64,000 bases of DNA, taken from Natrinema salaciae (GTDB lineage: Archaea > Halobacteriota > Halobacteria > Halobacteriales > Natrialbaceae). How positions within the stretch are numbered: position 1 is the first letter of the stretch; every line of letters begins with the position of its first letter. The stretch covers positions 427,860 through 491,859 of the forward strand of contig NZ_FOFD01000004.1 in the NCBI RefSeq assembly GCF_900110865.1, read 5' to 3'. Below the pieces are notes generated by a model. It was not told the origin of the DNA. It did not search any database and saw only the letters and a program-made list of their open reading frames with translations. Shown here one piece after another: positions 1 to 64,000 of this stretch. The position numbers and the translations under genes were made by a program.

Positions 1-394
1 GGTGGCTGCGCGTCCAGTCGGCCATGAAGGGGGTGATGATCGACTCGCTGGTCGGTCGCACCGCGAGGCGCTCCTCGAGTTCCTCGTGGCCGCCCTGCGT
101 CACCCACGCGACCTCGGGGTCGAAGCCTTCGACGATGTCCTTTTCCCGCTCGAGGAAGCTCTCGGGGATGAACATCGGGAAGTAGACGTTGTCGACGCCG
201 GTCTCCTTGAACCAGCCGTCGAGCGCGCCCTGAATGGCCTCCCAGAGGGCGTAGCCCCGCGGTTTCGTGACGATGAACCCGCCCATCGGGGCGTAGTCCG
301 CGAGACCCGCTTTCTGGACGACCTCGGCGTACCACTCGCCGGGTTTGTGCGATTTCGACTCGGTGATTCCGAGTTCTTGACTCTCGTCGCTCAT
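1..394 (-). CDS. proS: Prolyl-tRNA synthetase, N-terminal part (runs off the window)
   Basis: Charges tRNA-Pro with proline in the cytoplasm. The visible 131 residues start at ATG 394 and are open to the window edge. They match the archaeal/eukaryal-type ProRS N-terminus: an early KPGEWYAEVVQKAG segment, class II motif 1 around GFIVTKPRGYALWEAI, then YFPMFIPESFLEREK and the motif 2 entry RPTSES near residue 115. A plus-strand open frame over the same bases is only its mirror. Family assignment is firm; the C-terminal part with the remaining catalytic motifs cannot be seen. Confidence 0.95.
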   Translation of the reverse strand, partial: MSDESQELGITESKSHKPGEWYAEVVQKAGLADYAPMGGFIVTKPRGYALWEAIQGALDGWFKETGVDNVYFPMFIPESFLEREKDIVEGFDPEVAWVTQGGHEELEERLAVRPTSESIITPFMADWTRSH

Positions 395-540
395 TGGTAC
401 GACATGCAGGCAGCGCGGGCTTAAACCATGCGAAGGACGGACGCTCGCGAGACCGTCGGGGGAGTCGCGTCGTTGCGGTTCGATGTCGCCGCCGGCCGTA
501 AACTACAAACTGTAAATTCGTTTCCACCGGTTCTGACACA

Positions 541-546
541 TTTATG
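541..546 (+). promoter_or_regulatory. TATA element of the quinone oxidoreductase gene
   Basis: TTTATG is centred about 30 bases before the ATG at 574. That spacing predicts a transcript starting at or just before the start codon, the usual leaderless arrangement in haloarchaea. It also argues for 574 rather than the in-frame ATG at 544, which lies inside this element. Confidence 0.55.
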
Positions 547-573
547 CGGATGAGCAGGTTATATACGGCCGAC

Positions 574-1548
574 ATGAAGGCCATAGAAATCGAGTCCTAC
601 GGAGAGAGCGACGAACTCTCGGTCGTCGACGTCCCGACGCCGGAGCCCGGTGCGGGCGAGGTTCGAATCGATATCGAAGCGGCCGGCATCAACTTCGCGG
701 ACATCATGCAGCGCCGGGGCCACTACCCGGACGGTCCCGAACCGACCTACGTCCCCGGCATGGAGGCCGCGGGAACGGTCGACGCGGTCGGCGACGGCGT
801 CGAGGACCTCTCGGAGGGGGACCGCGTCGTCGCGATGCTCGACACCGGCGGCTACGCGGAGTTCGTCACCGCCGATGCGAACCTCCTCTTTCCCATCCCC
901 GACGAGATGAGCTTCGAGGAGGCCGCCGGATTCCCCGTCCAGTTCCTCACCGCCCACGCCTGTCTCTTCGAGTGGGGCGGCCTCGAGGCGGACGAATCGG
1001 TCCTGATCCAGGCCGCGGCTGGCGGGGTCGGCACCGCCGCCGTCCAGCTGGCGTCGAACGCCGGGGCGGAGGTGTTCGGCACCGCGAGCACCGGCGAGAA
1101 GCTGGACCTCGCGAACTCGCTCGGCTGTGACCACGCGATCAACTACACCAACACGGACTTCCGCGAGGTCGTCGACGAGGAGACCGACGGCGAGGGCGTC
1201 GATCTCGTCCTCGAGAGCGTCGGCGACGACGTCTTCGAGCGCAGCCTCGACGCGATGGCCCACTTCGGGCGGATGGTCGCCTACGGCGTCGCCAGCGGCG
1301 TCCCCGCGGAGGTCAGCAACCAGCGGCTGCTCTTCGAGAACAAGACCGTCAAAGGGTTCCACCTCGGGCAGGCCTCCCTCCACGATCCGAGCAGAGTGAT
1401 GAAGGCCGTCCCCGAACTGACCGACGGGTTCGCCAGCGGCGACCTCGAGGTCATCCTCGGCGAGTCGTTCGCGCTCGAGGACGCGGCCGAAGCCCACCAG
1501 TACATCGAGGACCGGAAGAGCTCCGGGAAGGTCCTGCTGAAGCCGTAA
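574..1548 (+). CDS. NADPH:quinone oxidoreductase, zinc-free MDR family
   Basis: A 324-residue medium-chain dehydrogenase/reductase of the quinone oxidoreductase (QOR) branch. It probably uses NAD(P)H to reduce a quinone or an alpha,beta-unsaturated carbonyl in the cytoplasm. The N-terminal GroES-like half has the INFADIMQRRGHYP segment typical of QORs. The nucleotide-binding half has AAAGGVGTAAVQLA followed by GCDHAINY and a Q-R-LLFENK stretch. The zinc-binding cysteines and histidines of alcohol dehydrogenases are absent. The start at 574 gives MKAIEIESYG, the normal start of the family, and fits the TATA element. It is a single-gene unit between minus-strand proS and the PIN remnant. The exact substrate is not predictable. 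Confidence 0.9.
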   Translation: MKAIEIESYGESDELSVVDVPTPEPGAGEVRIDIEAAGINFADIMQRRGHYPDGPEPTYVPGMEAAGTVDAVGDGVEDLSEGDRVVAMLDTGGYAEFVTADANLLFPIPDEMSFEEAAGFPVQFLTAHACLFEWGGLEADESVLIQAAAGGVGTAAVQLASNAGAEVFGTASTGEKLDLANSLGCDHAINYTNTDFREVVDEETDGEGVDLVLESVGDDVFERSLDAMAHFGRMVAYGVASGVPAEVSNQRLLFENKTVKGFHLGQASLHDPSRVMKAVPELTDGFASGDLEVILGESFALEDAAEAHQYIEDRKSSGKVLLKP

Positions 1549-1614
1549 AACTGGTCCGGGTTCTTCGTTTTCCGTCGCTTTCATTTGGTGTAGCAGCGAC
1601 ACGTCGACGACGGC

Positions 1615-1875
1615 TTGTTCGAGGGACAACGCGTGGAACCGACGCCGCTCTTCGAGCGCCTCGAAATGAACCAGGCGCTGAGCGATGCCGACCGTGCGGT
1701 GCTTACGCTCGCTGTAGAGCGTAGTGCGGTCGCGGTAATGGATGAACGACACGGACGAGCCGTCGCCCGAACGGAAGGGGTTCAGACTCGTGGAACTGTG
1801 TTTCTCCTCCTTTCGCTGGCCAGAGACGGCCATATATCGCCTTCAGCGGCCCGAACGACGCTCGAGACGATTTGA
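1615..1875 (+). pseudogene. Remnant of a PIN-domain (DUF3368/VapC-like) protein
   Basis: An 86-codon open stretch with no ATG start (TTG at 1615) resembles the C-terminal half of DUF3368-type PIN proteins, which are VapC-like RNases of toxin-antitoxin or defence loci. Visible are the helix ALSDADRAVLTLAVER, the acidic-loop counterpart VAVMDERHGRAVAR, and the TRGTVFLLLSLARDGHIS segment that follows it in the family. The N-terminal part with the first catalytic aspartate is missing, so no nuclease activity is expected. No antitoxin gene is visible next to it. Family assignment rests on motif resemblance only. The rest of 1549-1952 shows nothing recognisable. Confidence 0.6.
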
Positions 1876-1952
1876 ATAACGGATAGTACTGCTCACCTGA
1901 CCGCTACGCAAAGATCTCCGAGAAATTGGAGAGCATGCGGTAGGTCGATCGT

Positions 1953-2516
1953 TCAGTACGATCGCTTCTCGTCCTGATCGCCCTCGAGCGAGGCGTCCCA
2001 CGCCATCTCGTGGTCGACGAAGTCGGCTTCGTCCAGCGGCGTTCCGCCCTCGAATCGAAACTCGCCGGCGACCGTCTTCCCCTCGAGCACGCCGGGGAGC
2101 CACAGTCGGTCGTCGTCCCACATCCGATCGTAGGGGACGTCGTCGACGGGGACCCACTCGGGGGCGGCCTCCTCGGAGGCCGTCGGCTCGCCCTCGAACG
2201 AGCGGGTCCGGTAGACGTGACAGAACGTGTGTGCCTCGCCGTCGAGCAGGAAACGGAGTTCGCCCGCCTTCTCGAGGTCCCGAACCTCGAGGCCGACCTC
2301 CTCGCGGGTCTCGCGGATCGCACACTCCCGCGGGGTCTCGCCGGGTTCGCACTTGCCGCCGGGACCGTTGTACCAGCCCTCGCCGAGGCCGCGGCGTTTC
2401 TCGATGAGGAGCACTTCGCGCCCGGTTTCGTCGTCGGTGGCGAGATCGGCGTCTGTGGCGGGATCAGCGCCGGTCTCCCCATCTCGGAGCGGGAAACACA
2501 GCGTCGCCTCGATCAT
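1953..2516 (-). CDS. Nudix hydrolase, MTH1-like (8-oxo-dGTP diphosphatase type)
   Basis: A 187-residue Nudix protein likely to hydrolyse oxidised nucleoside triphosphates to monophosphates, cleaning the nucleotide pool. The Nudix box begins near residue 53 (GGKCEPGETPRECAIR) and ends with the REEVG helix at 71-75. Downstream, PYDRMWDDDRLWLPG (residues 128-142) aligns without gaps to the region of animal MTH1 that recognises the base: Trp133, Asp135 and Asp136 sit where MTH1 has Trp117, Asp119 and Asp120. The following GEFRFEGGTPLD resembles the MTH1 C-terminal strand. A short insertion rich in Asp and Ala at residues 13-33 is a haloarchaeal addition. It stands alone, downstream of and in the same direction as the aIF5A-speB unit. 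Confidence 0.85.
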   Translation of the reverse strand: MIEATLCFPLRDGETGADPATDADLATDDETGREVLLIEKRRGLGEGWYNGPGGKCEPGETPRECAIRETREEVGLEVRDLEKAGELRFLLDGEAHTFCHVYRTRSFEGEPTASEEAAPEWVPVDDVPYDRMWDDDRLWLPGVLEGKTVAGEFRFEGGTPLDEADFVDHEMAWDASLEGDQDEKRSY

Positions 2517-2656
2517 ATCTGCCGATTCGTTCGGAGTGTGAAAAACGTGTACTCTTGCTCGAGCAATCCACTCTTTCGAGAGACGCGAGTCGGCCGCCGC
2601 TGCGCACCGGTTTCGCGATTTCGCTCCGGAGAGACGCTGGCACCCGAATCGACGAA

Positions 2657-3553
2657 TTAGTCACCGACGCCGTCGGCGTGCGAGAAGACGAACTCACGGA
2701 CCAGTTTCGCGGCGAGCGCGGCCGCCTGGCCGTCGTCGCGGTCGTTGACCTCGACCACGTCGAAACCCCCCGCGTACGGGGCGACCGCGCGCACCACGTC
2801 GCGGAGTTCGCGGGACTCGAGGCCGAACGGCTCTTTGGTTCCGGTTCCGGGCGCGTACGCGGGATCGGCGGCGTCGACGTCGACGCTCAGATAGACCTCG
2901 CGGTCCGCGAACCGGTCGCCGGGCGTCCACTCGCCGACGTCCTCGGGCGGGACGACGGTCACGTCGTCGTCGGCTGCGCGCTCCCACTCGGCTTCGCTGC
3001 CGGTGCGAGCGCCGAGGATGATCGCCTCCGTGACGGAATCGACGTCCTCGAGGATTCGCCGCGTGACGGCGGCGTGTGAAAACGGCTCGCCGTCGTACGC
3101 GTCGTACAGATCGAGGTGGGCGTCGAGGCAGACGAACACGTCGGGTTCCACTGCGCGCACACCTGCGAGGGAGACGGTGTGTTCGCCGCCCAGCGTCAGC
3201 GGAACGGCGTCGTCCCAGACCGCCTCGCGCAGGGCGCTGGTGAGGTACTCGAGGTACGCGCCGACGTCGTTCCACGCGCGGACGTCGCCGCGGTCGGCGA
3301 CGCCGAGTTCGGAGAAGTGCCGGCCCGTCCGGTGGTCGTAGTCGTCGAACGGTTCCGCAAAAGATCGAATCCGGCGGGGCCCGAAGCGGGTCCCCGGCTG
3401 AAAGGTCGTCGTGGCGTCCAGAGGCGCACCGACGACCACGAAGTTCGCGCCGCCGCGGTCGGCCGTCGGGCCTCGCGCGTCGGTGTCGCCTTCACGGTCG
3501 GCAGCAGCCGCCGCGTCGGTTCCCTCGCGTTCGTCGGTCGCCCCGGGAAACAT
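2657..3553 (-). CDS. speB: Agmatinase (ureohydrolase)
   Basis: A 298-residue ureohydrolase that hydrolyses a guanidino group, releasing urea; the agmatinase assignment fits archaeal context. Two-manganese ligands are visible: His125 in GGEHT, Asp144, His146 and Asp148 in DAHLD, and Asp225 and Asp227 in SVDVDAADPAYAPG. The first 35 residues are acidic and dispensable-looking. Its ATG overlaps the stop of aIF5A by one base (TGATG), so the two are co-transcribed and probably translationally coupled. Work in haloarchaea has tied agmatine and agmatinase to making the deoxyhypusine/hypusine side chain on aIF5A, which explains the pairing. It could instead act on another guanidino compound, but the operon makes agmatine or an agmatinylated intermediate the best guess. 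Confidence 0.9.
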   Translation of the reverse strand: MFPGATDEREGTDAAAAADREGDTDARGPTADRGGANFVVVGAPLDATTTFQPGTRFGPRRIRSFAEPFDDYDHRTGRHFSELGVADRGDVRAWNDVGAYLEYLTSALREAVWDDAVPLTLGGEHTVSLAGVRAVEPDVFVCLDAHLDLYDAYDGEPFSHAAVTRRILEDVDSVTEAIILGARTGSEAEWERAADDDVTVVPPEDVGEWTPGDRFADREVYLSVDVDAADPAYAPGTGTKEPFGLESRELRDVVRAVAPYAGGFDVVEVNDRDDGQAAALAAKLVREFVFSHADGVGD

Positions 3554-3927
3554 CAGACGATCTTTCGCTGGTCTTCCATCTCGAGGTACTCGATGTTCTC
3601 GTCGGGGGAGACGTCGGCGTCCTCGGGAACTCGCATCGTGATGGTCTCGTAGGTCTCGAGGTCCATGACCTGCATGTCGTCGCCGTCGACGGAGACGACC
3701 TGCCCCTGTTTGCGTTCGATGATCGGGACCCAGATCTTCGCGTCGACGGGCTGGGAGAGCGAGCGCTTCTTGCCGTCGAAGACGCCTTCTGCCTCGACGC
3801 GGGCCTTGGCGCTGCCGTGCTTGCCCGGCTTGGCCGTCGAGTAGGCGTTGATTTTACACGGTGTGTCGTCGATCATGACGTAGCTGCCTTCCTGGAGGTC
3901 GCGAACCTCGGTCTGCTGTTTCGCCAT
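3553..3927 (-). CDS. eif5A: Translation factor aIF5A
   Basis: A 124-residue archaeal IF5A, which helps ribosomes through difficult peptide bonds and termination. The N-terminal SH3-like domain carries the modification loop [11 protein letters not shown]; Lys36, between Gly35 and His37, is the lysine modified to (deoxy)hypusine. The C-terminal OB-fold domain begins around [19 protein letters not shown]. Length is normal for archaea. Agmatinase follows with a one-base overlap. The start at 3927 is supported by a TATA element 28 bases upstream, implying a leaderless message. Confidence 0.97.
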
Positions 3928-3952
3928 GTCCCGGCGTAATCAATCGACGTGC

Positions 3953-3958
3953 ATAAAC
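3953..3958 (-). promoter_or_regulatory. TATA element of the aIF5A-speB operon
   Basis: On the minus strand the sequence reads AAACGGTTTATGC, with TTTATG centred about 28 bases upstream of the aIF5A ATG at 3927. An A-rich BRE-like stretch precedes it. This spacing predicts leaderless transcription of the two-gene operon. Confidence 0.6.
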
Positions 3959-4123
3959 CGTTTGGAATGCGCGCTGTGACGAGTTCAGCCGATAGCGCGG
4001 CGTCGCGGACGTCTCGACGGACCCCCGATCGCGCGAATAGCGCCCAGCCGACGGACCGAGCCACGGTCTCGGCGGCGAGTCGTCGACGAGCGGACCGCGG
4101 CGTCGGTGCGGTCCGAACGCCGG

Positions 4124-6109
4124 TCACCGAGGTCGGCCGCCCCCGTCGGGGGCGATACTCGAGGGCAGTCCGTCGAATTGCGGGCCGTCCCACCCCTCCA
4201 GCGTCGCCTCGACCGCGTCGGCCTCGGCGACGAGTCGCTCGGTCGTGATCTGTTCCTCGCGACGGACGGCTTCGCGACCGACTCGGCCGGCGAGATGGCG
4301 GACGTCGCGAATGCTGAACCCTTCCGTCGCGTCGGCTACCGTGGCGAGATCGACGTCCTCGGCGACGATCCCGCCCGGAAGTGCATCGTCGAGGACCGCG
4401 CCGCGAGTTCTGGCGTCCGGCGGTGGCACCTCGATCCGTTCGTCGAAGGTCCCGGCGTGGAGGACATCGATGTGAACGCGGTCGATCGCCCGTGCCGTCC
4501 CGACGACGAGCACGTCGTCCTCGAGCGTCGGCAGGAGGGTTTCCAGGCGCGTTGCGACCTGGCGAGTCGCCCTCGATCCGCCCGACGCGGGTGCGAGTTC
4601 GTCGAGATCGTCGAGGACCAGGACGCTCGGGGCGATCGACCGCGCGTCCTCGATGATTTCCGCCGCGCGATCGGCCGGATCGTCGACGGCCTCCCGGCGG
4701 AAGCGGTCCGGACTGATCTCGACGGTGGGACGGTCGAGTTCCGCGGCGATCGACCGGGCGAGCGTCGTCTTCCCCGCGTCGGGCGGGCCGTACAGCAACG
4801 CGCCGTCGACCGGCGTGACGCCGTAGCGCTCGTAGCCGTCGGCGTTGCGAATCGGATCGAAGACGCGGCGCTCGATCGCGGCCGTGAGATCGTCCATCCC
4901 CGGAAGGTCGTCGAAGGAGACTGGCTCCTCGGTCGACGACCGGCCGAGATCCTCGTCGAACCGATCCTCGTAGCGGTCGAGCCAGCCCGGGATACTGGTG
5001 TCGATCTCGTCGACCGCCTGGCGGAGATGCGACTGCCTGACCGACGTCTCGTCGGCGATCGCGTGGCGGATCGCGACGTCGGCGAGCACCGTCACGTCGC
5101 TCGAGGCGTAGCCGGCGGTCGCGTCCGCGATCGCTTCGAGGCTCACGTTGTCGGCGACCGGTGCGTCGGCCAGTTCGAGGTCAAGGATCTCCAGCCGCGC
5201 CCGACGATCCGGCGGCGGCACCTCGATCCGCTCGTCGAACCGGCCGGATCGCAGGATTGCGTCGTCGACGTCCTCGAGGTAGTTCGTCGCTGCGAAGACG
5301 ACGATCTCCGAGTCGTCTTGCGTTTCGAGTTCGGTCAGCAGCTGGTTGACCATCTGCTGTTCGCTCGTGGCCATTCGCTCCGACCGGTCGCCGGCGATCG
5401 CGTCGATTTCGTCGATAAACACCAGACAGGGCTCGTTCTCGCGGGCGGCTTCGAACACCGTCGCGACGTTGTCGGCGGCCTCGCCGATGTACTTGCTCGT
5501 GACGTCGGTCGGCGTGACTTCGATGTAGTTGTACGCCGTTTCGGCTGCGACCGCGCTCGCAACGAAGGTCTTGCCACAGCCGGGCGGACCGTGAAAGAGG
5601 ACGCCGTTGACGGCTCCGATCCCGTAGTGATCGTAGACGTCCGGTCGGGTCAACGGGTCGATGACCCGGTCGCGTATCGTCTCCGTCAGCGCGTCCATGC
5701 CGCCGACGTCGGAGAAGTCGTGACCGGGCGGGTCCGTATCGAGCTGGTCCGCGTCGAGTGCGGTGTCGTCCCCGTCACCTGCCTCCGAGCCGTCGTCCCC
5801 TCCCCCGCTCGGCGAGCCGCTCCCAACCGGCGCGACGTCCGTCCGTTCCGTGACGAACAGCCAGACGAGGGTCGCCGTCGGCGGTGCGAATACGAGCGCG
5901 AGGTCGCGGGTCACGACGAACCCCACGACGCCGACGACGTACGCCAGACCGAGCAACAGACGGTCGAGCTGGGTCGTCGCCATCCAGGACACCGTCCGAA
6001 GGACGACTGCGAGCGTTCCGAAGACGACCACTGCTGTCAGAAACGCGCTCGAGCCGGGGACGAACGCGCTCCAGCCGCCGGCTTGTGCGGGCGTCAGTAG
6101 CGAAACCAT
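4124..6109 (-). CDS. Membrane-anchored tandem AAA ATPase, second domain degenerate
   Basis: A 661-residue CDC48-like protein. Residues about 20-90 hold three hydrophobic segments, presumably a membrane anchor replacing the substrate-binding N-domain of CDC48/VAT. An acidic linker follows. The first AAA domain (about 135-370) is intact: Walker A GPPGCGKT at 174-181, pore loop KYIG at 206-209, Walker B LVFIDE at 229-234 and SGRFDER with arginine fingers near 290. The second (about 400-640) keeps Walker A GPPDAGKT at 441-448, but its Walker B reads VLVLDD with Asp in place of the catalytic Glu, the pore aromatic is absent, and the finger region reads AGTFDER. It should bind nucleotide better than it hydrolyses it. 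Likely role: unfolding or extracting membrane-proximal substrates. It is the last gene of a minus-strand series. Confidence 0.85.
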   Translation of the reverse strand: MVSLLTPAQAGGWSAFVPGSSAFLTAVVVFGTLAVVLRTVSWMATTQLDRLLLGLAYVVGVVGFVVTRDLALVFAPPTATLVWLFVTERTDVAPVGSGSPSGGGDDGSEAGDGDDTALDADQLDTDPPGHDFSDVGGMDALTETIRDRVIDPLTRPDVYDHYGIGAVNGVLFHGPPGCGKTFVASAVAAETAYNYIEVTPTDVTSKYIGEAADNVATVFEAARENEPCLVFIDEIDAIAGDRSERMATSEQQMVNQLLTELETQDDSEIVVFAATNYLEDVDDAILRSGRFDERIEVPPPDRRARLEILDLELADAPVADNVSLEAIADATAGYASSDVTVLADVAIRHAIADETSVRQSHLRQAVDEIDTSIPGWLDRYEDRFDEDLGRSSTEEPVSFDDLPGMDDLTAAIERRVFDPIRNADGYERYGVTPVDGALLYGPPDAGKTTLARSIAAELDRPTVEISPDRFRREAVDDPADRAAEIIEDARSIAPSVLVLDDLDELAPASGGSRATRQVATRLETLLPTLEDDVLVVGTARAIDRVHIDVLHAGTFDERIEVPPPDARTRGAVLDDALPGGIVAEDVDLATVADATEGFSIRDVRHLAGRVGREAVRREEQITTERLVAEADAVEATLEGWDGPQFDGLPSSIAPDGGGRPR

Positions 6110-6299
6110 TAGCCAGTACGTGACACGAACTCAACAAAACGGTTCTGGTCTCTCCCGGACCCGCGAACGGAACGAGACCGGCGGGAGAGCCCGACTGGGA
6201 CGGTCGGCTACTCTCGCAGTCGGGGCGACAGCCGGCTGACAGCGACCACCGGACCGCGACGGGGAACCGGCGGAAGCGAGGGCGGAATCGTCGCAATCG

Positions 6300-7388
6300 C
6301 TACCGAGACGGGTCCCACCGGAATCCGATCGACTCCGTCGGCGGTTCGAGCGGACTCCGGGGCAGTCCGTCTCCGACCGCGGGATCGTTGTACGCCCGCG
6401 GGGCGACGTCGTTGGGCCCGTCGGGGTAGCACAGCGACGCCAGCGTCTGGAGCTGCCCGCGGCCGACGCCGAGTTCGAACTGGCCGCCGCCGTACAGTCG
6501 AATGTCGCGGTCCCCGCAGTAGGCGATCGTCTCGAACAGCGACTCGAGCGACCCGAAGCGGGAAGGTTTGATGTTGAGCCAGTCGGGTTCCCACGGCAGC
6601 GCCTCGACGTCCGCGAGCCCGTGAATCGGGGCGTCCCACGAAACCCGGGCTCGAACGGCCGGCTCCTCGAACAGCGGCCGCGTCTCGTCGGTCAGCGCCG
6701 GGTCCTCGATCACGGCCTCGGGGAAGGCCTCGAGCACCCGCTCGTACAGGTCCGGATCGGCTGGCACGTCGACGTCCGTACCCTCGTACTGGCCCTTGAG
6801 GTCCAGAATCCGGACGGCATCGCGCCCGACAGTCTCGTCGATCCCGGCCACGAGGTCGTCGTCCCACGCCGGGATCGGGTCCAGTTTGAACTCGAGATTC
6901 GAGACCTGCCCGCGGAGCGACTCGAGTCGATCGGTCGTCGGCGGCTCGCCCAGTCGGGTGCTGGCGACGAACCGGACGGGATCGTAACTGCGACCCAATT
7001 CGCTTCCGAGGTCGGTATCGGACTGCCGGAGCGCGAGGTCCAGCGCGGCGCTCTCGAGTCCCCACCGACGATAGTTCCGGAAGACCTCGCGGTCGGGCGC
7101 ACCGCCCGGGAAGAGATCGCAGTCGTCGAGCCGGTCCGAAAACGACTCGAGGGTGTACTCGCCGGTGAGGTCGGGCAGTCCAGTCTCCGCCAGCCGGTCG
7201 TGATCGGCGGTCTCGTAGGTGACGTCCTCGCCGCGTCCCGTGACCGGTGTGTCGCCCTCCGGAGCCGGCCCCGAAAGCGAGAATTCGGTCGTCACGCGAG
7301 TGAACTCGCTCGAGGTCTCGCGCTCTACGCGCTCGGTGGCGACCGCGTCGATCGTCAACGACAGGTCCGCGATCCGATCGTACTCCAT
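6300..7388 (-). CDS. Enolase-superfamily protein of unknown reaction
   Basis: A 362-residue protein with the two-domain layout of the muconate lactonizing/OSBS/dipeptide-epimerase part of the enolase superfamily. The barrel keeps the expected residues: Lys168 in FKLDP, metal ligands Asp196 (ILDLKG), Glu228 (VIEDP) and Asp252 (VSWDAP), then Lys274 in NIKPSR and Glu305 after YGGGQ. A Lys/Lys pair fits racemases, epimerases and o-succinylbenzoate synthases. The N-terminal capping domain is divergent and acidic. It lies 75 bases downstream of the asparagine-synthetase-like gene on the same strand, suggesting a shared pathway. No menaquinone genes are nearby, so menC is not favoured. The reaction is unknown. 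Confidence 0.75.
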   Translation of the reverse strand: MEYDRIADLSLTIDAVATERVERETSSEFTRVTTEFSLSGPAPEGDTPVTGRGEDVTYETADHDRLAETGLPDLTGEYTLESFSDRLDDCDLFPGGAPDREVFRNYRRWGLESAALDLALRQSDTDLGSELGRSYDPVRFVASTRLGEPPTTDRLESLRGQVSNLEFKLDPIPAWDDDLVAGIDETVGRDAVRILDLKGQYEGTDVDVPADPDLYERVLEAFPEAVIEDPALTDETRPLFEEPAVRARVSWDAPIHGLADVEALPWEPDWLNIKPSRFGSLESLFETIAYCGDRDIRLYGGGQFELGVGRGQLQTLASLCYPDGPNDVAPRAYNDPAVGDGLPRSPLEPPTESIGFRWDPSR

Positions 7389-7463
7389 ACCGGTCGTTCG
7401 AGGCCCTCCCGGAAAGAGGCTTGGAGCCGGCTATTCGACCGGGTTCCCGCCGCCCACCGTCCG

Positions 7464-9137
7464 TCAGGCCGATCCGATGTCGGACCGGGACGCGCTCGAG
7501 GCGACCGACACGGTTCGCGTGTGCGAAACCGGCTCGAGGTCGTCGGCTCGCAGGACCCGATCGCGCCAGACGGCGTAGCCGGCCAGGTTCCACGCGAGGC
7601 CCGCGGAGCGGTCGACGAGGTCGCCCGGCACGTCCGGGGCGAACGCCGGAACGTCGTAGCGGTCGAAGACGTCCCCGAGCGGGCCCGACGTGAGGAACCG
7701 CTCGGCAGGGAAGTTCCCGTTCCCCTTCGGCTTGGACCGGTCGTAGTCGGGGTACCACTCGCCGAGGAGCGTCTTCGGGACGTGTTTCGACTCGCCGTCG
7801 CGGAGGTACCGCTCGGGCGAGGAGAGACCGAGCGCGAGTTCGGCGACGGCCTTGCCCGCGAACGGCGTGTACATCTCACAGCCCCGCGCGAGGCCGGCCT
7901 GACGCCAGACGGAGACGGCGTCCTCGCAGAAGAAATCGATCCACTGCCCGACGTGCATCTGACGGGCGTAGGGAGAGCCGCTCGCGTCGGGAACGCGGGC
8001 CATCGCGTACTCGTATCGCTCCCGCTGTCGCCGCTCGTAGCGCCGGCGACCGATCGCGTCGACGACCGACGGCACGTCCGTGTAAACCGCGAACTGGAGC
8101 GCCCGCCCGTCCGGTTCCGACGGATCGCGCCGGATCTCCGCGAGGATCTCGCGGTGTCGCCGCAGTTTCTCGGCGACCGGCGGAACGTATCGGAGGTGGC
8201 GCGTCCGCCACACCGTGTGTCCGGTCTCGAGCTGGCCGCTCAGCCCGAAGACGGCGTCCGCGACCTGCCCGCTGACGAGCGTCTCGCCGTCGTCGACCGC
8301 GCGATAGATGCCGTCGAACGTCGGCGTCTGGAGCTGGTGTGGCGGCATCCCCAGGGCGTCGACCGCCGCCTCGAGTCGCTCGAGGTACGACGACTCCGTC
8401 ATCTCGACGATCTCCCGATCGGTCTCGACGAGGGCGTTCGCGCGGTCCGCGTACTCCCGCTCGAACGCCAGTTCGGGCGTATCGAACGAGCCGGTCACGC
8501 TCTCGGTCGGGTTCGACAGGTAGGGTTCGAGGACGGTCGAGTCGACGCCGCCGGAGAGCATGAGCGACGACTCGTCCGCGATCGGCGCACAGACCGCCGA
8601 CAGCACCTCGTCCAGCCGGCGGTGCGCGCTCGCTGGCGACAGCCTCGTCTCGGGCTCGAGTGTCTCCGTCAGCTCCGTCCGGGGCGTCGTCTCGCCGGGC
8701 GTCCAGGTGAGCGTCTCGCCGTGGCCGAGGCGGTGGATTCGTTCCACGTAGGAGTCGATCGGCGTCGTCCGGTAGAGCAGGTGGTCTGCCATCGCCCGAT
8801 CCGGCACCGTCCGGTCGGCGGGTTCGAGGCGAGCGAGCGCGTTCCGGAAGAGATCGGAGACGACCGGTTCGCCGCTCGAGTCGAGGCAGTAGAACACCTC
8901 GTAGGCCGACGTGATACCGCGGTGGGCGCGTATCGTCGGCTCGTCCGCGCGATCGGAGAGGACGACGACCGTTCCCTCGCCGGGCAGCGAGTCGTGGAGG
9001 GCTTTCACGTCCCGACCGGCGGCTCCGCGTTCGATCGCCGCGCGAAGCTCCCGCCGGTGGGTCCCACAGAGGATCCACCGTCGCCCGTCTCGGTCAACGA
9101 CGTCGGCGTTCGGATTCGCGAGCAGTACTGTTGCCAT
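7464..9137 (-). CDS. Asparagine-synthetase-like amide ligase lacking the glutaminase cysteine
   Basis: A 557-residue protein. The C-terminal half is an ATP-pyrophosphatase (PP-loop) domain with LMLSGGVDST (SGGVDST at about 195-201), followed by an FEREYADRAN segment, a GQVADAVFGLSG segment and YTPFAGKAVAELALGL, as in AsnB relatives that adenylate a carboxylate before amide formation. The N-terminal half resembles a class II glutamine amidotransferase fold (ITSAYEVFYCLDSSGEPVVSD) but the protein begins MATVLLANPN: there is no Cys at position 2, so glutamine cannot be the ammonia source. Beta-lactam synthetase and lasso cyclases show the same loss. An alternative ATG lies one codon upstream. 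The acceptor is unknown; the adjacent enolase-superfamily protein may process the same substrate. Confidence 0.8.
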   Translation of the reverse strand: MATVLLANPNADVVDRDGRRWILCGTHRRELRAAIERGAAGRDVKALHDSLPGEGTVVVLSDRADEPTIRAHRGITSAYEVFYCLDSSGEPVVSDLFRNALARLEPADRTVPDRAMADHLLYRTTPIDSYVERIHRLGHGETLTWTPGETTPRTELTETLEPETRLSPASAHRRLDEVLSAVCAPIADESSLMLSGGVDSTVLEPYLSNPTESVTGSFDTPELAFEREYADRANALVETDREIVEMTESSYLERLEAAVDALGMPPHQLQTPTFDGIYRAVDDGETLVSGQVADAVFGLSGQLETGHTVWRTRHLRYVPPVAEKLRRHREILAEIRRDPSEPDGRALQFAVYTDVPSVVDAIGRRRYERRQRERYEYAMARVPDASGSPYARQMHVGQWIDFFCEDAVSVWRQAGLARGCEMYTPFAGKAVAELALGLSSPERYLRDGESKHVPKTLLGEWYPDYDRSKPKGNGNFPAERFLTSGPLGDVFDRYDVPAFAPDVPGDLVDRSAGLAWNLAGYAVWRDRVLRADDLEPVSHTRTVSVASSASRSDIGSA

Positions 9138-9224
9138 CACCCGTCCGAACCGGCATCTCGGGCATTGTAATGGGACGACTACTCCGCTCGAGGTGACAGT
9201 CAGCCGATACTGAATGCCTCGCCG

Positions 9225-10895
9225 TCACTCTTTGCCCCGTCGCTGGCGCAGGTTCTGCCGCGTAAACTGCGGTCGCGCGCCGATCGATTTCGGCTTGCGG
9301 AACGAACGGTAGAGTTGAACCGTCACGATCACCGAAAAGATCGCCGCGACGATCGACGCTCTGGGGGCCTCGAGCGCGTACAGCACGCCCATCGAGAACA
9401 GCGACATGGTGAGCAGCATGCCGTAGACCAGTCGTTTGGCGAGTTTGTCGAAGACGTTCTCCTCGTCCTCGACACCGATGCGGACGAAGAGGTCGTCGCG
9501 GTCGAGTCGGTCCAGCGCTCGCTCGGCCTTGGGCGCGAGTCGGGTCAGCGATTCGCCCGTCCGGCGGAGCTGTTGGCCCGTCTCGTCGATGTACTGTCGG
9601 ATGGACTCCTCGCGGTAGCCCTCCTCCGTCAGGTAGTCGGTCGCGGTCGAGATGAAGTCGAAGCCCTCGTCGAGGGTGACGCAGACCCCCTCGACGACGG
9701 TGGCGACCCGGAGGACGAGCGCGAGATTCTTCGGTAGCCGGAAGGGGAACACGTAGATCGAGTCCTCGATCTGCCCGACGATCTGGTTGACCCGGTACTG
9801 CTCGACGTCCTCGCCGCGGGCGTCCTGGATGGCGATCTCCATCACCTCGGCCATGACCCCCCGATCGGCGTCGGGGCTGAGCGTGCCGATCTCGATCAGG
9901 GCATCGAGGATCGCGTCGATGTCCTGGTTCGCGACGGCGATGTAGAAGTCGATGATCTTCTCCTGGACGAACGGATCGACCCGGCCGGACATCCCGAAGT
10001 CGTAGAAGACGATCTGCCCGTCGTCGGTCACCGCGAGGTTGCCCGGATGTGGATCCGCGTGGAAGACCCCGTCGTCCATAATCATCTGCAGGTAGGCTCG
10101 CTCCAGGTTCTCCGCGATCCGGGTCCGGTCGATCCCCTTCCGCTCGAGCGTCTCGAGATCGTTGATCTTCGTCCCCTCGATGTATTCCATCGTGAGCACG
10201 CGCGGCCCGGAGTGGCTCTCGATCACGTCGGGGATGCGAAAGCGGTCGTCACCCGCGAAGTTCGCGCGGATCTCGGCGAGCATCGCCGCTTCGCGCTCGT
10301 AGTCCATCTCCTCGCGGATCGTCTTCGAGAACTCCTCGGCGAGGTTCTCGAGCGAGAACGAACGGGCGTCGTCGACGAAGTACAGCAGGATCGGGAGCGA
10401 CCACTTGACGACCCGCAGGTCGGCCCGAACGAGGGCCTCGATGTTCGGTCGGCGGATCTTCACCGCGACCTCGTGGCCTCCCGCACCGTCGGTGCGCGTC
10501 GCCGTCGGGTCGCCGTCGATGTGGGCCGCCTCGCGGGCGTCGGGCTCGACCCGCGCCCGATAGACCTGTCCGAGGCTCGCACCGCTGATCGGTTCGGTGT
10601 CGAATTCCGCGAACCGCTCGTCGACGGGGCCGAGTTCGTCCTCGAGGACTGCTTTCGCCTCGGGCCAGGGTGCCGGTGGGACCTCGTCCTGCAGCGCCGA
10701 GAGCACGTCGATGTACGCCGGCGGGAGCACGTCGGGACGGGTCGACAGCAGCTGGCCGAGTTTGATGAACGTCGGGCCGAGCGTCAGCAGCGACTCGAGC
10801 AGCACTTCGGCCCGGTGGCGGTGCGTCTCGGGGCCGACCTGCCGGGGGCGGCCGAACAGGAGAAAGCGCCGCCGGTCGCGGGCGTAGGCGAGCAA
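9225..10895 (-). CDS. ABC1/UbiB (AarF) family atypical kinase
   Basis: Membrane-associated protein-kinase-like ATPase of the UbiB/COQ8 family, linked elsewhere to quinone or isoprenoid lipid metabolism. Visible are the family signature IKLGQLLSTRPD, the Ala-rich loop ISGASLGQVYRA, the lysine strand VAVKIRRP, the EMDYEREA helix, catalytic HADPHPGN, the YDFGMSG metal-binding motif, and two C-terminal transmembrane segments around LLTMSLFSMGVLYAL and IVAAIFSVIVTVQL. The frame is intact for 556 codons from a TTG at 10895. Family-like sequence (LRAYKRFFIVAWQFLPLLL) continues upstream in frame to a TGA with no ATG or GTG, whereas a GTG at 10965 in the other frame follows Hsp20 closely. One extra base near 10945-10950 would reconcile them. 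Operon with Hsp20. Confidence 0.85.
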   Translation of the reverse strand: MLAYARDRRRFLLFGRPRQVGPETHRHRAEVLLESLLTLGPTFIKLGQLLSTRPDVLPPAYIDVLSALQDEVPPAPWPEAKAVLEDELGPVDERFAEFDTEPISGASLGQVYRARVEPDAREAAHIDGDPTATRTDGAGGHEVAVKIRRPNIEALVRADLRVVKWSLPILLYFVDDARSFSLENLAEEFSKTIREEMDYEREAAMLAEIRANFAGDDRFRIPDVIESHSGPRVLTMEYIEGTKINDLETLERKGIDRTRIAENLERAYLQMIMDDGVFHADPHPGNLAVTDDGQIVFYDFGMSGRVDPFVQEKIIDFYIAVANQDIDAILDALIEIGTLSPDADRGVMAEVMEIAIQDARGEDVEQYRVNQIVGQIEDSIYVFPFRLPKNLALVLRVATVVEGVCVTLDEGFDFISTATDYLTEEGYREESIRQYIDETGQQLRRTGESLTRLAPKAERALDRLDRDDLFVRIGVEDEENVFDKLAKRLVYGMLLTMSLFSMGVLYALEAPRASIVAAIFSVIVTVQLYRSFRKPKSIGARPQFTRQNLRQRRGKE

Positions 10896-10971
10896 CAGCG
10901 GGAGGAACTGCCACGCGACGATGAAGAACCGTTTGTAGGCGCGGAGTGAAGCCAGCCTCGGTCACCCCGTG

Positions 10972-11334
10972 TTAGGAGTCCTCGTCGACGATGTCGATCG
11001 TGGTCTCCCCGGCGGACCCGCGTTTCGGAAGCCGCAACTCGAGAACGCCGCGGTCGACCGTCGCCTCGGCGCGGGCGTCGGACGCATCGTCGGGCAGCGG
11101 GAGGTCGACATCGAGAAAGAGCGAGCGGTTCTCCTCCACGTAGTGATAGTCGTCGGTCGGCGCTTTCTCCCGGTGGGCGTCGATGGAGATGCGACTGTCT
11201 TCGATCGCGAGCTCGAGCGAGTCGGCCGAGACGCCGGGGACGTCGAGCACGAGCAGATAGGCGTCGTCGCTCTCGAGCAGATCGAAGAAGATGTCGTCGG
11301 AGAGGTCCCGCAACGCGTCGCGGAGCGCTGACAT
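10972..11334 (-). CDS. Hsp20/alpha-crystallin small heat-shock protein
   Basis: A 120-residue small heat-shock protein that holds unfolded proteins in a refoldable state. The alpha-crystallin domain runs from about FDLLESDDAYLLVLDVPGV to VLELRLPKRG, with the usual beta-strand order and the conserved VLELRLPK strand near the end. The start at ATG 11334 (MSALRDALRDL) is preferred over a longer frame reaching 11481, whose extension is arginine-rich and unlike haloarchaeal protein. A weak AT element (TTTTCGTA) lies about 27 bases upstream. The stop at 10972 is seven bases from the GTG proposed for the downstream UbiB gene, so the two probably share a message. Confidence 0.85.
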   Translation of the reverse strand: MSALRDALRDLSDDIFFDLLESDDAYLLVLDVPGVSADSLELAIEDSRISIDAHREKAPTDDYHYVEENRSLFLDVDLPLPDDASDARAEATVDRGVLELRLPKRGSAGETTIDIVDEDS

Positions 11335-11669
11335 GGATACAGGTTCGAACGCCGATACGAAAAAGGCCGCGGTCGCGGCGAGTCGTCGACCGCGTGAAAG
11401 CGGACCGTTGACATCTCGGCGGCGGGTCGTTCCGGGGGGTCGCTCGGCGGAGACGGTTCCGGTTCGGACGACGGCGGACACGGAGCGCCGACGTTCCGTC
11501 TCGCCCCGATACGGCCCCTTCGAAGCAGCTACGCCGAACCGGTCGAACGACCTGCGGTGGCGTGCGCTGTCGGCCGTCTGAGCGGGTCCGACACGCCGAG
11601 TCGCCCGGAATCGAGCGGGCGGACGACGGGTCCCCCACGCTTTTGGCCTCCGGCGACTCGAGTCAGGGT
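11335..11669. other. Intergenic region between divergent hsp20 and moeA1
   Basis: 335 bases separate two divergent start codons. Open frames here are arginine-rich on both strands and look non-coding. The hsp20-proximal part holds a short T-rich stretch on the minus strand that may be its promoter. No clear TATA element for moeA1 or any repeat was found. Confidence 0.5.
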
Positions 11670-12998
11670 ATGGAAGGTGCCGACCGCGAGCGCACGGAGG
11701 CCGGGTTCAAGGTTCGGACGCCGGTCGACGAGGCGCGCCGGATTCTGCAGGAGGCAGTCGAGGGGAGCGGGGACGCCGACGCGGACGTCCCGTGTCGGAC
11801 GGGGACCGAGACCGTCGACGTCGACCGCGCGGACGGCCGCGTCCTCGCCGCGCCGGTCACGTCGGCTCGAGACGTCCCCCACTACGAGCGGGCGGCGATG
11901 GACGGCTACGCCGTCCGGGCCGCGGACACGTTCGGCGCGAGCGATCGGTCCCCCGAAGTGTTGCGGATCGCGGAGCCGGCCGCCGCATCCGACGACAGCG
12001 ACGAGCACGCCACCGCCGACGGCATCGACCCCGGGGCGGCCGCGCGGGTGCACACCGGCAGCGCGCTCCCCGAAGGTGCCGATGCCGTCGTCATGATCGA
12101 GCGCGTTACCGAACTCGAGGCGGCCGGCGAGCTCGAGGTCGAAGACGCCGTCGCGGCGGGCGAAAACGTCGCGCCAGTCGGCGAGGACGTCGTGGCGGGC
12201 CAGCAGCTCTACGACGCCGGCCACCGGCTCCGGCCGTCGGATCTGGGGCTCCTGCGATCGGCGGGCTACGGCCGCGTCGCGGTCGCACAGCAACCGACGG
12301 TCGGGGTAATCCCGACGGGCGAGGAGCTCGTCGAGGGCGACCCCGGCCCCGGCGAGGTGATCGAGACCAACGGGCTCACCGTCTCGCGGCTGGCCCAGCG
12401 CTGGGGCGCTCGCGCGACCTACCGCGACATCGTCACCGACGATCCCGAGTCGCTGCGGGTCGCCATCCAGCGGGATCTCACGAAGGACGTCGTCGTCACG
12501 ACCGGCGGCTCCTCGGTCGGCGAGCGCGACCTCTTGCCCGAGGTGATCGACGACCTCGGCGAGGTGCTCGTCCACGGCGTCGGGCTCAAACCCGGCCACC
12601 CGGTCTGTCTGGGGATCGTCGAGGAGACGCCCGTGCTCGCGCTGCCCGGCTACCCCGTCGCGTGCATCGTCAACGCCGTCCAGTTCCTCCGCCCGGTCCT
12701 GCGCTGGCTCGAGGGGACGACCCCCGATCCGCATCCGTCCACGCGGGCCCGACTCGAGCGCAAGATCCCGAGCGAGCCCGGGACCCGGACGTTCGCGCGG
12801 GTAAAACTCGAGAAACGCGACGGGGGCGATCTCGGCCCCGACGAGCCCCGATACGAGGCGATCCCGACGCGAGCGAGCGGCTCCGGCGTGCTCTCGAGCG
12901 TCGCGCTGGCGGACGGCTGGGTCGTCGTCGACGACGACAGGGAGGGGATGCCGGCGGGCGAGACGGTCGCCGTGGCAGATTGGGAGCCGAACGCGTGA
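11670..12998 (+). CDS. moeA1: Molybdopterin molybdenumtransferase MoeA (first copy)
   Basis: A 442-residue MoeA that inserts molybdate (or tungstate) into adenylylated molybdopterin. Recognisable segments in order: HYERAAMDGYAVRAADTFGA, HTGSALPEGADAVVMIE, GENVAPVGEDV, the VGVIPTGEELVEG domain III entry, ETNGLTVSRLAQRWG, VVTTGGSSVGERD, and LPGYPVACIVNAVQFLRP, followed by the C-terminal beta-barrel domain. The start at 11670 gives MEGADRERTEAG; the frame is open further upstream, but that extension lacks family similarity. The gene converges on the DedA gene, whose stop is eight bases away. A second MoeA with an extra domain lies 2 kb downstream, the common archaeal arrangement of two specialised MoeA proteins. 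Confidence 0.93.
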   Translation: MEGADRERTEAGFKVRTPVDEARRILQEAVEGSGDADADVPCRTGTETVDVDRADGRVLAAPVTSARDVPHYERAAMDGYAVRAADTFGASDRSPEVLRIAEPAAASDDSDEHATADGIDPGAAARVHTGSALPEGADAVVMIERVTELEAAGELEVEDAVAAGENVAPVGEDVVAGQQLYDAGHRLRPSDLGLLRSAGYGRVAVAQQPTVGVIPTGEELVEGDPGPGEVIETNGLTVSRLAQRWGARATYRDIVTDDPESLRVAIQRDLTKDVVVTTGGSSVGERDLLPEVIDDLGEVLVHGVGLKPGHPVCLGIVEETPVLALPGYPVACIVNAVQFLRPVLRWLEGTTPDPHPSTRARLERKIPSEPGTRTFARVKLEKRDGGDLGPDEPRYEAIPTRASGSGVLSSVALADGWVVVDDDREGMPAGETVAVADWEPNA

Positions 12999-13005
12999 GC
13001 ATGAC

Positions 13006-13644
13006 CTAGGTTGTTCGTTCTCGCCGTCGAGACCGCGTCACGATCAGGAACCCCGTCAGGAGGGCGACGGCCGCGACCGCTGCGGTGAGAACCGGTCGGT
13101 CGGCGGCGACCGAACCCGCGGCCGCGAAGAGCGATCGCTGGCGGCCGTAGTAGACGACCGCGCCGACGGCCGCGTAAAACAGGAGGGTACCGGCCGCCGT
13201 GTAGACACCGAACCGGGCCGCCGGCATTCCGGCGAGCCCCGCTGGGATGGAGACGACGGACCGCAGCGCCGGCAGAAACCGGCCCCAGAAGACCGACGAC
13301 TGCCCCCACCGGCGGAACCACCGCCGGCCGCGTTCGGCCGCCTCCTCGGAGACGTTGATCCGCTCCCGGAGCCGACCGAGCCCGCGCGATCCGGGTCCGC
13401 GGAACGCGTAGTACGGGACGTACGCGCCGACCGTTCCGCCGACGGTCGCCGCCGTGACGAAGACGACGAACGAGAGCGGGTCGACGATCAGCAGTGCGGC
13501 CGCGGCCGGAACGACGACCTCGCTCGGGAAGAACGGAAAGAGCATCGACGTCTCGAGGAACGTGAAAATGAGCAGCGCGAGCGGCCCGTACAGCCGGATG
13601 AATCGCACCGCGGCCGGGCCGAGATCGATGGCGAAGTCCACCAT
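13006..13644 (-). CDS. DedA/VTT-domain membrane protein
   Basis: A 212-residue polytopic membrane protein of the DedA (SNARE-associated/VTT) family, whose bacterial members act in undecaprenyl-phosphate or phospholipid flipping and membrane homeostasis. Signature segments include the LETSMLFPFFPSEVVVPAAAAL re-entrant region (first part of it), GGTVGAYVPYYAFRG, and the WGRFLPALRSVVSIPAGLAGM loop with its conserved F-x-R-x2-P-x-R pattern. Four or more hydrophobic segments are visible, ending with an Arg-rich cytoplasmic tail. It converges with moeA1 and is transcribed alone. The lipid substrate in archaea is not established. Confidence 0.88.
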   Translation of the reverse strand: MVDFAIDLGPAAVRFIRLYGPLALLIFTFLETSMLFPFFPSEVVVPAAAALLIVDPLSFVVFVTAATVGGTVGAYVPYYAFRGPGSRGLGRLRERINVSEEAAERGRRWFRRWGQSSVFWGRFLPALRSVVSIPAGLAGMPAARFGVYTAAGTLLFYAAVGAVVYYGRQRSLFAAAGSVAADRPVLTAAVAAVALLTGFLIVTRSRRRERTT

Positions 13645-13767
13645 ACCCGGAGTTGGGACAGACGACGTATCACGTTTCGGATGACGCGGTTGGCGGTTCG
13701 GAAGATGCGTCTCCGTTCCACACGACGCGTTCGACGGTGACCTCGACGGCGGCCGAGACCGCCACCG

Positions 13768-14895
13768 TCACCGAAGCGCCTGTCGAACCGCGTCGGCCAG
13801 CGCGTTCACGCGCGCGACGTGTTCGTAGGAGCCGTCGCGAACCCCGTTCGTCACGTAGGAAAAGCCGATGTTCTCCTCGGGGTCGGCCCAGCCGACGCTG
13901 CTCCCGAGACCGGCGTGTCCGAAGACGTATTCGGGGGAGAGCGACCCGTACGGCGCGACCGCCGTGCCGCCTTTCCAGAAGCCGAGCGCGAACCGGGCCT
14001 CCCGGCCGATCGTGCCGTCCGCATCCGTCTCGGCCTCGAGTCGGGTCATCCGTTCGACGGTCTCGGGCTCGAGGATCCGCGTGCCCTCGAGTTCGCCGCC
14101 GTTCGCGAGACAGGCGTAGAAGCGCGCCATGTCGCCCGCGGTGCCGAGTCCGTTGGCGGCGGGGATGACGGCGCGGTGGATCGCTTCGGAGTTGAACGGC
14201 GCCGCGACCTCGGTGTGATCGCCGAGCCCCTCCCCGGGGTCACGACAGCGGTCGAACTCCTCGAAGCCGACCAGCGTCGCGACGTCGTCGTCCTCGCCCT
14301 CCCGCAGGCCGATGCCGGTGTCGTCCAGTCCGAGCGGGTCGAACACGCGTTCGGCCGCGGCCGCCTCGATGGGCGTCCCGGAGACCCGGCGAACGAGTTC
14401 GCCGACCAGCCAGCCGAACGTGAGCGCGTGGTAGGCCGGGACCTCGCCCGGCGGGAAGTTCGGTTCCATCGCCTCGAGGTGCTCGACGACCGCGTCCCAG
14501 TCGCCCCACAGGTCGGGTCGGTCGTCGATCTCGCCCCGGTTGAGCCCCGCGGTGTGGCTGAGCACCTGCCGGACGGTGATCTCGGCCTTCTCGGTTCCCT
14601 CGTCCGCGAACTCGGGCCAGTGCTCGACCACCCGATCGTCGTAATCGAGTTTCCCCTCCTCGACCAGGGAGTGCAGTGTAACGCCGGCGTAGGGTTTCGT
14701 GCTCGAGAAGAGGACGTGACGCGTCTCCCGGGTCTCTTCCGCGCCGTCCGGCTCGCTGACGCCGCCGGCGAGGTCGATCACGGGCTCCCCGTCGACGTAG
14801 ACGGCTAGCTGCGCCCCGTGGTGAAGCCCGGCTTCGAGGTGGCGGTCGAAGAGGTCGGCGATGCGCTCGCGGTCCGTCTCGGAAATCCGTGACAT
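13768..14895 (-). CDS. Serine hydrolase, beta-lactamase/EstB class C fold
   Basis: A 375-residue cytoplasmic serine hydrolase of the class C beta-lactamase and penicillin-binding-protein-like esterase group. The nucleophile motif S-x-x-K appears in LFSSTKPYAG, followed by VRQVLSHTAGL and, at the second catalytic position, VPAYHALTFGWL, which carries the tyrosine seen in esterase members. The end shows GHAGLGSSVGWADPEENIGFSYVTNG, typical of the family. No signal peptide is present, so it is more likely an esterase or amidase than a resistance enzyme. Start ATG 14895 (MSRISETDRERIA); a longer frame to 15033 is unlikely. It is divergent from moeA2. Confidence 0.88.
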   Translation of the reverse strand: MSRISETDRERIADLFDRHLEAGLHHGAQLAVYVDGEPVIDLAGGVSEPDGAEETRETRHVLFSSTKPYAGVTLHSLVEEGKLDYDDRVVEHWPEFADEGTEKAEITVRQVLSHTAGLNRGEIDDRPDLWGDWDAVVEHLEAMEPNFPPGEVPAYHALTFGWLVGELVRRVSGTPIEAAAAERVFDPLGLDDTGIGLREGEDDDVATLVGFEEFDRCRDPGEGLGDHTEVAAPFNSEAIHRAVIPAANGLGTAGDMARFYACLANGGELEGTRILEPETVERMTRLEAETDADGTIGREARFALGFWKGGTAVAPYGSLSPEYVFGHAGLGSSVGWADPEENIGFSYVTNGVRDGSYEHVARVNALADAVRQALR

Positions 14896-15022
14896 GGGTC
14901 GCACCTCTTCGGGCGGACGCTTAATCGTTGTCGTACGAGAACATCCCACAGACGGATCGAGGCGGCCCGCAGTCCGCGGCGAGTCGGCCGACGTTTTTAT
15001 CCTCGGCACGCCAAGGACCGCT

Positions 15023-16909
15023 ATGAACCGCAAGGAGTTTCGCGATCTCGCCTCGCCGGCGGCGGCACGCGAGGCGATCGACTCGCTGTCCCTCGAGGGT
15101 GGCGTCGAGCGCGTTCCGCTCGAGGCGGCGCGCGGCCGGGTGCTCGTCGCGCGACTCGACGCAGAACTCGACGTGCCGGGATTCGACCGGGCGAGTCTCG
15201 ACGGCTACGCGCTCCGGGCGCGGGACACGTTCGGCGCGGACGAGGCCGATCCGGCTCGACTCGAGCTCGTCGGCGAGGTCCACGCCGGCGCGACACCGGA
15301 CGTGGCGCTCGAGTCGGGAACGGCGGCGGAGATTTCGACCGGCGCGGTGATGCCCGACGGTGCCGATGCGATGGTGCCGGTGGAGCGAACTGATACGGAC
15401 GCCGACGGCGACGACGTGCTGATCCGCACCTCGGTTGCCCCCGGTGACAACGTCATGTTCGCGGGTGCCGACGTGGCTGCGGGCGAGCGCGCGCTCGGTC
15501 CCGGAACCACGATCACGCCCCGGGATATCGGGCTGCTGTCGGCGCTGGGGATCGACGAGGTGCCGGTCCGAGCCAAGCCGCGCGTCGGCATCGTCTCGAC
15601 GGGCGACGAACTCGTCCGACCGGGCGAGGACCTGCACAGCGAGCGCGGAGAGATCTACGACGTCAATAGCTACACCGTCGCCGCAGGGGTCGAAGACGCG
15701 GGCGGGGAGGCGGTCCTCTACCCTCACGCCGGCGACGATCAGGACGAGATGGAACGGATCCTCCGCGAGGCTGCCGACGAGTGCGACCTCGTGCTCTCGT
15801 CGGGGTCCACCAGCGCGAGCGCGGTCGACGTAATCTACCGCGTTATCGAGGAGCGAGGGGAGTTGTTGCTCCACGGCGTGAGCATCAAGCCGGGGAAGCC
15901 GATGTTGATCGGTCGATTGAACGACTCCGCCTACGTCGGGCTGCCCGGCTACCCCGTCTCCGCGATGATGGTTTTCCGAACCTTCGTCGCGCCGGCGATC
16001 CGCGAGGCGGCCGGCGTTCCCGAACCCGCGTCCGCGACGGTTTCCGGACGGCTCGCCCAGCAGGAACGCCACGAACAGGGTCGGCATCGGCTCATGCCCG
16101 TCGGTCTCGTGAAAGACGGCGACGGCGAGATGCTCGTCTACCCCGTCGACAAGGGCAGCGGCGCGACGACCAGCCTCGCCGACGCCGACGGCGTCGTGGA
16201 GGTCGGCCCGGAGACCGACTACCTCGAGGAAGGCGAACCCGTCACGGTCACGCTGTTCTCGCCGGACGTCCGGCCGCCGACGCTGTTCGGCGTCGGCGAG
16301 GACGATCCGACGTTCTCGCGAGTGCTCGACCGGCTCGAGAACCCGCGCTACCTCTCGGTCGGAACGCGGCCCGGCCTGCGACGGCTCCGGGACGGGGTCC
16401 CCGACGTGGCCGTCGCCGCAGGCCCGCTCGAGCGCGATTTCGAGGGCGCGACGGAACTCGACGGGTGGGAGCGCGAGTGGGGGCTGGTCGTCCGCGCCGG
16501 CAACCCGGACGAGATCGATGGACTCGAGGATCTGGTCGATCGCGATCTCCGGTTCGTCAACCGGACGACCGACTCCGGACTGCGCTCGAGCCTGGGCGCG
16601 GCGGTCGCCGAGTTCGCGGCCGAGCGAGGGACCGATCGCCACGAGATCGTCGACGCCGTCGACGGCTTCGATCTCGGACTGCGTGCCCACGAGAGCCCCG
16701 CCCGTAAGGTCATCGCGGGCGACGCCGACGCCGGTCTCGGCCTGCGCGAGACGGCCGACCGGCTCGATCTCGGGTTCGTCTCCCTCGGCGAGCAGCCGGT
16801 GCGCGTGCTCGCGAACGCCGATCGAACGGCGAAGGAGGGGGTCCGGGAACTCGAGGCGGCGCTTTCGGACGCGTCGACGGCGGAACGCGCTCCGGATCGG
16901 TCGGCGTAG
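15023..16909 (+). CDS. moeA2: MoeA fused to a periplasmic-binding-protein-like domain (MoeA2)
   Basis: A 628-residue two-part protein. Residues 1 to about 405 are a MoeA: FDRASLDGYALRARDTFGA, STGAVMPDGADAMVPVE, GDNVMFAGADV, VGIVSTGDELVRPGEDL, SSGSTSASAVD, and GLPGYPVSAMMVFRTF. The remaining 200 residues are a COG1910-like substrate-binding-protein fold (YLSVGTRPGLRRLRDG, DVAVAAGPLERDF, RDLRFVNRTTDSGLRSSL, ADAGLGLRETADRLDLGF) of the type that senses molybdate or tungstate. This MoeA-sensor fusion is the typical second MoeA of archaea and may set metal choice. Start ATG 15023 (MNRKEFRDLAS). A T6 run 30 bases after the stop may end transcription. Confidence 0.93.
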   Translation: MNRKEFRDLASPAAAREAIDSLSLEGGVERVPLEAARGRVLVARLDAELDVPGFDRASLDGYALRARDTFGADEADPARLELVGEVHAGATPDVALESGTAAEISTGAVMPDGADAMVPVERTDTDADGDDVLIRTSVAPGDNVMFAGADVAAGERALGPGTTITPRDIGLLSALGIDEVPVRAKPRVGIVSTGDELVRPGEDLHSERGEIYDVNSYTVAAGVEDAGGEAVLYPHAGDDQDEMERILREAADECDLVLSSGSTSASAVDVIYRVIEERGELLLHGVSIKPGKPMLIGRLNDSAYVGLPGYPVSAMMVFRTFVAPAIREAAGVPEPASATVSGRLAQQERHEQGRHRLMPVGLVKDGDGEMLVYPVDKGSGATTSLADADGVVEVGPETDYLEEGEPVTVTLFSPDVRPPTLFGVGEDDPTFSRVLDRLENPRYLSVGTRPGLRRLRDGVPDVAVAAGPLERDFEGATELDGWEREWGLVVRAGNPDEIDGLEDLVDRDLRFVNRTTDSGLRSSLGAAVAEFAAERGTDRHEIVDAVDGFDLGLRAHESPARKVIAGDADAGLGLRETADRLDLGFVSLGEQPVRVLANADRTAKEGVRELEAALSDASTAERAPDRSA

Positions 16910-16939
16910 TCGAACGACCGAGCGCCCCTGACCGCTCGA

Positions 16940-16945
16940 TTTTTT
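16940..16945 (+). terminator. T-tract terminator after moeA2
   Basis: A run of six T residues 30 bases downstream of the moeA2 stop, followed by another pyrimidine-rich stretch. Archaeal RNA polymerase terminates at T-rich tracts without needing a hairpin. The flank beyond is clearly AT-richer and leads into the transposase remnant. Confidence 0.5.
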
Positions 16946-17045
16946 GTCTTCTAATTGCGGTGCCGAGTTCTCAGTTGTTGGTAATACGATTTCTTTATTC
17001 AGACTGCACCGTGAATGTTTGTCGGGCGATTCTACCTTGTTTTCG

Positions 17046-17273
17046 TCACCAGAAGAAGTGCCTCGAACTCTCCAACACTTCTGATAGATCGGGTGCGTCC
17101 TCAGTATCGATCTCCTCCGTGTCGTAATCGATTGCTTGGAGCACGCGCTTCGCTGTGAACACCTTCACCTCCGCAAGATCGTGCTCCTCACCCAGTTCGT
17201 CCGACCGAATGATGTTCGCCACCACCCAGAGGTTGTAGAGGTGGACGGCAAAATTGAAGTAGAACAGCCGCAT
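17046..17273 (-). pseudogene. C-terminal fragment of an IS transposase
   Basis: 75 codons from the first ATG, with similarity possibly beginning a few codons earlier (to about 17285), resemble the C-terminus of haloarchaeal IS4-type transposases: MRLFYFNFAVHLYNLWVVAN matches the aromatic segment after the last catalytic residue, and an acidic tail ends in SRHFFW. The DDE catalytic core is missing, so the element is dead. The flank at 16930-17045 is AT-rich, as expected for the outer end of an insertion sequence, but no terminal inverted repeat could be paired. The break on the other side coincides with the clipped start of a plus-strand zinc-ribbon gene. The exact IS family is not determinable by eye. 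Confidence 0.65.
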
Positions 17274-17294
17274 CTGCGTCCGTCGACCCTCCTC

Positions 17295-17534
17295 GTGTAC
17301 GTACTCGTCGGCTTCCCCGCCGTCGTCGCTGTTATCTTTCTCCCGTCACTCGGCCCTCTGGGGCTGTTCGTATCCGCGTTTTTCGTCCTTCTCATCGTCG
17401 CGATTCGGTCGTGGAACGACGGCGACGAACGACCGCCCCGGACGAACTGTTCCGAATGCGGCGCGCCGAACGAGCCCGACAGAGTCCGGTGTACGTACTG
17501 CGATTCGCCGCTCGAATCCGTCCACGAGGACTGA
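17295..17534 (+). CDS. Small membrane protein with C-terminal zinc ribbon, 5' end clipped
   Basis: From a GTG at 17295, 79 residues encode two hydrophobic segments (VYVLVGFPAVVAVIFL and GLFVSAFFVLLIVAIR) followed by a cytoplasmic zinc ribbon CSECGAPNEPDRVRCTYC. The reading frame upstream runs through the transposase remnant antisense and is not coding, so the native start was probably lost at the IS junction near 17280. Whether the GTG is used is unknown. A similar layout, one membrane segment plus a C-terminal zinc ribbon, occurs at 56160-56483. Function unknown. Confidence 0.5.
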   Translation: MYVLVGFPAVVAVIFLPSLGPLGLFVSAFFVLLIVAIRSWNDGDERPPRTNCSECGAPNEPDRVRCTYCDSPLESVHED

Positions 17535-17579
17535 TCGTCGAGGCCGCCGTTTTTGGTCGCTCGCTCCCTACGAGCAACC

Positions 17580-18548
17580 ATGCGAATCGTCACGACGCTC
17601 CCCTCGGCGACCGAGACCGTCGCCGCGCTGGGGCTCGAGCCGGTCGGCGTCTCCCACGAGTGCGACTATCCACCGAGCGCGGCCGCCGCGCCGTCGATCA
17701 CCCGGTCGCGAATCGACGTCTCGGCCTCGAGCGGCAAGATCGACCGGCAGGTGCTCGAGACCGCCGACGCCGAGGGTGGGATCTACGACGTCGACGTCGC
17801 GACCCTCGACGACCTCGAGCCGGACGTGATCGTCACGCAGGGGATGTGTGACGTCTGCGCGGTCGACGTGGCCGCGATCGAAGACGCCGCAAACCGGATC
17901 GAGGGGGACCCCGAGATCGTGCCGACCGATCCCCACGGTGTCGCCGACGTGCTGGACGACCTCGAGCGGATCGGCCGCGCGGTCGGCCGCGAGCAGCGCG
18001 CTCGCGAGGTGCGGGCCGACCTCGAGTCGCGAATCGAGGCGATTCGGAACCGAACCGCCGGTTTCGACGCTGCGGACCGCCCGCGCGTGGCGATCTTCGA
18101 CTGGACCGACCCCGTCATGATCGCGGGCCACTGGACGGCCGAACTCGTCGACTGGGCCGGCGGCGAGTACGGGCTTGCCGACGCCGGCGACCGCTCGCGA
18201 CCGCGGGAGTGGGACGACATCCGCGCGTACGATCCCGAGGTCGTGATCGTCGCGCCCTGTGGCTTCGGCCTCGAGCAGATCGCGGAAAACAGGTCGGACC
18301 TCACCGATCGCGAGGGCTGGGACGAACTGTCGGCGGTGCGGGAGGGCCGCGTCTGGGCCATGGACGGCGACCACTACCTCAATCGGCCCGGTCCGCGGCT
18401 CGTCGACACGCTCGAGGCGCTCGCACCGATCGTCCGCCCCGATCGGTTCGACGGGCCGGACCCGGCGGTCGCGGTTCCGTTCGACGAACTCGAGGCGCTC
18501 GACTCCGCCGGTCCCGGGTCCCGACCCGCCGTCGACTCGAGCCCGTGA
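17580..18548 (+). CDS. BtuF-like cobalamin-binding/substrate-binding-fold protein without signal peptide
   Basis: A 322-residue protein of the helical-backbone periplasmic-binding-protein family (BtuF/FecB type). It opens with RIVTTLPSATETVAALGL, has YDVDVATLDDLEPDVIVTQ, the MCDVCAVD cysteine pair, VAIFDWTDPVMIAGHWTAEL, a YDPEVVIVAPCGFGLEQ segment and VWAMDGDHYLNRPGPRLVD. These are typical of proteins annotated as cobalamin-binding. There is no Tat or Sec signal or lipobox, and no BtuC/BtuD genes are adjacent, so it likely works inside the cell, perhaps in corrinoid handling rather than uptake. Its stop overlaps the GTG of the JAMM gene (GTGA), implying coupling. Confidence 0.8.
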   Translation: MRIVTTLPSATETVAALGLEPVGVSHECDYPPSAAAAPSITRSRIDVSASSGKIDRQVLETADAEGGIYDVDVATLDDLEPDVIVTQGMCDVCAVDVAAIEDAANRIEGDPEIVPTDPHGVADVLDDLERIGRAVGREQRAREVRADLESRIEAIRNRTAGFDAADRPRVAIFDWTDPVMIAGHWTAELVDWAGGEYGLADAGDRSRPREWDDIRAYDPEVVIVAPCGFGLEQIAENRSDLTDREGWDELSAVREGRVWAMDGDHYLNRPGPRLVDTLEALAPIVRPDRFDGPDPAVAVPFDELEALDSAGPGSRPAVDSSP

Positions 18549-18964
18549 TCGTCCTGCCGACCGCCGTCCGCAAGGCGATCCTCGAACGCGCCCGCGAGGG
18601 CAGTCCCGAGGAGATCTGTGGGGTCCTCGGCGGCGAATACGAGCCCGACGGGCGGAGCCGCGTGCGGTCGCAGTATCCGGCCGAAAACGTCGCCGAGACC
18701 CCGCGGACGCGGTACGAGATCGACCCCGAGCAGCAGCTGACGATCTTCGAGCGACTCGAGGACCGCGGCGAGGAAATCGTCGGCTTCTATCACTCCCACC
18801 CCCGCGGCCCGCCGCGGCCGAGCGCGACCGACGCTGCGCGGGCGACCTGGCCCGATCGGTCGTACGTTATCGTCTCGCTCGAGCCGCTCGAGGTGGGGTC
18901 GTGGCGGTGGCGGGCGGAGTCCACCGACGGACGATTCGAGCGGGAACGGATCGTCGACGACTGA
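18545..18964 (+). CDS. JAMM/MPN+ metalloprotease, desampylase-like
   Basis: A 139-residue single-domain JAMM (Rpn11-like) zinc isopeptidase. The full motif is present: acidic pair Glu22/Glu23 before CGVLGG, and His83, His85, Ser93 and Asp96 in YHSHPRGPPRPSATDAA. Spacing His85-Ser93-Asp96 equals that of the Haloferax desampylase HvJAMM1, which removes ubiquitin-like SAMPs from target proteins. It starts at GTG 18545, overlapping the stop of the BtuF-like gene by four bases. By homology it should cleave SAMP conjugates, including those on MoaE, which is encoded 12 kb away. Confident in fold and catalytic site; desampylase role is inferred. Confidence 0.88.
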   Translation: MIVLPTAVRKAILERAREGSPEEICGVLGGEYEPDGRSRVRSQYPAENVAETPRTRYEIDPEQQLTIFERLEDRGEEIVGFYHSHPRGPPRPSATDAARATWPDRSYVIVSLEPLEVGSWRWRAESTDGRFERERIVDD

Positions 18965-19411
18965 TGCCCAACGGGTCTAATTCGTCGAATACAAGAAAGG
19001 CATTATATATTTAGAATGACGCATGAATATTAGTACCATTGACAATTCTGTATAGCCATTATCACCCACACGTAGGAACAAACTGCCGGCCAGTCAGAAT
19101 ATCTAGCCAGTCGTATTTGCTATAGTAGTCGTTAGAAGTCATAGCACTACCGCTCGCGAATTAGCGGCCAGCACCGTTCGTGTTAGCCACTCGAGTGCGA
19201 GCGGTGAGTGAATCGTTTCAACGACTTCTGTGGTGCTTTTCTACTGAGAGAGGATTCCACCACGAGGACTGGTTCGACGTTGTGGTTTAGCGCCAATTCT
19301 GTGAGTGAACCGGTGTCGTGAGAGCGATTGGATCGTCCAATCTATAGTATCCTATATGAAATATATAACTAAAATATAAAATTTAATTTGGAGGTGGGCC
19401 CAATAGATATT
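18965..19411. other. AT-rich gene-free stretch with a possible decayed reading frame
   Basis: 447 bases of visibly lower GC between the JAMM gene and the Tat-protein gene. No intact gene is present. On the minus strand, roughly 19160-19345 reads as a short protein-like stretch (SLTELALNHNVEPVLVVESS) bounded by stops, which could be a remnant of an unidentified gene. The last 60 bases hold very AT-rich promoter-like sequence and a GGAGGTG Shine-Dalgarno-like motif at 19390-19396. Confidence 0.45.
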
Positions 19412-20122
19412 ATGGGAGAAAATTACTTCCAGGAGAGGTGAGCAGTTTTGAAGACTACCGGTGCGGTTCTTGCCGGACTTGTCGGCATAGTAGGAACAGG
19501 ATCAGGGCAGCAGAATAGTGAGTACGATCCATCTACGGTTACCTGGTCAGACGAGGAGTCCGTGGTACGTTATAGTAACAGAGTGAATGAACTCAACGAG
19601 AGCCAGCAAAGGGAGATAATAGACGAATTATCCGTCGAACAAGAAGAAGCGATCGTCGCTGCGCAAGATGATCAGTTATCTTACGTCCGTACTCGGACAG
19701 TCAGCAGGGAACAATCGGATATGGCAACTGAAAATAGGGAACCAACAGCGGCTGCTGCCCCTGGGGTGCCCACGAATTACAAAGAATCCGTCGTCGGTTA
19801 CGATGGTATCGGACCGTTCAAAGATAAGAAATTCGAGTTTCGCCATACGATTGAGTGGAACTACGATGGTGACGACTACTACGCAAACGTGAGTAGTATC
19901 AATGGAGAGACGTATGACTGGGTTTGGAGCTATGAGGGGCCAGGTGCAAAAAGTGACGCAGAGTACGGGTCATTTTTCGATCACCGGAGAGAAGGTGTTT
20001 TCGAGGCAGGTATTACTAATCCCACGACGGTTACGCCCCATATAGAACTTCGGGGAACTGCAGACGGTGACGGCAGAACCGTATCTCAAGACGACGACTG
20101 GCCGGACGAAAACCTCCCGTGA
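19412..20122 (+). pseudogene. Secreted protein gene with an in-frame TGA in its Tat signal
   Basis: From ATG 19412, which follows a GGAGGTG motif, the frame reads MGENYFQER, then TGA at 19439-19441, then AVLKTTGAVLAGLVGIVG and a further 200 open codons. Restoring the TGA to CGA would give ERRAVLK and a hydrophobic stretch ending near TGSG, a classic twin-arginine signal peptide. The stop therefore falls on the second arginine. The remainder is acidic, Asn- and Tyr-rich, with a predicted helical part (NELNESQQREIIDELS) and a beta-like C-terminal half; no family is recognised. Translation could restart at TTG 19448, giving 224 residues, but without the Arg pair export would fail. Base composition is unlike the flanks, suggesting acquired DNA. 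Confidence 0.65.
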
Positions 20123-20268
20123 CAGAATACCAAGACACACCTTAGAGATAGCGAAGATCCAGTATATCGAAGCATGGCTACCCTCATGAACTACAAGACT
20201 GCTTGTTGCATGCCGAATCAGGGTCAACAGGTTACAAGATATACTGAACGGACAACTGAGTTGCTACC

Positions 20269-20463
20269 ATGGAAAAGAACGAGAATCCGTTCGACGATTA
20301 CAAGCTTCGGTGTGGGAGAGGACACAGACCAACAGTGACTGAAAAAGCCGAAGTACAACCGGACGACTCACTCGTCCGTCGGTATCGATGTCCGAAATGC
20401 GATCAAGTATTCCGGGTGAGAATGTCAGCGGACGGGTCGACCACTGAGACGGTCCGAGAGTGA
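20269..20463 (+). CDS. Small zinc-finger-like protein
   Basis: 64 residues starting MEKNENPFDDYKLRCGRGH and ending with YRCPKCDQVFRVRMS. One C-x3-H-like pair near residue 15 and a CPKC knuckle near 41-44 could bind a single zinc ion. It lies in the lower-GC stretch after the Tat-protein gene, with no clear promoter beyond an AT-rich upstream. Such stand-alone zinc microproteins are common in haloarchaea and mostly uncharacterised; nucleic-acid or protein binding is possible but not shown. Confidence 0.6.
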   Translation: MEKNENPFDDYKLRCGRGHRPTVTEKAEVQPDDSLVRRYRCPKCDQVFRVRMSADGSTTETVRE

Positions 20464-20525
20464 CGAGTATCATGAGTCTCCGTAGTCGAAACCGATCACC
20501 GATCTACGTGACACCAAACCAGACG

Positions 20526-20563
20526 CTCCGTCCGCTCGAGCCCGAGTTCGAAGACGGACGGAG
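20526..20563. terminator. Inverted repeat between convergent genes
   Basis: A perfect nine-base inverted repeat, CTCCGTCCG at 20526-20534 and CGGACGGAG at 20555-20563, with a 20-base loop. It sits between the convergent ends of the zinc-finger gene (20463) and the minus-strand gene ending at 20631. It could form a hairpin on either transcript and serve as a bidirectional 3' end. Confidence 0.4.
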
Positions 20564-20630
20564 AAACCGGACACCTCAGGCTGTGCGTCCGACGACAGGC
20601 CCGGAGATCGAGAATGTAGTCGGGGAACGC

Positions 20631-21077
20631 TCAGTCGTCCGACTCGTCCTCGAGTTCGTCCGCCCGTTCTCTCGCCTCCGCCGCCCGCTCGCGGAACTCC
20701 TCGATCCGCGTTTGCAGCTTCTTGCCGGCGGTGTACGTGAACTCGTCGGGCATCATCCCGTACTCGATCTCGAGAGTGATCATCGTGTCACAGCCCTCGA
20801 CGATTTCGGGTGCCCAACTGCCCTGTGCCAGCTTGGACTCGTCCGTGACGACGGCCTCGCCGTCCTCGACGTCGATAAAGGCGCTCACGATGTTCCAGAT
20901 GTTCGGATTGCTCGAGCTGACCTCGTCGAACAGCCCCTCGAGGCGCGACTCTTTGATCTCTGCGTCGCGTAGCTCTTCGAGGAGATCCTCGAGGGCGTCG
21001 GCGATTTCGTCGTATCTGGCGGCGTTCTCGCGGAGGTCGGCCGGCGGTTCGTCGGCGTTCGAGTCGGGTCCCGTCAT
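20631..21077 (-). CDS. Uncharacterised haloarchaeal protein with coiled-coil ends
   Basis: 148 residues, strongly acidic. Residues 10-50 and 115-148 are charged helices (ARYDEIADALEDLLEELRDAE and RIEEFRERAAEARERADEL type) likely to form coiled coils, flanking a beta-rich middle with SSSNPNIWNIVSAFIDVEDG and DTMITLEIEYGMMPDEFTY. No known domain recognised. The start at ATG 21077 overlaps the stop of a 12-codon upstream frame (ATGA), which itself begins where a TATA element predicts the transcript start. Confidence 0.75.
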   Translation of the reverse strand: MTGPDSNADEPPADLRENAARYDEIADALEDLLEELRDAEIKESRLEGLFDEVSSSNPNIWNIVSAFIDVEDGEAVVTDESKLAQGSWAPEIVEGCDTMITLEIEYGMMPDEFTYTAGKKLQTRIEEFRERAAEARERADELEDESDD

Positions 21078-21112
21078 CGTAGCCCCTCCGTTTCGTCGGT
21101 GTCCGCAGTCAT
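21074..21112 (-). CDS. Possible 12-residue leader peptide coupled to the downstream gene
   Basis: ATG 21112 opens a frame reading MTADTDETEGLR and stopping at 21074, four bases into the next gene (ATGA overlap). A TATA-like GTTTACAG on the minus strand at 21136-21143 is centred about 27 bases before this ATG, so a leaderless message would begin exactly here. Acidic composition resembles haloarchaeal protein. Ribosomes finishing this frame could reinitiate on the 148-residue gene. Confidence 0.4.
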   Translation of the reverse strand: MTADTDETEGLR

Positions 21113-21367
21113 GTACGACTGGTACCCGCTTCGGCACTGTAAACGTACGCTTCCGTCTCGAGATCGGACGTGGGAACGCGTATCGCGAGTCCGGACGGCG
21201 ACAGCGACTCTCCTGCTTCCGTGGCAACGCGGAACGGCCACACCCTCCCCAGCCGATTCGTTCGCGATCGCAGATCGCTCACTCATCCCTCGCACAGTGT
21301 CGTCTCGCGATTCACTCTCGTTCATCGCTCGACAGCGCGCGCCACCGCAGGATCCGTGTCGGAACGG

Positions 21368-22852
21368 TTACGACGCATTTTCCAGCACGCCCGTCACCCA
21401 GACGCGGTTCGGATCCTCTGTCGCCTCCATCCAGTCGACCAGGCGGTCTCGCATGTCCCGCCGCACGTCCTCGTATGCGGGGTGGTCGATCAGGTTCCGT
21501 AGCTCCGCGGGATCGGCCTCGAGATCGTACAGTTCGTCGATATCCGGCCCGTTGTAGACGTACTTGTACCGATCGGTGCGGACCATCCGCTGGCTGTAGA
21601 GCCCGAACTCGTCGCCGTGGTACTGAGCGAACGTCGAATCCCGCCAGTCGAGGTTCGCGGGCGGCTCGCCGCCGTTCTCGAGCAGGGGAACCAGGCTCCG
21701 GGAATCGAAGTCGTCGGGCACGGGAACGTCGGCGAGCTCGAGGAACGTCGCCGCCAGGTCGTGCAGGTGAACGGGGGCCTCGCTGGTCGTCCCCGTGTCG
21801 GCCACGCCCGGCCAGCGAATCTGTAGCGGAATGTGGTAGGTGTCGTCGTACATCAACGGTCCCTTGTTGAACTGGCGGTGGCTCCCGGCGAAGTCGCCGT
21901 GGTCCGAGGCGTGGACGACGACCGTCTGCTCTGCCAGTCCGTGCTCGTCGACCGCGTCGAGGACCCGTCCGATCTGGTGGTCGATCAGCGTGACGAAGCC
22001 CCAGTACTTCGCGAGCGCTTCGGCCCACAGCTCCCAGTCGAAATCCGCCACGCCGCGGTACGAGAGGTAGTTCTCGTGGACCCGTGGTTTGCCGTCGTAG
22101 GTCTCCGCGTAGCTCGCGGGCGGCTCGATCTCGCCGGGGTCGTACAGCGAGGCGTAGGGCTCCGGGACGACCCAGGGGTGATGGGGGCCGTAGAAGTCCG
22201 CCCGGTGGAAAAAGGGGTCGTCCCGGTCGCCGTCGGCGTGAGCCTCGATCGCGTCGATCGTCCGCTCGGCGAGGAAGTACGCCCGCGTCTCCTCGACGTC
22301 GACGGGCGTCTTCGCGGCGACGAACGTCCCGTTCTCGCCGTCTCGCGGATCGTCGCCGGTGTAGATTTCCTCCTCGAGTTCGACCTCGCCGATCGGCACG
22401 TCGCGCACCTCGCGGTGCTCGCGGAACGCCTCGTCGATGTCGTCGTGGTGTTTGTCGCTGCCGCCGAGATACGAGAAGCCGAAGTCGGCGGGCGTCCGAT
22501 CGCGGCCGGCGTGCCACTTTCCCGTGTACGTGAGGTCGTAGCCGGCCGCGACGAGTTCCTCCGAGAACGTCGGCAGGCCGTCGGGCAGGTTCGCCCGGAT
22601 CGCGTCCGGCTCGTGGCAGTTGTTCAGCATCCCGTGACCGTGCGGGAACTGTCCGGTCAGCAGCGACGCGCGGGCGCTCGAGCAGATACTGATCGGCGTG
22701 AACGCCCGCTCGAAGCGGACGCCCTCGCTCGAGAGCCGGTCCATCGCCGGCGTCTCCACCGGCGGGCCCTCGGATGCGCTGCAGTCGTATCGCTCCTGAT
22801 CGGTGAGCAGGAACAGGACGTTCGGGCGGGTATCGGCGTCAGCGTCGGCCAT
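21368..22852 (-). CDS. Sulfatase/alkaline-phosphatase-superfamily hydrolase
   Basis: A 494-residue cytoplasmic sulfatase-family enzyme expected to hydrolyse sulfate (or phosphate) esters using a metal ion. The N-terminus NVLFLLTDQERYD supplies metal-binding Asp residues, ICSSARASLLTGQFPHGHG is the active-site region, YTGKWHAG and the VVVHASDHGDFAGSHRQFNKG metal-site segment follow, and YKYVYNGPDIDELYDLEADP ends the fold. The nucleophile motif reads C-S-S-A-R: the cysteine and arginine are there, but the proline of the usual C-x-P-x-R is serine. No signal peptide. Start ATG 22852 (MADADADTRPNVLFLL). It stands alone. Confidence 0.88.
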   Translation of the reverse strand: MADADADTRPNVLFLLTDQERYDCSASEGPPVETPAMDRLSSEGVRFERAFTPISICSSARASLLTGQFPHGHGMLNNCHEPDAIRANLPDGLPTFSEELVAAGYDLTYTGKWHAGRDRTPADFGFSYLGGSDKHHDDIDEAFREHREVRDVPIGEVELEEEIYTGDDPRDGENGTFVAAKTPVDVEETRAYFLAERTIDAIEAHADGDRDDPFFHRADFYGPHHPWVVPEPYASLYDPGEIEPPASYAETYDGKPRVHENYLSYRGVADFDWELWAEALAKYWGFVTLIDHQIGRVLDAVDEHGLAEQTVVVHASDHGDFAGSHRQFNKGPLMYDDTYHIPLQIRWPGVADTGTTSEAPVHLHDLAATFLELADVPVPDDFDSRSLVPLLENGGEPPANLDWRDSTFAQYHGDEFGLYSQRMVRTDRYKYVYNGPDIDELYDLEADPAELRNLIDHPAYEDVRRDMRDRLVDWMEATEDPNRVWVTGVLENAS

Positions 22853-22977
22853 CGGGCCAGGTACACCGCCGCCGCAGTTAAGCGTGGGACCTGCAGTCGG
22901 TGACACCGCACGGCGGCGGATAAGTCGTCCCCGTGTGAACCCGACCGTTCATTAGAATCGCGTTCGACGGTCGACGC

Positions 22978-23193
22978 GTGCCGAGTGCGTACTGTGGTGA
23001 ATGTGAGTGGCAGTACCGGGTCGCGGGGACCGATACCGGCGACCTCAGTCGAGCGATGATCGATCACTTCGTCGAGACCGGCCACTCGCCGGTCGAGCGA
23101 CGTGACGCGGCCGACCGTCTCGCGACCGACGAGCGGATCGCGCCGTCGGACGAAGCGACCGAGAGCATCGGCGAGCCGTCGAAGAGACGGTAA
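22978..23193 (+). CDS. Small zinc-binding protein
   Basis: 71 residues from GTG 22978. The start, MPSAYCGECEWQYRVAG, carries CGEC, and HFVETGH further on supplies two histidines, making a CCHH single zinc site likely. The tail is acidic and polar. Similar small proteins with an N-terminal C-x2-C and a following H-x5-H are common in haloarchaea; function unknown. It converges on the DoxX gene with 19 bases between stops. Confidence 0.6.
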   Translation: MPSAYCGECEWQYRVAGTDTGDLSRAMIDHFVETGHSPVERRDAADRLATDERIAPSDEATESIGEPSKRR

Positions 23194-23212
23194 GGCCGCC
23201 TCCGCCGCGGCG

Positions 23213-23746
23213 TTAGCCGAGGAGGTAGCGCAGCCGGGGCCGCCGTTGCACGAACGCCGTCCGCTCGAGGGAGGCGTCGACGCCGAGGATGCGGCCCGCG
23301 GCGAAGACGCCGACGATCACGAACAACAGGAGCCCGAGCAGGTCCCCGTTGACGTAGCCGTGCGCCCAGTCGGCGTTGCCTAGGTAGAACAACGTCATCA
23401 GGACGCGGCCGAAGAAGGCGGCGAGGCGCACGAGCGCCCCCAGGATGAGTCCCAGCCCGATGAGGAACTCGCCGAGGGGGATCATCACGTTGGTGACCTC
23501 GAGCAGCCAGGGCGTCCCGGCGACGACCTCGAAGCGGCCGGCGATGGGCGATTGGGCGTTCTGCAGGTAGCCGGCCGCGTCGAACGGCTCCCCGGCGACG
23601 AACGCGAACTTCCCCCAGCCGGAGCTGAGGAACCAGTAGCCGACGAGCAGCCGCGCCGCCACCAGCACGTAGCTGGCGGCCGGACCGGCGTGCTCGAACT
23701 CGTTTCGCCTGCCGGGCCACTGAACGGTGGCCTCGGTAGTGGACAT
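23213..23746 (-). CDS. DoxX family membrane protein
   Basis: 177 residues with four hydrophobic segments. The first contains LLVGYWFLSSGWGKF, the characteristic DoxX start, followed by an extracytoplasmic insert (FDAAGYLQNAQSPIAG), then MIPLGEFLIGLGLILGALVRLAAF, LFYLGNADWAHGY and LLLFVIVGVFAAGRILGVD. DoxX proteins are tied in other organisms to thiosulfate:quinone oxidation or to oxidative-stress complexes; in haloarchaea the role is open. Start ATG 23746. Transcribed alone. Confidence 0.85.
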   Translation of the reverse strand: MSTTEATVQWPGRRNEFEHAGPAASYVLVAARLLVGYWFLSSGWGKFAFVAGEPFDAAGYLQNAQSPIAGRFEVVAGTPWLLEVTNVMIPLGEFLIGLGLILGALVRLAAFFGRVLMTLFYLGNADWAHGYVNGDLLGLLLFVIVGVFAAGRILGVDASLERTAFVQRRPRLRYLLG

Positions 23747-23879
23747 TGGTCGTCACCTCACGAACGAGGATTAGTTCGTTCGGCCCATAATACCGGCCAC
23801 AGTTCCCGATTCACAGGAGCCGAGTCGGATCTCCCTCTCGATACGGAGTGTTTTTGTACTCGAGTCGAGCGGCGGTCGC

Positions 23880-25178
23880 TTACGCGAGGTCGTCGTACGT
23901 CGGTCGCTCGAGATCGCCGGGGAACTCGTCGACCGGGACCTGCGTCTGGTCGCCCGACTCCATGTCCTTGATCGTCACCTCGTCGTTCGCGAGGTCCTGT
24001 TCGCCGACGATGACGACCGTCTCGGCGTTGATCGAGTCGGCGTAATCGAGCTGCGCGCCGAACGAGCGGCCCGCGATATCGGTCTCGACGACGTGCCCTC
24101 GCTCGCGCAGTTCGCGGACGATCCGAGCCGCGTCCGCTCGCGTGTCACCGATCTGCAGGACGTAGTAGTCCGTCGTCACTTCCTCCTCGGGCCAGACGCC
24201 CGCACGCTGCAGGAGCAGCGACAGCGTCGCGTGGCCCGGCGCGACGCCGACCGCGGGCGTCGGCTGGCCGCCGAAGCTCTCGATCAGATCGTCGTACCGG
24301 CCGCCGCCGAAGATCGACCGCGAGACCTCGCCTGCCGAGTCGAAACACTCGAAGACGACGCCCGTGTAATAGTCCAGTCCGCGGGCCGTCTCGAGCGAGA
24401 CGGTACAGTACTCGCGAGCCCCGAAGTCCTCGGCGGCTGCGAGGACGTTCCGGAGGTTCTCGACGGCGGCGGTCACGCGCTCGGTGTCCGCGACCGCCCG
24501 GACCTCGTCCAGGTCACCGCTCGCGATGAGGTCGTCGAACGCGGCGGCCTGATCGGCCGTGAGTCCGGCGTCGATCAGCAGGTCGTGGTACTCCGCACGC
24601 GATATCTTGTCGGACTTGTCGACCGCGCGGATCGCTGCTTCGGTGTCGACGTCGGCGTCGTAGCTCTCGAGGACGCCGCCGAGGATGTCGCGGTGGGAGA
24701 TCCGGAACTCGAAGTGGTCGCCGGTGAGTCCGAGGCCGGTCAACGCGTCGGCTGCCCACGCCAGGATTTCGGCGTCGGCCTCCGGCTCGGACGAACCGAA
24801 GATGTCGACGTTCGTCTGGTAGAACTCCCGGTACCGACCCTGCTGGACCTGCTCGTAGCGCCAGAACGGTCGCGTGGAGAACCACTTGATCGGCTTCGAG
24901 AGCTCCTGCTGTTTCGCGACGACCATCCGGGCGACCGTCGGCGTCAGTTCGGGTGTCAGCGTGACGTGACGACCGCTCTGGTCCTCGAACGAGTAGAGTT
25001 CGTCGACGATGTCGTCGCCGCTCTTGTCGGTCCACATCTCGGCGCGCTCCAGCGCCGGCGTTCCGATTTCGCGGAACCCGTACTCGCGGGCGGTTTCCTC
25101 CAGACCGTCGATAGCCGACCGCCTGGAAGACATCTCGCCGGGATAGAAGTCTCGAAAGCCCTTGATCCGGTCGTACAT
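23880..25178 (-). CDS. hisS: Histidyl-tRNA synthetase
   Basis: 432 residues of class II HisRS. Motif 1 region YDRIKGFRDFYPGEM and GFREIGTPALERAEMW; motif 2 LTPELTPTVARMV and WFSTRPFWRYEQVQQGRYREF; histidine-binding loop RGLDYYTGVVFE; motif 3 GGRYDDLIESFGG and AVGVAPGHATLSL; then the anticodon-binding domain with YYVLQIGDTRADAARIVREL. Start ATG 25178; an in-frame GTG two codons earlier is possible. Monocistronic, divergent from the histidine kinase. Confidence 0.96.
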   Translation of the reverse strand: MYDRIKGFRDFYPGEMSSRRSAIDGLEETAREYGFREIGTPALERAEMWTDKSGDDIVDELYSFEDQSGRHVTLTPELTPTVARMVVAKQQELSKPIKWFSTRPFWRYEQVQQGRYREFYQTNVDIFGSSEPEADAEILAWAADALTGLGLTGDHFEFRISHRDILGGVLESYDADVDTEAAIRAVDKSDKISRAEYHDLLIDAGLTADQAAAFDDLIASGDLDEVRAVADTERVTAAVENLRNVLAAAEDFGAREYCTVSLETARGLDYYTGVVFECFDSAGEVSRSIFGGGRYDDLIESFGGQPTPAVGVAPGHATLSLLLQRAGVWPEEEVTTDYYVLQIGDTRADAARIVRELRERGHVVETDIAGRSFGAQLDYADSINAETVVIVGEQDLANDEVTIKDMESGDQTQVPVDEFPGDLERPTYDDLA

Positions 25179-25349
25179 GAACACCCGTTCGGCGACGACG
25201 GACTTCTAACCTTTCGTTCTCACGCGACCGCCGAAACCGTGGCCAGTGATCCGGTCTCGTTTGCTTCAGTGCTGATTACCGTTGGTTCCACGATATCGAT
25301 TCTGAGAACGTCCCGTAAGTTGATACCGACCTGCGTCAGAGTCCGACTT

Positions 25350-26396
25350 GTGCAACGCGTGGCCGACGACGACTGGATCGCGGAGGTCGGTGAGCAACTG
25401 CCGGTATCACCGCTCTCGGCGCTGGGTCTCTTTCTCGCCGCGATCATCGGCACCCGCCTCGCTCTCGAGCACGTCTCGAGCCGAGCGCTGCTCGAGAGCG
25501 TCTTTCCGCTGCTGGCGGCGACGGCAGTAGTCTTCGCCGACCGCTGGTTGGTGTCCCGAGGCGTCTCGACCAGGGACCGGCTCACCGTCTTCGGCTACGG
25601 ACTCGGCGGCTTTCTCGCCGCCGTCCTCGTGACGGCGCTCCACCTCTACGTGCTGTACCTCGAGGGAACGGGCGCCAGAGCGCCGCTGTACCTGCTCCTG
25701 ATGGGCGGCACCGTCGGCGTCGGTGCGGGCACCGTCGCGGGCATCTACGAGATCCAACAGCGGGCGGCCGTTCGCGAGGCCGAACGCCAGAGCGCGCGCC
25801 TGGAGGCGTTCGCGAGCGTCGTCAGTCACGACCTTCGGAACCCGCTCAGCGTCGCACAGGGCCGGCTCCGGGCGGCGTTCACCAGCGGCGATCCGGACCA
25901 CCTGCAGGAAGTCGATGCGGCGCTGACCCGAATGGACGAACTGATCGAAGAGACACTCTCGGTCGCTCGTAGCGGGACGCAGGTCGAGGACCCCTACGAC
26001 GTCCCGCTCGTCGAACTCGCGAGCGACGCGTGGACGGCCGTCGAGACGGACGAGGCTACCTACGAGACGGTCGGCGATCGAACGCTGCAGGTCGATCCAC
26101 TCCGAGCGAAGCAGCTCTTCGAGAACCTCTATCGGAACGCCATCGAGCACGGCCGCGAGGACGTCCACATCCGGGTCGGTCCGTGCGACGGCGGCTTCTT
26201 CGTCGCCGACGACGGTCCCGGGATCCCCGCCGACGAGCGCGAGGAGGTACTCGAGCAGGGGTACACCACCGCCGAGGACGGATCGGGGCTCGGCCTCGCG
26301 ATCGTCCGCGCCATCGCGGACGCGCACGGCTGGCAGGTCGCGATCGGCGAGAGCGAGGCCGGCGGGGCCCGGTTCGAGTTTACCAACGGCGGCTGA
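25350..26396 (+). CDS. Orphan membrane histidine kinase
   Basis: 348 residues from GTG 25350 (a second GTG at 25359 is possible). Four transmembrane segments lie at about residues 20-125, with no extracytoplasmic domain of size, so the signal is probably sensed in the membrane. Then comes the H-box SHDLRNPLSVAQGRL, the N-box LYRNAIEHG, and G-boxes DDGPGIP and GSGLGLAIV, completing a HisKA-HATPase module. No response regulator or receiver domain is encoded nearby, as is frequent in haloarchaea. Signal and target are unknown. Confidence 0.87.
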   Translation: MQRVADDDWIAEVGEQLPVSPLSALGLFLAAIIGTRLALEHVSSRALLESVFPLLAATAVVFADRWLVSRGVSTRDRLTVFGYGLGGFLAAVLVTALHLYVLYLEGTGARAPLYLLLMGGTVGVGAGTVAGIYEIQQRAAVREAERQSARLEAFASVVSHDLRNPLSVAQGRLRAAFTSGDPDHLQEVDAALTRMDELIEETLSVARSGTQVEDPYDVPLVELASDAWTAVETDEATYETVGDRTLQVDPLRAKQLFENLYRNAIEHGREDVHIRVGPCDGGFFVADDGPGIPADEREEVLEQGYTTAEDGSGLGLAIVRAIADAHGWQVAIGESEAGGARFEFTNGG

Positions 26397-26458
26397 GAAC
26401 CGGAGCCGGGCCGCCACTCGCAGCGTACACCGCGCCGTCGGTCGCCGTCCTCGCTCCT

Positions 26459-27049
26459 TCACCGGATGTTCGTCACGTACGTCTGGTCGTGGTCCGGGAA
26501 GTACTCCGCGATCGCTGCAGGACCCTCCTCCGCGGCGATCAGCGCCCGGAGCTCCGCCTCGTAATCCGCCCTGTCGATCTCCTCGCTCGGCCCCACGATC
26601 ACGTCCAACCGCGCCTCGACGAGCCTGTCGACGGCCGACCGGCCGAATCCGGACAGCGGCGCGATGTAGTCGACGTCGTGTCGGTCCTCGAGGCTCTGGG
26701 CCTGCGCCCGCGAGACCGTCGGCACGCGGTCGTCACGCCGAGTACCGTCGGCGATGGCGTCGAACGACCGATCTGCGAGCTGCTCCAGGGCGTGCGTGTG
26801 GACCAGCTGGATTCCGTTTCGCGGAAACCCGTCCTCGCGGATCCGGTCGACGGCCTCGCGGGCGACGTCGGGATCGCACTCGAGGCGCTCGAAGTCGAAC
26901 CCGGCGGCGTCGGCCGTTTCGCGGGCGTGTTTCCAGTCGTCGCTGACGCCGAAGTGAGCCGTCAGCAGCGTCACGTCGTAAAACTCCTCGAGCAAGAGCG
27001 CGGCGAGCGTCGAGTCCTTGCCACCGCTGTAGAGCAGTCCGAGCTCCAT
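26459..27049 (-). CDS. PP-loop ATPase of the S19e-PDCD5 cluster
   Basis: A 196-residue N-type ATP pyrophosphatase. The PP-loop LLYSGGKDSTLAALLL is at the N-terminus, followed by a rearranged HUP-fold core (VTLLTAHFGVSDDWKHARE, FDAIADGTRRDDRVPTVSRA). It resembles Dph6- and tRNA-thiolation-type ligases that adenylate a carboxylate or base, but is shorter than archaeal Dph6. ATG 27049 overlaps the PDCD5 stop by one base (TGATG), and the whole S19e-PDCD5-PP-loop order is conserved in haloarchaea, pointing to a ribosome- or tRNA-related modification. Substrate unknown. Confidence 0.8.
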   Translation of the reverse strand: MELGLLYSGGKDSTLAALLLEEFYDVTLLTAHFGVSDDWKHARETADAAGFDFERLECDPDVAREAVDRIREDGFPRNGIQLVHTHALEQLADRSFDAIADGTRRDDRVPTVSRAQAQSLEDRHDVDYIAPLSGFGRSAVDRLVEARLDVIVGPSEEIDRADYEAELRALIAAEEGPAAIAEYFPDHDQTYVTNIR

Positions 27050-27396
27050 CACCGGCGCTGGATGTCGAAGCTCTGCGAGTCGGGTTTCAGCTCCTTGAGG
27101 AGCTGTTTCATCTTGTCGTCGTCGATCTTCCCCTGGATCCGGCCGCTGCGAGCGAGGCTGATGACCTGTCGCTCGACCTGCTCGCCGAACTGCGGCTTGC
27201 TCATCTTGACGGTGTTGAGCCGCTTCCGGGCCTCGTCGGTCAAGTGCTGGCGCAGTACGGCCTTCTTCTGGGCCTCGGCCTGCTGCTGGGCCGCCTCCTG
27301 TCCGCCCTCGCCCTGGGACTCGGCGCGGTCCTGGAGCTGTTCCATCTTCTTCTGTCGGAGTTCCTCGAGTTTCTCCTCGTCGGGTGAGCCACTCAT
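27049..27396 (-). CDS. PDCD5-like DNA-binding protein
   Basis: 115 residues of the archaeal PDCD5 (TFAR19) family, small three-helix proteins with nucleic-acid-binding properties. A charged N-terminal helix ([19 protein letters not shown]) and Gln-rich linker lead into the core [20 protein letters not shown], followed by [18 protein letters not shown] and [17 protein letters not shown]. Start ATG 27396 (MSGSPDEEK) is preferred to 27420. It sits between S19e and the PP-loop gene and overlaps the latter. Confidence 0.92.
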
Positions 27397-27494
27397 CGTT
27401 GGTCCATACTTGTCCGGCACGCGGGAAAATGATTACGGACGAGCGGTAGCAATGGCTCTGCGCGGTGAAACCGGCGCGAAAACGATTCCAGCAA

Positions 27495-27950
27495 TTACGC
27501 GTAGCGCTCGAGTTCCGGACGGTCGAGATCTTCGAGGACGGTGCCGGCGGTCTCGTCGAGCAGGCTCCGCCCGTCGGCGGTGATCCGGCGACCCTCGCCC
27601 TCGGCGGTCTCGACGAGGTCCTCCTCCTCGAGCTGCTGGAGGATGGTCCGGATCAGGTTCTTCGAGCCGTCGGCGCGCTTGTCGGGTGCGACCTGGTAGC
27701 GGTTGGAACCGCCCTTCGCACCGCCGTACTCGGTCGAGAGTCGCTCGACGCCGATCGGTCCGCGGTCGGCGACCTTGCGCAGGAGACTCGCAGCGCGGGT
27801 GGCCCAGAAGTCGTCCTGTTCGGGGGGGAGCTCCTTGTCGACGCCGCTCTTGGCGAACTTGCCCCACTCCGGTTCCTCGAGTCGATCCGCGAGATCGTCG
27901 GCGAGCGCCTCGATGAGGTCGTCCGCCGGAACGTCGTACATCGTAGCCAT
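27495..27950 (-). CDS. rps19e: 30S ribosomal protein S19e
   Basis: 151-residue archaeal/eukaryal ribosomal protein S19e, a small-subunit protein with a winged-helix core. Visible landmarks: MYDVPADDLIEALADDL, EWGKFAKSGVDKELPPEQDDFW, ASLLRKVADRGPIGVERLS, YGGAKGGSNRY, and the C-terminal ILQQLEEEDLVETAEGEGR. ATG 27950 gives the accepted start, MATMYDVPADD. First gene of a three-gene unit with the PDCD5 and PP-loop genes; 98 bases separate it from PDCD5. Confidence 0.97.
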   Translation of the reverse strand: MATMYDVPADDLIEALADDLADRLEEPEWGKFAKSGVDKELPPEQDDFWATRAASLLRKVADRGPIGVERLSTEYGGAKGGSNRYQVAPDKRADGSKNLIRTILQQLEEEDLVETAEGEGRRITADGRSLLDETAGTVLEDLDRPELERYA

Positions 27951-28048
27951 TGGCGTGTGATTTCCGTCCGCGGCATTTAAGACCATCGTATCACGCCGAC
28001 CCGGCGTCGGCCCGGACCGTTTTTCGCCCTCGAGTCGAAACGGAGGGT

Positions 28049-28924
28049 ATGGACGAACGCGCCGCCCTGCGGCTCCTGTCGGGCGAACTCGAGGCGGCCG
28101 GCGACGACGCGGCCATCGTCGACGGGCTCGTCGTGACGACGGACATGCTCCACGAGCGAACGGATTTCCCGGCTGGCACGACCCGGTACACGGCCGGCTG
28201 GCGCGCCGTCGGCGCGTCGCTGTCGGACGTGGCCGCGATGGGTGCCGAGGCCACGGCGACGGTCGCCGCCTACGCCGCGCCGACGTTCGACCGGGACGAA
28301 CTGCTCGCGTTCGTTCGCGGTGCGAGCGACGTCTGTGATCGCGTCGGCACAGAGTACGTCGGCGGCGACCTCGACGGCCACGACGAGTTCACCGTGTCGA
28401 CGACCGCGATCGGTCGGACCGACGATCCCGTCCGCCGGCGCGGCGCGCGCCCCGGCGACGTCGTCTGCGTTACCGGGACGCTCGGCCGGAGTGCGGCCGC
28501 ACTCCGCCTGTTCGATCGCGGAGAGACGGATCGCGCGAACGACCGCTTTCGGTTCGATCCCCGGATCGACGCCGGCCGCGCACTCGCCCCGCACGCGACC
28601 GCGATGATGGACTCGAGTGACGGGCTCGCCCGATCGCTCCACCAGCTCTCCGAGGCTAGCAACTGCGGGTTCGCGATCGATTCCGATCGGATTCCGATCG
28701 ACGATGCGGTCTTCGAGGTCGCCGACGGCGACGACGTACTCGAGCTGGCGACCAGCTTCGGCGAGGACTTCGAACTCGTCGCGACGCTCCCCGAGGACGC
28801 GGTCCCGGCGGTACGAGACGCGACCGACGCGTCGCTGTCGGTGATCGGATCGGTCCGCGACGCCGGCGCGGCGATCACGATGGACGACGAGCCGCTCGCG
28901 GACCGCGGCTATACGCACGGGTAG
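28049..28924 (+). CDS. thiL: Thiamine-monophosphate kinase
   Basis: 291 residues. ThiL phosphorylates thiamine monophosphate to the active cofactor thiamine diphosphate. Landmarks: LSGELEAAGDDAAIVDGLV at the start with the DDAA metal site, VVTTDMLHERTDFP, WRAVGASLSDVAAMGAEA, GTEYVGGDLDGHDEFTVSTT, and the later AMMDSSDGLARSLHQLSEAS and LELATSFGEDFELVATLPED. Start ATG 28049. Monocistronic; it converges with the site-2 protease. Confidence 0.95.
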   Translation: MDERAALRLLSGELEAAGDDAAIVDGLVVTTDMLHERTDFPAGTTRYTAGWRAVGASLSDVAAMGAEATATVAAYAAPTFDRDELLAFVRGASDVCDRVGTEYVGGDLDGHDEFTVSTTAIGRTDDPVRRRGARPGDVVCVTGTLGRSAAALRLFDRGETDRANDRFRFDPRIDAGRALAPHATAMMDSSDGLARSLHQLSEASNCGFAIDSDRIPIDDAVFEVADGDDVLELATSFGEDFELVATLPEDAVPAVRDATDASLSVIGSVRDAGAAITMDDEPLADRGYTHG

Positions 28925-28961
28925 CCGCGGAACCGACGGCGAACCGCCCCGAACGCGCCGG

Positions 28962-30125
28962 TCACTCGATGATCATGACCGGTACCGGCATGAAACAGAG
29001 CAGGCCGAGACCGAACGTGACGATCCCGAGGACGACCCGGCTCCGACCGAGGCGGTCGTCCTGGATCGGCGTCGCCGGCCCCACCGACGCGAACAGCGTC
29101 GTCAACAGCCCCCAGAGCACCCAGACGAAGACCGTATTCAGGCTGTGATTCTGTATATAATAGAGATAGCCGGCAAGCGCGAACAGCGCGCCCGGGACGA
29201 GCGCCGCGATCGTCTCCTGAAGCTCGCCGACCATCGCCCGGAGGATGTGGCCACCGTCCAGCTGTCCGACCGGAATCAGGTTGAGGAACGTCACGAACAT
29301 CCCAACCCACGCGCCGATGACGACCGGGTTCACTCCCGTCGCCGGATCGTCTCGGTACAGGGGCTGGTCGAACCCGGCCGCGAGCAACTCGAGCAGCGGC
29401 GGGTAGCCGAGCTCGATCCGCACTGCGTCCGGATGCTGAAGCAACGCGGGGTCGACGGTCACGGGCGGCAGGTGAAGCCCGATCACGGTCGCGATGACCG
29501 TCGCGACCAGTCCCGCGATCGGGCCGGCGACGCCGATGTCGAACAGTGCCTTGCGGTCGGGCATTCGGCCCTTCATCTTGATAACCGCCCCCATCGTCCC
29601 GATGAGCGTCGGGACCGGGATGAAGTAGGGCAACGAGGCGTCGACCTGATGGTATCTGCTCATGACGTAGTGGCCCATCTCGTGAACGCCAAGCACGCCG
29701 AGGATCGCCAGGGAAAAGGGCCACGCGTGGACGGTTTCGATTGGGTTCATAAACGGATCGAGTGAGGGGTACCACCACCACGCGCCCACGAACAGCGTCG
29801 AAACGACCGTCGCCAGTAGCAGGACGACGTTCGTCCACGGAATTCCGTCGACACCGACGGTCGTCGGCTCGGCGACGAGCACGTACTCGCCGCGGCGGCG
29901 CTCGAGTTCGGCGTCGTAGCCGCGTTCGCGGAAGTCGGGCCAGAGCTCCCGCATCACCCGTTCCGGGTGCGCCAGCGGGTCGCCGTAGTATACCAGCTGA
30001 CCGTCTTCGCGCCGAACCTCGTAGACCGAAAACACCGATTCGATGCGATCGATCGGCGGCCCGTCTTCGGGACGCTGGCCACTGCCGCTCGCCGTGCCGA
30101 ACCCGGACCGATCGACATCGTCCAT
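28962..30125 (-). CDS. Site-2 protease-family (M50) intramembrane metalloprotease
   Basis: 387 residues. A soluble N-terminal domain (about 1-95) containing FSVYEVRREDGQLVYYGDP precedes six or so membrane segments. Zinc site: HEMGH at 148-152 in the first core helix and NLIPVGQLDGGH (about 282-293) in the later one, the defining pair of S2P proteases that cut within the membrane. A long loop with YFIPVPTLIGTMGAVIKMKGR follows the first motif, as in archaeal homologues of known structure. No PDZ domain. Substrates in haloarchaea are largely unknown. Start ATG 30125. Confidence 0.9.
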   Translation of the reverse strand: MDDVDRSGFGTASGSGQRPEDGPPIDRIESVFSVYEVRREDGQLVYYGDPLAHPERVMRELWPDFRERGYDAELERRRGEYVLVAEPTTVGVDGIPWTNVVLLLATVVSTLFVGAWWWYPSLDPFMNPIETVHAWPFSLAILGVLGVHEMGHYVMSRYHQVDASLPYFIPVPTLIGTMGAVIKMKGRMPDRKALFDIGVAGPIAGLVATVIATVIGLHLPPVTVDPALLQHPDAVRIELGYPPLLELLAAGFDQPLYRDDPATGVNPVVIGAWVGMFVTFLNLIPVGQLDGGHILRAMVGELQETIAALVPGALFALAGYLYYIQNHSLNTVFVWVLWGLLTTLFASVGPATPIQDDRLGRSRVVLGIVTFGLGLLCFMPVPVMIIE

Positions 30126-30404
30126 CACCTGTGGTTCAGGGTCGGGCGGTATAAAACGCCTGTCGTCGGCAGAGCCGACCGTTTCTCGAGGCGATTCCGC
30201 CGGCGGGCCGGGCGCTGCGGGAACGGCCGACCGGCGGCGCTCTCGGGAACGATTCGATACCGAATCCGGAGATGCGACTCGGCATCGGCGTGGGATGCGA
30301 CGTCTCAGGGTGGGTCGTGCCGGATGGCGTCGGTGACGCGCCGGCACGGGGCAGGGGAGCGGGGATAGTCGTCGGGCGAGTCGATCGGGTCGAGTGAGCG
30401 CGAC

Positions 30405-30650
30405 TCAGGCAGGTGCGACGCGCCACGTGGTCGCGCTCGTGTACGACCACTTCTCGATCTCGAGGTCGCTGACCGAGTCCGAGAGCTTGACCATCAGCGC
30501 GCCGATCTCCTTGGGGGACATGCCGACATCGTCTGCGATGAACTTGCCTTTGAAGTACAGCTCGCCGTCTTCGGCGCGTTCACGCAGGTAGCGTTTGAGG
30601 CGGCGTTCCTTGCTTTCCGTGGAGGGTTGGGCTGTCGTGCTCATCGACAT
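30405..30650 (-). CDS. Small haloarchaeal winged-helix-like protein (DUF7123 type)
   Basis: 81 residues: MSMSTTAQ, a basic-acidic helix SKERRLKRYLRERAEDGE, then LYFKGKFIADDVGMSPKEIG, a helix-turn-helix-like stretch, and the ending IEKWSYTSATTWRVAPA. The layout resembles a minimal winged helix and is strongly conserved in haloarchaea. A DUF7123 label is from memory. The TATA element 26 bases before ATG 30650 supports that start and leaderless expression. Function unknown; DNA binding plausible. Confidence 0.75.
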   Translation of the reverse strand: MSMSTTAQPSTESKERRLKRYLRERAEDGELYFKGKFIADDVGMSPKEIGALMVKLSDSVSDLEIEKWSYTSATTWRVAPA

Positions 30651-30672
30651 CCACTCCTTGTTGGGGATATCT

Positions 30673-30680
30673 GTTATAAA
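30673..30680 (-). promoter_or_regulatory. TATA element of the DUF7123-type gene
   Basis: TTTATAAC on the minus strand, centred 26 bases from ATG 30650, one of the clearest TATA elements in the window. The 250-base region upstream to the moaE end is AT-richer than the surroundings and holds no recognisable gene. Confidence 0.65.
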
Positions 30681-30900
30681 CGAAGGATGGTTAGTGGCGT
30701 TTCGATTGTGTTCAGCGATCTGGGGGGTAATCGACGTTTTATTCGCCGACAGCAGATTGTCAGTTGCAACCTCAGAACCGACGAGACATTTTAAAACAGC
30801 AGCTAACTCATTATCTCAGTTTCGACCGTCACGACAGTTTCAATATCTTCCTGCCCGACCGTTTCACTATTTCATCGGATTCGATGAACGAACGGAACGG

Positions 30901-31740
30901 TCAGGATCGCTCGTGGACCCAGAACTCATCCTCGACCGTCACTTCTTTCTTGAACAGCGGTACCTCGTCTTTCAGTCGGTTGATCCCGTCTTCGACGGTG
31001 CGGAACGCCTCCTCGCGGTGGCCCGCGAGCACGACGACGAAGACGATGTCCTCGCCGTCCTCGACGATCCCCGTTCGGTGGTAGAGTTCCACGTCGAAGA
31101 CGTCCGCGCGGGCTTCGAGGTCGGCTTCGAGGGCCGCCATCCGCTCGTCGGCGACGCCCTCGTACTTCTCGAACTCGAGGTACTGCGTCCGTGCGTCGTC
31201 CTCACTGTCTTTGGCACGGACTCGACCCGTAAACGTTGCGATCGCACCCGCTCGATCGGCGCGCGGCGATCGTTTGACGCGAGCGACGAGCGATTCGAGC
31301 GTTTCGTGGGGCTCGGCCGCCTCGAGGTCACGGACGAGTGTATCGAGATCGAGGTCGCCGGGGCCGCCGACGGCGGCGAGGATCGTGTCGTCAGCCTCGC
31401 TCTCGGACGCGGCAGCAGTTCCGACGGCGATCGAGGGGGACTGAAGCGTCGGGACGCCCGTGACGACGGCGTACTCGCAGTCGCTGGCCAGGCTATCGAG
31501 CGCGTCGGCGACGGACAGTCCGGTGCCCGAAGCGGTCCAGTCGCCGTCGACACCGAGGTCGTAGGTGACGTCGCCGCCGAGCGTGATCGATTCGCGCGTC
31601 TGCCGGCCGTCCGCGATCGTCGAATCGTATCTGACGACGCCGACGCGACCGCGCTCGGCGAGCCGATCGACGAGCCGGTCGACGACCGACTCGAGCGCGT
31701 CGCCGTCGGCCTCCGCCTCGCGAACACCGAGTACGTGCAT
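30901..31740 (-). CDS. moaE: Molybdopterin synthase catalytic subunit MoaE with N-terminal MobB-like domain
   Basis: 279 residues. The C-terminal 135 or so are MoaE, which transfers sulfur from MoaD-like proteins to precursor Z: GAIATFTGRVRAKDSEDDAR, LEFEKYEGVADERM, VELYHRTGIVEDGEDIVFVV, AGHREEAFRTVEDGINRLKDE and PLFKKEVTVEDEFWVHE. The N-terminal part (MHVLGVREAEADGDALESVV, then IADGRQTRESITLGGDVTYDLG) looks like a MobB-type fold without its P-loop. In Haloferax the SAMP1 protein acts as the MoaD partner and MoaE is itself sampylated. Start ATG 31740. Confidence 0.9.
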   Translation of the reverse strand: MHVLGVREAEADGDALESVVDRLVDRLAERGRVGVVRYDSTIADGRQTRESITLGGDVTYDLGVDGDWTASGTGLSVADALDSLASDCEYAVVTGVPTLQSPSIAVGTAAASESEADDTILAAVGGPGDLDLDTLVRDLEAAEPHETLESLVARVKRSPRADRAGAIATFTGRVRAKDSEDDARTQYLEFEKYEGVADERMAALEADLEARADVFDVELYHRTGIVEDGEDIVFVVVLAGHREEAFRTVEDGINRLKDEVPLFKKEVTVEDEFWVHERS

Positions 31741-31891
31741 ATCCGAGACATGGGCGGGTCGGGCTTTGTAGCTGTCGCCCGGAACACCCCGGACGAGCGA
31801 CGTCCCCGCGGCCGGTCGACCGCCGCACGGCGGGACATCGGTCCGGCGACGGTGCCCCGGGATTTTGCACGTGCGCCGCGAAGACTCGCAT

Positions 31892-32911
31892 ATGCCCCTT
31901 CGAATCGGCTTCACTGGCGACGTCATGCTCGGGCGGCTCGTCGACGACCGCCAGCGCGACCGGCCCGTCGAGGCCGTCTGGGGGACCGTCCTCGAGCGAC
32001 TGCGCGCGCTCGACGGACTCGTCGTCAACCTCGAGTGCGTGCTCTCGACGCGCGGTCGGAAGTGGACGCGCACGCACCGGCCGTTTCACTTCCGGGCCGA
32101 TCCCGACTGGGCGGTCCCCGCGCTCGAGCGCGCCGGCGTCGACGTCTGTGCGCTGGCGAACAACCACGTACTCGACTACGGGGACGTCGCGCTTCGCGAC
32201 ACCATCGACGCGCTCGACGAGGCCGGAATCGCCCACGCGGGGGCGGGGGAGACGATCGACGAGGCGCTCGAGCCCGCGGTTCGAACGATCGGGACGGCGA
32301 CCGACGACGGCGACGAGGGCCTCGAGGTGGCAATCGTCTCGTTTACCGACAACACGCCGGAGTACGCTGCGGACGAGGAGTCGCCGGGGACCGCCCGGAT
32401 CGAAATCGACACCGACGATCCGGAGACGAACCGACTCGTTCGGGAGGCACTCGATCGCGCACGGGAGGCTGATCCCGACCTGCTGGTGGCCTCGCTCCAC
32501 TGGGGTCCGAACATGGTCACGGAGCCGCCCGAATCGTTCCGGGCGTTCGGCCGCCGGCTGATCGACGACGGCGTCGACCTGATTCACGGCCACAGCGCGC
32601 ACGTCGCCCAGGGAATCGAGGTCTACGACGGTAGTCCGGTCATCTACGACGCGGGCGACTTCGTCGACGACTACCGGGTGGACGCGGAGTTGCGCAACGA
32701 CCGGAGCTTCCTGTTCGATCTCGCGGTGACGCCCGCCGGCCGACCGACCGAGCTCCGACTGCATCCCACCGAGATCGACGGCTGTGCGGTCCGCGAGGCG
32801 AGTCCGGCGGCCGCCGCGTGGTCCCGCGAGCGGATGCGCGAGCGCTCCGACCCGTTCGGCACCGCGTTCGATCGCGACGGTGACGCGCTCGTCCTGTCGC
32901 TCGCGGAGTGA
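31892..32911 (+). CDS. CapA/PgsA-like metallophosphatase-fold protein
   Basis: 339 residues of the CapA (poly-gamma-glutamate synthesis) family. The order of metallophosphoesterase-like motifs is intact: IGFTGDVMLGR, VVNLECVLS, CALANNHVLDYG, VASLHWGPNM, and LIHGHSAHVAQGIEVYDG followed by VIYDAGDFVDDY. It has no signal peptide or membrane anchor, unlike CapA itself, so it may be a cytoplasmic hydrolase. Start ATG 31892 (MPLRIGF). Divergent from moaE; upstream of pyrH by 99 bases and possibly separately transcribed. Substrate unknown. Confidence 0.85.
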   Translation: MPLRIGFTGDVMLGRLVDDRQRDRPVEAVWGTVLERLRALDGLVVNLECVLSTRGRKWTRTHRPFHFRADPDWAVPALERAGVDVCALANNHVLDYGDVALRDTIDALDEAGIAHAGAGETIDEALEPAVRTIGTATDDGDEGLEVAIVSFTDNTPEYAADEESPGTARIEIDTDDPETNRLVREALDRAREADPDLLVASLHWGPNMVTEPPESFRAFGRRLIDDGVDLIHGHSAHVAQGIEVYDGSPVIYDAGDFVDDYRVDAELRNDRSFLFDLAVTPAGRPTELRLHPTEIDGCAVREASPAAAAWSRERMRERSDPFGTAFDRDGDALVLSLAE

Positions 32912-33010
32912 ACAGCGGGCCCGTCCGAACCCCGGCTCGAGCGGTGTGTCACCACGCCGTCCGGGTAGTTGACAACCCTTAAGATAGCAACTCCGCTACA
33001 CCGGTGTAGT

Positions 33011-33736
33011 ATGAAAGTGGTCGTCTCTATCGGCGGGAGCGTCCTCGTCCCCGAACCCGGCGCGGACCGGGTGGCCGAGCACGCCGCCGTCATCGAAGAC
33101 CTCATCGCGGAGGGCTGTCGTATCGGTGCCGTCGTCGGGGGTGGCGGCGTCGCTCGCGAGTACATCGGGGCCGCTCGAGACCTCGGGGCGAACGAAATCG
33201 AACTCGATCAGCTGGGGATCGACGTCACCCGGCTCAACGCGCGGTTGCTCATCGCGGCGCTGAGCGAGGAATCGGTGACCGCGCCCGCCCTCGACTACGA
33301 GGAGGCCAGCGAGGCGCTCCGCCGGGACGACATCTGTATCATGGGCGGCGTCGCGCCCGCCCAGACCACCGACGCCGTCGGGGCCGCGCTCGCGGAGTAC
33401 ATCGACGCCGACCTGCTCGTCTACGCGACGAGCGTCCCGGGCGTCTACAGCGACGACCCCAACGAGGACGACGACGCGACCAAGTACGACCACCTCTCCG
33501 CAACGGAACTGGTCGACGTCATCGCCGGCCTCGAGATGAACGCCGGGGCCTCCGCGCCGGTCGACCTGCTGGCGGCGAAGATCATCGAGCGCTCGGGAAT
33601 GCGAACGATCGTCCTCGACGGCACCGATCCCAGTCGGATCGCGCGCGCGGTCCGATTCGGCGACCACGAGGGGACGGACATCGTCCCCGACGGTGCCGGC
33701 GCGGAACCGACCTACTGGGCGAGCGACGAACGATGA
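33011..33736 (+). CDS. pyrH: Uridylate kinase (UMP kinase), archaeal type
   Basis: 241 residues of the amino-acid-kinase fold; it phosphorylates UMP to UDP in pyrimidine synthesis. Landmarks: MKVVVSIGGSVLVPEPGADR, VVGGGGVAREYIGAARDLGA, LDQLGIDVTRLNARLLIAAL, ICIMGGVAPAQTTDAVGAAL and GLEMNAGASAPVDLLAAKII. Start ATG 33011 fits a TATA-like ACCCTTAAG about 29 bases upstream. The stop overlaps the lysS start by four bases (ATGA), so both are co-expressed. Confidence 0.95.
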   Translation: MKVVVSIGGSVLVPEPGADRVAEHAAVIEDLIAEGCRIGAVVGGGGVAREYIGAARDLGANEIELDQLGIDVTRLNARLLIAALSEESVTAPALDYEEASEALRRDDICIMGGVAPAQTTDAVGAALAEYIDADLLVYATSVPGVYSDDPNEDDDATKYDHLSATELVDVIAGLEMNAGASAPVDLLAAKIIERSGMRTIVLDGTDPSRIARAVRFGDHEGTDIVPDGAGAEPTYWASDER

Positions 33737-35436
33737 GTGCGAACGACGACGGCGAGACCGGAGCCGCTTCGGACTCGACGGCGATCAGCCCCTACACGCT
33801 CCAGCGCGAGGACGCGGACGACGCGCGCCACGCGTTCTGGGCGGATACGGTCGCAGACCGTATCGAGGACCAAAACCCCGAGGAGCCGATCGTCGTCAAG
33901 GGCGGTATCTCGCCCTCGGGGGTCCCGCACCTCGGCAACGTCAACGAGATCATGCGCGGCTACTTCGTCGCCGAGGTGCTGCGCGATCGGGGGCACGATG
34001 TTCGGCAGGTCTTCACCGCCGACGACCGCGATCCGCTCCGAAAGCTCCCGCGGACCCTCTGTGACCTCGACGGGAACCTCGTCGATCTCGGCGAGGTCGA
34101 CGCGGGCGCGCTCGGCCGGAACCTCGGCGCACCCTACACGGACATCCCGGACCCGTTCGGCTGCTGTGACTCCTACGGCGACCACTTCGCGACGATCATT
34201 CAGGACAGCGCCGACGCGGTCGACGTCCCGATCGACATGGTCTCGAACACGGCGCTGTACGAATCCGGCGAGTTCGAGGACGTGACCCGGTTCGTCCTCG
34301 AGCGGCAGGATCGCGCACGCGAAGTCCTCTCCCAGTACCAGGACAAGGTCGACGCGGACTACGTCCCGTTCAACCCGATCTGCGAGGAGTGCGGCAAGAT
34401 CACCGAGACGGTGACGAGCGTGGACCTCGATGCCGGCGAAGCGGCGACCGTCGACTACCGCTGTACCGACATGGACGCCGGCGACCAGACGATCGACGGC
34501 TGCGGCCACGAGGGCACCGCGACGCTGCGCGAGGGCAAGCTGCCCTGGCGCTTCGAGTGGCCCGCCCAGTGGCAGCTGCTGGGCGTCGACTTCGAACCCT
34601 TCGGCAAGGACCACGCCGAGGGGTCCTGGCCCAGCGGACAAGACGTCGCCCGGAACGTCCTCGAGATCGAGCCCCCGGTCCCGATGGTGTACGAGTGGTT
34701 CACGCTCGAGGGACGACCGTTCTCCTCCTCGGAGGGCAACGTCATCCTCGTCTCTGACGTCCTCGAACTGCTCGAGCCCGAGGTCCTGCGGTACTTCTTC
34801 GCGAAGGACCCCTCGAAAGCCCGGGACTTCAGTATCGAACGACTGGATCAGCTGGTCGACGAGTTCGACCGGCTCGAGGCGATCTACTTCGACGAAGTCG
34901 AGGCCGGCGAGGACGAGGAAGCCTTCGCCGAGCGGGTGTACCCGTTCGTCGTCGAGGAACCGCGAGCGGAGCGCATCCGGCTTCCCTACACCTTCGCCGC
35001 GGTGCTCGGGATGACCGACGACCCCGATCTGCGCGAAGAGATCGCCCGACGCGAGGGTCACATTCCGGCCGACGCCCCGGAGTGGGCCGTCGAGGGAGCC
35101 CTCGAGCGGGTCGAGCAGGCCCGAAACTGGGCGCGGCGGACCGGCAACGAGTTCGATTACGAACTCAAGCGCACGGAGATTCCGGCCCACGAGTTCGACG
35201 CGGCGACGGAAGCGGCACTCGAGGAGCTCGCGGACTTCATCGAGGAGGGTCACGAACCCGACGAGATCCAGGGTGAGATCTACGAGACCGCGAAACGCCA
35301 CGACGTCGACGTCGGTGACTTCTTCGGGGCCGGCTATCGGCTGTTCTTCGACGAGGACCAGGGACCGAAGCTCGGACCGTTCCTCGCGAAAGTCGACCGG
35401 GAGTTCGTCGTCGGGCGGCTGCGGCGGGAACGCTGA
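33733..35436 (+). CDS. lysS: Lysyl-tRNA synthetase, class I
   Basis: 567 residues of the class I LysRS typical of archaea. The HIGH-type motif is in GISPSGVPHLGNVNE and the KMSKS-type motif in SSSEGNVILVSD. Between them are a VFTADDRDPLRK segment and a zinc knuckle with CEECGKITE and a later CGHEG. The C-terminal helical domain reads the anticodon. Start ATG 33733 overlaps pyrH. No class II LysRS is seen in the window. Confidence 0.97.
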   Translation: MSANDDGETGAASDSTAISPYTLQREDADDARHAFWADTVADRIEDQNPEEPIVVKGGISPSGVPHLGNVNEIMRGYFVAEVLRDRGHDVRQVFTADDRDPLRKLPRTLCDLDGNLVDLGEVDAGALGRNLGAPYTDIPDPFGCCDSYGDHFATIIQDSADAVDVPIDMVSNTALYESGEFEDVTRFVLERQDRAREVLSQYQDKVDADYVPFNPICEECGKITETVTSVDLDAGEAATVDYRCTDMDAGDQTIDGCGHEGTATLREGKLPWRFEWPAQWQLLGVDFEPFGKDHAEGSWPSGQDVARNVLEIEPPVPMVYEWFTLEGRPFSSSEGNVILVSDVLELLEPEVLRYFFAKDPSKARDFSIERLDQLVDEFDRLEAIYFDEVEAGEDEEAFAERVYPFVVEEPRAERIRLPYTFAAVLGMTDDPDLREEIARREGHIPADAPEWAVEGALERVEQARNWARRTGNEFDYELKRTEIPAHEFDAATEAALEELADFIEEGHEPDEIQGEIYETAKRHDVDVGDFFGAGYRLFFDEDQGPKLGPFLAKVDREFVVGRLRRER

Positions 35437-35488
35437 GAGCGGCCGATAGACAAAAACCATTTGAGAACGCCACCCGGAGAGACTAGTG

Positions 35489-37336
35489 ATGGATCACGGT
35501 CCTCCCGCTGTCGTCTCACCCCCCGAACTCTTCGGCTCGGAGCTCGTCACCTGGGTGCTGATCGGCCTCCTCTGCTACTGGGTCGTCGTCGTCGGACTGC
35601 GGAACGGCGGCTACCTCCCCGACTACATCGGCACCCAGGGCCCGATTCTCACGTTCCACACGAAACGCGGCCGGGACCTGCTCGACAGGCTCGCCCGCCC
35701 GAAGCGCTTCTGGCGGGCGTGGTCGAATTTCGGCGTCGGCATCGCACTGGTCGTGATGGTCGGCATGTTCGCGTTCCTCGTCCGCGCGGCGATGGTCGCC
35801 CTCTCGACGCCACAGATGACGACCTCCGCCGTCCGCCAGCCACGGAACGTCCTCGTCATCCCCGGCGTCAACGACTTCCTGCCGCTGGCGGCGACCCCCG
35901 GGATCGTCTTCGGACTCCTCGTCGGACTCGTCGTCCACGAGGGCGGCCACGGGCTGCTCTGTCGCGTCGAGGACATCGATATCGACTCGATGGGGATCGC
36001 GATGCTCGCAGTCGTCCCCGTCGGCGCTTTCGTCGAACCGGATCAGGAGAGCAGCAAGGCGGCCTCCCGCGGCGGCCAGACGCGGATGTTCGCCGCCGGC
36101 GTCACGAACAACTTCGCGATCACGCTGCTGGCCTTCGCCCTGCTGTTCGGGCCGATCGTCGGCGCGATCGGCGTCGCCCCCGGCGCCGCCGTCGGCGGCG
36201 TCGCGGAGGACTCCCCGGCCGCCGCCGCCGGTATCGAACCGAACGATCGCATCACGGCGATCAACGGGACCGCCGTCGAGGACAACGAGGCGCTCGCCGA
36301 CCGGCTCGAGTCCGTCGACGGCGACCGCGTGGCCGTCGAACTCAACGGCGAGGAGACGGTGACGGTCAGCCGATCGCTGCTGGTTACCGCGGCGATGCAA
36401 AACGGTCCGACGGGGCTCTCCACCGGCGACAAGATCCACGCGGTCGACGGCCAGACGGTCGCGACCGAACGCGGCTTCTTCGACGCCGTCGGCGAGAACG
36501 AGCGGGTCACCCTGACGGTCGAACCCAAAGACGGCGGGGATCGAGTCGAGCGAACGGCCCCCATCGGCGCGGCGGTTTCCGTCGCCGAGAACGAGCCCCT
36601 CGAGGGCAAAACTGGCCCGACCGACGAGACGTTCGTCATCACCCGCTTCGACGGCGAACGGATCCACGAGTACGACGGTCTGAGCGCGCTGCTCGAGGAC
36701 ACCGAGCCCGGCCAGGAAGTCACCGTCGCGGGCTACTTCGGCGACGAGCGCGAACAGTACAACGTGACCCTCGGTGAGCACCCGCGGGCCGATAGCGGGT
36801 TCCTCGGGATTCAGGCCCAGCCGGGCACGTCCGGCGTCTCGGTCAACGACATCGGTGTCCAGCTCTATCCCGCGGCGGAGTACCTGACGCTGCTCGGCGG
36901 GGAGGGGAACGGCGACGCGCAGCTCGGTCCGCTCACGAGCAGCTTTCTCGGAAAGATCGGGATAGCGGTCCTGCTGCCCGTCATCGGGGTCACCGGCGGG
37001 ATGCCGTTCAACTTCGCCGGCTTCACCGGCGGGATTCAGAACTTCTACGAGGTGCAGGGGGCGCTCGGTGCGTTCGGTGACGGGACCGTCTTCCTGCTGG
37101 CGAACCTGTTGTTCTGGACCGGCTGGATCAACGTCCAGCTCGGTTTCTTCAACTGTATCCCGGCGTTCCCGCTCGACGGCGGGCACATCCTCCGAACGAG
37201 TACTGAAACGATCGTCTCTCGGTTGCCGATCGACGCGACCCGCGGGATGGTCCGCCTGGTGACGACCACGGTCGGCGTGACCATGCTCGTCAGCTTCCTT
37301 CTGATGCTGTTCGGCCCGCAACTGATCGCGGGCTGA
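35489..37336 (+). CDS. Site-2 protease (M50) with PDZ domains
   Basis: 615 residues from ATG 35489 (an in-frame GTG lies directly before). Membrane segments at about 20-38 and 82-105 lead to HEGGH at 150-154, the zinc-binding motif. A PDZ-like stretch begins around GVAEDSPAAAAGIEPNDRIT, and a second follows at about STGDKIHAVDGQTV, both in a long extracytoplasmic insert. The other core motif, IPAFPLDGGHIL, and further membrane helices close the protein. PDZ-containing S2Ps of RseP type cut stress-signalling membrane proteins. It is the second S2P in the window and lies 52 bases after lysS. Target unknown. Confidence 0.9.
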   Translation: MDHGPPAVVSPPELFGSELVTWVLIGLLCYWVVVVGLRNGGYLPDYIGTQGPILTFHTKRGRDLLDRLARPKRFWRAWSNFGVGIALVVMVGMFAFLVRAAMVALSTPQMTTSAVRQPRNVLVIPGVNDFLPLAATPGIVFGLLVGLVVHEGGHGLLCRVEDIDIDSMGIAMLAVVPVGAFVEPDQESSKAASRGGQTRMFAAGVTNNFAITLLAFALLFGPIVGAIGVAPGAAVGGVAEDSPAAAAGIEPNDRITAINGTAVEDNEALADRLESVDGDRVAVELNGEETVTVSRSLLVTAAMQNGPTGLSTGDKIHAVDGQTVATERGFFDAVGENERVTLTVEPKDGGDRVERTAPIGAAVSVAENEPLEGKTGPTDETFVITRFDGERIHEYDGLSALLEDTEPGQEVTVAGYFGDEREQYNVTLGEHPRADSGFLGIQAQPGTSGVSVNDIGVQLYPAAEYLTLLGGEGNGDAQLGPLTSSFLGKIGIAVLLPVIGVTGGMPFNFAGFTGGIQNFYEVQGALGAFGDGTVFLLANLLFWTGWINVQLGFFNCIPAFPLDGGHILRTSTETIVSRLPIDATRGMVRLVTTTVGVTMLVSFLLMLFGPQLIAG

Positions 37337-37442
37337 TCGCGAGCGACGCGGCGGGACTTCGCGGCCGAGACCGCAGCAATGCTCGTCGGGGGCGTCTCGC
37401 GTTCGCGCGCTTATCGTCTGCCCCGCACGCTCGCACTCACGC

Positions 37443-37967
37443 TCACTCCTCCGTCTCGATGCCGTGGCGGTCGTAGAACTCCTCGGGCGTCTCCTCGAGG
37501 CGCTCGAACGTCGCGTCGAAGTAGTGTTCGTAGTGGCGAACCACCTGTTCGACGACCCAGCGGCTGAACGCCTCGTCGAATCGCCACTCGCCCTCGATCT
37601 CCGGGATCTCGAACCGGTCGTCCGTCGAGAACGCCGCATACACGTGGAAGAAGCCGAGAATTACGTCGGCGAAGTCTCGGGCCTTCTCCGAGCCGCTCTC
37701 GCGGCGCTCCTCGAGTTCCGCCTGCCCCGCCGCCGTGAGCTCGAAGTACTTCCGATCGGGCTCGTCCTCGCGGTCGATGCGTTCGGCCCACCCTTTCTCT
37801 TCGAACTTGTAGAGGATCGGGTACACCGAGCCGTAGGACGGTTCCCAGTGACCGCCGCTGATCTCCCGGATCTCCTTCAAGATCTCGTACCCGTATCGGG
37901 GTTTCTCCTCGAGGAGCTCGAGCACGAGGTAGGCGATGAGTCCTTTCGGCGGCCCACTTTTCCGCAT
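37443..37967 (-). CDS. PadR-family transcriptional regulator
   Basis: 174 residues. The N-terminal winged helix carries GLIAYLVLELLEEKPRYGYE, SYGSVYPILYKFEEKGW and RKYFELTAAGQAELEER, the PadR signature, followed by a dimerisation helix region and an acidic C-terminus (PEIEGEWRFDEAFSRW). PadR proteins usually repress neighbouring genes and respond to small molecules. It is divergent from pitA with 178 bases between, so control of itself or pitA is possible. A GTTTAAC element lies only about 15 bases upstream of the ATG, close for a leaderless promoter. Confidence 0.9.
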   Translation of the reverse strand: MRKSGPPKGLIAYLVLELLEEKPRYGYEILKEIREISGGHWEPSYGSVYPILYKFEEKGWAERIDREDEPDRKYFELTAAGQAELEERRESGSEKARDFADVILGFFHVYAAFSTDDRFEIPEIEGEWRFDEAFSRWVVEQVVRHYEHYFDATFERLEETPEEFYDRHGIETEE

Positions 37968-38145
37968 ATATCCGGTGGGTTAAACGGACGGACGTAAAGC
38001 GTTTCGGTCACGTCCGAAACGGGCGAACTGAGAGTCGACGACGACGAATTCGACCCCGTCCGAGCGGTGATCCGACGCCGCAGGAGGCGACGGGGAGCGG
38101 GCCGAAACCCGGCCCTTCTTAGCGTCCCCGACCCAACTCGCGCTC

Positions 38146-39663
38146 ATGGAACGACGGCGACCGCCACAGACCGAAGAGGGCTGGTACGTCCTGCACGACT
38201 TCCGGTCGATCGACTGGGACACCTGGAGAGAGGCACCCGAGCGACGACGCTCGCGAGCGATCGACGAGGGTATCGACTACCTCGCGTCCTGCGAGGCCGT
38301 TGACGACGCCGACGCGGGCGAGTCGGCGACGTTCTCGGTACTGGGCCACAAGGCCGACCTGCTCGTCCTCCATCTGCGACCGACGCTTTCCGACATCGAC
38401 ACGCTCGAGCGGCGGTTCGAACACACCGCGCTCGCCGCGTTCACGGAACGGACCGACTCCTACCTCTCGGTAACGGAGGTCTCGGGCTACATGTCGGAAG
38501 ACTACTTCGACGAGGACAGCGAGGTCGAGGACACCGGCCTCGAGCGCTACATCGAGTCCCGACTCAAACCCGACATCCCCGACAGCGAGTTCCTGAGCTT
38601 CTACCCGATGAGCAAGCGTCGCGGCCCCGATCACAACTGGTACGAACTGCCCTTCGACGAGCGGGCCGACTACCTCTCGAACCACGGCGAGATCGGGAAG
38701 GACTACGCCGGCCGCGTCACCCAGATCATCTCCGGCAGCGTCGGCCTCGACGACTTCGAGTGGGGGATCACCCTGTTCGGCGACGACCCGACCGACGTGA
38801 AGGAACTGCTCTACGAGATGCGCTTCGATCCCTCGAGTTCCCGCTTCGCCGAGTTCGGCCGGTTCCTCTCGGGCCGCCGGTTCCCGCCGGAGCACCTCGG
38901 GGCCTTCCTCGCGGGTGAGACGGTTCCGCAGGAGGGCGACGGCAGCGGTCACCCGCACGCCGCCGGCGAGTCCGGCGGCCACCACGGCGACAGCGGCGGT
39001 CATCACCACGGCGGCGATGGCTCCGACTCGAGCGGCCGCGACGACGCCGGACGCGCCCACGGGGGCGACGACGAGGACCTCCGCAGCGAACTCGAGGACA
39101 TGGGCGTCTACGCGGGGCAGCCCCACGGCGAGGACGTCCACGCGGTCGTGCTCTACTCCGCGGCCGACTCCGACGAGCTGTTCGAGGCGGTCGACGGCCT
39201 CCGGGCGAACTTCGACCACTACGATACGCACGTGAAGACGGCCGTCTACGAGCCTCGAGACGAGGGCAGCGAAACGGCCGTCGTCAGCCTCTGGGACACC
39301 GAACGCGCCGCGAGCACGGCGGCCGGCTTCCTCGCCGACCTCCCCGATATCGTCCGGCAGGCCGGCGACGACGCGGACGACTCCTGGGGGACGATGGGGA
39401 TGTTCTACACGGTCAAGCCGGATCACCGCGGGGACTTCACCAGCGCCTTCGACGACGCGGCCGGCCTGCTCGCGGAGATGGACGGCCACCGCAAGACCGA
39501 CCTGCTGGTCAACCGCGAGGACGAGAACGACATGTTCATCGCCAGCCGCTGGGACGCCCGCGAGGACGCCATGCAGTTTTTCCGCAGCGACGCCTTCTCG
39601 GAGGCCGTCGAGTTCGGCCGCGACGTCCTCGCGGACCGACCGCGACACGTCTTCCTCGCTTGA
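38146..39663 (+). CDS. pitA: PitA: chlorite-dismutase/HemQ-like domain fused to an ABM domain by a His-rich linker
   Basis: 505 residues. The first 260 form a chlorite-dismutase-family domain of the coproheme-decarboxylase (HemQ) type: the catalytic tyrosine lies in FYPMSKRRG, the heme-ligand histidine in LSNHGEIGKDYAGRV, and ISGSVGLDDFEWGITLF and YEMRFDPSSSRFAEFGRFL follow. A low-complexity linker (about 265-310) contains GGHHGDSGGHHHGGDG, a metal-affine stretch. The last 185 residues are an antibiotic-biosynthesis-monooxygenase-like module. This is the PitA architecture known from Haloferax volcanii, where the protein contaminates nickel columns. Role: probably heme synthesis. Confidence 0.92.
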   Translation: MERRRPPQTEEGWYVLHDFRSIDWDTWREAPERRRSRAIDEGIDYLASCEAVDDADAGESATFSVLGHKADLLVLHLRPTLSDIDTLERRFEHTALAAFTERTDSYLSVTEVSGYMSEDYFDEDSEVEDTGLERYIESRLKPDIPDSEFLSFYPMSKRRGPDHNWYELPFDERADYLSNHGEIGKDYAGRVTQIISGSVGLDDFEWGITLFGDDPTDVKELLYEMRFDPSSSRFAEFGRFLSGRRFPPEHLGAFLAGETVPQEGDGSGHPHAAGESGGHHGDSGGHHHGGDGSDSSGRDDAGRAHGGDDEDLRSELEDMGVYAGQPHGEDVHAVVLYSAADSDELFEAVDGLRANFDHYDTHVKTAVYEPRDEGSETAVVSLWDTERAASTAAGFLADLPDIVRQAGDDADDSWGTMGMFYTVKPDHRGDFTSAFDDAAGLLAEMDGHRKTDLLVNREDENDMFIASRWDAREDAMQFFRSDAFSEAVEFGRDVLADRPRHVFLA

Positions 39664-39791
39664 TCACGTCCGATTAGCTACCGTTCTCGGCTTCGTGCGC
39701 CCCGATTAGAAACCGAATTCGAAACGGCGAGAAACGGAACGGTCCCGTCACTCGGCGCTACTCGAGGGGCGATTTCGACAACTGAGATGGC

Positions 39792-40067
39792 TCACTGTTG
39801 TGATTCGTCGTAGAAAAAGTAGGCAGCGATCCCGGCCAGTCCGAAAGCTAGCGTCACGAACGGCCACTTGTCGGCATCCCGATCGGTCAGGCGCGCGTGG
39901 GCAGTTACGAAGATCGCGAACCCGATGTGAGCGACGAGCGTCGCGGCGAGAAACGCCTGTGTGTCCATTATCGCGACATTCGACGCCCCGACGAAAGCCG
40001 TTACGAAGCCGACTGTCCAACCGGTCGAGACGTGTCGGTTCCGTGGCCGGAAAGGCGGCTCCCGCAT
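39792..40067 (-). CDS. Small membrane protein, three helices
   Basis: 91 residues with hydrophobic segments at WTVGFVTAFVGASNVAIM, FLAATLVAHIGFAIFVTA and WPFVTLAFGLAGIAAYFFY, ending in a short acidic tail DESQQ. The loop ARLTDRDADKW is cytoplasmic by the positive-inside rule. No family recognised. Start ATG 40067 is the only ATG ahead of the first helix. Genes on both sides are unrelated, so nothing suggests a role. Confidence 0.6.
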   Translation of the reverse strand: MREPPFRPRNRHVSTGWTVGFVTAFVGASNVAIMDTQAFLAATLVAHIGFAIFVTAHARLTDRDADKWPFVTLAFGLAGIAAYFFYDESQQ

Positions 40068-40171
40068 CCGTGGTGAGTCGCCTGACTCGGGGACGGGCAG
40101 GCACTCACCCGAGACGACCGCGAGCGAGGGACTCTCCGCCTCGCTCGCGATAGACCGCAGTGTAACGGGTG

Positions 40172-40555
40172 TTAGAAGTCGTGGTCCGGATCGTCCTCGA
40201 CCTTGCGCTTCATCGAGTCGCGGCGGGACTTGGCGTCGCGCCCGGTCGCCTCGAGCAGGAAGTCGTTCTTGGCGTCGACGGCGTCGCCGGCGTCCTCGAG
40301 CTCGTCGGGACCGAGTTCGGTGGGGTCGCGCTCGTGGAACTCGACGGCGAGTTTGTCCTTCTTGCCGGAGTACTCGACGGCTCCGACGACGATCTTCTCG
40401 AAGACGGCGTTGTCGGGTTCGCCGATGATGTAGAGGTCGCTACCCTTGAACTCCTGGGTGCCGGTGATGGGCCCGAAGTAGTCCTCGATCGTCGCCTCCA
40501 TATCGGGGATTCGTTCCTCGAGATATTCACCGCGACGCATCTTGTACTCCTTCAT
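40172..40555 (-). CDS. DUF5611-type haloarchaeal protein
   Basis: 127 residues: MKEYKMRRGEYLEERIPDM, a segment EDYFGPITGTQEFKGSDLYI, then GEPDNAVFEKIVVGAVEYSG and a charged ending with LLEATGRDAKSRRDSMKRKV. The mixed alpha/beta core is strongly conserved among haloarchaea and carries the DUF5611 label as I recall it. No catalytic motif visible. Start ATG 40555 is preferred over the frame reaching 40594, as the former matches the family N-terminus. Confidence 0.75.
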   Translation of the reverse strand: MKEYKMRRGEYLEERIPDMEATIEDYFGPITGTQEFKGSDLYIIGEPDNAVFEKIVVGAVEYSGKKDKLAVEFHERDPTELGPDELEDAGDAVDAKNDFLLEATGRDAKSRRDSMKRKVEDDPDHDF

Positions 40556-40757
40556 GGCTCGAAGAAACACGGGGGAGTGTTTACCTCTTTTCATAGCCGA
40601 CGTTTCGGGTGTCTGACTGGTTCTCGAGCGCGAAGAGGGACGATGTCGCAGCTACTCGGACGGGGAATCGGCACACGATGCGAGCGGCTGGTGGCGACTG
40701 GGGGAGCGAGCGAACGAACGAAATTGGACCGCGAGGCGACCGGGATCTGAGACCGCG

Positions 40758-41843
40758 TTACGATCGTCGCTCGCGTTCGCTGAGATAGCCTTTCCGGCAG
40801 TCGGGGCAGATGTCGCCGGTCCGCAGGGAGCCGCGGTCGCCGCCGGCGACGAAGTCGCATCGAGGACAGTAGAACTCGGACGGCCCGTTCTCGCCGGCCG
40901 TCCCGCTGCTCTCGGCGGGCGTCGGCGCGGCGTCGGCGCGTTCGATGCCGGTGCCCGGATCGGCCGCGGGATCGGAATCGCCGTCGGCGCGATCGCTCGC
41001 CGAGGGGTCGGCGGTCACCGATCGGGCGTCGGTGGTGGCACCCGTCGTCCCGTCGGCGGCGGCGCTGTCGACGCCGCCGGTCGAACCGTCGTTCTCGAGG
41101 ACGACCGCATCGTCCTCGACCGCGGCGGGGGCGTCGTCGGCACCGGTCGTCACCTCGGCGTCGGCCGGGTCGTCCGGCCAGTCGGTCGGCTCGGAGTCGG
41201 CACCGACCGGCGGGCCGACGTCGTCCGAGTCGGGCCACTCGCCGTGATCGCGCTCGCGGTTTCGATCGGGCGACGGCTCGTCCTCGAGGATCTCGCCGTC
41301 GTCGGTGACCGGGTCGCCGTTCTCGTCGGTCGGGAGGTCGATCTCGTCGGTGTCGTCGGTCTCCGCGGTCTGCGCGGTCTCGGCGGGACCGTCGATGTCG
41401 GACTCCGGCGCGGCGGCGGTCGCCGTGTCCGGCGCTGGGTCCGTCGGTTCCGTTTCGCGAGCGGGAGAGTCGGGGACATCGGCGTCGGCGTCGGCGGGGT
41501 CGGCCGCCCCGTTCTCGCCGGAATCGATGATGATGGCGTCGTCGGACGGGGAGTCCGCGTCGACGAACTCGGTGTCCGCGTCGGCATCGCCGTCCGTGGG
41601 ATCGGGCTCGAGTGGTGGTTCGGGTGGTTCGGTATCGGAATCGTCGGGGAGCGAGTCGGCGTCCGTCTCAGTCGAGAGGCTAGTTACTTCGGTGTTCTCG
41701 CTGATGACGTTTCGATCGCCACAGCGGGCACACTCTTCGTACTCCTGGACGGTAACGACGACTTCGCTGCCCCGTTCTTCGCGCTCGCGTTCGACTTCGG
41801 GTTCGCCGAAGTCGTGTCCGAGCAGCGAACATCGCAGGACCAT
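40758..41843 (-). CDS. Zinc-ribbon protein with long acidic low-complexity region
   Basis: 361 residues. A structured N-terminus (MVLRCSLLGHDFGEPEVER, then YEECARCGDRNVISEN) and a C-terminal zinc ribbon (FYCPRCDFVAGGDRGS, ICPDCRKGYLSER) flank about 240 residues of Asp/Ala/Pro/Thr-rich, probably disordered sequence. The zinc sites (C-x2-C) at both ends could hold nucleic acid or protein partners. Known as a haloarchaea-specific protein of unknown role. A TATA-like TTTTTTATGTAA lies about 25 bases before ATG 41843. Confidence 0.75.
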   Translation of the reverse strand: MVLRCSLLGHDFGEPEVEREREERGSEVVVTVQEYEECARCGDRNVISENTEVTSLSTETDADSLPDDSDTEPPEPPLEPDPTDGDADADTEFVDADSPSDDAIIIDSGENGAADPADADADVPDSPARETEPTDPAPDTATAAAPESDIDGPAETAQTAETDDTDEIDLPTDENGDPVTDDGEILEDEPSPDRNRERDHGEWPDSDDVGPPVGADSEPTDWPDDPADAEVTTGADDAPAAVEDDAVVLENDGSTGGVDSAAADGTTGATTDARSVTADPSASDRADGDSDPAADPGTGIERADAAPTPAESSGTAGENGPSEFYCPRCDFVAGGDRGSLRTGDICPDCRKGYLSERERRS

Positions 41844-42056
41844 TGTCCCACCCTACCGACCCATTACATAAAAAACGTACTGCCTGTTAGTTACAGTTGT
41901 GTGACAGTCAACAGAGCCGTCCGGATTCGGGTCGGGCGGCGACTCGAGCCGACCGCGCTCCGCCGCTCGCTGGCCCGGTCGATTCCGTTCGGTTCGGCTG
42001 AACCACCGTGGGCGAACGACAAACGTCAAATCCCAGGTTGTCGAATAGGCACCTAG

Positions 42057-42353
42057 ATGAGAGCAAAGCGGGAGTACCGGAACCGAGAGGGGACGGAGGT
42101 GGCGGTACTCGACGCGCTGGTCGACCGCGCCGACGACGGGATGACCGTCTTCGAGCTCCGGGCGGCCGTCGAGGTCGATATCGACGAGCTCGAGGAGGCT
42201 CTAGCGACGCTCAAGGAGGACGACTTGATCGTGGTCGACTCGGGCTCCGAGACGGTGATCAAGCCCGCCGATCGCGTGGTACCCGACGATCCGTCCGACG
42301 AGGACGAGGAGCAATCGATCGGGGAGTGGCTTCGGGAGCGGATCCCTTTTTGA
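42057..42353 (+). CDS. Small winged-helix protein (DUF6432 type)
   Basis: 98 residues: MRAKREYRNREGTEVAVLDA, a helix-turn-helix-like stretch DGMTVFELRAAVEVDIDELE, LATLKEDDLIVVDSGSETVI as the wing, and an acidic tail. Resembles a single winged-helix domain of the kind used as small regulators in haloarchaea; the DUF6432 label is from memory. It precedes the YgfZ/GcvT-like gene by 39 bases on the same strand, so the two may form an operon. Confidence 0.72.
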   Translation: MRAKREYRNREGTEVAVLDALVDRADDGMTVFELRAAVEVDIDELEEALATLKEDDLIVVDSGSETVIKPADRVVPDDPSDEDEEQSIGEWLRERIPF

Positions 42354-42392
42354 ATCGAAACGCCTGATACGCTCAGGCCCCAGGAAGTACGC

Positions 42393-43484
42393 ATGAGCGT
42401 CATCGAGTCCATCCACGAGGATCACGGGGCGACGTTCGGCGAGCGCGCCGACCGGCGGATCGTCGAACACTACGGACGACCGGAGCGAACCCATCGAGCG
42501 GTCCGCAACGGTGTCGGCCTGCTCGAGTTGGCCTACGGCGTGATCGTCGTCGAGGGGGACGATCGCGTCGAGTACGTCGACAACGTCGTCTCGAATCGGG
42601 TTCCGACCGAGGACGGACGGGGCTGTTACGCGCTCGTGCTCGATCCCCAGGGCGGAATCGAGGTCGAACTCTACGTCTACAACGCGGGCGAGCGGCTCCT
42701 CCTGTTCACCCAGCCCGAGAGCGCCGACCCGCTCGCCGCGGAGTGGGCCGAGAAGGTGTTCATCCAGGACGTCGAGATTCGGGTCGCCACCGACGAGTAC
42801 GCCATCTTCGGCATCCACGGCCCGCAGGCGACCGAGAAGGTCGCGAGCGTCCTCAACGGTGCCGGCTCGCCCGACGAACGCTACTCGTTCGTCCGCGGAA
42901 CGATGGGCGACGAGGGCGTCTCGGTCATCCGCACCGACGCGCTCACCGGCGAAGAGAGCTACGAGGTGATCTGTGCCGCCGACGACGCCGCGGCCGTCCA
43001 CGACACGCTGCTCAATCAGGGGCTCAACGCCGCCCCCTTCGGCTATCGGACCTTCGAGAGCCTCGCACTCGAGGCCGGATCGCCGCTCTTTCACACCGAA
43101 CTCGAGGGGACGCTCCCGAACGTGCTCGGCCTGCGAAACGCACTCGACTTCCAGAAGGGGTGTTACGTCGGCCAGGAGGTCGTCTCCCGCGTCGAAAACC
43201 GCGGCCAGCCCAGTCGGCGGCTCGTCGGGCTGACGCTCGCGGGCGAGGCGGTGCCCGAATCGGGCGCGGCGGTCTTCGACGGCGACGCGTCGGTCGGCGA
43301 GATCACCCGCGCGGGCGAGAGTCCGATGCTCGAGGCCGTCGTCGCGCTCGCGATCGTCGACTACGGACTCGAGAACGACGAGGTGACGGTTCGGGTCGGC
43401 GGCGGAGAGGTGACTGCGACCCGAACCGACCTGCCGTTCGTCGAGGGCTCGGATCGGTCGGATCGACTGCCCGAGTACCAGTAG
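42393..43484 (+). CDS. GcvT/YgfZ-family folate-binding protein
   Basis: 363 residues of the aminomethyltransferase-fold family. The motif KGCYVGQEVVSR near residue 250 is the YgfZ/IBA57 signature with its conserved cysteine, and LPNVLGLRNALDFQKGC precedes it. Early residues include FGERADRRIVEHYGRPERTH and GVGLLELAYGVIVVEGDDR. It lacks clear features of the glycine cleavage T-protein operon, and no gcvH or gcvP is nearby, so an iron-sulfur-cluster repair role, as for YgfZ, is more likely than glycine cleavage, though archaeal annotations usually say aminomethyltransferase. Start ATG 42393. Confidence 0.85.
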   Translation: MSVIESIHEDHGATFGERADRRIVEHYGRPERTHRAVRNGVGLLELAYGVIVVEGDDRVEYVDNVVSNRVPTEDGRGCYALVLDPQGGIEVELYVYNAGERLLLFTQPESADPLAAEWAEKVFIQDVEIRVATDEYAIFGIHGPQATEKVASVLNGAGSPDERYSFVRGTMGDEGVSVIRTDALTGEESYEVICAADDAAAVHDTLLNQGLNAAPFGYRTFESLALEAGSPLFHTELEGTLPNVLGLRNALDFQKGCYVGQEVVSRVENRGQPSRRLVGLTLAGEAVPESGAAVFDGDASVGEITRAGESPMLEAVVALAIVDYGLENDEVTVRVGGGEVTATRTDLPFVEGSDRSDRLPEYQ

Positions 43485-43538
43485 GGCCTCGCGGCTCGGT
43501 CGGCGAGCGCTCTCGTCCCGTGTCGATCGGGAACTCGT

Positions 43539-44352
43539 TCAGACCCCTGGATCTCTGATCTGGGGCAATCCCGCGGTCACTAACCGGCGAAGAAGCACCA
43601 CGATTCCGTTCTCGAGGCCGCGGGCGAAGATCGCCTGCTCTTTCGCGTTGTCGGCGCTGGTCGGATAGTACGAGCCGATCAGGAGCGTCTCGCGGTCGAC
43701 GAGCAGAATGCGACTGATCGCGACCTCGTTGTCGCTCTCGATTCCGGTGAGCCAGTCGAGGCCGGGTTTCGAACACGCGCGTGTTGGGAAGCTCCGTCCC
43801 GAGCGCGTCCGTAATCGCGTCCGTTTGCCCGCCCAGAATGATCGAGAGGTCCTGATCGACCGCACTCTCTAAGCCGTCGAACAGCGCCTTTGACAGGATC
43901 CCTTCGTCGACGACGAGGAGCGCGATCTCCGACTCCGCCTCGTCGACGAGCTCCATCGTTCGCGACTCGATCGCTTCGTGACCGGTCAGCGACCAGACCT
44001 CCTGAACCTGGTCGTCTTCGGCGACGTTCTGTACGTCCGTATTCCGGAGATGGGTCTCGAGCGTCTCGATCCGATTGTCGTACTTATTGCGCAGGGTCTG
44101 TGTCGCCTCGTCGACGCTGACGGCGCGGTACACCTGCGGGCTCGTGTGTTGTACTTCGACCAGCCCCTGTGACTCGAGGACGCGAATCGCGTCGTAGACC
44201 CTCGTCCGTGGCACCTCCGAGATCTCGTGTATTTCTTTCGCCGTCCCGCTGGGAAGCCTATTCAACGCCATGAAGCAGCGCGCCTCGTACTCCTGGAGTC
44301 CGAGGTCCTGCAACAGGCTAATCGCCTCTCTCGTAGTTTCGTTCTCTGTCAT
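43539..44352 (-). pseudogene. TrmB-family regulator disrupted by a one-base frameshift
   Basis: From ATG 44352 the frame encodes a TrmB winged helix (LGLQEYEARCFMALNRLPSG, AKEIHEISEVPRTRVYDAIR, LESQGLVEVQ) and the start of its effector-binding domain (MELVDEAESEIALLVVDEGI). After NTRVFET the frame is lost. A second frame resumes the domain (GLDWLTGIESDNEVAISRIL, LLIGSYYPTSADNAKEQAIF) to a stop at 43539. One extra C in the run at 43764-43766 explains it: removing it would give FETGLDWLTG, and the span 814 is one base over a multiple of three. TrmB proteins control sugar metabolism and gluconeogenesis. It may still yield the DNA-binding half. Confidence 0.85.
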
Positions 44353-44366
44353 GGCCCAACCACGAA

Positions 44367-44380
44367 TTCGGATATCCGAA
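44367..44380. promoter_or_regulatory. Perfect 14-base palindrome upstream of trmB-like gene
   Basis: TTCGGATATCCGAA, a perfect palindrome, lies 15 bases before the TrmB-like start codon. Position and symmetry fit an operator for a dimeric winged-helix protein, most simply its own autoregulatory site. The motif differs from the TACT-N-AGTA site described for the Halobacterium TrmB. Confidence 0.5.
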
Positions 44381-44452
44381 CACGCGGAATAGACCGCGAG
44401 GACGCAAAAGGATTCGTGTAGTAGATTCCTGTCAATATCCATATTTTTCATC

Positions 44453-44985
44453 CTACCCACGATGAGACATATTTTTCACTCGGATCATCACACAAGCTAC
44501 TTGAGGATACGTTTGGTAGAGAAACGTGGCGAGCCCTGTTGGCCCAACCACGCGGGGCTCGCTATTCGCCACCTTCCGGTGGCATCTCGGATTACATGTC
44601 CGCAAGCAGATACGTGAGCCACATCTGAGAACTGTTCGTGGCGGGCCAGTCGTCGAGGAGAAAACGGGGAGAACGAAGAGACGACGCATCGCCACGCGCG
44701 AGTGTGATCACCGAAGGGCTGGCGCTGAGACACGGGTCGATCGGCTCGAGACCGCGCCCGACTCGTTCAGCGCGATGCGGGTGCAGAACAGCGAGGTTGC
44801 GTGCGGAACCGGTTCGGAGTCGGCCCACTGGTCGTACGGCCGTTCCAGAATCAGCCTGACGTCGGCGAACCGATCACCCGCTTCGTGCATGCTATCGAAC
44901 GCGAGACGGTCGCGGTCTTCCCGCCGAGCACCGACGTCCCCGGTTCGGAGCTACTGTTATATAGCCCCAACTCAACGATCAATCC
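44453..44985. other. Decayed region between trmB pseudogene and E1-alpha gene
   Basis: The whole gap is 633 bases (44353-44985). Minus-strand frames at 44708-44890 and 44592-44828 overlap and look protein-like in parts (RFADVRLILERPYDQW; DASSLRSPRFLLDDWP), changing frame around 44710, as expected for a broken gene read right to left. No family was recognised. The right end carries the E1-alpha promoter; the left end holds the TrmB palindrome. There is no complete gene. Confidence 0.4.
44957..44964 (+). promoter_or_regulatory. TATA element of the E1-alpha gene
   Basis: TTATATAG is centred 26 bases before the ATG at 44986 and predicts a leaderless transcript. It lies within an otherwise decayed region, showing that the E1-alpha gene keeps its own promoter independent of the broken TrmB gene. 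Confidence 0.65.
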
Positions 44986-46113
44986 ATGTCAGGAGACGTT
45001 CTCGAGCGCGGTCTGTTCGAGCGGGAGCCGGACGATCGAATTCAGGTGCTCGACGCCGACGGACGCGTCGCCGACCCCGAACTGGAGCCGGATCTCGAGG
45101 CGGTGACGCTGCGATCGATGTACCGGGACATGCGGTTTTCCCGCCGGTTCGACGAGCGAATGATCAGCCTCCAGCGGCAGGGTCGACTCGGGACCTACTC
45201 CTCGCTGGCCGGTCAGGAGGGGTCCCAGATCGGGTCGACGTACGCGCTCGCGCCCGACGACATGCTCTCCTTTCAGTACCGGGAACACGGTGCGCTGGCC
45301 GCACGGGGGCTCCCCTGGGAGTATCTGCTCTACTGGATGGGGCACGAGGACGGCAACGCCGCACTGGCGGACATCGACGTCTTCCCGCTGAACATCTCGA
45401 TCGCCGGCCACCTCCCCCACGCGGTGGGCTGGGCGTGGGCGGCGAAGCTGAACGGCGACGAGCGCGTCAGCGTTACCCACTTCGGCGACGGCTCGACCTC
45501 CGAGGGGGACTTCCACGAGGCGCTGAACTTCGCGGGCGTGTTCGACACGCCGAACGTCTTCTTCTGTAACAACAATCAGTGGGCCATTTCGATCCCGCGC
45601 GAGCGCCAGACGGCGAGTGCGACGATCGCACAGAAGGCCACCGCCTACGGTTTCGAGGGCGTGCAGGTCGACGGGATGGACCCGCTCGCGACCTACGTCG
45701 TCACGAACGCCGCGCGGCAGAAGGCCCTCGAGTCCGACAGTGACCGACCGCGGCCGACGCTGATCGAAGCGATCCAGTACCGATACGGCGCACACACGAC
45801 GGCGGACGACCCCAGCGTCTACCGCGACGACGACGAGGTCGAGCAGTGGCGCGAACGGGACCCGATCGACCGGTTCGAGGCGTACCTACGGAACGAGGGC
45901 GTCGTCGACGACGACCGGATCGACACGATCGAAACGGAGATCGAGGACACGCTCACGACGGTGGTCGACCGCGCCGAGGGCGTCGAGGGCGATCCGAGCG
46001 AGATGTTCGAGTACACCTACGCCGAACCGACCCCCCGACTCGAGGAACAACGCGAGTACCTCGCCGAGTTGCGCGAGACCCACGGCGACGACGCGTTACT
46101 CGAAGACGAGTAG
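44986..46113 (+). CDS. Thiamine-diphosphate-dependent 2-oxoacid dehydrogenase E1, alpha subunit
   Basis: 375 residues of the E1-alpha family (pyruvate or branched-chain 2-oxoacid dehydrogenase). RFSRRFDERMISLQRQGRLG and YREHGALAARGLPWE begin the fold; GDGSTSEGDFHEALNFAG followed by NNNQWAIS is the thiamine-diphosphate site; YRYGAHTTADDPSVYRD is the loop near the active site. Haloarchaeal E1-alpha genes usually precede E1-beta, E2 and E3, but none follows here. It is a solitary copy that may pair with subunits elsewhere. Which 2-oxoacid is used is unknown. Confidence 0.92.
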   Translation: MSGDVLERGLFEREPDDRIQVLDADGRVADPELEPDLEAVTLRSMYRDMRFSRRFDERMISLQRQGRLGTYSSLAGQEGSQIGSTYALAPDDMLSFQYREHGALAARGLPWEYLLYWMGHEDGNAALADIDVFPLNISIAGHLPHAVGWAWAAKLNGDERVSVTHFGDGSTSEGDFHEALNFAGVFDTPNVFFCNNNQWAISIPRERQTASATIAQKATAYGFEGVQVDGMDPLATYVVTNAARQKALESDSDRPRPTLIEAIQYRYGAHTTADDPSVYRDDDEVEQWRERDPIDRFEAYLRNEGVVDDDRIDTIETEIEDTLTTVVDRAEGVEGDPSEMFEYTYAEPTPRLEEQREYLAELRETHGDDALLEDE

Positions 46114-46190
46114 GGAGCAGCGCTGCCGTATAAAGACGGCAGTGGGACAGGCCAACGGCTACCGGTCCGTCGCCACGAGGTGGAAGCAAT

Positions 46191-46682
46191 ATGCAACTCG
46201 AACAGCCGTCCCAGCGGACGGCGACCTGGAGCGGCACGGTGCCGAGCGCGGTCGACGTGCGGGTGATCGGGGTCGTCGTCGTGACGGCGGCCCTCGCGGC
46301 GTCGATCAACGTTCCCTACGGGGGACTGCCGATGGCGGCCGCCGCGTTCGTGCTGCTGGCTGGCGGCGGCATCGCTTGCCACCTGCTCGGCGAACGGAAG
46401 CTCCGCGGGATCACCGACGAGCTCGTCGAGCGATGGAACGCCGCCGGCGGGGAGATCGACGCCGTCACGCGATCGTCGAGCGGCATGCGGACGGAGTGGC
46501 GCGTCCACACGCCCGAGGGTGAGATCGTCATCGGCGGCCTCGCCCTGGTTCCGATCGCTCGGCTCGCCGTCGAGTGGCGGGGTATCGGCGACGCGATGCC
46601 CGCCGACGAGGCCGCAGCGGACATCGACCACCTCGCCGAGAGCCTCTATCGAGAGATCTTCGAGTTCGAATCCGCGACCTAA
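46191..46682 (+). CDS. Uncharacterised membrane protein
   Basis: 163 residues. Two transmembrane helices (VRVIGVVVVTAALAASI and LPMAAAAFVLLAGGGIACHL) are followed by a cytoplasmic domain of about 95 residues with the pattern RSSSGMRTEWRVHTPEGEIV and a helical end. Starts MQLEQPSQRTATW at ATG 46191. It lies 77 bases after the E1-alpha gene in the same direction, but no functional link is evident. Family unknown. Confidence 0.65.
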   Translation: MQLEQPSQRTATWSGTVPSAVDVRVIGVVVVTAALAASINVPYGGLPMAAAAFVLLAGGGIACHLLGERKLRGITDELVERWNAAGGEIDAVTRSSSGMRTEWRVHTPEGEIVIGGLALVPIARLAVEWRGIGDAMPADEAAADIDHLAESLYREIFEFESAT

Positions 46683-46733
46683 CGACCGCAACGACGCGGT
46701 CTCGCGGCCGCCGCCTCGAGCGAGCCGAACGCC

Positions 46734-47252
46734 TCACTCGAACAACTCCTCGTGGCGCTGAGCCAGGTTCGTGTACTCGCCCGAGGAGAACGACTCGAAG
46801 ATGGCCGCCGAATCGATCCCCGTCTCCTCGAGCGGCGTGATCTCCGCGGGGACGCCGCGAACGAACGATTCCGGCGGGATGGCGTACTCGTCCGGGACGA
46901 CGGTCCCGGCGGCGACGATACTGCCGCCGCCGATCACCACGTCGGTGTTGACCGTCGCGTTGAATCCGATCAACGCCCGTTCCTCGACGGTCGTCTCGTT
47001 GAGCACGGCCCCGTGTCCGACCATGACCTCGGCCTCGAGCCGCGAGGCGTGAATCGTCGCGTTGTCCCCGACGTGAGTCTCCCGACCGACACGGACCGGA
47101 CCGATATCACCGCGGAGGACGACGCCGGGCCAGACGCTCGCGTCCGCGTCGATCTCGACGTCGCCGACGAGCGTCGCCTCTCGGCTCACTCGCGCCGTGT
47201 CGTCGACCGTCGGTCGATCGCCTTCGAACGCGTAGGTTCTCCTGTCGGTCAT
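46734..47252 (-). CDS. Gamma-carbonic-anhydrase-like left-handed beta-helix protein
   Basis: 172 residues made of hexapeptide repeats from about ARVSREATLVGDVEIDADAS to ALIGFNATVNTDVVIGGGS, then SIVAAGTVVPDEYAIPPESF and VRGVPAEI. The family places zinc on three histidines: one is in NATIHAS and one in VGHGAVL, but the position of the third, five residues after the second, is Asn (GHGAVLN). Zinc-dependent hydration is therefore doubtful; many such proteins act as acyltransferases or have no known reaction. Start ATG 47252, supported by an AT-rich element (AGTATTATGC) about 26 bases upstream. Confidence 0.85.
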   Translation of the reverse strand: MTDRRTYAFEGDRPTVDDTARVSREATLVGDVEIDADASVWPGVVLRGDIGPVRVGRETHVGDNATIHASRLEAEVMVGHGAVLNETTVEERALIGFNATVNTDVVIGGGSIVAAGTVVPDEYAIPPESFVRGVPAEITPLEETGIDSAAIFESFSSGEYTNLAQRHEELFE

Positions 47253-47447
47253 ACGTGAACGGATCACGATCACGCGCATAATACTGCAGCTACGGCTATC
47301 GTGACAGTCACCGTTGACCGACTGTGATCCGACGCGAGGTCGGGGTCGGCACTGCCCGAACCGGAGGGAGACTAATACCATTCAAAACCCCTCAATGGTT
47401 TGCAAGCCCATCGCTTATACCGTGTCGAGCCGGACGACTAGCCGAAC

Positions 47448-48293
47448 ATGAGTCAGTCAGAATCACCCATTCGAGCGATGTTCGACGCACAGCGAACCGC
47501 GGTCAAGCAGAGCCAGCAGCTGTTCAAACACGGGATGGCCACCCAGCGAAACGTCGACACGATGGCACTCACCGGCCTCAAGGGCCAGGAGTCGCTCCAG
47601 CGCCAGCAACTCGAGCTCGCCCAGGCGGCGACCCACGGCTACGTCAGCGCGACGGCAGCGATGCTCCCGAGCGACGACGCTCCCGAGGTCCACCGGACCA
47701 TCGACGAGACCTTCGGCCGGCTGAAACAGACCCACACGGAGTTCTACGGCGCACTCGAGCGGGAAATGGAGCGGGATGTCGATTCCGCCAACGAGCTCTC
47801 CACGGAGTTCGTCGACGCGCTCGACGAGCAGACCGACCAGCTCCTCGAGATGACGCAGTCCATCGAGGACCAGACGGTCCAGAACGTCGACGAGTTCTCC
47901 GGACAGCTCCGCGAGCAACTCGAGCGGACGCAGGAACTTCAGGATCGGCTCGAAGACCAGCTCGAGAACCAGACCGGTGACGTCGAGGATCTGCTCGAAC
48001 GACAGGCCGAACAGATCGAGCAGTTCCAGCAGCAACTCGAAGCGCAGACCGAGGCGGTCACGCAGCAGATTCCGGTCCAGGGGACGAACGAACCCCACAC
48101 GAAGATCGAAACCCACCCGGAGCACACGCTCGAGTCCGTCGACGGAATCGACGCGGACGTCCGCGAACAGCTCTCGGAAGCCGGCATCGCGACGATCGAC
48201 GACCTCACGCGCGCCGGCCCCGAGGCCGTCGCCGAGGCCGCCGACGTCTCGGAGAGTCAGGCCGAGGAGTGGATCGAACAGGCCGAAGCCTGA
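47448..48293 (+). CDS. Coiled-coil protein with C-terminal helix-hairpin-helix domain
   Basis: 281 residues. The N-terminal 100 resemble phasin-type amphipathic helices (FDAQRTAVKQSQQLFKHGMA). Residues 105-210 are long Glu/Gln-rich coiled coils (LREQLERTQELQDRLEDQL). The last 55 residues form a helix-hairpin-helix unit (LESVDGIDADVREQLSEAG, ATIDDLTRAGPEAVAEAADV), the kind used to bind DNA or partner proteins. Polyhydroxyalkanoate-granule association is possible given the phasin-like part but not shown. Start ATG 47448; a TATA-like CTTATACC lies 33 bases upstream. Confidence 0.75.
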   Translation: MSQSESPIRAMFDAQRTAVKQSQQLFKHGMATQRNVDTMALTGLKGQESLQRQQLELAQAATHGYVSATAAMLPSDDAPEVHRTIDETFGRLKQTHTEFYGALEREMERDVDSANELSTEFVDALDEQTDQLLEMTQSIEDQTVQNVDEFSGQLREQLERTQELQDRLEDQLENQTGDVEDLLERQAEQIEQFQQQLEAQTEAVTQQIPVQGTNEPHTKIETHPEHTLESVDGIDADVREQLSEAGIATIDDLTRAGPEAVAEAADVSESQAEEWIEQAEA

Positions 48294-48319
48294 ACGGGAG
48301 GTCGCGACCGTCCGGTCTC

Positions 48320-48589
48320 TCAGGACTCGATCTTGTCGACGATTTCGCGGGCCTGTTCTTTCGCTTTGTCCTCGCTGACGTGCTTGTCGATCAGTACGCT
48401 CGTGACCTCCCAGTCGTCTTCCCCTTCGATCTTGCCGGTGCGGACCTCGCTGCCCTCGGACACCGACGCCGCCGGTTGCTCCGCCCAGTCGGGCGTTCGG
48501 ATCTCCTCGTACCGGTCGGGATCGCGAAACCGGACGTGGGTGTAGTCGTCTTCCGTCTCTACCTTGTTGATGTCGGGCGTATCGGCCAT
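48320..48589 (-). CDS. Small acidic uncharacterised protein
   Basis: 89 residues: MADTPDINKVETEDDYTHVR, then RDPDRYEEIRTPDWAEQPAA, a central EGSEVRTGKIEGEDDWEVTS and a C-terminal helix SEDKAKEQAREIVDKIES. A beta-rich middle with a helix at the end suggests a small folded protein; no family recognised. Start ATG 48589. It converges with the coiled-coil gene (stop 48293), leaving 26 bases between stops. Confidence 0.7.
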   Translation of the reverse strand: MADTPDINKVETEDDYTHVRFRDPDRYEEIRTPDWAEQPAASVSEGSEVRTGKIEGEDDWEVTSVLIDKHVSEDKAKEQAREIVDKIES

Positions 48590-48742
48590 ACTCGATCCTC
48601 CGAGGGCAGTACGTCTAAATTCAGACCCTGAATGTGCCCGGCCGACCTCGGTCGGGACGGCGGCCCCGTCTCGCTGCAGATACCCGACGAGCCAGCAGTG
48701 CTCGGCGCGACTCCTATCCGAATCGAGCCCCTCCGTGTTCGC

Positions 48743-49387
48743 ATGCTCGTCCTCGGCGACGCCCACGCGTCCGACCCCGATCGATGCGAGACGCTCCTCG
48801 CGCTCTACCGGACCCTCGAGCCCGATCGGGTGCTCCAGCTCGGCGACCTCGAGCGGTACGACCTGCCGGCACCCACGTGGTTCGTCGCGGGGAACAACGA
48901 GGATCTCGAGATCATCGACGCGCTGCGGACGGACGAGGAGCTCGACGAAACGAACAACGTCACCCTCCTCGCGAGCACGGCGGCGACGGTCGACGGCCTG
49001 CGCGTGGCGGGTCTCTCGGGAAACTTCGCCCCGACGAAGTACGAGCTGTCCCGAGACGAACTCACGGGTGAGCGCCGTCGCCACTTCACGCACGAAGACG
49101 TCGAACGGGCCGCCGACCTCGAGGATATCGACGTCTTCCTCACGCACGAGGCACCGAACGGCCTGCTGTCCTACGGCTACGATCCCGGCTGCGAGTACGT
49201 CGACGACCTGCTCGAGACGATCTCCCCCGAACTCTGTCTGGTCGGTCACCACCACCGCCACCGGGAGGCCGAAATCGCGGGAACGAGGGTCGTCAGTCTC
49301 GCGCCAGCCTGGGAGCGATACTACACGCTCGAGCCGGAGACGCTGGCGCTCGAGAGTCACGAGCACGACCTGGCGGAACGCGATTAA
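48743..49387 (+). CDS. Calcineurin-like metallophosphoesterase
   Basis: 214 residues with the full two-metal site in order: MLVLGDAHASDPDR (D-x-H-like), VLQLGDLERYD, FVAGNNEDLE, FLTHEAPNGL and LVGHHHRHREAE. Small stand-alone proteins of this kind hydrolyse phosphodiesters or dephosphorylate nucleotides; the specific substrate is not predictable. Start ATG 48743 gives the canonical beginning directly at the first metal motif. It converges on glnA, the stops being 48 bases apart. Confidence 0.87.
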   Translation: MLVLGDAHASDPDRCETLLALYRTLEPDRVLQLGDLERYDLPAPTWFVAGNNEDLEIIDALRTDEELDETNNVTLLASTAATVDGLRVAGLSGNFAPTKYELSRDELTGERRRHFTHEDVERAADLEDIDVFLTHEAPNGLLSYGYDPGCEYVDDLLETISPELCLVGHHHRHREAEIAGTRVVSLAPAWERYYTLEPETLALESHEHDLAERD

Positions 49388-49407
49388 AAGAGGAGTCGAA
49401 AAGAAAC
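49386..49407 (-). terminator. T-rich tract after glnA, shared with the convergent gene end
   Basis: On the minus strand this interval reads as runs TTTCTTTTC and CTCTTTTAATC, the T-rich signal at which archaeal transcription stops. It lies 30-50 bases beyond the glnA stop and overlaps the end of the phosphoesterase gene, a typical convergent overlap. Confidence 0.5.
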
Positions 49408-49435
49408 GAACTGGTGTCGACGACGGCGGCTCTCC

Positions 49436-50791
49436 TTAGAACGTCTCGAGGTAGCGGTCGAGTTCCCAGTCGGAGACGTCGACGAGGTAGTCCTCGAACT
49501 CCTGTCGCTTGGCCTCGACGAACTTGGAACTGACGTGGTCGCCGAGTGCGCTGTAGATCGCTTCGTCCTCCTCGAGCGCGTCGACGGCCTCGCCGAGGTT
49601 CTCGGGGAGCGTGTCGATGCCGTACTCCTCGCGTTTTGCCTCGTCGAACTCGTAGATGTTCTCCCGAACCGGGTCCGGACAGTCGAGGTCGTTTTCGATC
49701 CCGTCGAGACCGGCGTGGATCATGACGGCGAGCGCGAGGTAGGGGTTACAGGACGGGTCCGGCGAACGCAGTTCGACGCGCGACGCTGCGGGCGTGCGCG
49801 CCGCGGGCTTGCGGATCAGCGCCGAGCGGTTGCGGTCGGACCAGGCGACGTAGACCGGCGCTTCGTAGCCCGGCACCAGCCGCTTGTAGCTGTTGACCGT
49901 CGGGTTCGCGATCGCCGTGATCGCCGGCGCGTGCTCGAGGACACCGGCGATAAAGGAGTGAGCCGCCTCCCACAGGTCGAACTCGTCGTCCTCGTCGTGG
50001 AACGCGTTTTCGCCGTCCTCGGTGAACAGCGAGAGGTGGGTGTGCATCCCCGAGCCGTTGATCCGCGGGATCGGCTTGGGCATGAACGTCGCGTGCAGGT
50101 CGTGCTGTGCGGCGATCGCGCGCACGACGGTGCGGAAGGTCCCGACGTTGTCGGCCGTCGTCAGCGCGTCGTCGTACGCGAAGTTGATCTCGTGTTGCCC
50201 CTCAGCGACCTCGTGGTGGCTCGCCTCGACCTCGAAGCCCATGCCCTCGAGGCCGTAGATGATGTCGCGGCGAACGTCGGAAGCGAGGTCTTTCGGCGCG
50301 AGGTCGAAGTAGCCGCCAGCGTCGTTGGTCTTGGTCGTCGCACGACCCTCCTCGTCCTCCTCGAAGAGGAAGAACTCCGGTTCGGGCGCGGCGTTGACCG
50401 TATAGCCCATTTCGTTGGCGCGCTCGAGGGCGTTCTTGAGAACGCGGCGCGGGTCGCCTTCGAACGGCTCGCCCGTCGAGGTGTCGTAGACGTCACAGAT
50501 CATACGAGCGGCGGCGCTCTCCTCCTTCTGGCGCCACGGGAGAATCGCGAAGGTGTCCGGATCGGGCTTGAGCCGCATGTCCGACTCCTGAATGCGCACG
50601 AAGCCCTCGATAGAAGAACCGTCGAAGTAGATCCCTTCCCGGAAGGCCTTCTCGGCCTGTCGGGCCGGCACGGAGACGTTCTTGACCGTCCCGAGAATGT
50701 CGGTAAACTGCAGTCGGAGGAAGTCGACATCCTGTTCCTCGATTTCGTCCAGGACCGCCTGCTCGGTGTCTGTAAGGTTTCCGCTTGTCAT
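49436..50791 (-). CDS. glnA: Glutamine synthetase, type I
   Basis: 451 residues. It makes glutamine from glutamate, ammonia and ATP. GSI landmarks: [16 protein letters not shown] and [19 protein letters not shown] near the start, [63 protein letters not shown] with NRSALIRKP, and [20 protein letters not shown]. No adenylylation-type tyrosine loop of enteric GSI-beta was identified, consistent with GSI-alpha regulation by feedback and transcription. A TTTTAGTA element lies about 37 bases upstream. Divergent from an Lrp regulator that probably controls it. Confidence 0.96.
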
Positions 50792-50917
50792 TTTTCTTGT
50801 CGTGCTACCCTCGTAACTCTGCTACTAAAACACTACTGTTCCGTGCAATTCTTCTCTCACCAACCCCAAACTGCATATTCGTAAAGTTCTAAAGGCCACG
50901 ATGAGAGGGTAGATGTG

Positions 50918-51382
50918 ATGACGTACGAAAATCTCGACGCAAAGCTAGTGAATTCACTTCTCGGCGACGGGCGAGCGAGCCTCCGCAGCCTGGCCGAGGA
51001 ACTCGACGTCTCCGTGACGACCGTCTCCAACCACCTCTCGGATCTCGAGGACGAGGGCGTGATCGAGGGGTACACGCCGAAGGTCGATTACGATGCGGTC
51101 GGCTACGACGTGACCGCGGTCATCCAGCTGCAGGTCGAAGGGAACGCTTTGCCCGACGTCACCGATACGCTGCGCGACCACCGCCAGATGACCAGCGTCT
51201 ACGAGGTCACCGGCGACTACGACGTGATCGCCATCGGCAAGTTCGAAGACACCGACGACATGAACGACCAGATCAAACAGCTGCTGACCGATCCCGACAT
51301 CAAGGCCTCGAACACCAGCGTCGTCCTCAACGCCGTCTCCGAGAACGAGCAGTTCGAACTCGAGGTCGACGAAGACACCTGA
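50918..51382 (+). CDS. lrp: Lrp/AsnC-family transcriptional regulator
   Basis: 154 residues. An N-terminal helix-turn-helix ([20 protein letters not shown]) is followed by the RAM ligand-binding domain ([37 protein letters not shown]). RAM domains bind amino acids and form octamers. It is divergently placed next to glnA across a 126-base intergenic region, the arrangement described in Halobacterium where Lrp acts on glnA. Start ATG 50918 ([12 protein letters not shown]) rather than the ATG one codon upstream. A TCTAAAGG element about 25 bases earlier suggests a leaderless message. Confidence 0.93.
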
Positions 51383-51417
51383 TCGGAACTGGCTCCCGTC
51401 GGGCCGATGTCCCGCTC

Positions 51418-51600
51418 TCACCTCGACGCTGCTGGGCTGTACGTCTCCGGCGTCGCGTACCGACCGCCAGCCGCGGGCAACTCCATGTGCGTTCCGCGGT
51501 CTTCCTCGAGGACCGGGCTCTCGTCCGGCTCCGGAACCGTCGAGAGCCGGTGGGCGATCGCGAGCGCCGTCAGCCCGTTGGTCAGTCGGTCGACAGTCGA
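51418..51600 (-). pseudogene. Remnant of an ABC transporter ATPase C-terminus
   Basis: 61 codons ending at a TGA at 51418 read STVDRLTNGLTALAIAHRLS, TVPEPDESPVLEEDRGTHME, LPAAGGRYATPETY. This matches the end of ABC exporter ATPases, including the H-loop histidine in AIAHRLST and the GTHxELxxxxGxYA tail, with several substitutions. Walker A, signature and Walker B motifs are missing upstream, and stops follow, so it is a truncated, decaying copy. The remainder of 51600-51854 holds only doubtful minus-strand frames (for example NLRLLPLGAFLLYAR) that may be further debris. Confidence 0.7.
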
Positions 51601-51854
51601 GCACCCCGCTCTTGGCTTGGTGTTCGCTTACCGCGCGTACAGCAGGAACGCGCCGAGCGGCAACAACCTGAGGTTTCGCCACAACGAGTCGTCTGGCAGG
51701 ACATTCAGGGAAGCGTGACGGTGCCGGAGGAAAACAGCGACCAGCCGAGCGTCGTTCGCGTGGCCAAGGAACACCCTATCGTGGCTAGCGGTATAGACCA
51801 CGGGGCTGCTCGCCACGACATCGTTCAATAGTCAGGAACGCATAGGGATCCACG

Positions 51855-52388
51855 ATGAGCATTCGGATCCAGCTTGGTTCGGATGACGGCGAAGACGCGC
51901 AGTCGCCGGACGACGAGGACGACGAACACCAGACGATACGACAGTGGTTTCTGAATACTCCTGATCTGGGCGGCATCTTCATTCGATCCACGCTGGTCTT
52001 CGCGGCGCTCACCGCACTCTCTATGATCGGTATGGCCATGCTCTTACTCGCCGTCTCGGAGGATCCATTCGTCGATCAACCGACAGTCGAAGACCCGATC
52101 ATCGCTTACGTCTGGCTCGTTTCGTTCACTGCCATGGCGCTCTCGATATTCGGATACGTCGCGTGGTCGTTCTGGAAACAGCGCCAGCTAAAGAAGCAAC
52201 TGACGACCTCCCGCGAGTCGAGCCTGATCGAAAAACCGATCCGAACTCTCCAAATCGCGTTCGCGGACAGCAGCGACCTCGACGAGTACGAACGACAGGT
52301 CCAAAAAACCGTCTTCGCCCTCCTAATCGGCGTGGTCTTCGGGAATCTCCCCATTCGAATGACCGTAAACATCCTCCTCTCGCTGTAG
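51855..52388 (+). CDS. Uncharacterised membrane protein, three helices
   Basis: 177 residues. An acidic N-terminus is followed by hydrophobic helices GIFIRSTLVFAALTALSMIG, IIAYVWLVSFTAMALSIFGY and, at the C-terminus, TVFALLIGVVFGNLPIRMTV. The loop SRESSLIEKPIRTLQIAFAD between the second and third helices is cytoplasmic. No family recognised. Start ATG 51855 after GGGATCCACG. Its codon use looks native. Confidence 0.65.
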   Translation: MSIRIQLGSDDGEDAQSPDDEDDEHQTIRQWFLNTPDLGGIFIRSTLVFAALTALSMIGMAMLLLAVSEDPFVDQPTVEDPIIAYVWLVSFTAMALSIFGYVAWSFWKQRQLKKQLTTSRESSLIEKPIRTLQIAFADSSDLDEYERQVQKTVFALLIGVVFGNLPIRMTVNILLSL

Positions 52389-52573
52389 TCGATTGCGGAC
52401 GGGCCACAGACTCGAGTTGGAACAAGAAACGACACTGAGCCATACAGAACATGCTTTTCGGCGAGCGAACGGTGCGCGGTTCGGAACGAGCGGTGCGAGT
52501 GAGAACCGCGAGAATGCGAACGAGCAGCGTCGCGATCCGTGGGCGGTTCGAAGAGCCCGAGCGAAGCCGTTCA

Positions 52574-52701
52574 CCGAGCGCTACGCGCTCGGGCCGACGA
52601 CTGACTCGGAGCTCGCGAAGCGAGCGGAGAGGAAGGAGGAGTGCTTTTATCCTAAATTTTGCCGAGGGCCGCCTTCAGCGGCCCGTAGAGCAAAATTTAG
52701 G
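52574..52701. repeat. Tandem hairpins between the membrane gene and the thermosome gene
   Basis: Three consecutive inverted repeats. CCGAGCGC at 52574-52581 pairs with GCGCTCGG at 52585-52592 over a three-base loop. GCTCGC at 52611-52616 pairs with GCGAGC at 52620-52625. The largest joins CCTAAATTTTGC at 52651-52662 with GCAAAATTTAGG at 52690-52701, and inside it GGGCCGC at 52666-52672 with GCGGCCC at 52678-52684. The last ends one base before the thermosome stop codon, so on that transcript it is a 3' hairpin and may act as terminator or stabiliser. Composition and stacking suggest a mobile-type or structured repeat. The rest of 52389-52573 holds no gene. Confidence 0.7.
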
Positions 52702-52702
52702 T

Positions 52703-54370
52703 TCACATCATGCCGCCCATGCCGCCGCCCATGCCGCCCATGCCGCCGGCACCGCCGGGGCCGCCGGCCTCGTCGTCGCCCTTGTCGGTCGACAGGTCAC
52801 CGGCGGAGATGATGTCGTCGATTTTGAGCACGAGGTTAGCCGCTTCGGCGGCGGAGGTGACGGCCTGCTCCTTGGCGTGGGCCGGTTCGACGACGCCAGC
52901 CTCGAAGGTGTCCTCGACGTCGCCCGAGAAGACGTTCAGGCCGGCCTCGACGTCGCCGTCGTCGTGGGCCGCACGCAGGTCGACCAGCGTGTCGATCGAA
53001 TCGAGGCCCGCGTTCTCGGCGAGGACGCGCGGAACGAGCTCGAGCGAGTCGGCGAAGGACTCGACGGCCAGCTGCTCGCGGCCGGAGACGGAGTCGGCGT
53101 AGTCGCGCAGGCGCGAGGCGAGTTCGACTTCGATCGCGCCGCCGCCCGCGAGGACGCGGCCGTCGGAGACGGTCTGGGCGACCACGTCGAGCGCGTCGTT
53201 GACGCCGCGCTCGAGTTCGTCGACGACGTGGTCGGTCGAGCCGCGAAGCAGGAGGGTGACGCCGTGGGCGTCCTCGCCCTCGACGTAGAACAGCTCGTCC
53301 GCGTCGTCGCGCGTGACGTCACCGAAGCCGAGGTCGTCCTCGGTCGCGCTCTCGAGGTCGGAGACGATGTTCGCGCTGACGACCTCCTTGAGGAACTCGA
53401 GGTCGGACTTCTTGGCGCGGCGCACCGCGAGGATGCCTTCCTTGGCGAGGTAGTGCTGGGCGAGGTCGTCGATGCCCTTCTGGCAGAAGACGACGTCCGC
53501 GCCGATGTCGGCGATGTGGTCGACCTTCTCGCGGAGCTGCTTCTCCTCGCGGTCGAGGAACTTCTGGAGCTGGTCGGGGTCGGTGACGGAGACTTCGGTG
53601 TCGACGTCGGTCTCCTCGACCTCGATGGCCTCGTTGAGCAGCAGGATGTCGGCGTCCGTCGCCTCGGTGGGCATGTTGTCGTGGACGGGGTCCTTGTCCA
53701 CGATGCCGCCCTCGAGGAGTTCGGACTCGCCGGCGCTGCGGCCGGTCTGGGTCTCGATGTTGAGGAACTCGAGGTCGACGACGTTGTCGCCGTTCTCGTC
53801 TTCGACGGTGACCTGGCGGATGGCCTCGACGATCAGCTGGGAGAGGTGCTCCTTGTTGACCTCGGTACCCTTGCCGGTCATCGAGGTCTCGGCCGTTTTG
53901 CGCAGCAGCTCCTCGTCGTCGGTGTCGATGTCGGTCGCGATGTCGTCGATCTCCTCGCGAGCACGCTCGCTGGCGAGGTGGAAGCCCTTGATGATCGCCG
54001 TCGGGTGGATGTCCTGCTCGAGGAGGTCCTCGGCGTTCTTGAGGAGTTCGCCGGCGATCGCGACGGCCGTCGTGGTGCCGTCGCCAGCCTCGTCCTCCTG
54101 GGTTTCGGCGACCTCGATGATCATCTCGGCCGTCGGGTTGTCGATGTCCATCTCCTTGAGGATGGTGACGCCGTCGTTGGTGATCGTCACCGATCCCATG
54201 GAGTCGACGAGCATCTTGTCCATCCCTTTCGGTCCGAGCGTGGACTGGACCGCTTCAGCGACCGCACGGGCGGCGCTGATGTTGTAGTCCTGCGCGTCCT
54301 TGTCCTTGACGCGCTGGGAGTCCTCGCTCATTACGATCATCGGCTGGCCCTGCTGCATTCGCTGACTCAT
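52703..54370 (-). CDS. Thermosome subunit (group II chaperonin)
   Basis: 555 residues of the CCT/thermosome family, which folds proteins in a double ring using ATP. Landmarks: AVQSTLGPKGMDKMLVDSMG, ITNDGVTILKEM, EAGDGTTTAVAIAGELL with the catalytic Asp, and LAGGGAIEVELASRLRDYA. The C-terminus is a Gly/Met tail (GGMGGMGGGMGGMM), usual in haloarchaeal CCT. Start ATG 54370 (MSQRMQQGQPMIV), preceded by a TTTTAT element. The stop is followed at once by a strong hairpin. Heat induction is likely but not shown. Which paralogue this is cannot be said. Confidence 0.96.
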   Translation of the reverse strand: MSQRMQQGQPMIVMSEDSQRVKDKDAQDYNISAARAVAEAVQSTLGPKGMDKMLVDSMGSVTITNDGVTILKEMDIDNPTAEMIIEVAETQEDEAGDGTTTAVAIAGELLKNAEDLLEQDIHPTAIIKGFHLASERAREEIDDIATDIDTDDEELLRKTAETSMTGKGTEVNKEHLSQLIVEAIRQVTVEDENGDNVVDLEFLNIETQTGRSAGESELLEGGIVDKDPVHDNMPTEATDADILLLNEAIEVEETDVDTEVSVTDPDQLQKFLDREEKQLREKVDHIADIGADVVFCQKGIDDLAQHYLAKEGILAVRRAKKSDLEFLKEVVSANIVSDLESATEDDLGFGDVTRDDADELFYVEGEDAHGVTLLLRGSTDHVVDELERGVNDALDVVAQTVSDGRVLAGGGAIEVELASRLRDYADSVSGREQLAVESFADSLELVPRVLAENAGLDSIDTLVDLRAAHDDGDVEAGLNVFSGDVEDTFEAGVVEPAHAKEQAVTSAAEAANLVLKIDDIISAGDLSTDKGDDEAGGPGGAGGMGGMGGGMGGMM

Positions 54371-54399
54371 AGTCGAGCGGATGATTGATTGTGATTCTA

Positions 54400-54407
54400 C
54401 ATAAAAC
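54400..54407 (-). promoter_or_regulatory. TATA element of the thermosome gene
   Basis: Minus strand GAAAGTTTTATGTAG, with TTTTAT centred about 33 bases before ATG 54370, preceded by a purine-rich stretch that may be the BRE. A short leader of under ten bases would follow. Confidence 0.55.
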
Positions 54408-54546
54408 TTTCTCAATCCCGTCGGCGTTCGGTTCCGTCGGGACGGGCAATCCAACGGGAAAAACCACCGCAATGCGCGGCGGTCACGGCGGTTTCCCACG
54501 AACGAATTCGATCGTCAATCGTTCTCAGTCGGTTGAGGATACGTTG

Positions 54547-54555
54547 CTTTTATAT
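54547..54555 (+). promoter_or_regulatory. Orphan TATA-like element between thermosome and TraB-like genes
   Basis: CTTTTATAT on the plus strand is one of the stronger TATA matches in the window, but no plausible protein starts 25-35 bases later: the frame beginning at 54565 is arginine-rich and unlike haloarchaeal protein. The 440-base region 54371-54810 otherwise holds only the thermosome promoter and the inverted repeat at 54744. It could drive a non-coding RNA of about 200 bases. Confidence 0.35.
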
Positions 54556-54743
54556 TGATCGGTAGTGAGCCCGGTCGCTTCGAGACGACCGGCCGATCAC
54601 GTCGGTCGCGGCCGGTGGACGCTCGAGCCGAGGGGCACTCCGCGAGCGCCGATGACAGCCGAGAGCCGACCGCGATCGGGACGGAAACCGGTTATTTGCT
54701 CGCGTGAAACGGTTCGATCCGGCCGGCGACGAGCCCCGAGATC

Positions 54744-54765
54744 GTTGACTCGAACCCGAGTCAAC
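54744..54765. promoter_or_regulatory. Perfect inverted repeat in front of the TraB-like gene
   Basis: GTTGACTCG at 54744-54752 and CGAGTCAAC at 54757-54765, separated by AACC. It lies about ten bases upstream of a TATA-like GGTTATGC (54775-54782) that precedes the ATG at 54811. A nine-base dyad with a four-base spacer just before the BRE/TATA is the position of an operator. Confidence 0.5.
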
Positions 54766-54810
54766 ACAACAGAAGGGTTATGCCGGTAGTCACGTATTAC
54801 CACTCGAGCA

Positions 54811-55575
54811 ATGGACGAGTCCCCGTCCTTTCCCGAATCGTTCGACGACCCCCGGATCAGTTCGCAGTTCTGCCGTCGGCTCTCCGCGTCGACCGGCGAC
54901 CTCGTCCTCCTCGGGGTCGTCCACGACCACCCCGCCAGCGTCGCCCGCGTCGAACGGGTGCTCGAGCGCGTCGACCCGGACACGCTCGCACTCGAATTAC
55001 CGCACGTCGCGGTGGCGCTGTACCGCGTCTACGCACGCGACGGTTCCGTCGACGATCCGACGCCGCCGCGATACGGCGGCGAGATGAGCGCGGCGATCCG
55101 CGCCGCCCCCGACGCCGATCCCATCGGGATCGACGCACCGAACTGGTCGTTCCTCCGGCGACTCGCTGGGCGACTGGTTGCCGACCGCGTCTCGCCCGGA
55201 ACGGCCCGGCGCGTGCTCTCGAGCGTCAGCGGCGCGACCCGTGAGGCGCTGGCCTGCCGGGTCGCCGCGACGCTAACCCACGCGACGTCGATGACCGTCG
55301 TCCCCGGCGATCGGGTCGAGTACGACTGCGATCCCGACGATTCGCCGGAGCGACAGGCCGCACACGAGCGCTCGCACGTCGCCGGCGTCCAGGCGCTGCT
55401 GGGCAGCGTCGACACGGACGGGAGCGCGCTATCCTATCGCGACGAGACGCGCGAGCGGTGTATGATCGATCGGCTCGAGGAACTCCGATCGGAGCCCGGC
55501 GACGTCGTCGCCGTCGTCGGCGTCGACCACCTCGATCGACTGGCGACGGATCTCTCGACGTCGGACGGGAAATGA
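54811..55575 (+). CDS. TraB/PrgY-like domain protein
   Basis: 254 residues. LVLLGVVHDHPASVARVERV and DTLALELPHVAVALYRVYAR match the first motifs of the TraB/PrgY (Tiki-like) fold, with a His in place of the GTxH-type first motif; YRDETRERCMIDRLEELRSE and DVVAVVGVDHLDRLATDL match the last ones (R-x3-M and a GxxH-like close). Members are putative metalloproteases or pheromone regulators. This copy lacks the transmembrane C-terminus of archaeal PrgY homologues. Start ATG 54811. A perfect inverted repeat precedes the promoter. Confidence 0.7.
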   Translation: MDESPSFPESFDDPRISSQFCRRLSASTGDLVLLGVVHDHPASVARVERVLERVDPDTLALELPHVAVALYRVYARDGSVDDPTPPRYGGEMSAAIRAAPDADPIGIDAPNWSFLRRLAGRLVADRVSPGTARRVLSSVSGATREALACRVAATLTHATSMTVVPGDRVEYDCDPDDSPERQAAHERSHVAGVQALLGSVDTDGSALSYRDETRERCMIDRLEELRSEPGDVVAVVGVDHLDRLATDLSTSDGK

Positions 55576-55614
55576 TGGACGGCGGCTCTGTTCGAACCGG
55601 TTCTCCGGTGCGAT

Positions 55615-55947
55615 TTATCGACTGTGACCTCGATAGCCACGCGCGGGCGGTTCGATCAAAATCTCGCCGTCACCCCGGACCGTTACGGTGTGGCCGTTGA
55701 CGACGAACGAGAGCGTGCCGCCGGTTCGGGGAGTGCCGTCGTGGCGCGGTCGAAACAGGTCGTCCAGCGCATCCGGGTCGACGGTGTCGTACAGCGAGAC
55801 GCGGCTGTCGGTCACGTCGACGCCCATACAGTCGGCCAGCGCGTGGATCACGGTCGTGCTGAGCGTCGCCGGTCCGTCGGGGTCGTGGGTGGCGCGGTAC
55901 AGGGCTGGAGAGCGAGACTGCGAGGCGTGGGGCGGGGATCCGTTCAT
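55615..55947 (-). CDS. HalOD1 output-domain protein
   Basis: 110 residues. After a disordered start (MNGSPPHASQSRSPALYRAT), the segment STTVIHALADCMGVDVTDSR, SLYDTVDPDALDDLFRPR and GGTLSFVVNGHTVTVRGDGE match the haloarchaeal HalOD1 domain, seen both alone and as the output of sensor proteins. Its molecular role is unknown. Start ATG 55947. It converges on the TraB-like gene. The 212 bases upstream (55948-56159) show no gene. Confidence 0.8.
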   Translation of the reverse strand: MNGSPPHASQSRSPALYRATHDPDGPATLSTTVIHALADCMGVDVTDSRVSLYDTVDPDALDDLFRPRHDGTPRTGGTLSFVVNGHTVTVRGDGEILIEPPARGYRGHSR

Positions 55948-56159
55948 AACTGTTCGTCCTCTCCTACTCTCTGTTTGAAGACTAAAAGCGTAATCGTTCG
56001 TTACTGCCACGACCCGTTAGACCGAACGAATATCAGTGGTCACTCGTGGAGACAATCAACGAATCGATCACGAATCGTGGCGGGTCCGCCGCTTCTCGGT
56101 GGTCCGAATCGAGGCGTTGAGCACGCCAGGATCACTCGGTGCGTCTCGTTCCCGAGCCG

Positions 56160-56483
56160 TTACTGTCGGAGTCCGGAGACACAGTTCCAGCAGTACGTGA
56201 ACGTCTGGTCGCCCTCGTTTCGCGCTCCGCAGTGGGGGCACCGGATCGTCTCGCCGTCGAACTCGCGGTCCTCGTCCGCCCGGTCGGCGTCGCCGATATC
56301 GTCGGTGGCGCGGGGGTAGCGATCCGGGCCGGGCGAGGACCGCATGCTCGCGCGGTTCGGATCGGCGAGCGACGGCGCGCGCTCGCTGTCGCCGTCGTCA
56401 CGACGGGCGTACAGGTAGTACAGTAACAGGTGCAGAAGGGCGAACAGCGCGACGTAGCCGATGAGCCAGCCCCAGAGCTCCAT
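56160..56483 (-). CDS. Membrane-anchored zinc-ribbon protein (DUF7577 type)
   Basis: 107 residues from ATG 56483 (a GTG lies directly before). One N-terminal helix, LWGWLIGYVALFALLHLLLYYLY (first part), anchors the protein; an acidic disordered linker follows; the C-terminus is a zinc ribbon with RCPHCGARNEGDQTFTYCWN. Resembles a haloarchaeal family of membrane-tethered zinc ribbons; the DUF label is from memory. Function unknown. A related layout is seen at 17295-17534. Confidence 0.72.
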   Translation of the reverse strand: MELWGWLIGYVALFALLHLLLYYLYARRDDGDSERAPSLADPNRASMRSSPGPDRYPRATDDIGDADRADEDREFDGETIRCPHCGARNEGDQTFTYCWNCVSGLRQ

Positions 56484-56557
56484 CACCGTGCTATACGTTC
56501 TCGAGGCACTTGGATATTCCCCGATTATCGAGAGACAGAGAATCAGGGCAGTCGGAC

Positions 56558-57457
56558 CTATCGGGGCGGCTGCAGGTCGCGCTCGAACTCGTCGAAGACG
56601 TCGAGGTCGTCGGCGAGATCGTACTCGAGGTGGCGCTGCTCCTGGCGGTTGACGCCGGCCTCCTCGATCGGGGTCGCGACGTCCTCCCAGCCGGGCTTGA
56701 TCTTGACGCTCTGGGCGGGCATCCCGACGGCGATGTGATGGGCGGGGATGTCGTGCTGGACGACGCCGCGCGCGCCGACAATGGCGTTCTCGCCGACCTT
56801 GTTACCCGCGCGGACCATCGAGTCGTAGGTGAGGCGCACGTCGTCTTCGACGATCGTGTGGTAGTTGCGCACCTCGGTCTGGTCGACGACGTCGTGGTCG
56901 TGGCTGTAAACGTGGACGCCGTCGGAGACGGAGACTCGATCGCCGATCGTCAGTTTTCCGCGGTCGTCGAGGTGGACGTCGTCGTGGACGACGGTGTTGT
57001 CCCCGATCGAGATGTTGTGTCCGTAAGTGAACGAGATCCCCTTGAAGAACCGACAGCCGTCGCCGCACTCCTCGAACAGGTGGCCGGCGAGCATCCGGCG
57101 GAAGCGCAGCGCGAACTCGACGTTGTCCGCGATCGGCAGGCTGTCGAACTGCCGCCAGAGCCACTGGAGGTGTTTCGAGCGACGGAACGTCGCCTCGTCC
57201 TTCTCGGCGTAGTATTCGCTCTCGAGGGTCGTATTGCAGGGATCGTAGCTCTGCAGGCGAACGCGCTCGGCCGGGGAGACCGCCTCGCCGGCCTGCCAGC
57301 GTTCGTAGGCTTCCCGGTCGCCCGAGAGATCGATCAGGACATCCTCGACGACCGAGCAGGTATCCTCGTCGCTCGAGAGACGGCGGTCAACCTCGTCGAT
57401 GAACTCACGCATCCCCGCTTCCGCCTCGTCGGGGAGCGAGACGTACCGCTTTGTCAT
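56558..57457 (-). CDS. Left-handed beta-helix acyltransferase (maltose/galactoside O-acetyltransferase type)
   Basis: 299 residues. An acidic helical N-terminal third (EFIDEVDRRLSSDEDTCSVV) precedes a region similar to the MAT N-terminus (RVRLQSYDPCNTTLESEYYA) and then hexapeptide repeats: GHNISIGDNTVVHDDVHLDD, KLTIGDRVSVSDGVHVYSHD and KVGENAIVGARGVVQHDI. HVYSHDHDV contains the likely catalytic histidine. It ends with AVGMPAQSVKIKPGW, standard for CoA-dependent sugar acyltransferases. The long N-terminal extension is unusual for the family. Start ATG 57457. Acceptor unknown; a cell-surface glycan role is plausible. Confidence 0.85.
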   Translation of the reverse strand: MTKRYVSLPDEAEAGMREFIDEVDRRLSSDEDTCSVVEDVLIDLSGDREAYERWQAGEAVSPAERVRLQSYDPCNTTLESEYYAEKDEATFRRSKHLQWLWRQFDSLPIADNVEFALRFRRMLAGHLFEECGDGCRFFKGISFTYGHNISIGDNTVVHDDVHLDDRGKLTIGDRVSVSDGVHVYSHDHDVVDQTEVRNYHTIVEDDVRLTYDSMVRAGNKVGENAIVGARGVVQHDIPAHHIAVGMPAQSVKIKPGWEDVATPIEEAGVNRQEQRHLEYDLADDLDVFDEFERDLQPPR

Positions 57458-57533
57458 ACCCCGAGGTATTGCCCGCCGAGTTGATAGGGGTTCGGTTGTA
57501 CCGCGGCGATTGCCGGACCCGCTGGCGCGCGTG

Positions 57534-57749
57534 TCACCGCGAACCGCGGTCGGACTGCCAGCTGGAGAGGAGCAGCGCGGGCAGTACGAGCGCACCGATC
57601 ACCAGCACGGCCCCGATCACCACGGCGCCGATCGTGACGCGATCCCCCGGAACCTCGAGAAACCACGCGGCGAGGACGCCGATCGGAACGATGGCGAGGA
57701 GGACCGCGAGAAGGAGCCTGCTGGGGTGCCAGGTTCGGCCGTCGTCCAT
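57534..57749 (-). CDS. Small two-helix membrane protein
   Basis: 71 residues: MDDGRTWHPSRLLLAVLLAI begins the first membrane helix, VPGDRVTIGAVVIGAVLVIG the second, ending SSWQSDRGSR. Too small for a family call. The start codon lies four bases from the palindrome GACACGTGTC (57753-57762). Same strand as the acyltransferase, 76 bases upstream of it, so co-transcription is possible. Confidence 0.55.
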   Translation of the reverse strand: MDDGRTWHPSRLLLAVLLAIVPIGVLAAWFLEVPGDRVTIGAVVIGAVLVIGALVLPALLLSSWQSDRGSR

Positions 57750-58160
57750 ACCGACACGTGTCAGCCGGACCCCAAGAGCAATTCGACTTGCATTTTCGTT
57801 TTACAACCATCCTATGTGTATATAATACATCCCGATATATGATAAAATTTATGTTAGTTACGGAAGCCGTCGTGACTAATTGGCGATGTTAATCAGTACG
57901 GAGTAACAGTCATCCGGCGGGATCAGCTCGGAACGCTACCCACGACCGTCTCACCGCTTCGAGGAGTAGCGGCGGAACGAGCGTCGCACGACGCCGAGTG
58001 CCGCACGCGGCGGGCGGTCGGCGGAGTACAGTGACGATCGACTCGACTACCTCGAGAACGGAACCGAGAGGAACGGAGATGCGTGGAATCCCGAACCCGT
58101 TCGGATCGGTCGCTCGAGCGTTCCGCACGCCATAAGTTTCCCCGCTACGAAGGGTCGTGC
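57750..58160. other. AT-rich divergent intergenic region
   Basis: 411 bases between a minus-strand small membrane gene and the plus-strand aldo/keto reductase. The part 57785-57900 is strongly AT-rich (TGTGTATATAATACAT; GATATATGATAAAATTTATG), much more so than a single promoter needs, and may be acquired DNA or a regulatory hub. The right end carries a CATAAGTTT TATA-like element about 27 bases before the reductase start. No protein or RNA gene recognised. Confidence 0.5.
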
Positions 58161-59216
58161 ATGCAACACAGAACGCTCGGCGACTCCGGAGTCGAGGTCA
58201 GCGAGGTCGGCTTCGGCGCGTGGGTCGTCGGTACCGACTGGTGGGGCGACCGCTCGGAGGACGACGCGATCGAGATGGTTCAGTACGCCGTCGACCAGGG
58301 GATCACCTACTTCGACACGGGCGACGTCTACGGCCACGGCCGCAGCGAGGAACTGCTCGGGCAGGCGTTGGCCGAGGTCCGCGACGAGGTCACCGTCGCC
58401 ACCAAGGTCGGCTACGACTTCTACGACAATCCGCAGGCCGGCCACGGAGAACTCCCCAAGGAGATGGAGCCGGACTACCTTCGGGACGCCGTCGAGGAGA
58501 GCTTAGAGCGCCTCGAGCTGGACTCGGTCGACGTCCTCCAGCTCCACAACGCCGACGTCGACGAGATCACGCCCGACGTGCTCGAGCTGCTCGACGAGCT
58601 CGAGGAGGAGGGGACGATCGACGCCACCGGCCTCGCGCTCGGCCCCTCGATCGGCTGGCTCGCCGAGGGCGACCTCGCCATCGAGGAGGAGTTCGACTCC
58701 GTCCAGCTCGTCTGGAACGTACTCGAGCAGGAGGTCGGCAACCACTTCCTCGAGACGATCGAACGAACGGGCTCGTCGACGAGTCTGATCCCCCGCGTGC
58801 CCCACTCCTCGGGCATCCTCAACGAACAGGTCACGCCCGACACCGAACTCGGCGAGGGCGACCACCGCGGCTTCCGCCCCGACGAGTGGTACGAGACCGG
58901 CTGGGAGAAACTCGAGGCGCTGCGCTTCCTCGAACGGGACGGCGAGCGCACGATGGGCCAGGCGTCGATCGCGTGGCTGCTCGCTCACGACCCCGTCGCG
59001 ACCGTGACGCCGACTTTCCGCACGAAAGCCGACATCGACGAGTGGGCCGCCGCCAGCGACGTGCCGACGCTCACCGACGAGGAGCTGACCCGCGTCGCGG
59101 AACTGTCCGAGAACGACTTCGACATCGACCGCGACGACGGGATGGACTCGCTTCGTTCGTCGGTCGACGGCGCGGACATCGAATCCGCCGGGCTGGACAA
59201 GCTCGCAGCCGACTGA
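58161..59216 (+). CDS. Aldo/keto reductase
   Basis: 351 residues of the AKR family, NADPH-dependent reductases with a TIM barrel. The tetrad is complete: Asp and Tyr in ITYFDTGDVYGHG, Lys in VTVATKVGYDFY, and His in DVLQLHNADVDE. The cofactor end reads MGQASIAWLLAHDPVATVTP. It is annotated in haloarchaea as an aldo/keto or L-glyceraldehyde-3-phosphate-type reductase. The start ATG 58161 (MQHRTLGDSGVEVSEVGFG) is the family start. Transcribed alone. Confidence 0.92.
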   Translation: MQHRTLGDSGVEVSEVGFGAWVVGTDWWGDRSEDDAIEMVQYAVDQGITYFDTGDVYGHGRSEELLGQALAEVRDEVTVATKVGYDFYDNPQAGHGELPKEMEPDYLRDAVEESLERLELDSVDVLQLHNADVDEITPDVLELLDELEEEGTIDATGLALGPSIGWLAEGDLAIEEEFDSVQLVWNVLEQEVGNHFLETIERTGSSTSLIPRVPHSSGILNEQVTPDTELGEGDHRGFRPDEWYETGWEKLEALRFLERDGERTMGQASIAWLLAHDPVATVTPTFRTKADIDEWAAASDVPTLTDEELTRVAELSENDFDIDRDDGMDSLRSSVDGADIESAGLDKLAAD

Positions 59217-59251
59217 TCGGACCGCGACTCGAGCCGCGGCCGCCGGCCGCC

Positions 59252-59521
59252 TCACTCGGCGTCGGTCTCGGTAAGCCTGAACTCGAACTCCAGTCTGCCC
59301 TCCGTCTTCACGTTCACGCCGCCGAGCCGGTCCGAGAGCTGCTCTCGCGCTCGAGAGCTCGGTTCGGCGGTGACCGAGACGCTGTTGCTGTTGGCGTTGT
59401 ACGTGATGTTGCCGACCGCGATGTCGAACTCGAAGAACTCCGGGATCTCCGCTCTGAGTTGCGATCGCACGTCGCCGACGTCCGACCGAACGTCGGCCAT
59501 CTCTTCGTTTAACGTGCCCAT
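59252..59521 (-). CDS. Small acidic protein of unknown function
   Basis: 89 residues. A charged helix (LNEEMADVRSDVGDVRSQLR) leads into a beta-rich part with FEFDIAVGNITYNANSNSVS and VKTEGRLEFEFRLTETD. The Asn-rich central strand is unusual. No family recognised. Start ATG 59521; the gene converges with the aldo/keto reductase (36 bases between stops). Confidence 0.65.
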   Translation of the reverse strand: MGTLNEEMADVRSDVGDVRSQLRAEIPEFFEFDIAVGNITYNANSNSVSVTAEPSSRAREQLSDRLGGVNVKTEGRLEFEFRLTETDAE

Positions 59522-59638
59522 CTCCAGTGGTTGACGGGTGCACGGCTTAACCGTTGAGCATGAACTGTACGGCGTCGGGCGGTCTCGAGACGACGGCTCG
59601 CGGTCCGGGACGCCGTGGCGAACGACGGACCCATCCGC

Positions 59639-59850
59639 TCACGCCGGCATTCGAAGCGCATAGAGGATCGTCAACAGCCCCGACACCTGACTGAGCTGAC
59701 CGAGAACGGTGACAGAGGAAGGGGAGCAGCACGTAGAGCACGACCAGCAGAAACGACCAGCAGGACGGGGATCGCGGGCGCTCGGGTCCCGACTCGAGGG
59801 GGGCGGCGCGTTCGACCGAAACCGCGGCTCCGACGAACTGTCCGTCGTCG
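59639..59850 (-). pseudogene. Small membrane protein remnant with a frameshift
   Basis: Reading right to left, one frame gives AAPLESGPERPRSPS, then SFLLVVLYVLLPFL, a good membrane helix; another frame then continues VTVLGQLSQVSGLLTILYAL and RMPA to a TGA at 59639. Joined, they make two helices of a small membrane protein; each alone breaks off. The shift falls near 59710-59720. No ATG start was settled. The surrounding 59522-60024 (503 bases) has no intact gene apart from promoter-like ATAT runs near 59948-59972. Confidence 0.4.
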
Positions 59851-60024
59851 CGACGCTCGCACTGCTTGTGGTTGCACAGGTCGCGTTCGTCGCCGCGAAC
59901 CTCCTGTGGGTGCCGTTCTCGATACCTCTCGAGGGGGCCCGTATATAGGCCCCTCTATATCTGGGTCGTCTCCCTATCCCGGACGAGAACGACGATCTAG
60001 CCGGAGACCGCACCAACCAGACCC

Positions 60025-60159
60025 ATGATACCGTACGAATTCACCTGCCCGGACTGTCGCCGAGAGATTCCGGTGACCGATCCAATGCGCGAGGCGACGC
60101 TGGCGAACGGCTGTCCCCTCTGCGGACGGTCGGTGGCCAAAGACCATTTCGCGACCTGA
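60025..60159 (+). CDS. 44-residue zinc-ribbon microprotein (DUF7560 type)
   Basis: ATG 60025 opens a 44-residue protein with two C-x2-C knuckles, TCPDC near residue 10 and CPLCG near 31, spaced as in a compact zinc ribbon: MIPYEFTCPDCRREIPVTDP, then TLANGCPLCG. It is typical of very small haloarchaeal zinc proteins that are easy to miss; the DUF7560 label is from memory. It stands alone between a decayed region and the Nudix gene. Function unknown. Confidence 0.72.
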   Translation: MIPYEFTCPDCRREIPVTDPMREATLANGCPLCGRSVAKDHFAT

Positions 60160-60417
60160 CGCCGCCGACTCGGCGCTCGCGACTCGCGTCGACCAGCACG
60201 GAAACGGTGTCGGCGTCCGCCGCCTCCCCACCCGCCGACGGAGACGACCGTCGCAGACGCCGACCCGGCCGTTCCCGTCGACCGACGCGCGACCGCTTCG
60301 TCCGACGGCTGGAGTCACCGCTTCGGCGGCGACTGCACCGGTCCGCTAGGTTCCTTAAGGAGATTGAATGCACTCCATGATAGGTATTTACGTTGGAACG
60401 ATGTGATCTCTCGTATC

Positions 60418-60873
60418 ATGACCACCGTCACGTACGTCCAGAAAGCGTGCGCCTACATCACCCGCCGGACGGGCGAGTTGCTGGTCTTCGAGGGGCCGGG
60501 CCACGACGGACTGCAGGTTCCGAAGGGGACCCTCGAGTCCGGCGAATCGCCGCGAGAGGCGCTGTTCAGGGAAGTGCTCGAGGAGAGTGGGCTGGGAGCG
60601 TTGAGCGGAACGCGGCACCTGACGACCGACGTCTGGACGCGGCGCGAGGAGCCACCGAAACGGTACGTGCGACACTTCTTCCACGCGACCGTGCACGAAC
60701 CTCGCGACCGGTGGACACACACTGTCACCGACGGCGGTGGCGAACACGGCTCCGAATTCGAGTTCCGCTGGGTTCGTCCGACGACCGCGCGGGAGTTCGC
60801 GCTCGACCTCGACGAGTACGTCGGCCTGCTTCCGACGACCGGTGCCGACGCAGCCGTGAACGCCTCGGATTGA
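60418..60873 (+). CDS. Nudix hydrolase
   Basis: 151 residues. The Nudix box starts at GTLESGESPREALFRE and ends LEESGLG, with the REVLEESG helix carrying the metal-binding glutamates. It opens with MTTVTYVQKACAYITRRTGE and ends with an acidic helix. The beta-strand VRHFFHATVHEPRDRW is family-typical. It is unlike the MTH1-like protein at 1953 and lacks its WDDD segment, so a different nucleotide derivative is likely. Start ATG 60418, with a TATA-like GTATTTAC about 30 bases upstream. Confidence 0.85.
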   Translation: MTTVTYVQKACAYITRRTGELLVFEGPGHDGLQVPKGTLESGESPREALFREVLEESGLGALSGTRHLTTDVWTRREEPPKRYVRHFFHATVHEPRDRWTHTVTDGGGEHGSEFEFRWVRPTTAREFALDLDEYVGLLPTTGADAAVNASD

Positions 60874-60946
60874 GCCCGCGACCGGCGACGCGACGACTCC
60901 GACCGGCAGCCAGAAGAGCTATATCGATTTCGTCGTGTTCCCGGGT

Positions 60947-61204
60947 ATGACCCTCCATCGTCGGCAGTATCTCAGCGTCACTGCGGAGGCACTCCACCCC
61001 GGAACGACCGTTCGCTACACCTACCGGACCGGCAGCTCGCTGGCCACCGTCGTCGAGCGAACCGACCGCCTCGTCACGTTCGTCGGCGAGGACTGCGACG
61101 GGACGTTCACGAACGGACAGATCGACCGCCTGTTCGCGGACGGCCGGCTCGAGATCGTCCTCGACGACGAGAGTCACACGCCGGACGACGAGCGATCGGA
61201 CTAA
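60947..61204 (+). CDS. Small acidic uncharacterised protein
   Basis: 85 residues from ATG 60947 (a GTG four codons earlier is possible): MTLHRRQYLSVTAEALHPGT, TTVRYTYRTGSSLATVVERT, FVGEDCDGTFTNGQIDRLFA and an acidic tail. Beta-strand-rich, possibly a small barrel. No family recognised. It follows the Nudix gene by 73 bases in the same direction. Confidence 0.6.
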   Translation: MTLHRRQYLSVTAEALHPGTTVRYTYRTGSSLATVVERTDRLVTFVGEDCDGTFTNGQIDRLFADGRLEIVLDDESHTPDDERSD

Positions 61205-61312
61205 GACCGCAGTCGCCACCACTCGTCGATCCGGTCACCGCTGCTCGACTACCGTTTCCAGCGACGGAGACGGTCTGAAATTACTGCGTCCAGCTACAGA
61301 TGCGGCCTGGAC

Positions 61313-62758
61313 TCACTTCGAGAGTGCGCGCTCGACGGCGTCCGCCACGGTCATCGCCTTCTCGGACAGCGTCTCGGAGACCAGTCCGTCGTCGACGGCC
61401 GCCTCGAGTTCGTCCGCATCGACGATCTCGACCGTGCCGTCGCCCTGCCGGATCACGTCGACGTAGAGGTCGACGTACCGAACGGTATCCGGGAACAGTT
61501 CGACCGGCGTACAGACGTTGACGTAGGTCCCCTTCGACGAGCCGTCGGCCGCCTTGTACGTCGTCGGATACCACCACCGCCCCTCGCGGAACTTCGTCAC
61601 GGCCACGTCGCCGGCCTCCTTGGGCGCGCCGAGCGCGTCGTAGCTGCCGCCGCCGCTCATGGCGCGCTCGAGGGTCACCTTCCCCTCGGGGTCCCAGTCA
61701 GTGACCTCGCCCCGCCCCAGCGAGACGAGTCGGCCGTCGGGTTTGCCGTGGCCGATCTCGAGGCGGTCGCCCTCCGTCGGACCGAACTGACGAGCGACCG
61801 CGGCGAAGGGGAACTCGCCGGCGTCGTCGCCACCGCTCCCGTCGCCGGTTCCGGCCGACCCGCAGACGGCCTCCGCGAAGTCGACCGCCGCGCTCGCGGC
61901 CCGGTCGGCCGCCTTCGTCCGGTGGTGACCCGGCATCGTCGTCTCGACACGCCGTCGAACCCCGTCCAGCGCGAACCGGGACTCGCGACCGAACCAGAGC
62001 CACTCGGTCCGCCGCGGTGCGGCGAGGAGTCCCGGCTCGCCGGGGTCGTCCGGCGCGTCGGCGAGGGCGTCCTCGAGCGCCCGCGCTCGGCCCGCGGCGT
62101 CCTCGAGGGCGGTGCCCATCGCCTCGAGGCCGGCGTCGGCGGCTGCGTGCTGCCAGCGGAGTCCCCATCCGTCGGGCACCTCGACGGTGAGGAGGTCGGT
62201 CATCCCGACGAGTTCCGCGGCGCGCTCGCCGCGCAGCGCCGCGGAGACGCCGGTCCGATCCCGCGAGAGCGTACAGAGCCCGCCCTCGACCTCGAGGGTC
62301 GGCCGGACGAGCGGCCGGTCGTCGTCCCACGGCGGCGCGGGCTCGTGGACCTGCACCCGGTACCGGTTGCCGGCGTCGACGTAGCCGTCGGCGTCGTCGT
62401 ACTGCAGAAAGCCCCGGCGACCGTCGCCGAGGTCGACGACCGCGCCGCTGCCGCCGGCCTCGAGCACCTCCCCGTCGAAGACCGCGCCGCTGGCGGCGTC
62501 GCCCTCCCAGCGGAAGGCATCGATCGCGAGCGTCTCGAGTTCGTTCGCGAGCGTCTCGACCGCCTCGGGCACGCCCGAAAGCTCGACGCCCTGTCGATCG
62601 CGGCTCGTCTCGATCGAAACGTCGGCCGGCGCGGCGTCGAAGGACCGATCGAAGCGGTCCCGGATTGGCTCCGAGGCCTGCACGACCTCGCAATCGATCT
62701 CGCTCAGTAACTGCGTGACGGCCGTCGTGTAGATGCCGCGGACGCGAGCCGTCGTCAT
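61313..62758 (-). CDS. FAU-1 family RNase E/G-like ribonuclease with DUF402 domain
   Basis: 481 residues of the archaeal FAU-1/AU-1 family. The N-terminal two thirds resemble the RNase E/G catalytic region: an S1-like fold (FLQYDDADGYVDAGNRYRVQ), then RPTLEVEGGLCTLSRDRTGV and a WRQ-like VPDGWGLRWQHAAADAGLEA. The last 165 residues are a DUF402 domain (VTLERAMSGGGSYDALGAP, KGTYVNVCTPVELFPDTVRY, YVDLYVDVIRQGDGTVEIVD). The family binds AU-rich RNA and has been shown to act as RNase in rRNA or mRNA processing in some archaea. Start ATG 62758 (MTTARVRGIYTTAVTQLL). Usually single copy in haloarchaea. Confidence 0.9.
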   Translation of the reverse strand: MTTARVRGIYTTAVTQLLSEIDCEVVQASEPIRDRFDRSFDAAPADVSIETSRDRQGVELSGVPEAVETLANELETLAIDAFRWEGDAASGAVFDGEVLEAGGSGAVVDLGDGRRGFLQYDDADGYVDAGNRYRVQVHEPAPPWDDDRPLVRPTLEVEGGLCTLSRDRTGVSAALRGERAAELVGMTDLLTVEVPDGWGLRWQHAAADAGLEAMGTALEDAAGRARALEDALADAPDDPGEPGLLAAPRRTEWLWFGRESRFALDGVRRRVETTMPGHHRTKAADRAASAAVDFAEAVCGSAGTGDGSGGDDAGEFPFAAVARQFGPTEGDRLEIGHGKPDGRLVSLGRGEVTDWDPEGKVTLERAMSGGGSYDALGAPKEAGDVAVTKFREGRWWYPTTYKAADGSSKGTYVNVCTPVELFPDTVRYVDLYVDVIRQGDGTVEIVDADELEAAVDDGLVSETLSEKAMTVADAVERALSK

Positions 62759-62840
62759 CGCCGGCCCTCGCTGAGACGGTGCGGGGGTCGCCGTCGTGGA
62801 TCGCTCGAGCGCGATCCGAGCCCTGCCTCGCACACGGCGA

Positions 62841-63218
62841 TCACCGGAGGGTCTCGCGGTCGGCTGCGAACCGCACGCGGTCGTTGATCGTCGGTCCGAG
62901 GGTCAGTTCGACGTACGCCTCGTCCAGGATGCGCCCGTCCTCGACGGAGACGCCCCAGGTCTCGAACCGGAGCCAGCCACGCATCTCGTCGGCGTGGGTC
63001 GTCAGATCGGCGTAGTCGACGTCGTGTTCGGGGTACTCGTCGCTCGAGTGGGCCAGGTTCATATCGGAGTAGACGGTGTCGTGCTCGGCGAAGAATTCCT
63101 CGAGCGCCGCCGCGTCGTCCGCGACGGCCGCGACGACCGCCTCGGAGGCGGCCCGGAGATCGTCGGTCTCGAGGCCGACATCGCGGAGCGCGCGCTGGGT
63201 TCGCTGGTCGAAGTGCAT
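62841..63218 (-). CDS. Conserved haloarchaeal protein of unknown function
   Basis: 125 residues: MHFDQRTQRALRDVGLETDD, a helical AVVAAVADDAAALEEFFAEH, TVYSDMNLAHSSDEYPEHDV, and a beta-rich end with WLRFETWGVSVEDGRILDEA and LGPTINDRVRFAADRE. Strongly conserved pattern with an acidic surface; no catalytic motif seen. It lies 82 bases upstream of the FAU-1 gene on the same strand, so a shared unit is possible. Start ATG 63218; the frame runs longer upstream but similarity starts here. Confidence 0.72.
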   Translation of the reverse strand: MHFDQRTQRALRDVGLETDDLRAASEAVVAAVADDAAALEEFFAEHDTVYSDMNLAHSSDEYPEHDVDYADLTTHADEMRGWLRFETWGVSVEDGRILDEAYVELTLGPTINDRVRFAADRETLR

Positions 63219-63369
63219 ACGCGCCGGTTGGGCCGGGAGGCCTTTGATAATTCCGAGTCCGAGCAGCCACCGGGTCGGGACGGCGGACCCGAGTCGAGTG
63301 TCGCGGTGCTCGTCCCGACCTCGGCGTCGCCCCATCAGTTTGAACTGGTCCCGGCACGCGGCAGGTACT

Positions 63370-64000
63370 ATGGCGCGAACGACGATTCCGGACCTCCACG
63401 AGGCGTACCGCGACGGGGAGCCGCTCACGATGCTGACCGCGTACGACGCGCCGATCGCCCGACAGGTCGATCGCGGCGGCGTCGATATGATTCTGGTCGG
63501 GGACACGGCTGGCGACAATCACCTCGGATACGACGATACGATTCCGGTCACGATGGCGGAGGCGCTGTCGAACACCGCGGCGGTCGACCGCGCCGTCACG
63601 GACGCGATGGTCATCGGCGACATGCCGTTCGGCAGCTACGGCCAGTCGATGGAGACCTCCGTCGACAACGCCGTTCGGTTTCTGCAGGAAGCCGGCGCCG
63701 ACGCGGTGAAACTCGAGACGGCACCCAACGGCGAGACGACGATCGAGATCATCGATCGGTTGACCGAACTCGGGATTCCGGTCCAGGGACACATCGGGCT
63801 GACGCCACAGCGGATGAACCAGATCGGCGGCGGGTACGTCCAGGGTCGGAACCACTCGAGTTCGGCGGCCACGGACGCGCTCGTCGAAACTGCCGAGCGA
63901 CTGGAGGAGGCCGGCGTATTTGCGGTCGTTCTCGAGACGGTGACGGAGGAAACCGGAAAGGCCGTCACCGAGGCGATCGACGTCCCGACCATCGGGATCG
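63370..64000 (+). CDS. panB: 3-methyl-2-oxobutanoate hydroxymethyltransferase, 5' part (runs off the window)
   Basis: 210 residues visible, open to the window edge. PanB moves a hydroxymethyl group to 3-methyl-2-oxobutanoate, giving ketopantoate, first step of pantothenate and CoA synthesis. Landmarks: LTMLTAYDAPIARQVDRGGV, MILVGDTAGDNHLGYDDTIP with the metal-binding Asp, MVIGDMPFGSYGQSM, ADAVKLETAPNGETT, and VQGHIGLTPQRMNQIGG. The start ATG 63370 (MARTTIPDLHEAY) is the family N-terminus. Divergent from the minus-strand gene ending there. Confidence 0.93.
   Translation, partial: MARTTIPDLHEAYRDGEPLTMLTAYDAPIARQVDRGGVDMILVGDTAGDNHLGYDDTIPVTMAEALSNTAAVDRAVTDAMVIGDMPFGSYGQSMETSVDNAVRFLQEAGADAVKLETAPNGETTIEIIDRLTELGIPVQGHIGLTPQRMNQIGGGYVQGRNHSSSAATDALVETAERLEEAGVFAVVLETVTEETGKAVTEAIDVPTIGI

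Follow-up and report, generated by a model that had tools for sequence, protein, structure and literature searches.

An in-frame TGA on the second twin-arginine codon of a Tat-signal protein gene in Natrinema salaciae: probable decay of a gene on an AT-rich insert

Background

In Haloferax volcanii, termination of translation followed by reinitiation is efficient at very short distances between the stop and start codons, clearly reduced at 13-14 nucleotides and nearly zero at 22-23 nucleotides (PMC10666635). Shine-Dalgarno (SD) motifs within genes contribute variably to this reinitiation (PMC6728339). We describe here a gene in which a stop codon is closely followed by a possible start codon inside a signal peptide for the twin-arginine (Tat) pathway, with the stop on the second of the two arginines. 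The gene is located in the window, by which we mean the whole 64,000-nucleotide stretch of Natrinema salaciae DNA that was analysed; the source assembly is a draft of 4.86 Mb in 11 contigs, and the relatives are haloarchaea. We propose, with a probability of about 0.72, that it is a decaying copy of a mobile, dispensable haloarchaeal Tat-protein gene, broken by one nonsense substitution. Positions of the features are collected in Table 1.

Table 1. Features of the interrupted gene and its surroundings, in window coordinates
Feature	Position	Strand	Basis
AT-rich insert, 1.65 kb	18966..20627		GC profile; absent from 28/28 congeneric genomes, in which the flanks are adjacent
Multi-copy palindromic repeat, ~112 bp, with ends CTATAGTAGTCG... 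/ ...CGACTACTATAG	19118..19230		copies in genus
N-region of broken Tat signal peptide, MGENYFQER, ATG start, 9 codons	19412..19438	+	translation; N-region length of relatives
GAGGTGA, full match to general archaeal SD consensus; last three bases are the TGA	19435..19441	+	
In-frame TGA at second arginine of twin-arginine motif	19439..19441	+	R in 14/14 aligned relatives
Open frame from TTG, 224 codons plus TGA: remainder of signal peptide and mature domain	19448..20122	+	translation, profile, AlphaFold2 model
Small ORF, 64 aa, possible zinc ribbon, within the insert	20269..20463	+	PF23454, E 0.0076, below cut-off

Results

The plus-strand frame that begins with ATG at 19412-19414 encodes nine residues, MGENYFQER, and then reaches TGA; an in-frame GTG is located upstream at 19394. 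Past the stop the translation continues as AVLKTTGAVLAGLVG... for 226 codons until a second TGA at 20120-20122. The chance probability of so long an open run is ~6e-6 at the local composition, and the five other frames over the same stretch carry 5 to 17 stops each. These figures bear out the initial annotation, which had reported the interrupting TGA and some 200 open, protein-like codons downstream of it. The TGA at codon 10, premature relative to the intact homologues, is the only disabling lesion in the 236-codon frame, and the frame beyond it is protein-like.

The stop falls on a conserved residue of the signal peptide. At the column where the window copy has R followed by TGA, all 14 relatives in our alignment (A2) have RR, and the stop, entered as X, aligns on the second R of a family profile from which the window row had been left out, in agreement with the earlier proposal that the second Tat arginine is the residue lost. 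Against this profile the window protein scores 112 bits without its N-terminus and 116.5 bits with the pre-stop stretch and X, so that the nine pre-stop residues add ~4 bits; the match is full-length, covering profile positions 5-228 of 231. The N-region is similar in length to those of the intact relatives L056, L015 and L024, and the maximum mean hydropathy of the hydrophobic stretch is 1.66, compared with 1.57-1.66 in relatives. The first arginine and the hydrophobic stretch of a Tat signal are therefore kept, with TGA in place of the second arginine. At most homologous loci this arginine is encoded by CGA or AGA, the commonest codons there, and each is one substitution away from TGA. Judged from its sequence, the window gene belongs to a family of Tat-signal proteins but is broken.

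Three distant homologues, with 28-30% identity, were found among 149 related genomes, and a profile made from these three, followed by a profile made from 15 rows, recovered ~46 family loci. Members are mostly ~210-290 aa long and carry a Tat signal at the start; they are haloarchaeal, patchily distributed and without a Pfam or NCBIfam name. We found no close relatives of the window protein in genome contigs, viral contigs, phages or plasmids, and a genus-wide DNA search for close orthologues gave a match only to the repeat upstream of the gene. Searches of the translated protein against Pfam and NCBIfam returned only generic Tat-signal models and chance-level matches. Its AlphaFold2 model consists of three helices followed by a beta domain (mean pLDDT 72.6, pTM 0.55). 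A fold search with this model found nothing in the PDB or a viral library at E <= 0.001, and a profile search of solved structures gave chance-level matches only. The same genome also contains a distant paralogue (L055, at G000:C3:414861-415475), which has an intact RR and adjoins another short Tat-like protein.

Several family members (L005, L007, L009, L010, L013 and L015) adjoin a DrrA-like ABC ATPase and/or an ABC-2 permease; the window copy has no such neighbour. This recurring pairing could represent an export or self-immunity cassette, and as a hint of halocin or immunity function the ABC-transporter neighbours are only suggestive. We considered a halocin or immunity protein as an identity for the window protein and rejected it, because no curated Pfam or NCBIfam family of that kind was matched.

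The gene lies in an AT-rich insert, and the AT-richer island noticed initially is seen in the GC content, which is 0.43-0.54 across 18.9-20.5 kb compared with ~0.70 upstream. The insert is flanked on one side by a JAB-domain gene, which ends at 18964, and on the other by an opposite-strand gene, which ends at 20631; in each of the 28 other genomes of the genus these two genes lie next to each other. The gap between them, as given by the coordinates of the aligned flanks, is ~4 to 415 bases in these congeners (982 in one genome) versus ~1,660 here, and the break points are shown for nine of the 28. In addition to the Tat gene, the insert contains the 64-aa ORF, which has one relative (L136, in a single congener, 53% identity), and the palindromic repeat. 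This repeat (CTATAGTAGTCGTTGAA... / ...TTCAACGACTACTATAG at its ends) lies ~180 bp from the start of the Tat gene, on its upstream side, and has two further copies in the genome and many in congeners; it is probably a non-autonomous transposable element. Because the insert is missing from 28 of 28 congeners at a conserved junction, the Tat gene was probably acquired as part of a mobile element and is probably dispensable. Outside the insert, a repeat of ~139 bp (21211-21349) with very many copies genus-wide is found between the opposite-strand flanking gene and a sulfatase-like gene.

Broken copies are frequent in the family. Stops, frameshifts or truncation affect ~12 of the ~46 loci, and in four of these, the window copy included, the damage is in the signal peptide. 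Each of the other three has its sole evident lesion in the Tat signal peptide, namely a TAA directly after RRKVMK (L061, genome G398), an apparent frameshift after ERRKVLK (L023, G119), and an apparent frameshift after RRDVIKSVGTATK (L029, G419). Stops in the mature part were found in G443, at two loci of G428 and in G001, where there is further damage too. An apparent frameshift is present in G112 (L031), and fragments are present in G380 (two) and G086. All frameshift calls are our reading of three-frame translations, and some of the genomes with broken copies are drafts with parts missing (completeness 71% for G428), in which part of the breakage may be assembly error. Signal-peptide lesions account for four of eight localised lesions versus 13% of the length (P ~0.013); when the window copy is set aside they account for three of seven (P ~0.05), and the excess is not significant. 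We make no claim of enrichment, both for this reason and because copies whose mature part is intact are more readily detected.

Discussion

The gene is best explained as a copy undergoing decay. A small Tat-protein gene would have arrived within the AT-rich mobile insert, and one nucleotide substitution, in the simplest case from CGA or AGA to TGA, would have hit the second codon of the twin arginine. Translation from ATG 19412 would then stop after nine residues, and the exported protein would no longer be made. The observations behind this explanation are the stop itself, its alignment to a conserved R, the insert, a frame with no other lesion and the frequent decay of the family. We infer from them that the base call is correct, that this lineage ancestrally had an arginine, and that the cell no longer exports the protein. 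The initial annotation had suggested a recent one-base loss of function. The one-base loss is the best fit to our data, and the loss may be recent; however, since there is no close orthologue (the best relatives share ~28-30% identity), we assign it no date and do not name the ancestral codon.

With a single disabling lesion and a protein-like frame beyond it, the sequence by itself is compatible with recent decay, with a gene still used through TTG 19448 and with a base-call error. In the case of use through TTG, ribosomes would terminate at the TGA and begin again at this codon, the first in-frame start past the stop and six nucleotides after it, to make a product (MKTTGAVLAGLVG...) that lacks the twin arginines and stays in the cytosol or membrane. 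The heptamer GAGGTGA is a putative SD, recognised by its full match to the general archaeal consensus. Both the heptamer and the six-nucleotide spacing are present, and the frame downstream of the TTG is intact. The distance lies within the range of about -8 to +10 nucleotides from the stop that we took from the work on Haloferax volcanii (PMC10666635), and the heptamer overlaps the TGA. However, any glutamate-arginine-stop sequence spelled GAG AGG TGA yields this heptamer automatically, and TTG is a weak start codon. Moreover, in the other members with a damaged signal peptide, inspection showed no comparable start just past the lesion. Orthologues that start at the TTG and have no arginine pair upstream had been named as the finding that would overturn the assignment of the stop to a Tat arginine; the distant homologues that could be checked all begin upstream of RR. 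We therefore regard reinitiation as improbable. The product begun at TTG would not be expected to undergo Tat export despite a hydrophobic stretch like that of relatives, because the twin arginines are missing. A still bolder proposal is that one base change both removed the Tat arginine and built the ribosome-binding site of the TTG, so that the protein was relocated from exported to intracellular and not lost. This seems very unlikely to us. Were it true, the signal-peptide lesions in G398, G119 and G419 would represent a loss of export that recurs and is selected.

An error of sequencing or assembly, with arginine as the true codon and an intact gene, would account for a frame that is clean apart from one single-base lesion, and the genome is an 11-contig draft. 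However, the lesion is a substitution and not a homopolymer slip, nothing else around it points to poor quality, and broken copies among the relatives show that members of this family often decay. We consider such an error unlikely. Regulated readthrough had also been raised: the TGA would be read through, or recoded, in a programmed way, and export would be regulated. The frame does continue past the stop, which sits on a functionally critical codon, but TGA also terminates this gene itself and four of the eight neighbouring genes examined. A whole-genome search with RF01852 gave no tRNA-Sec above the cut-off, and none of its candidates is a tRNA that reads UGA; the five matches below the cut-off are ordinary Arg, Thr, His and Ser tRNAs (anticodons TCT, CCT, TGT, GTG and TGA). 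An Rfam search of 18900-20700 likewise detected no RNA family. To our knowledge, selenocysteine is not known from haloarchaea. Because TGA is an ordinary terminator here and only normal tRNAs were found, we give programmed readthrough almost no credence.

Read as decay by nonsense substitution, the locus documents the routine deterioration of a gene gained by horizontal transfer. As a test case it is clean in that the identity of one codon determines whether the protein is exported by Tat, is not made at all, or is made by reinitiation and not exported. The unnamed family to which it belongs, mobile among haloarchaea and in some copies located beside ABC exporters, may merit a name and functional study.

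Comparison with known systems

The termination-reinitiation pairs of Haloferax volcanii resemble the window locus in that stop and possible restart are a few bases apart with an SD just upstream (PMC6728339, PMC10666635). The window differs in that its first frame is a nine-codon remnant and its putative restart codon is TTG. With the haloarchaeal Tat family of alignment A2 the window protein shares a full-length profile match, a conserved W, an LSxEQxxA-type motif and the order of helices followed by a beta domain. It is ~17-29% identical to the other members, lacks the adjoining ABC transporter that some of them have, and carries a stop in its signal. Compared with haloarchaeal Tat signal peptides, it has the short N-region, the first arginine, the x-x-L-K that follows and the Gly/Ala-rich hydrophobic stretch, and differs in that the codon for its second arginine is TGA.
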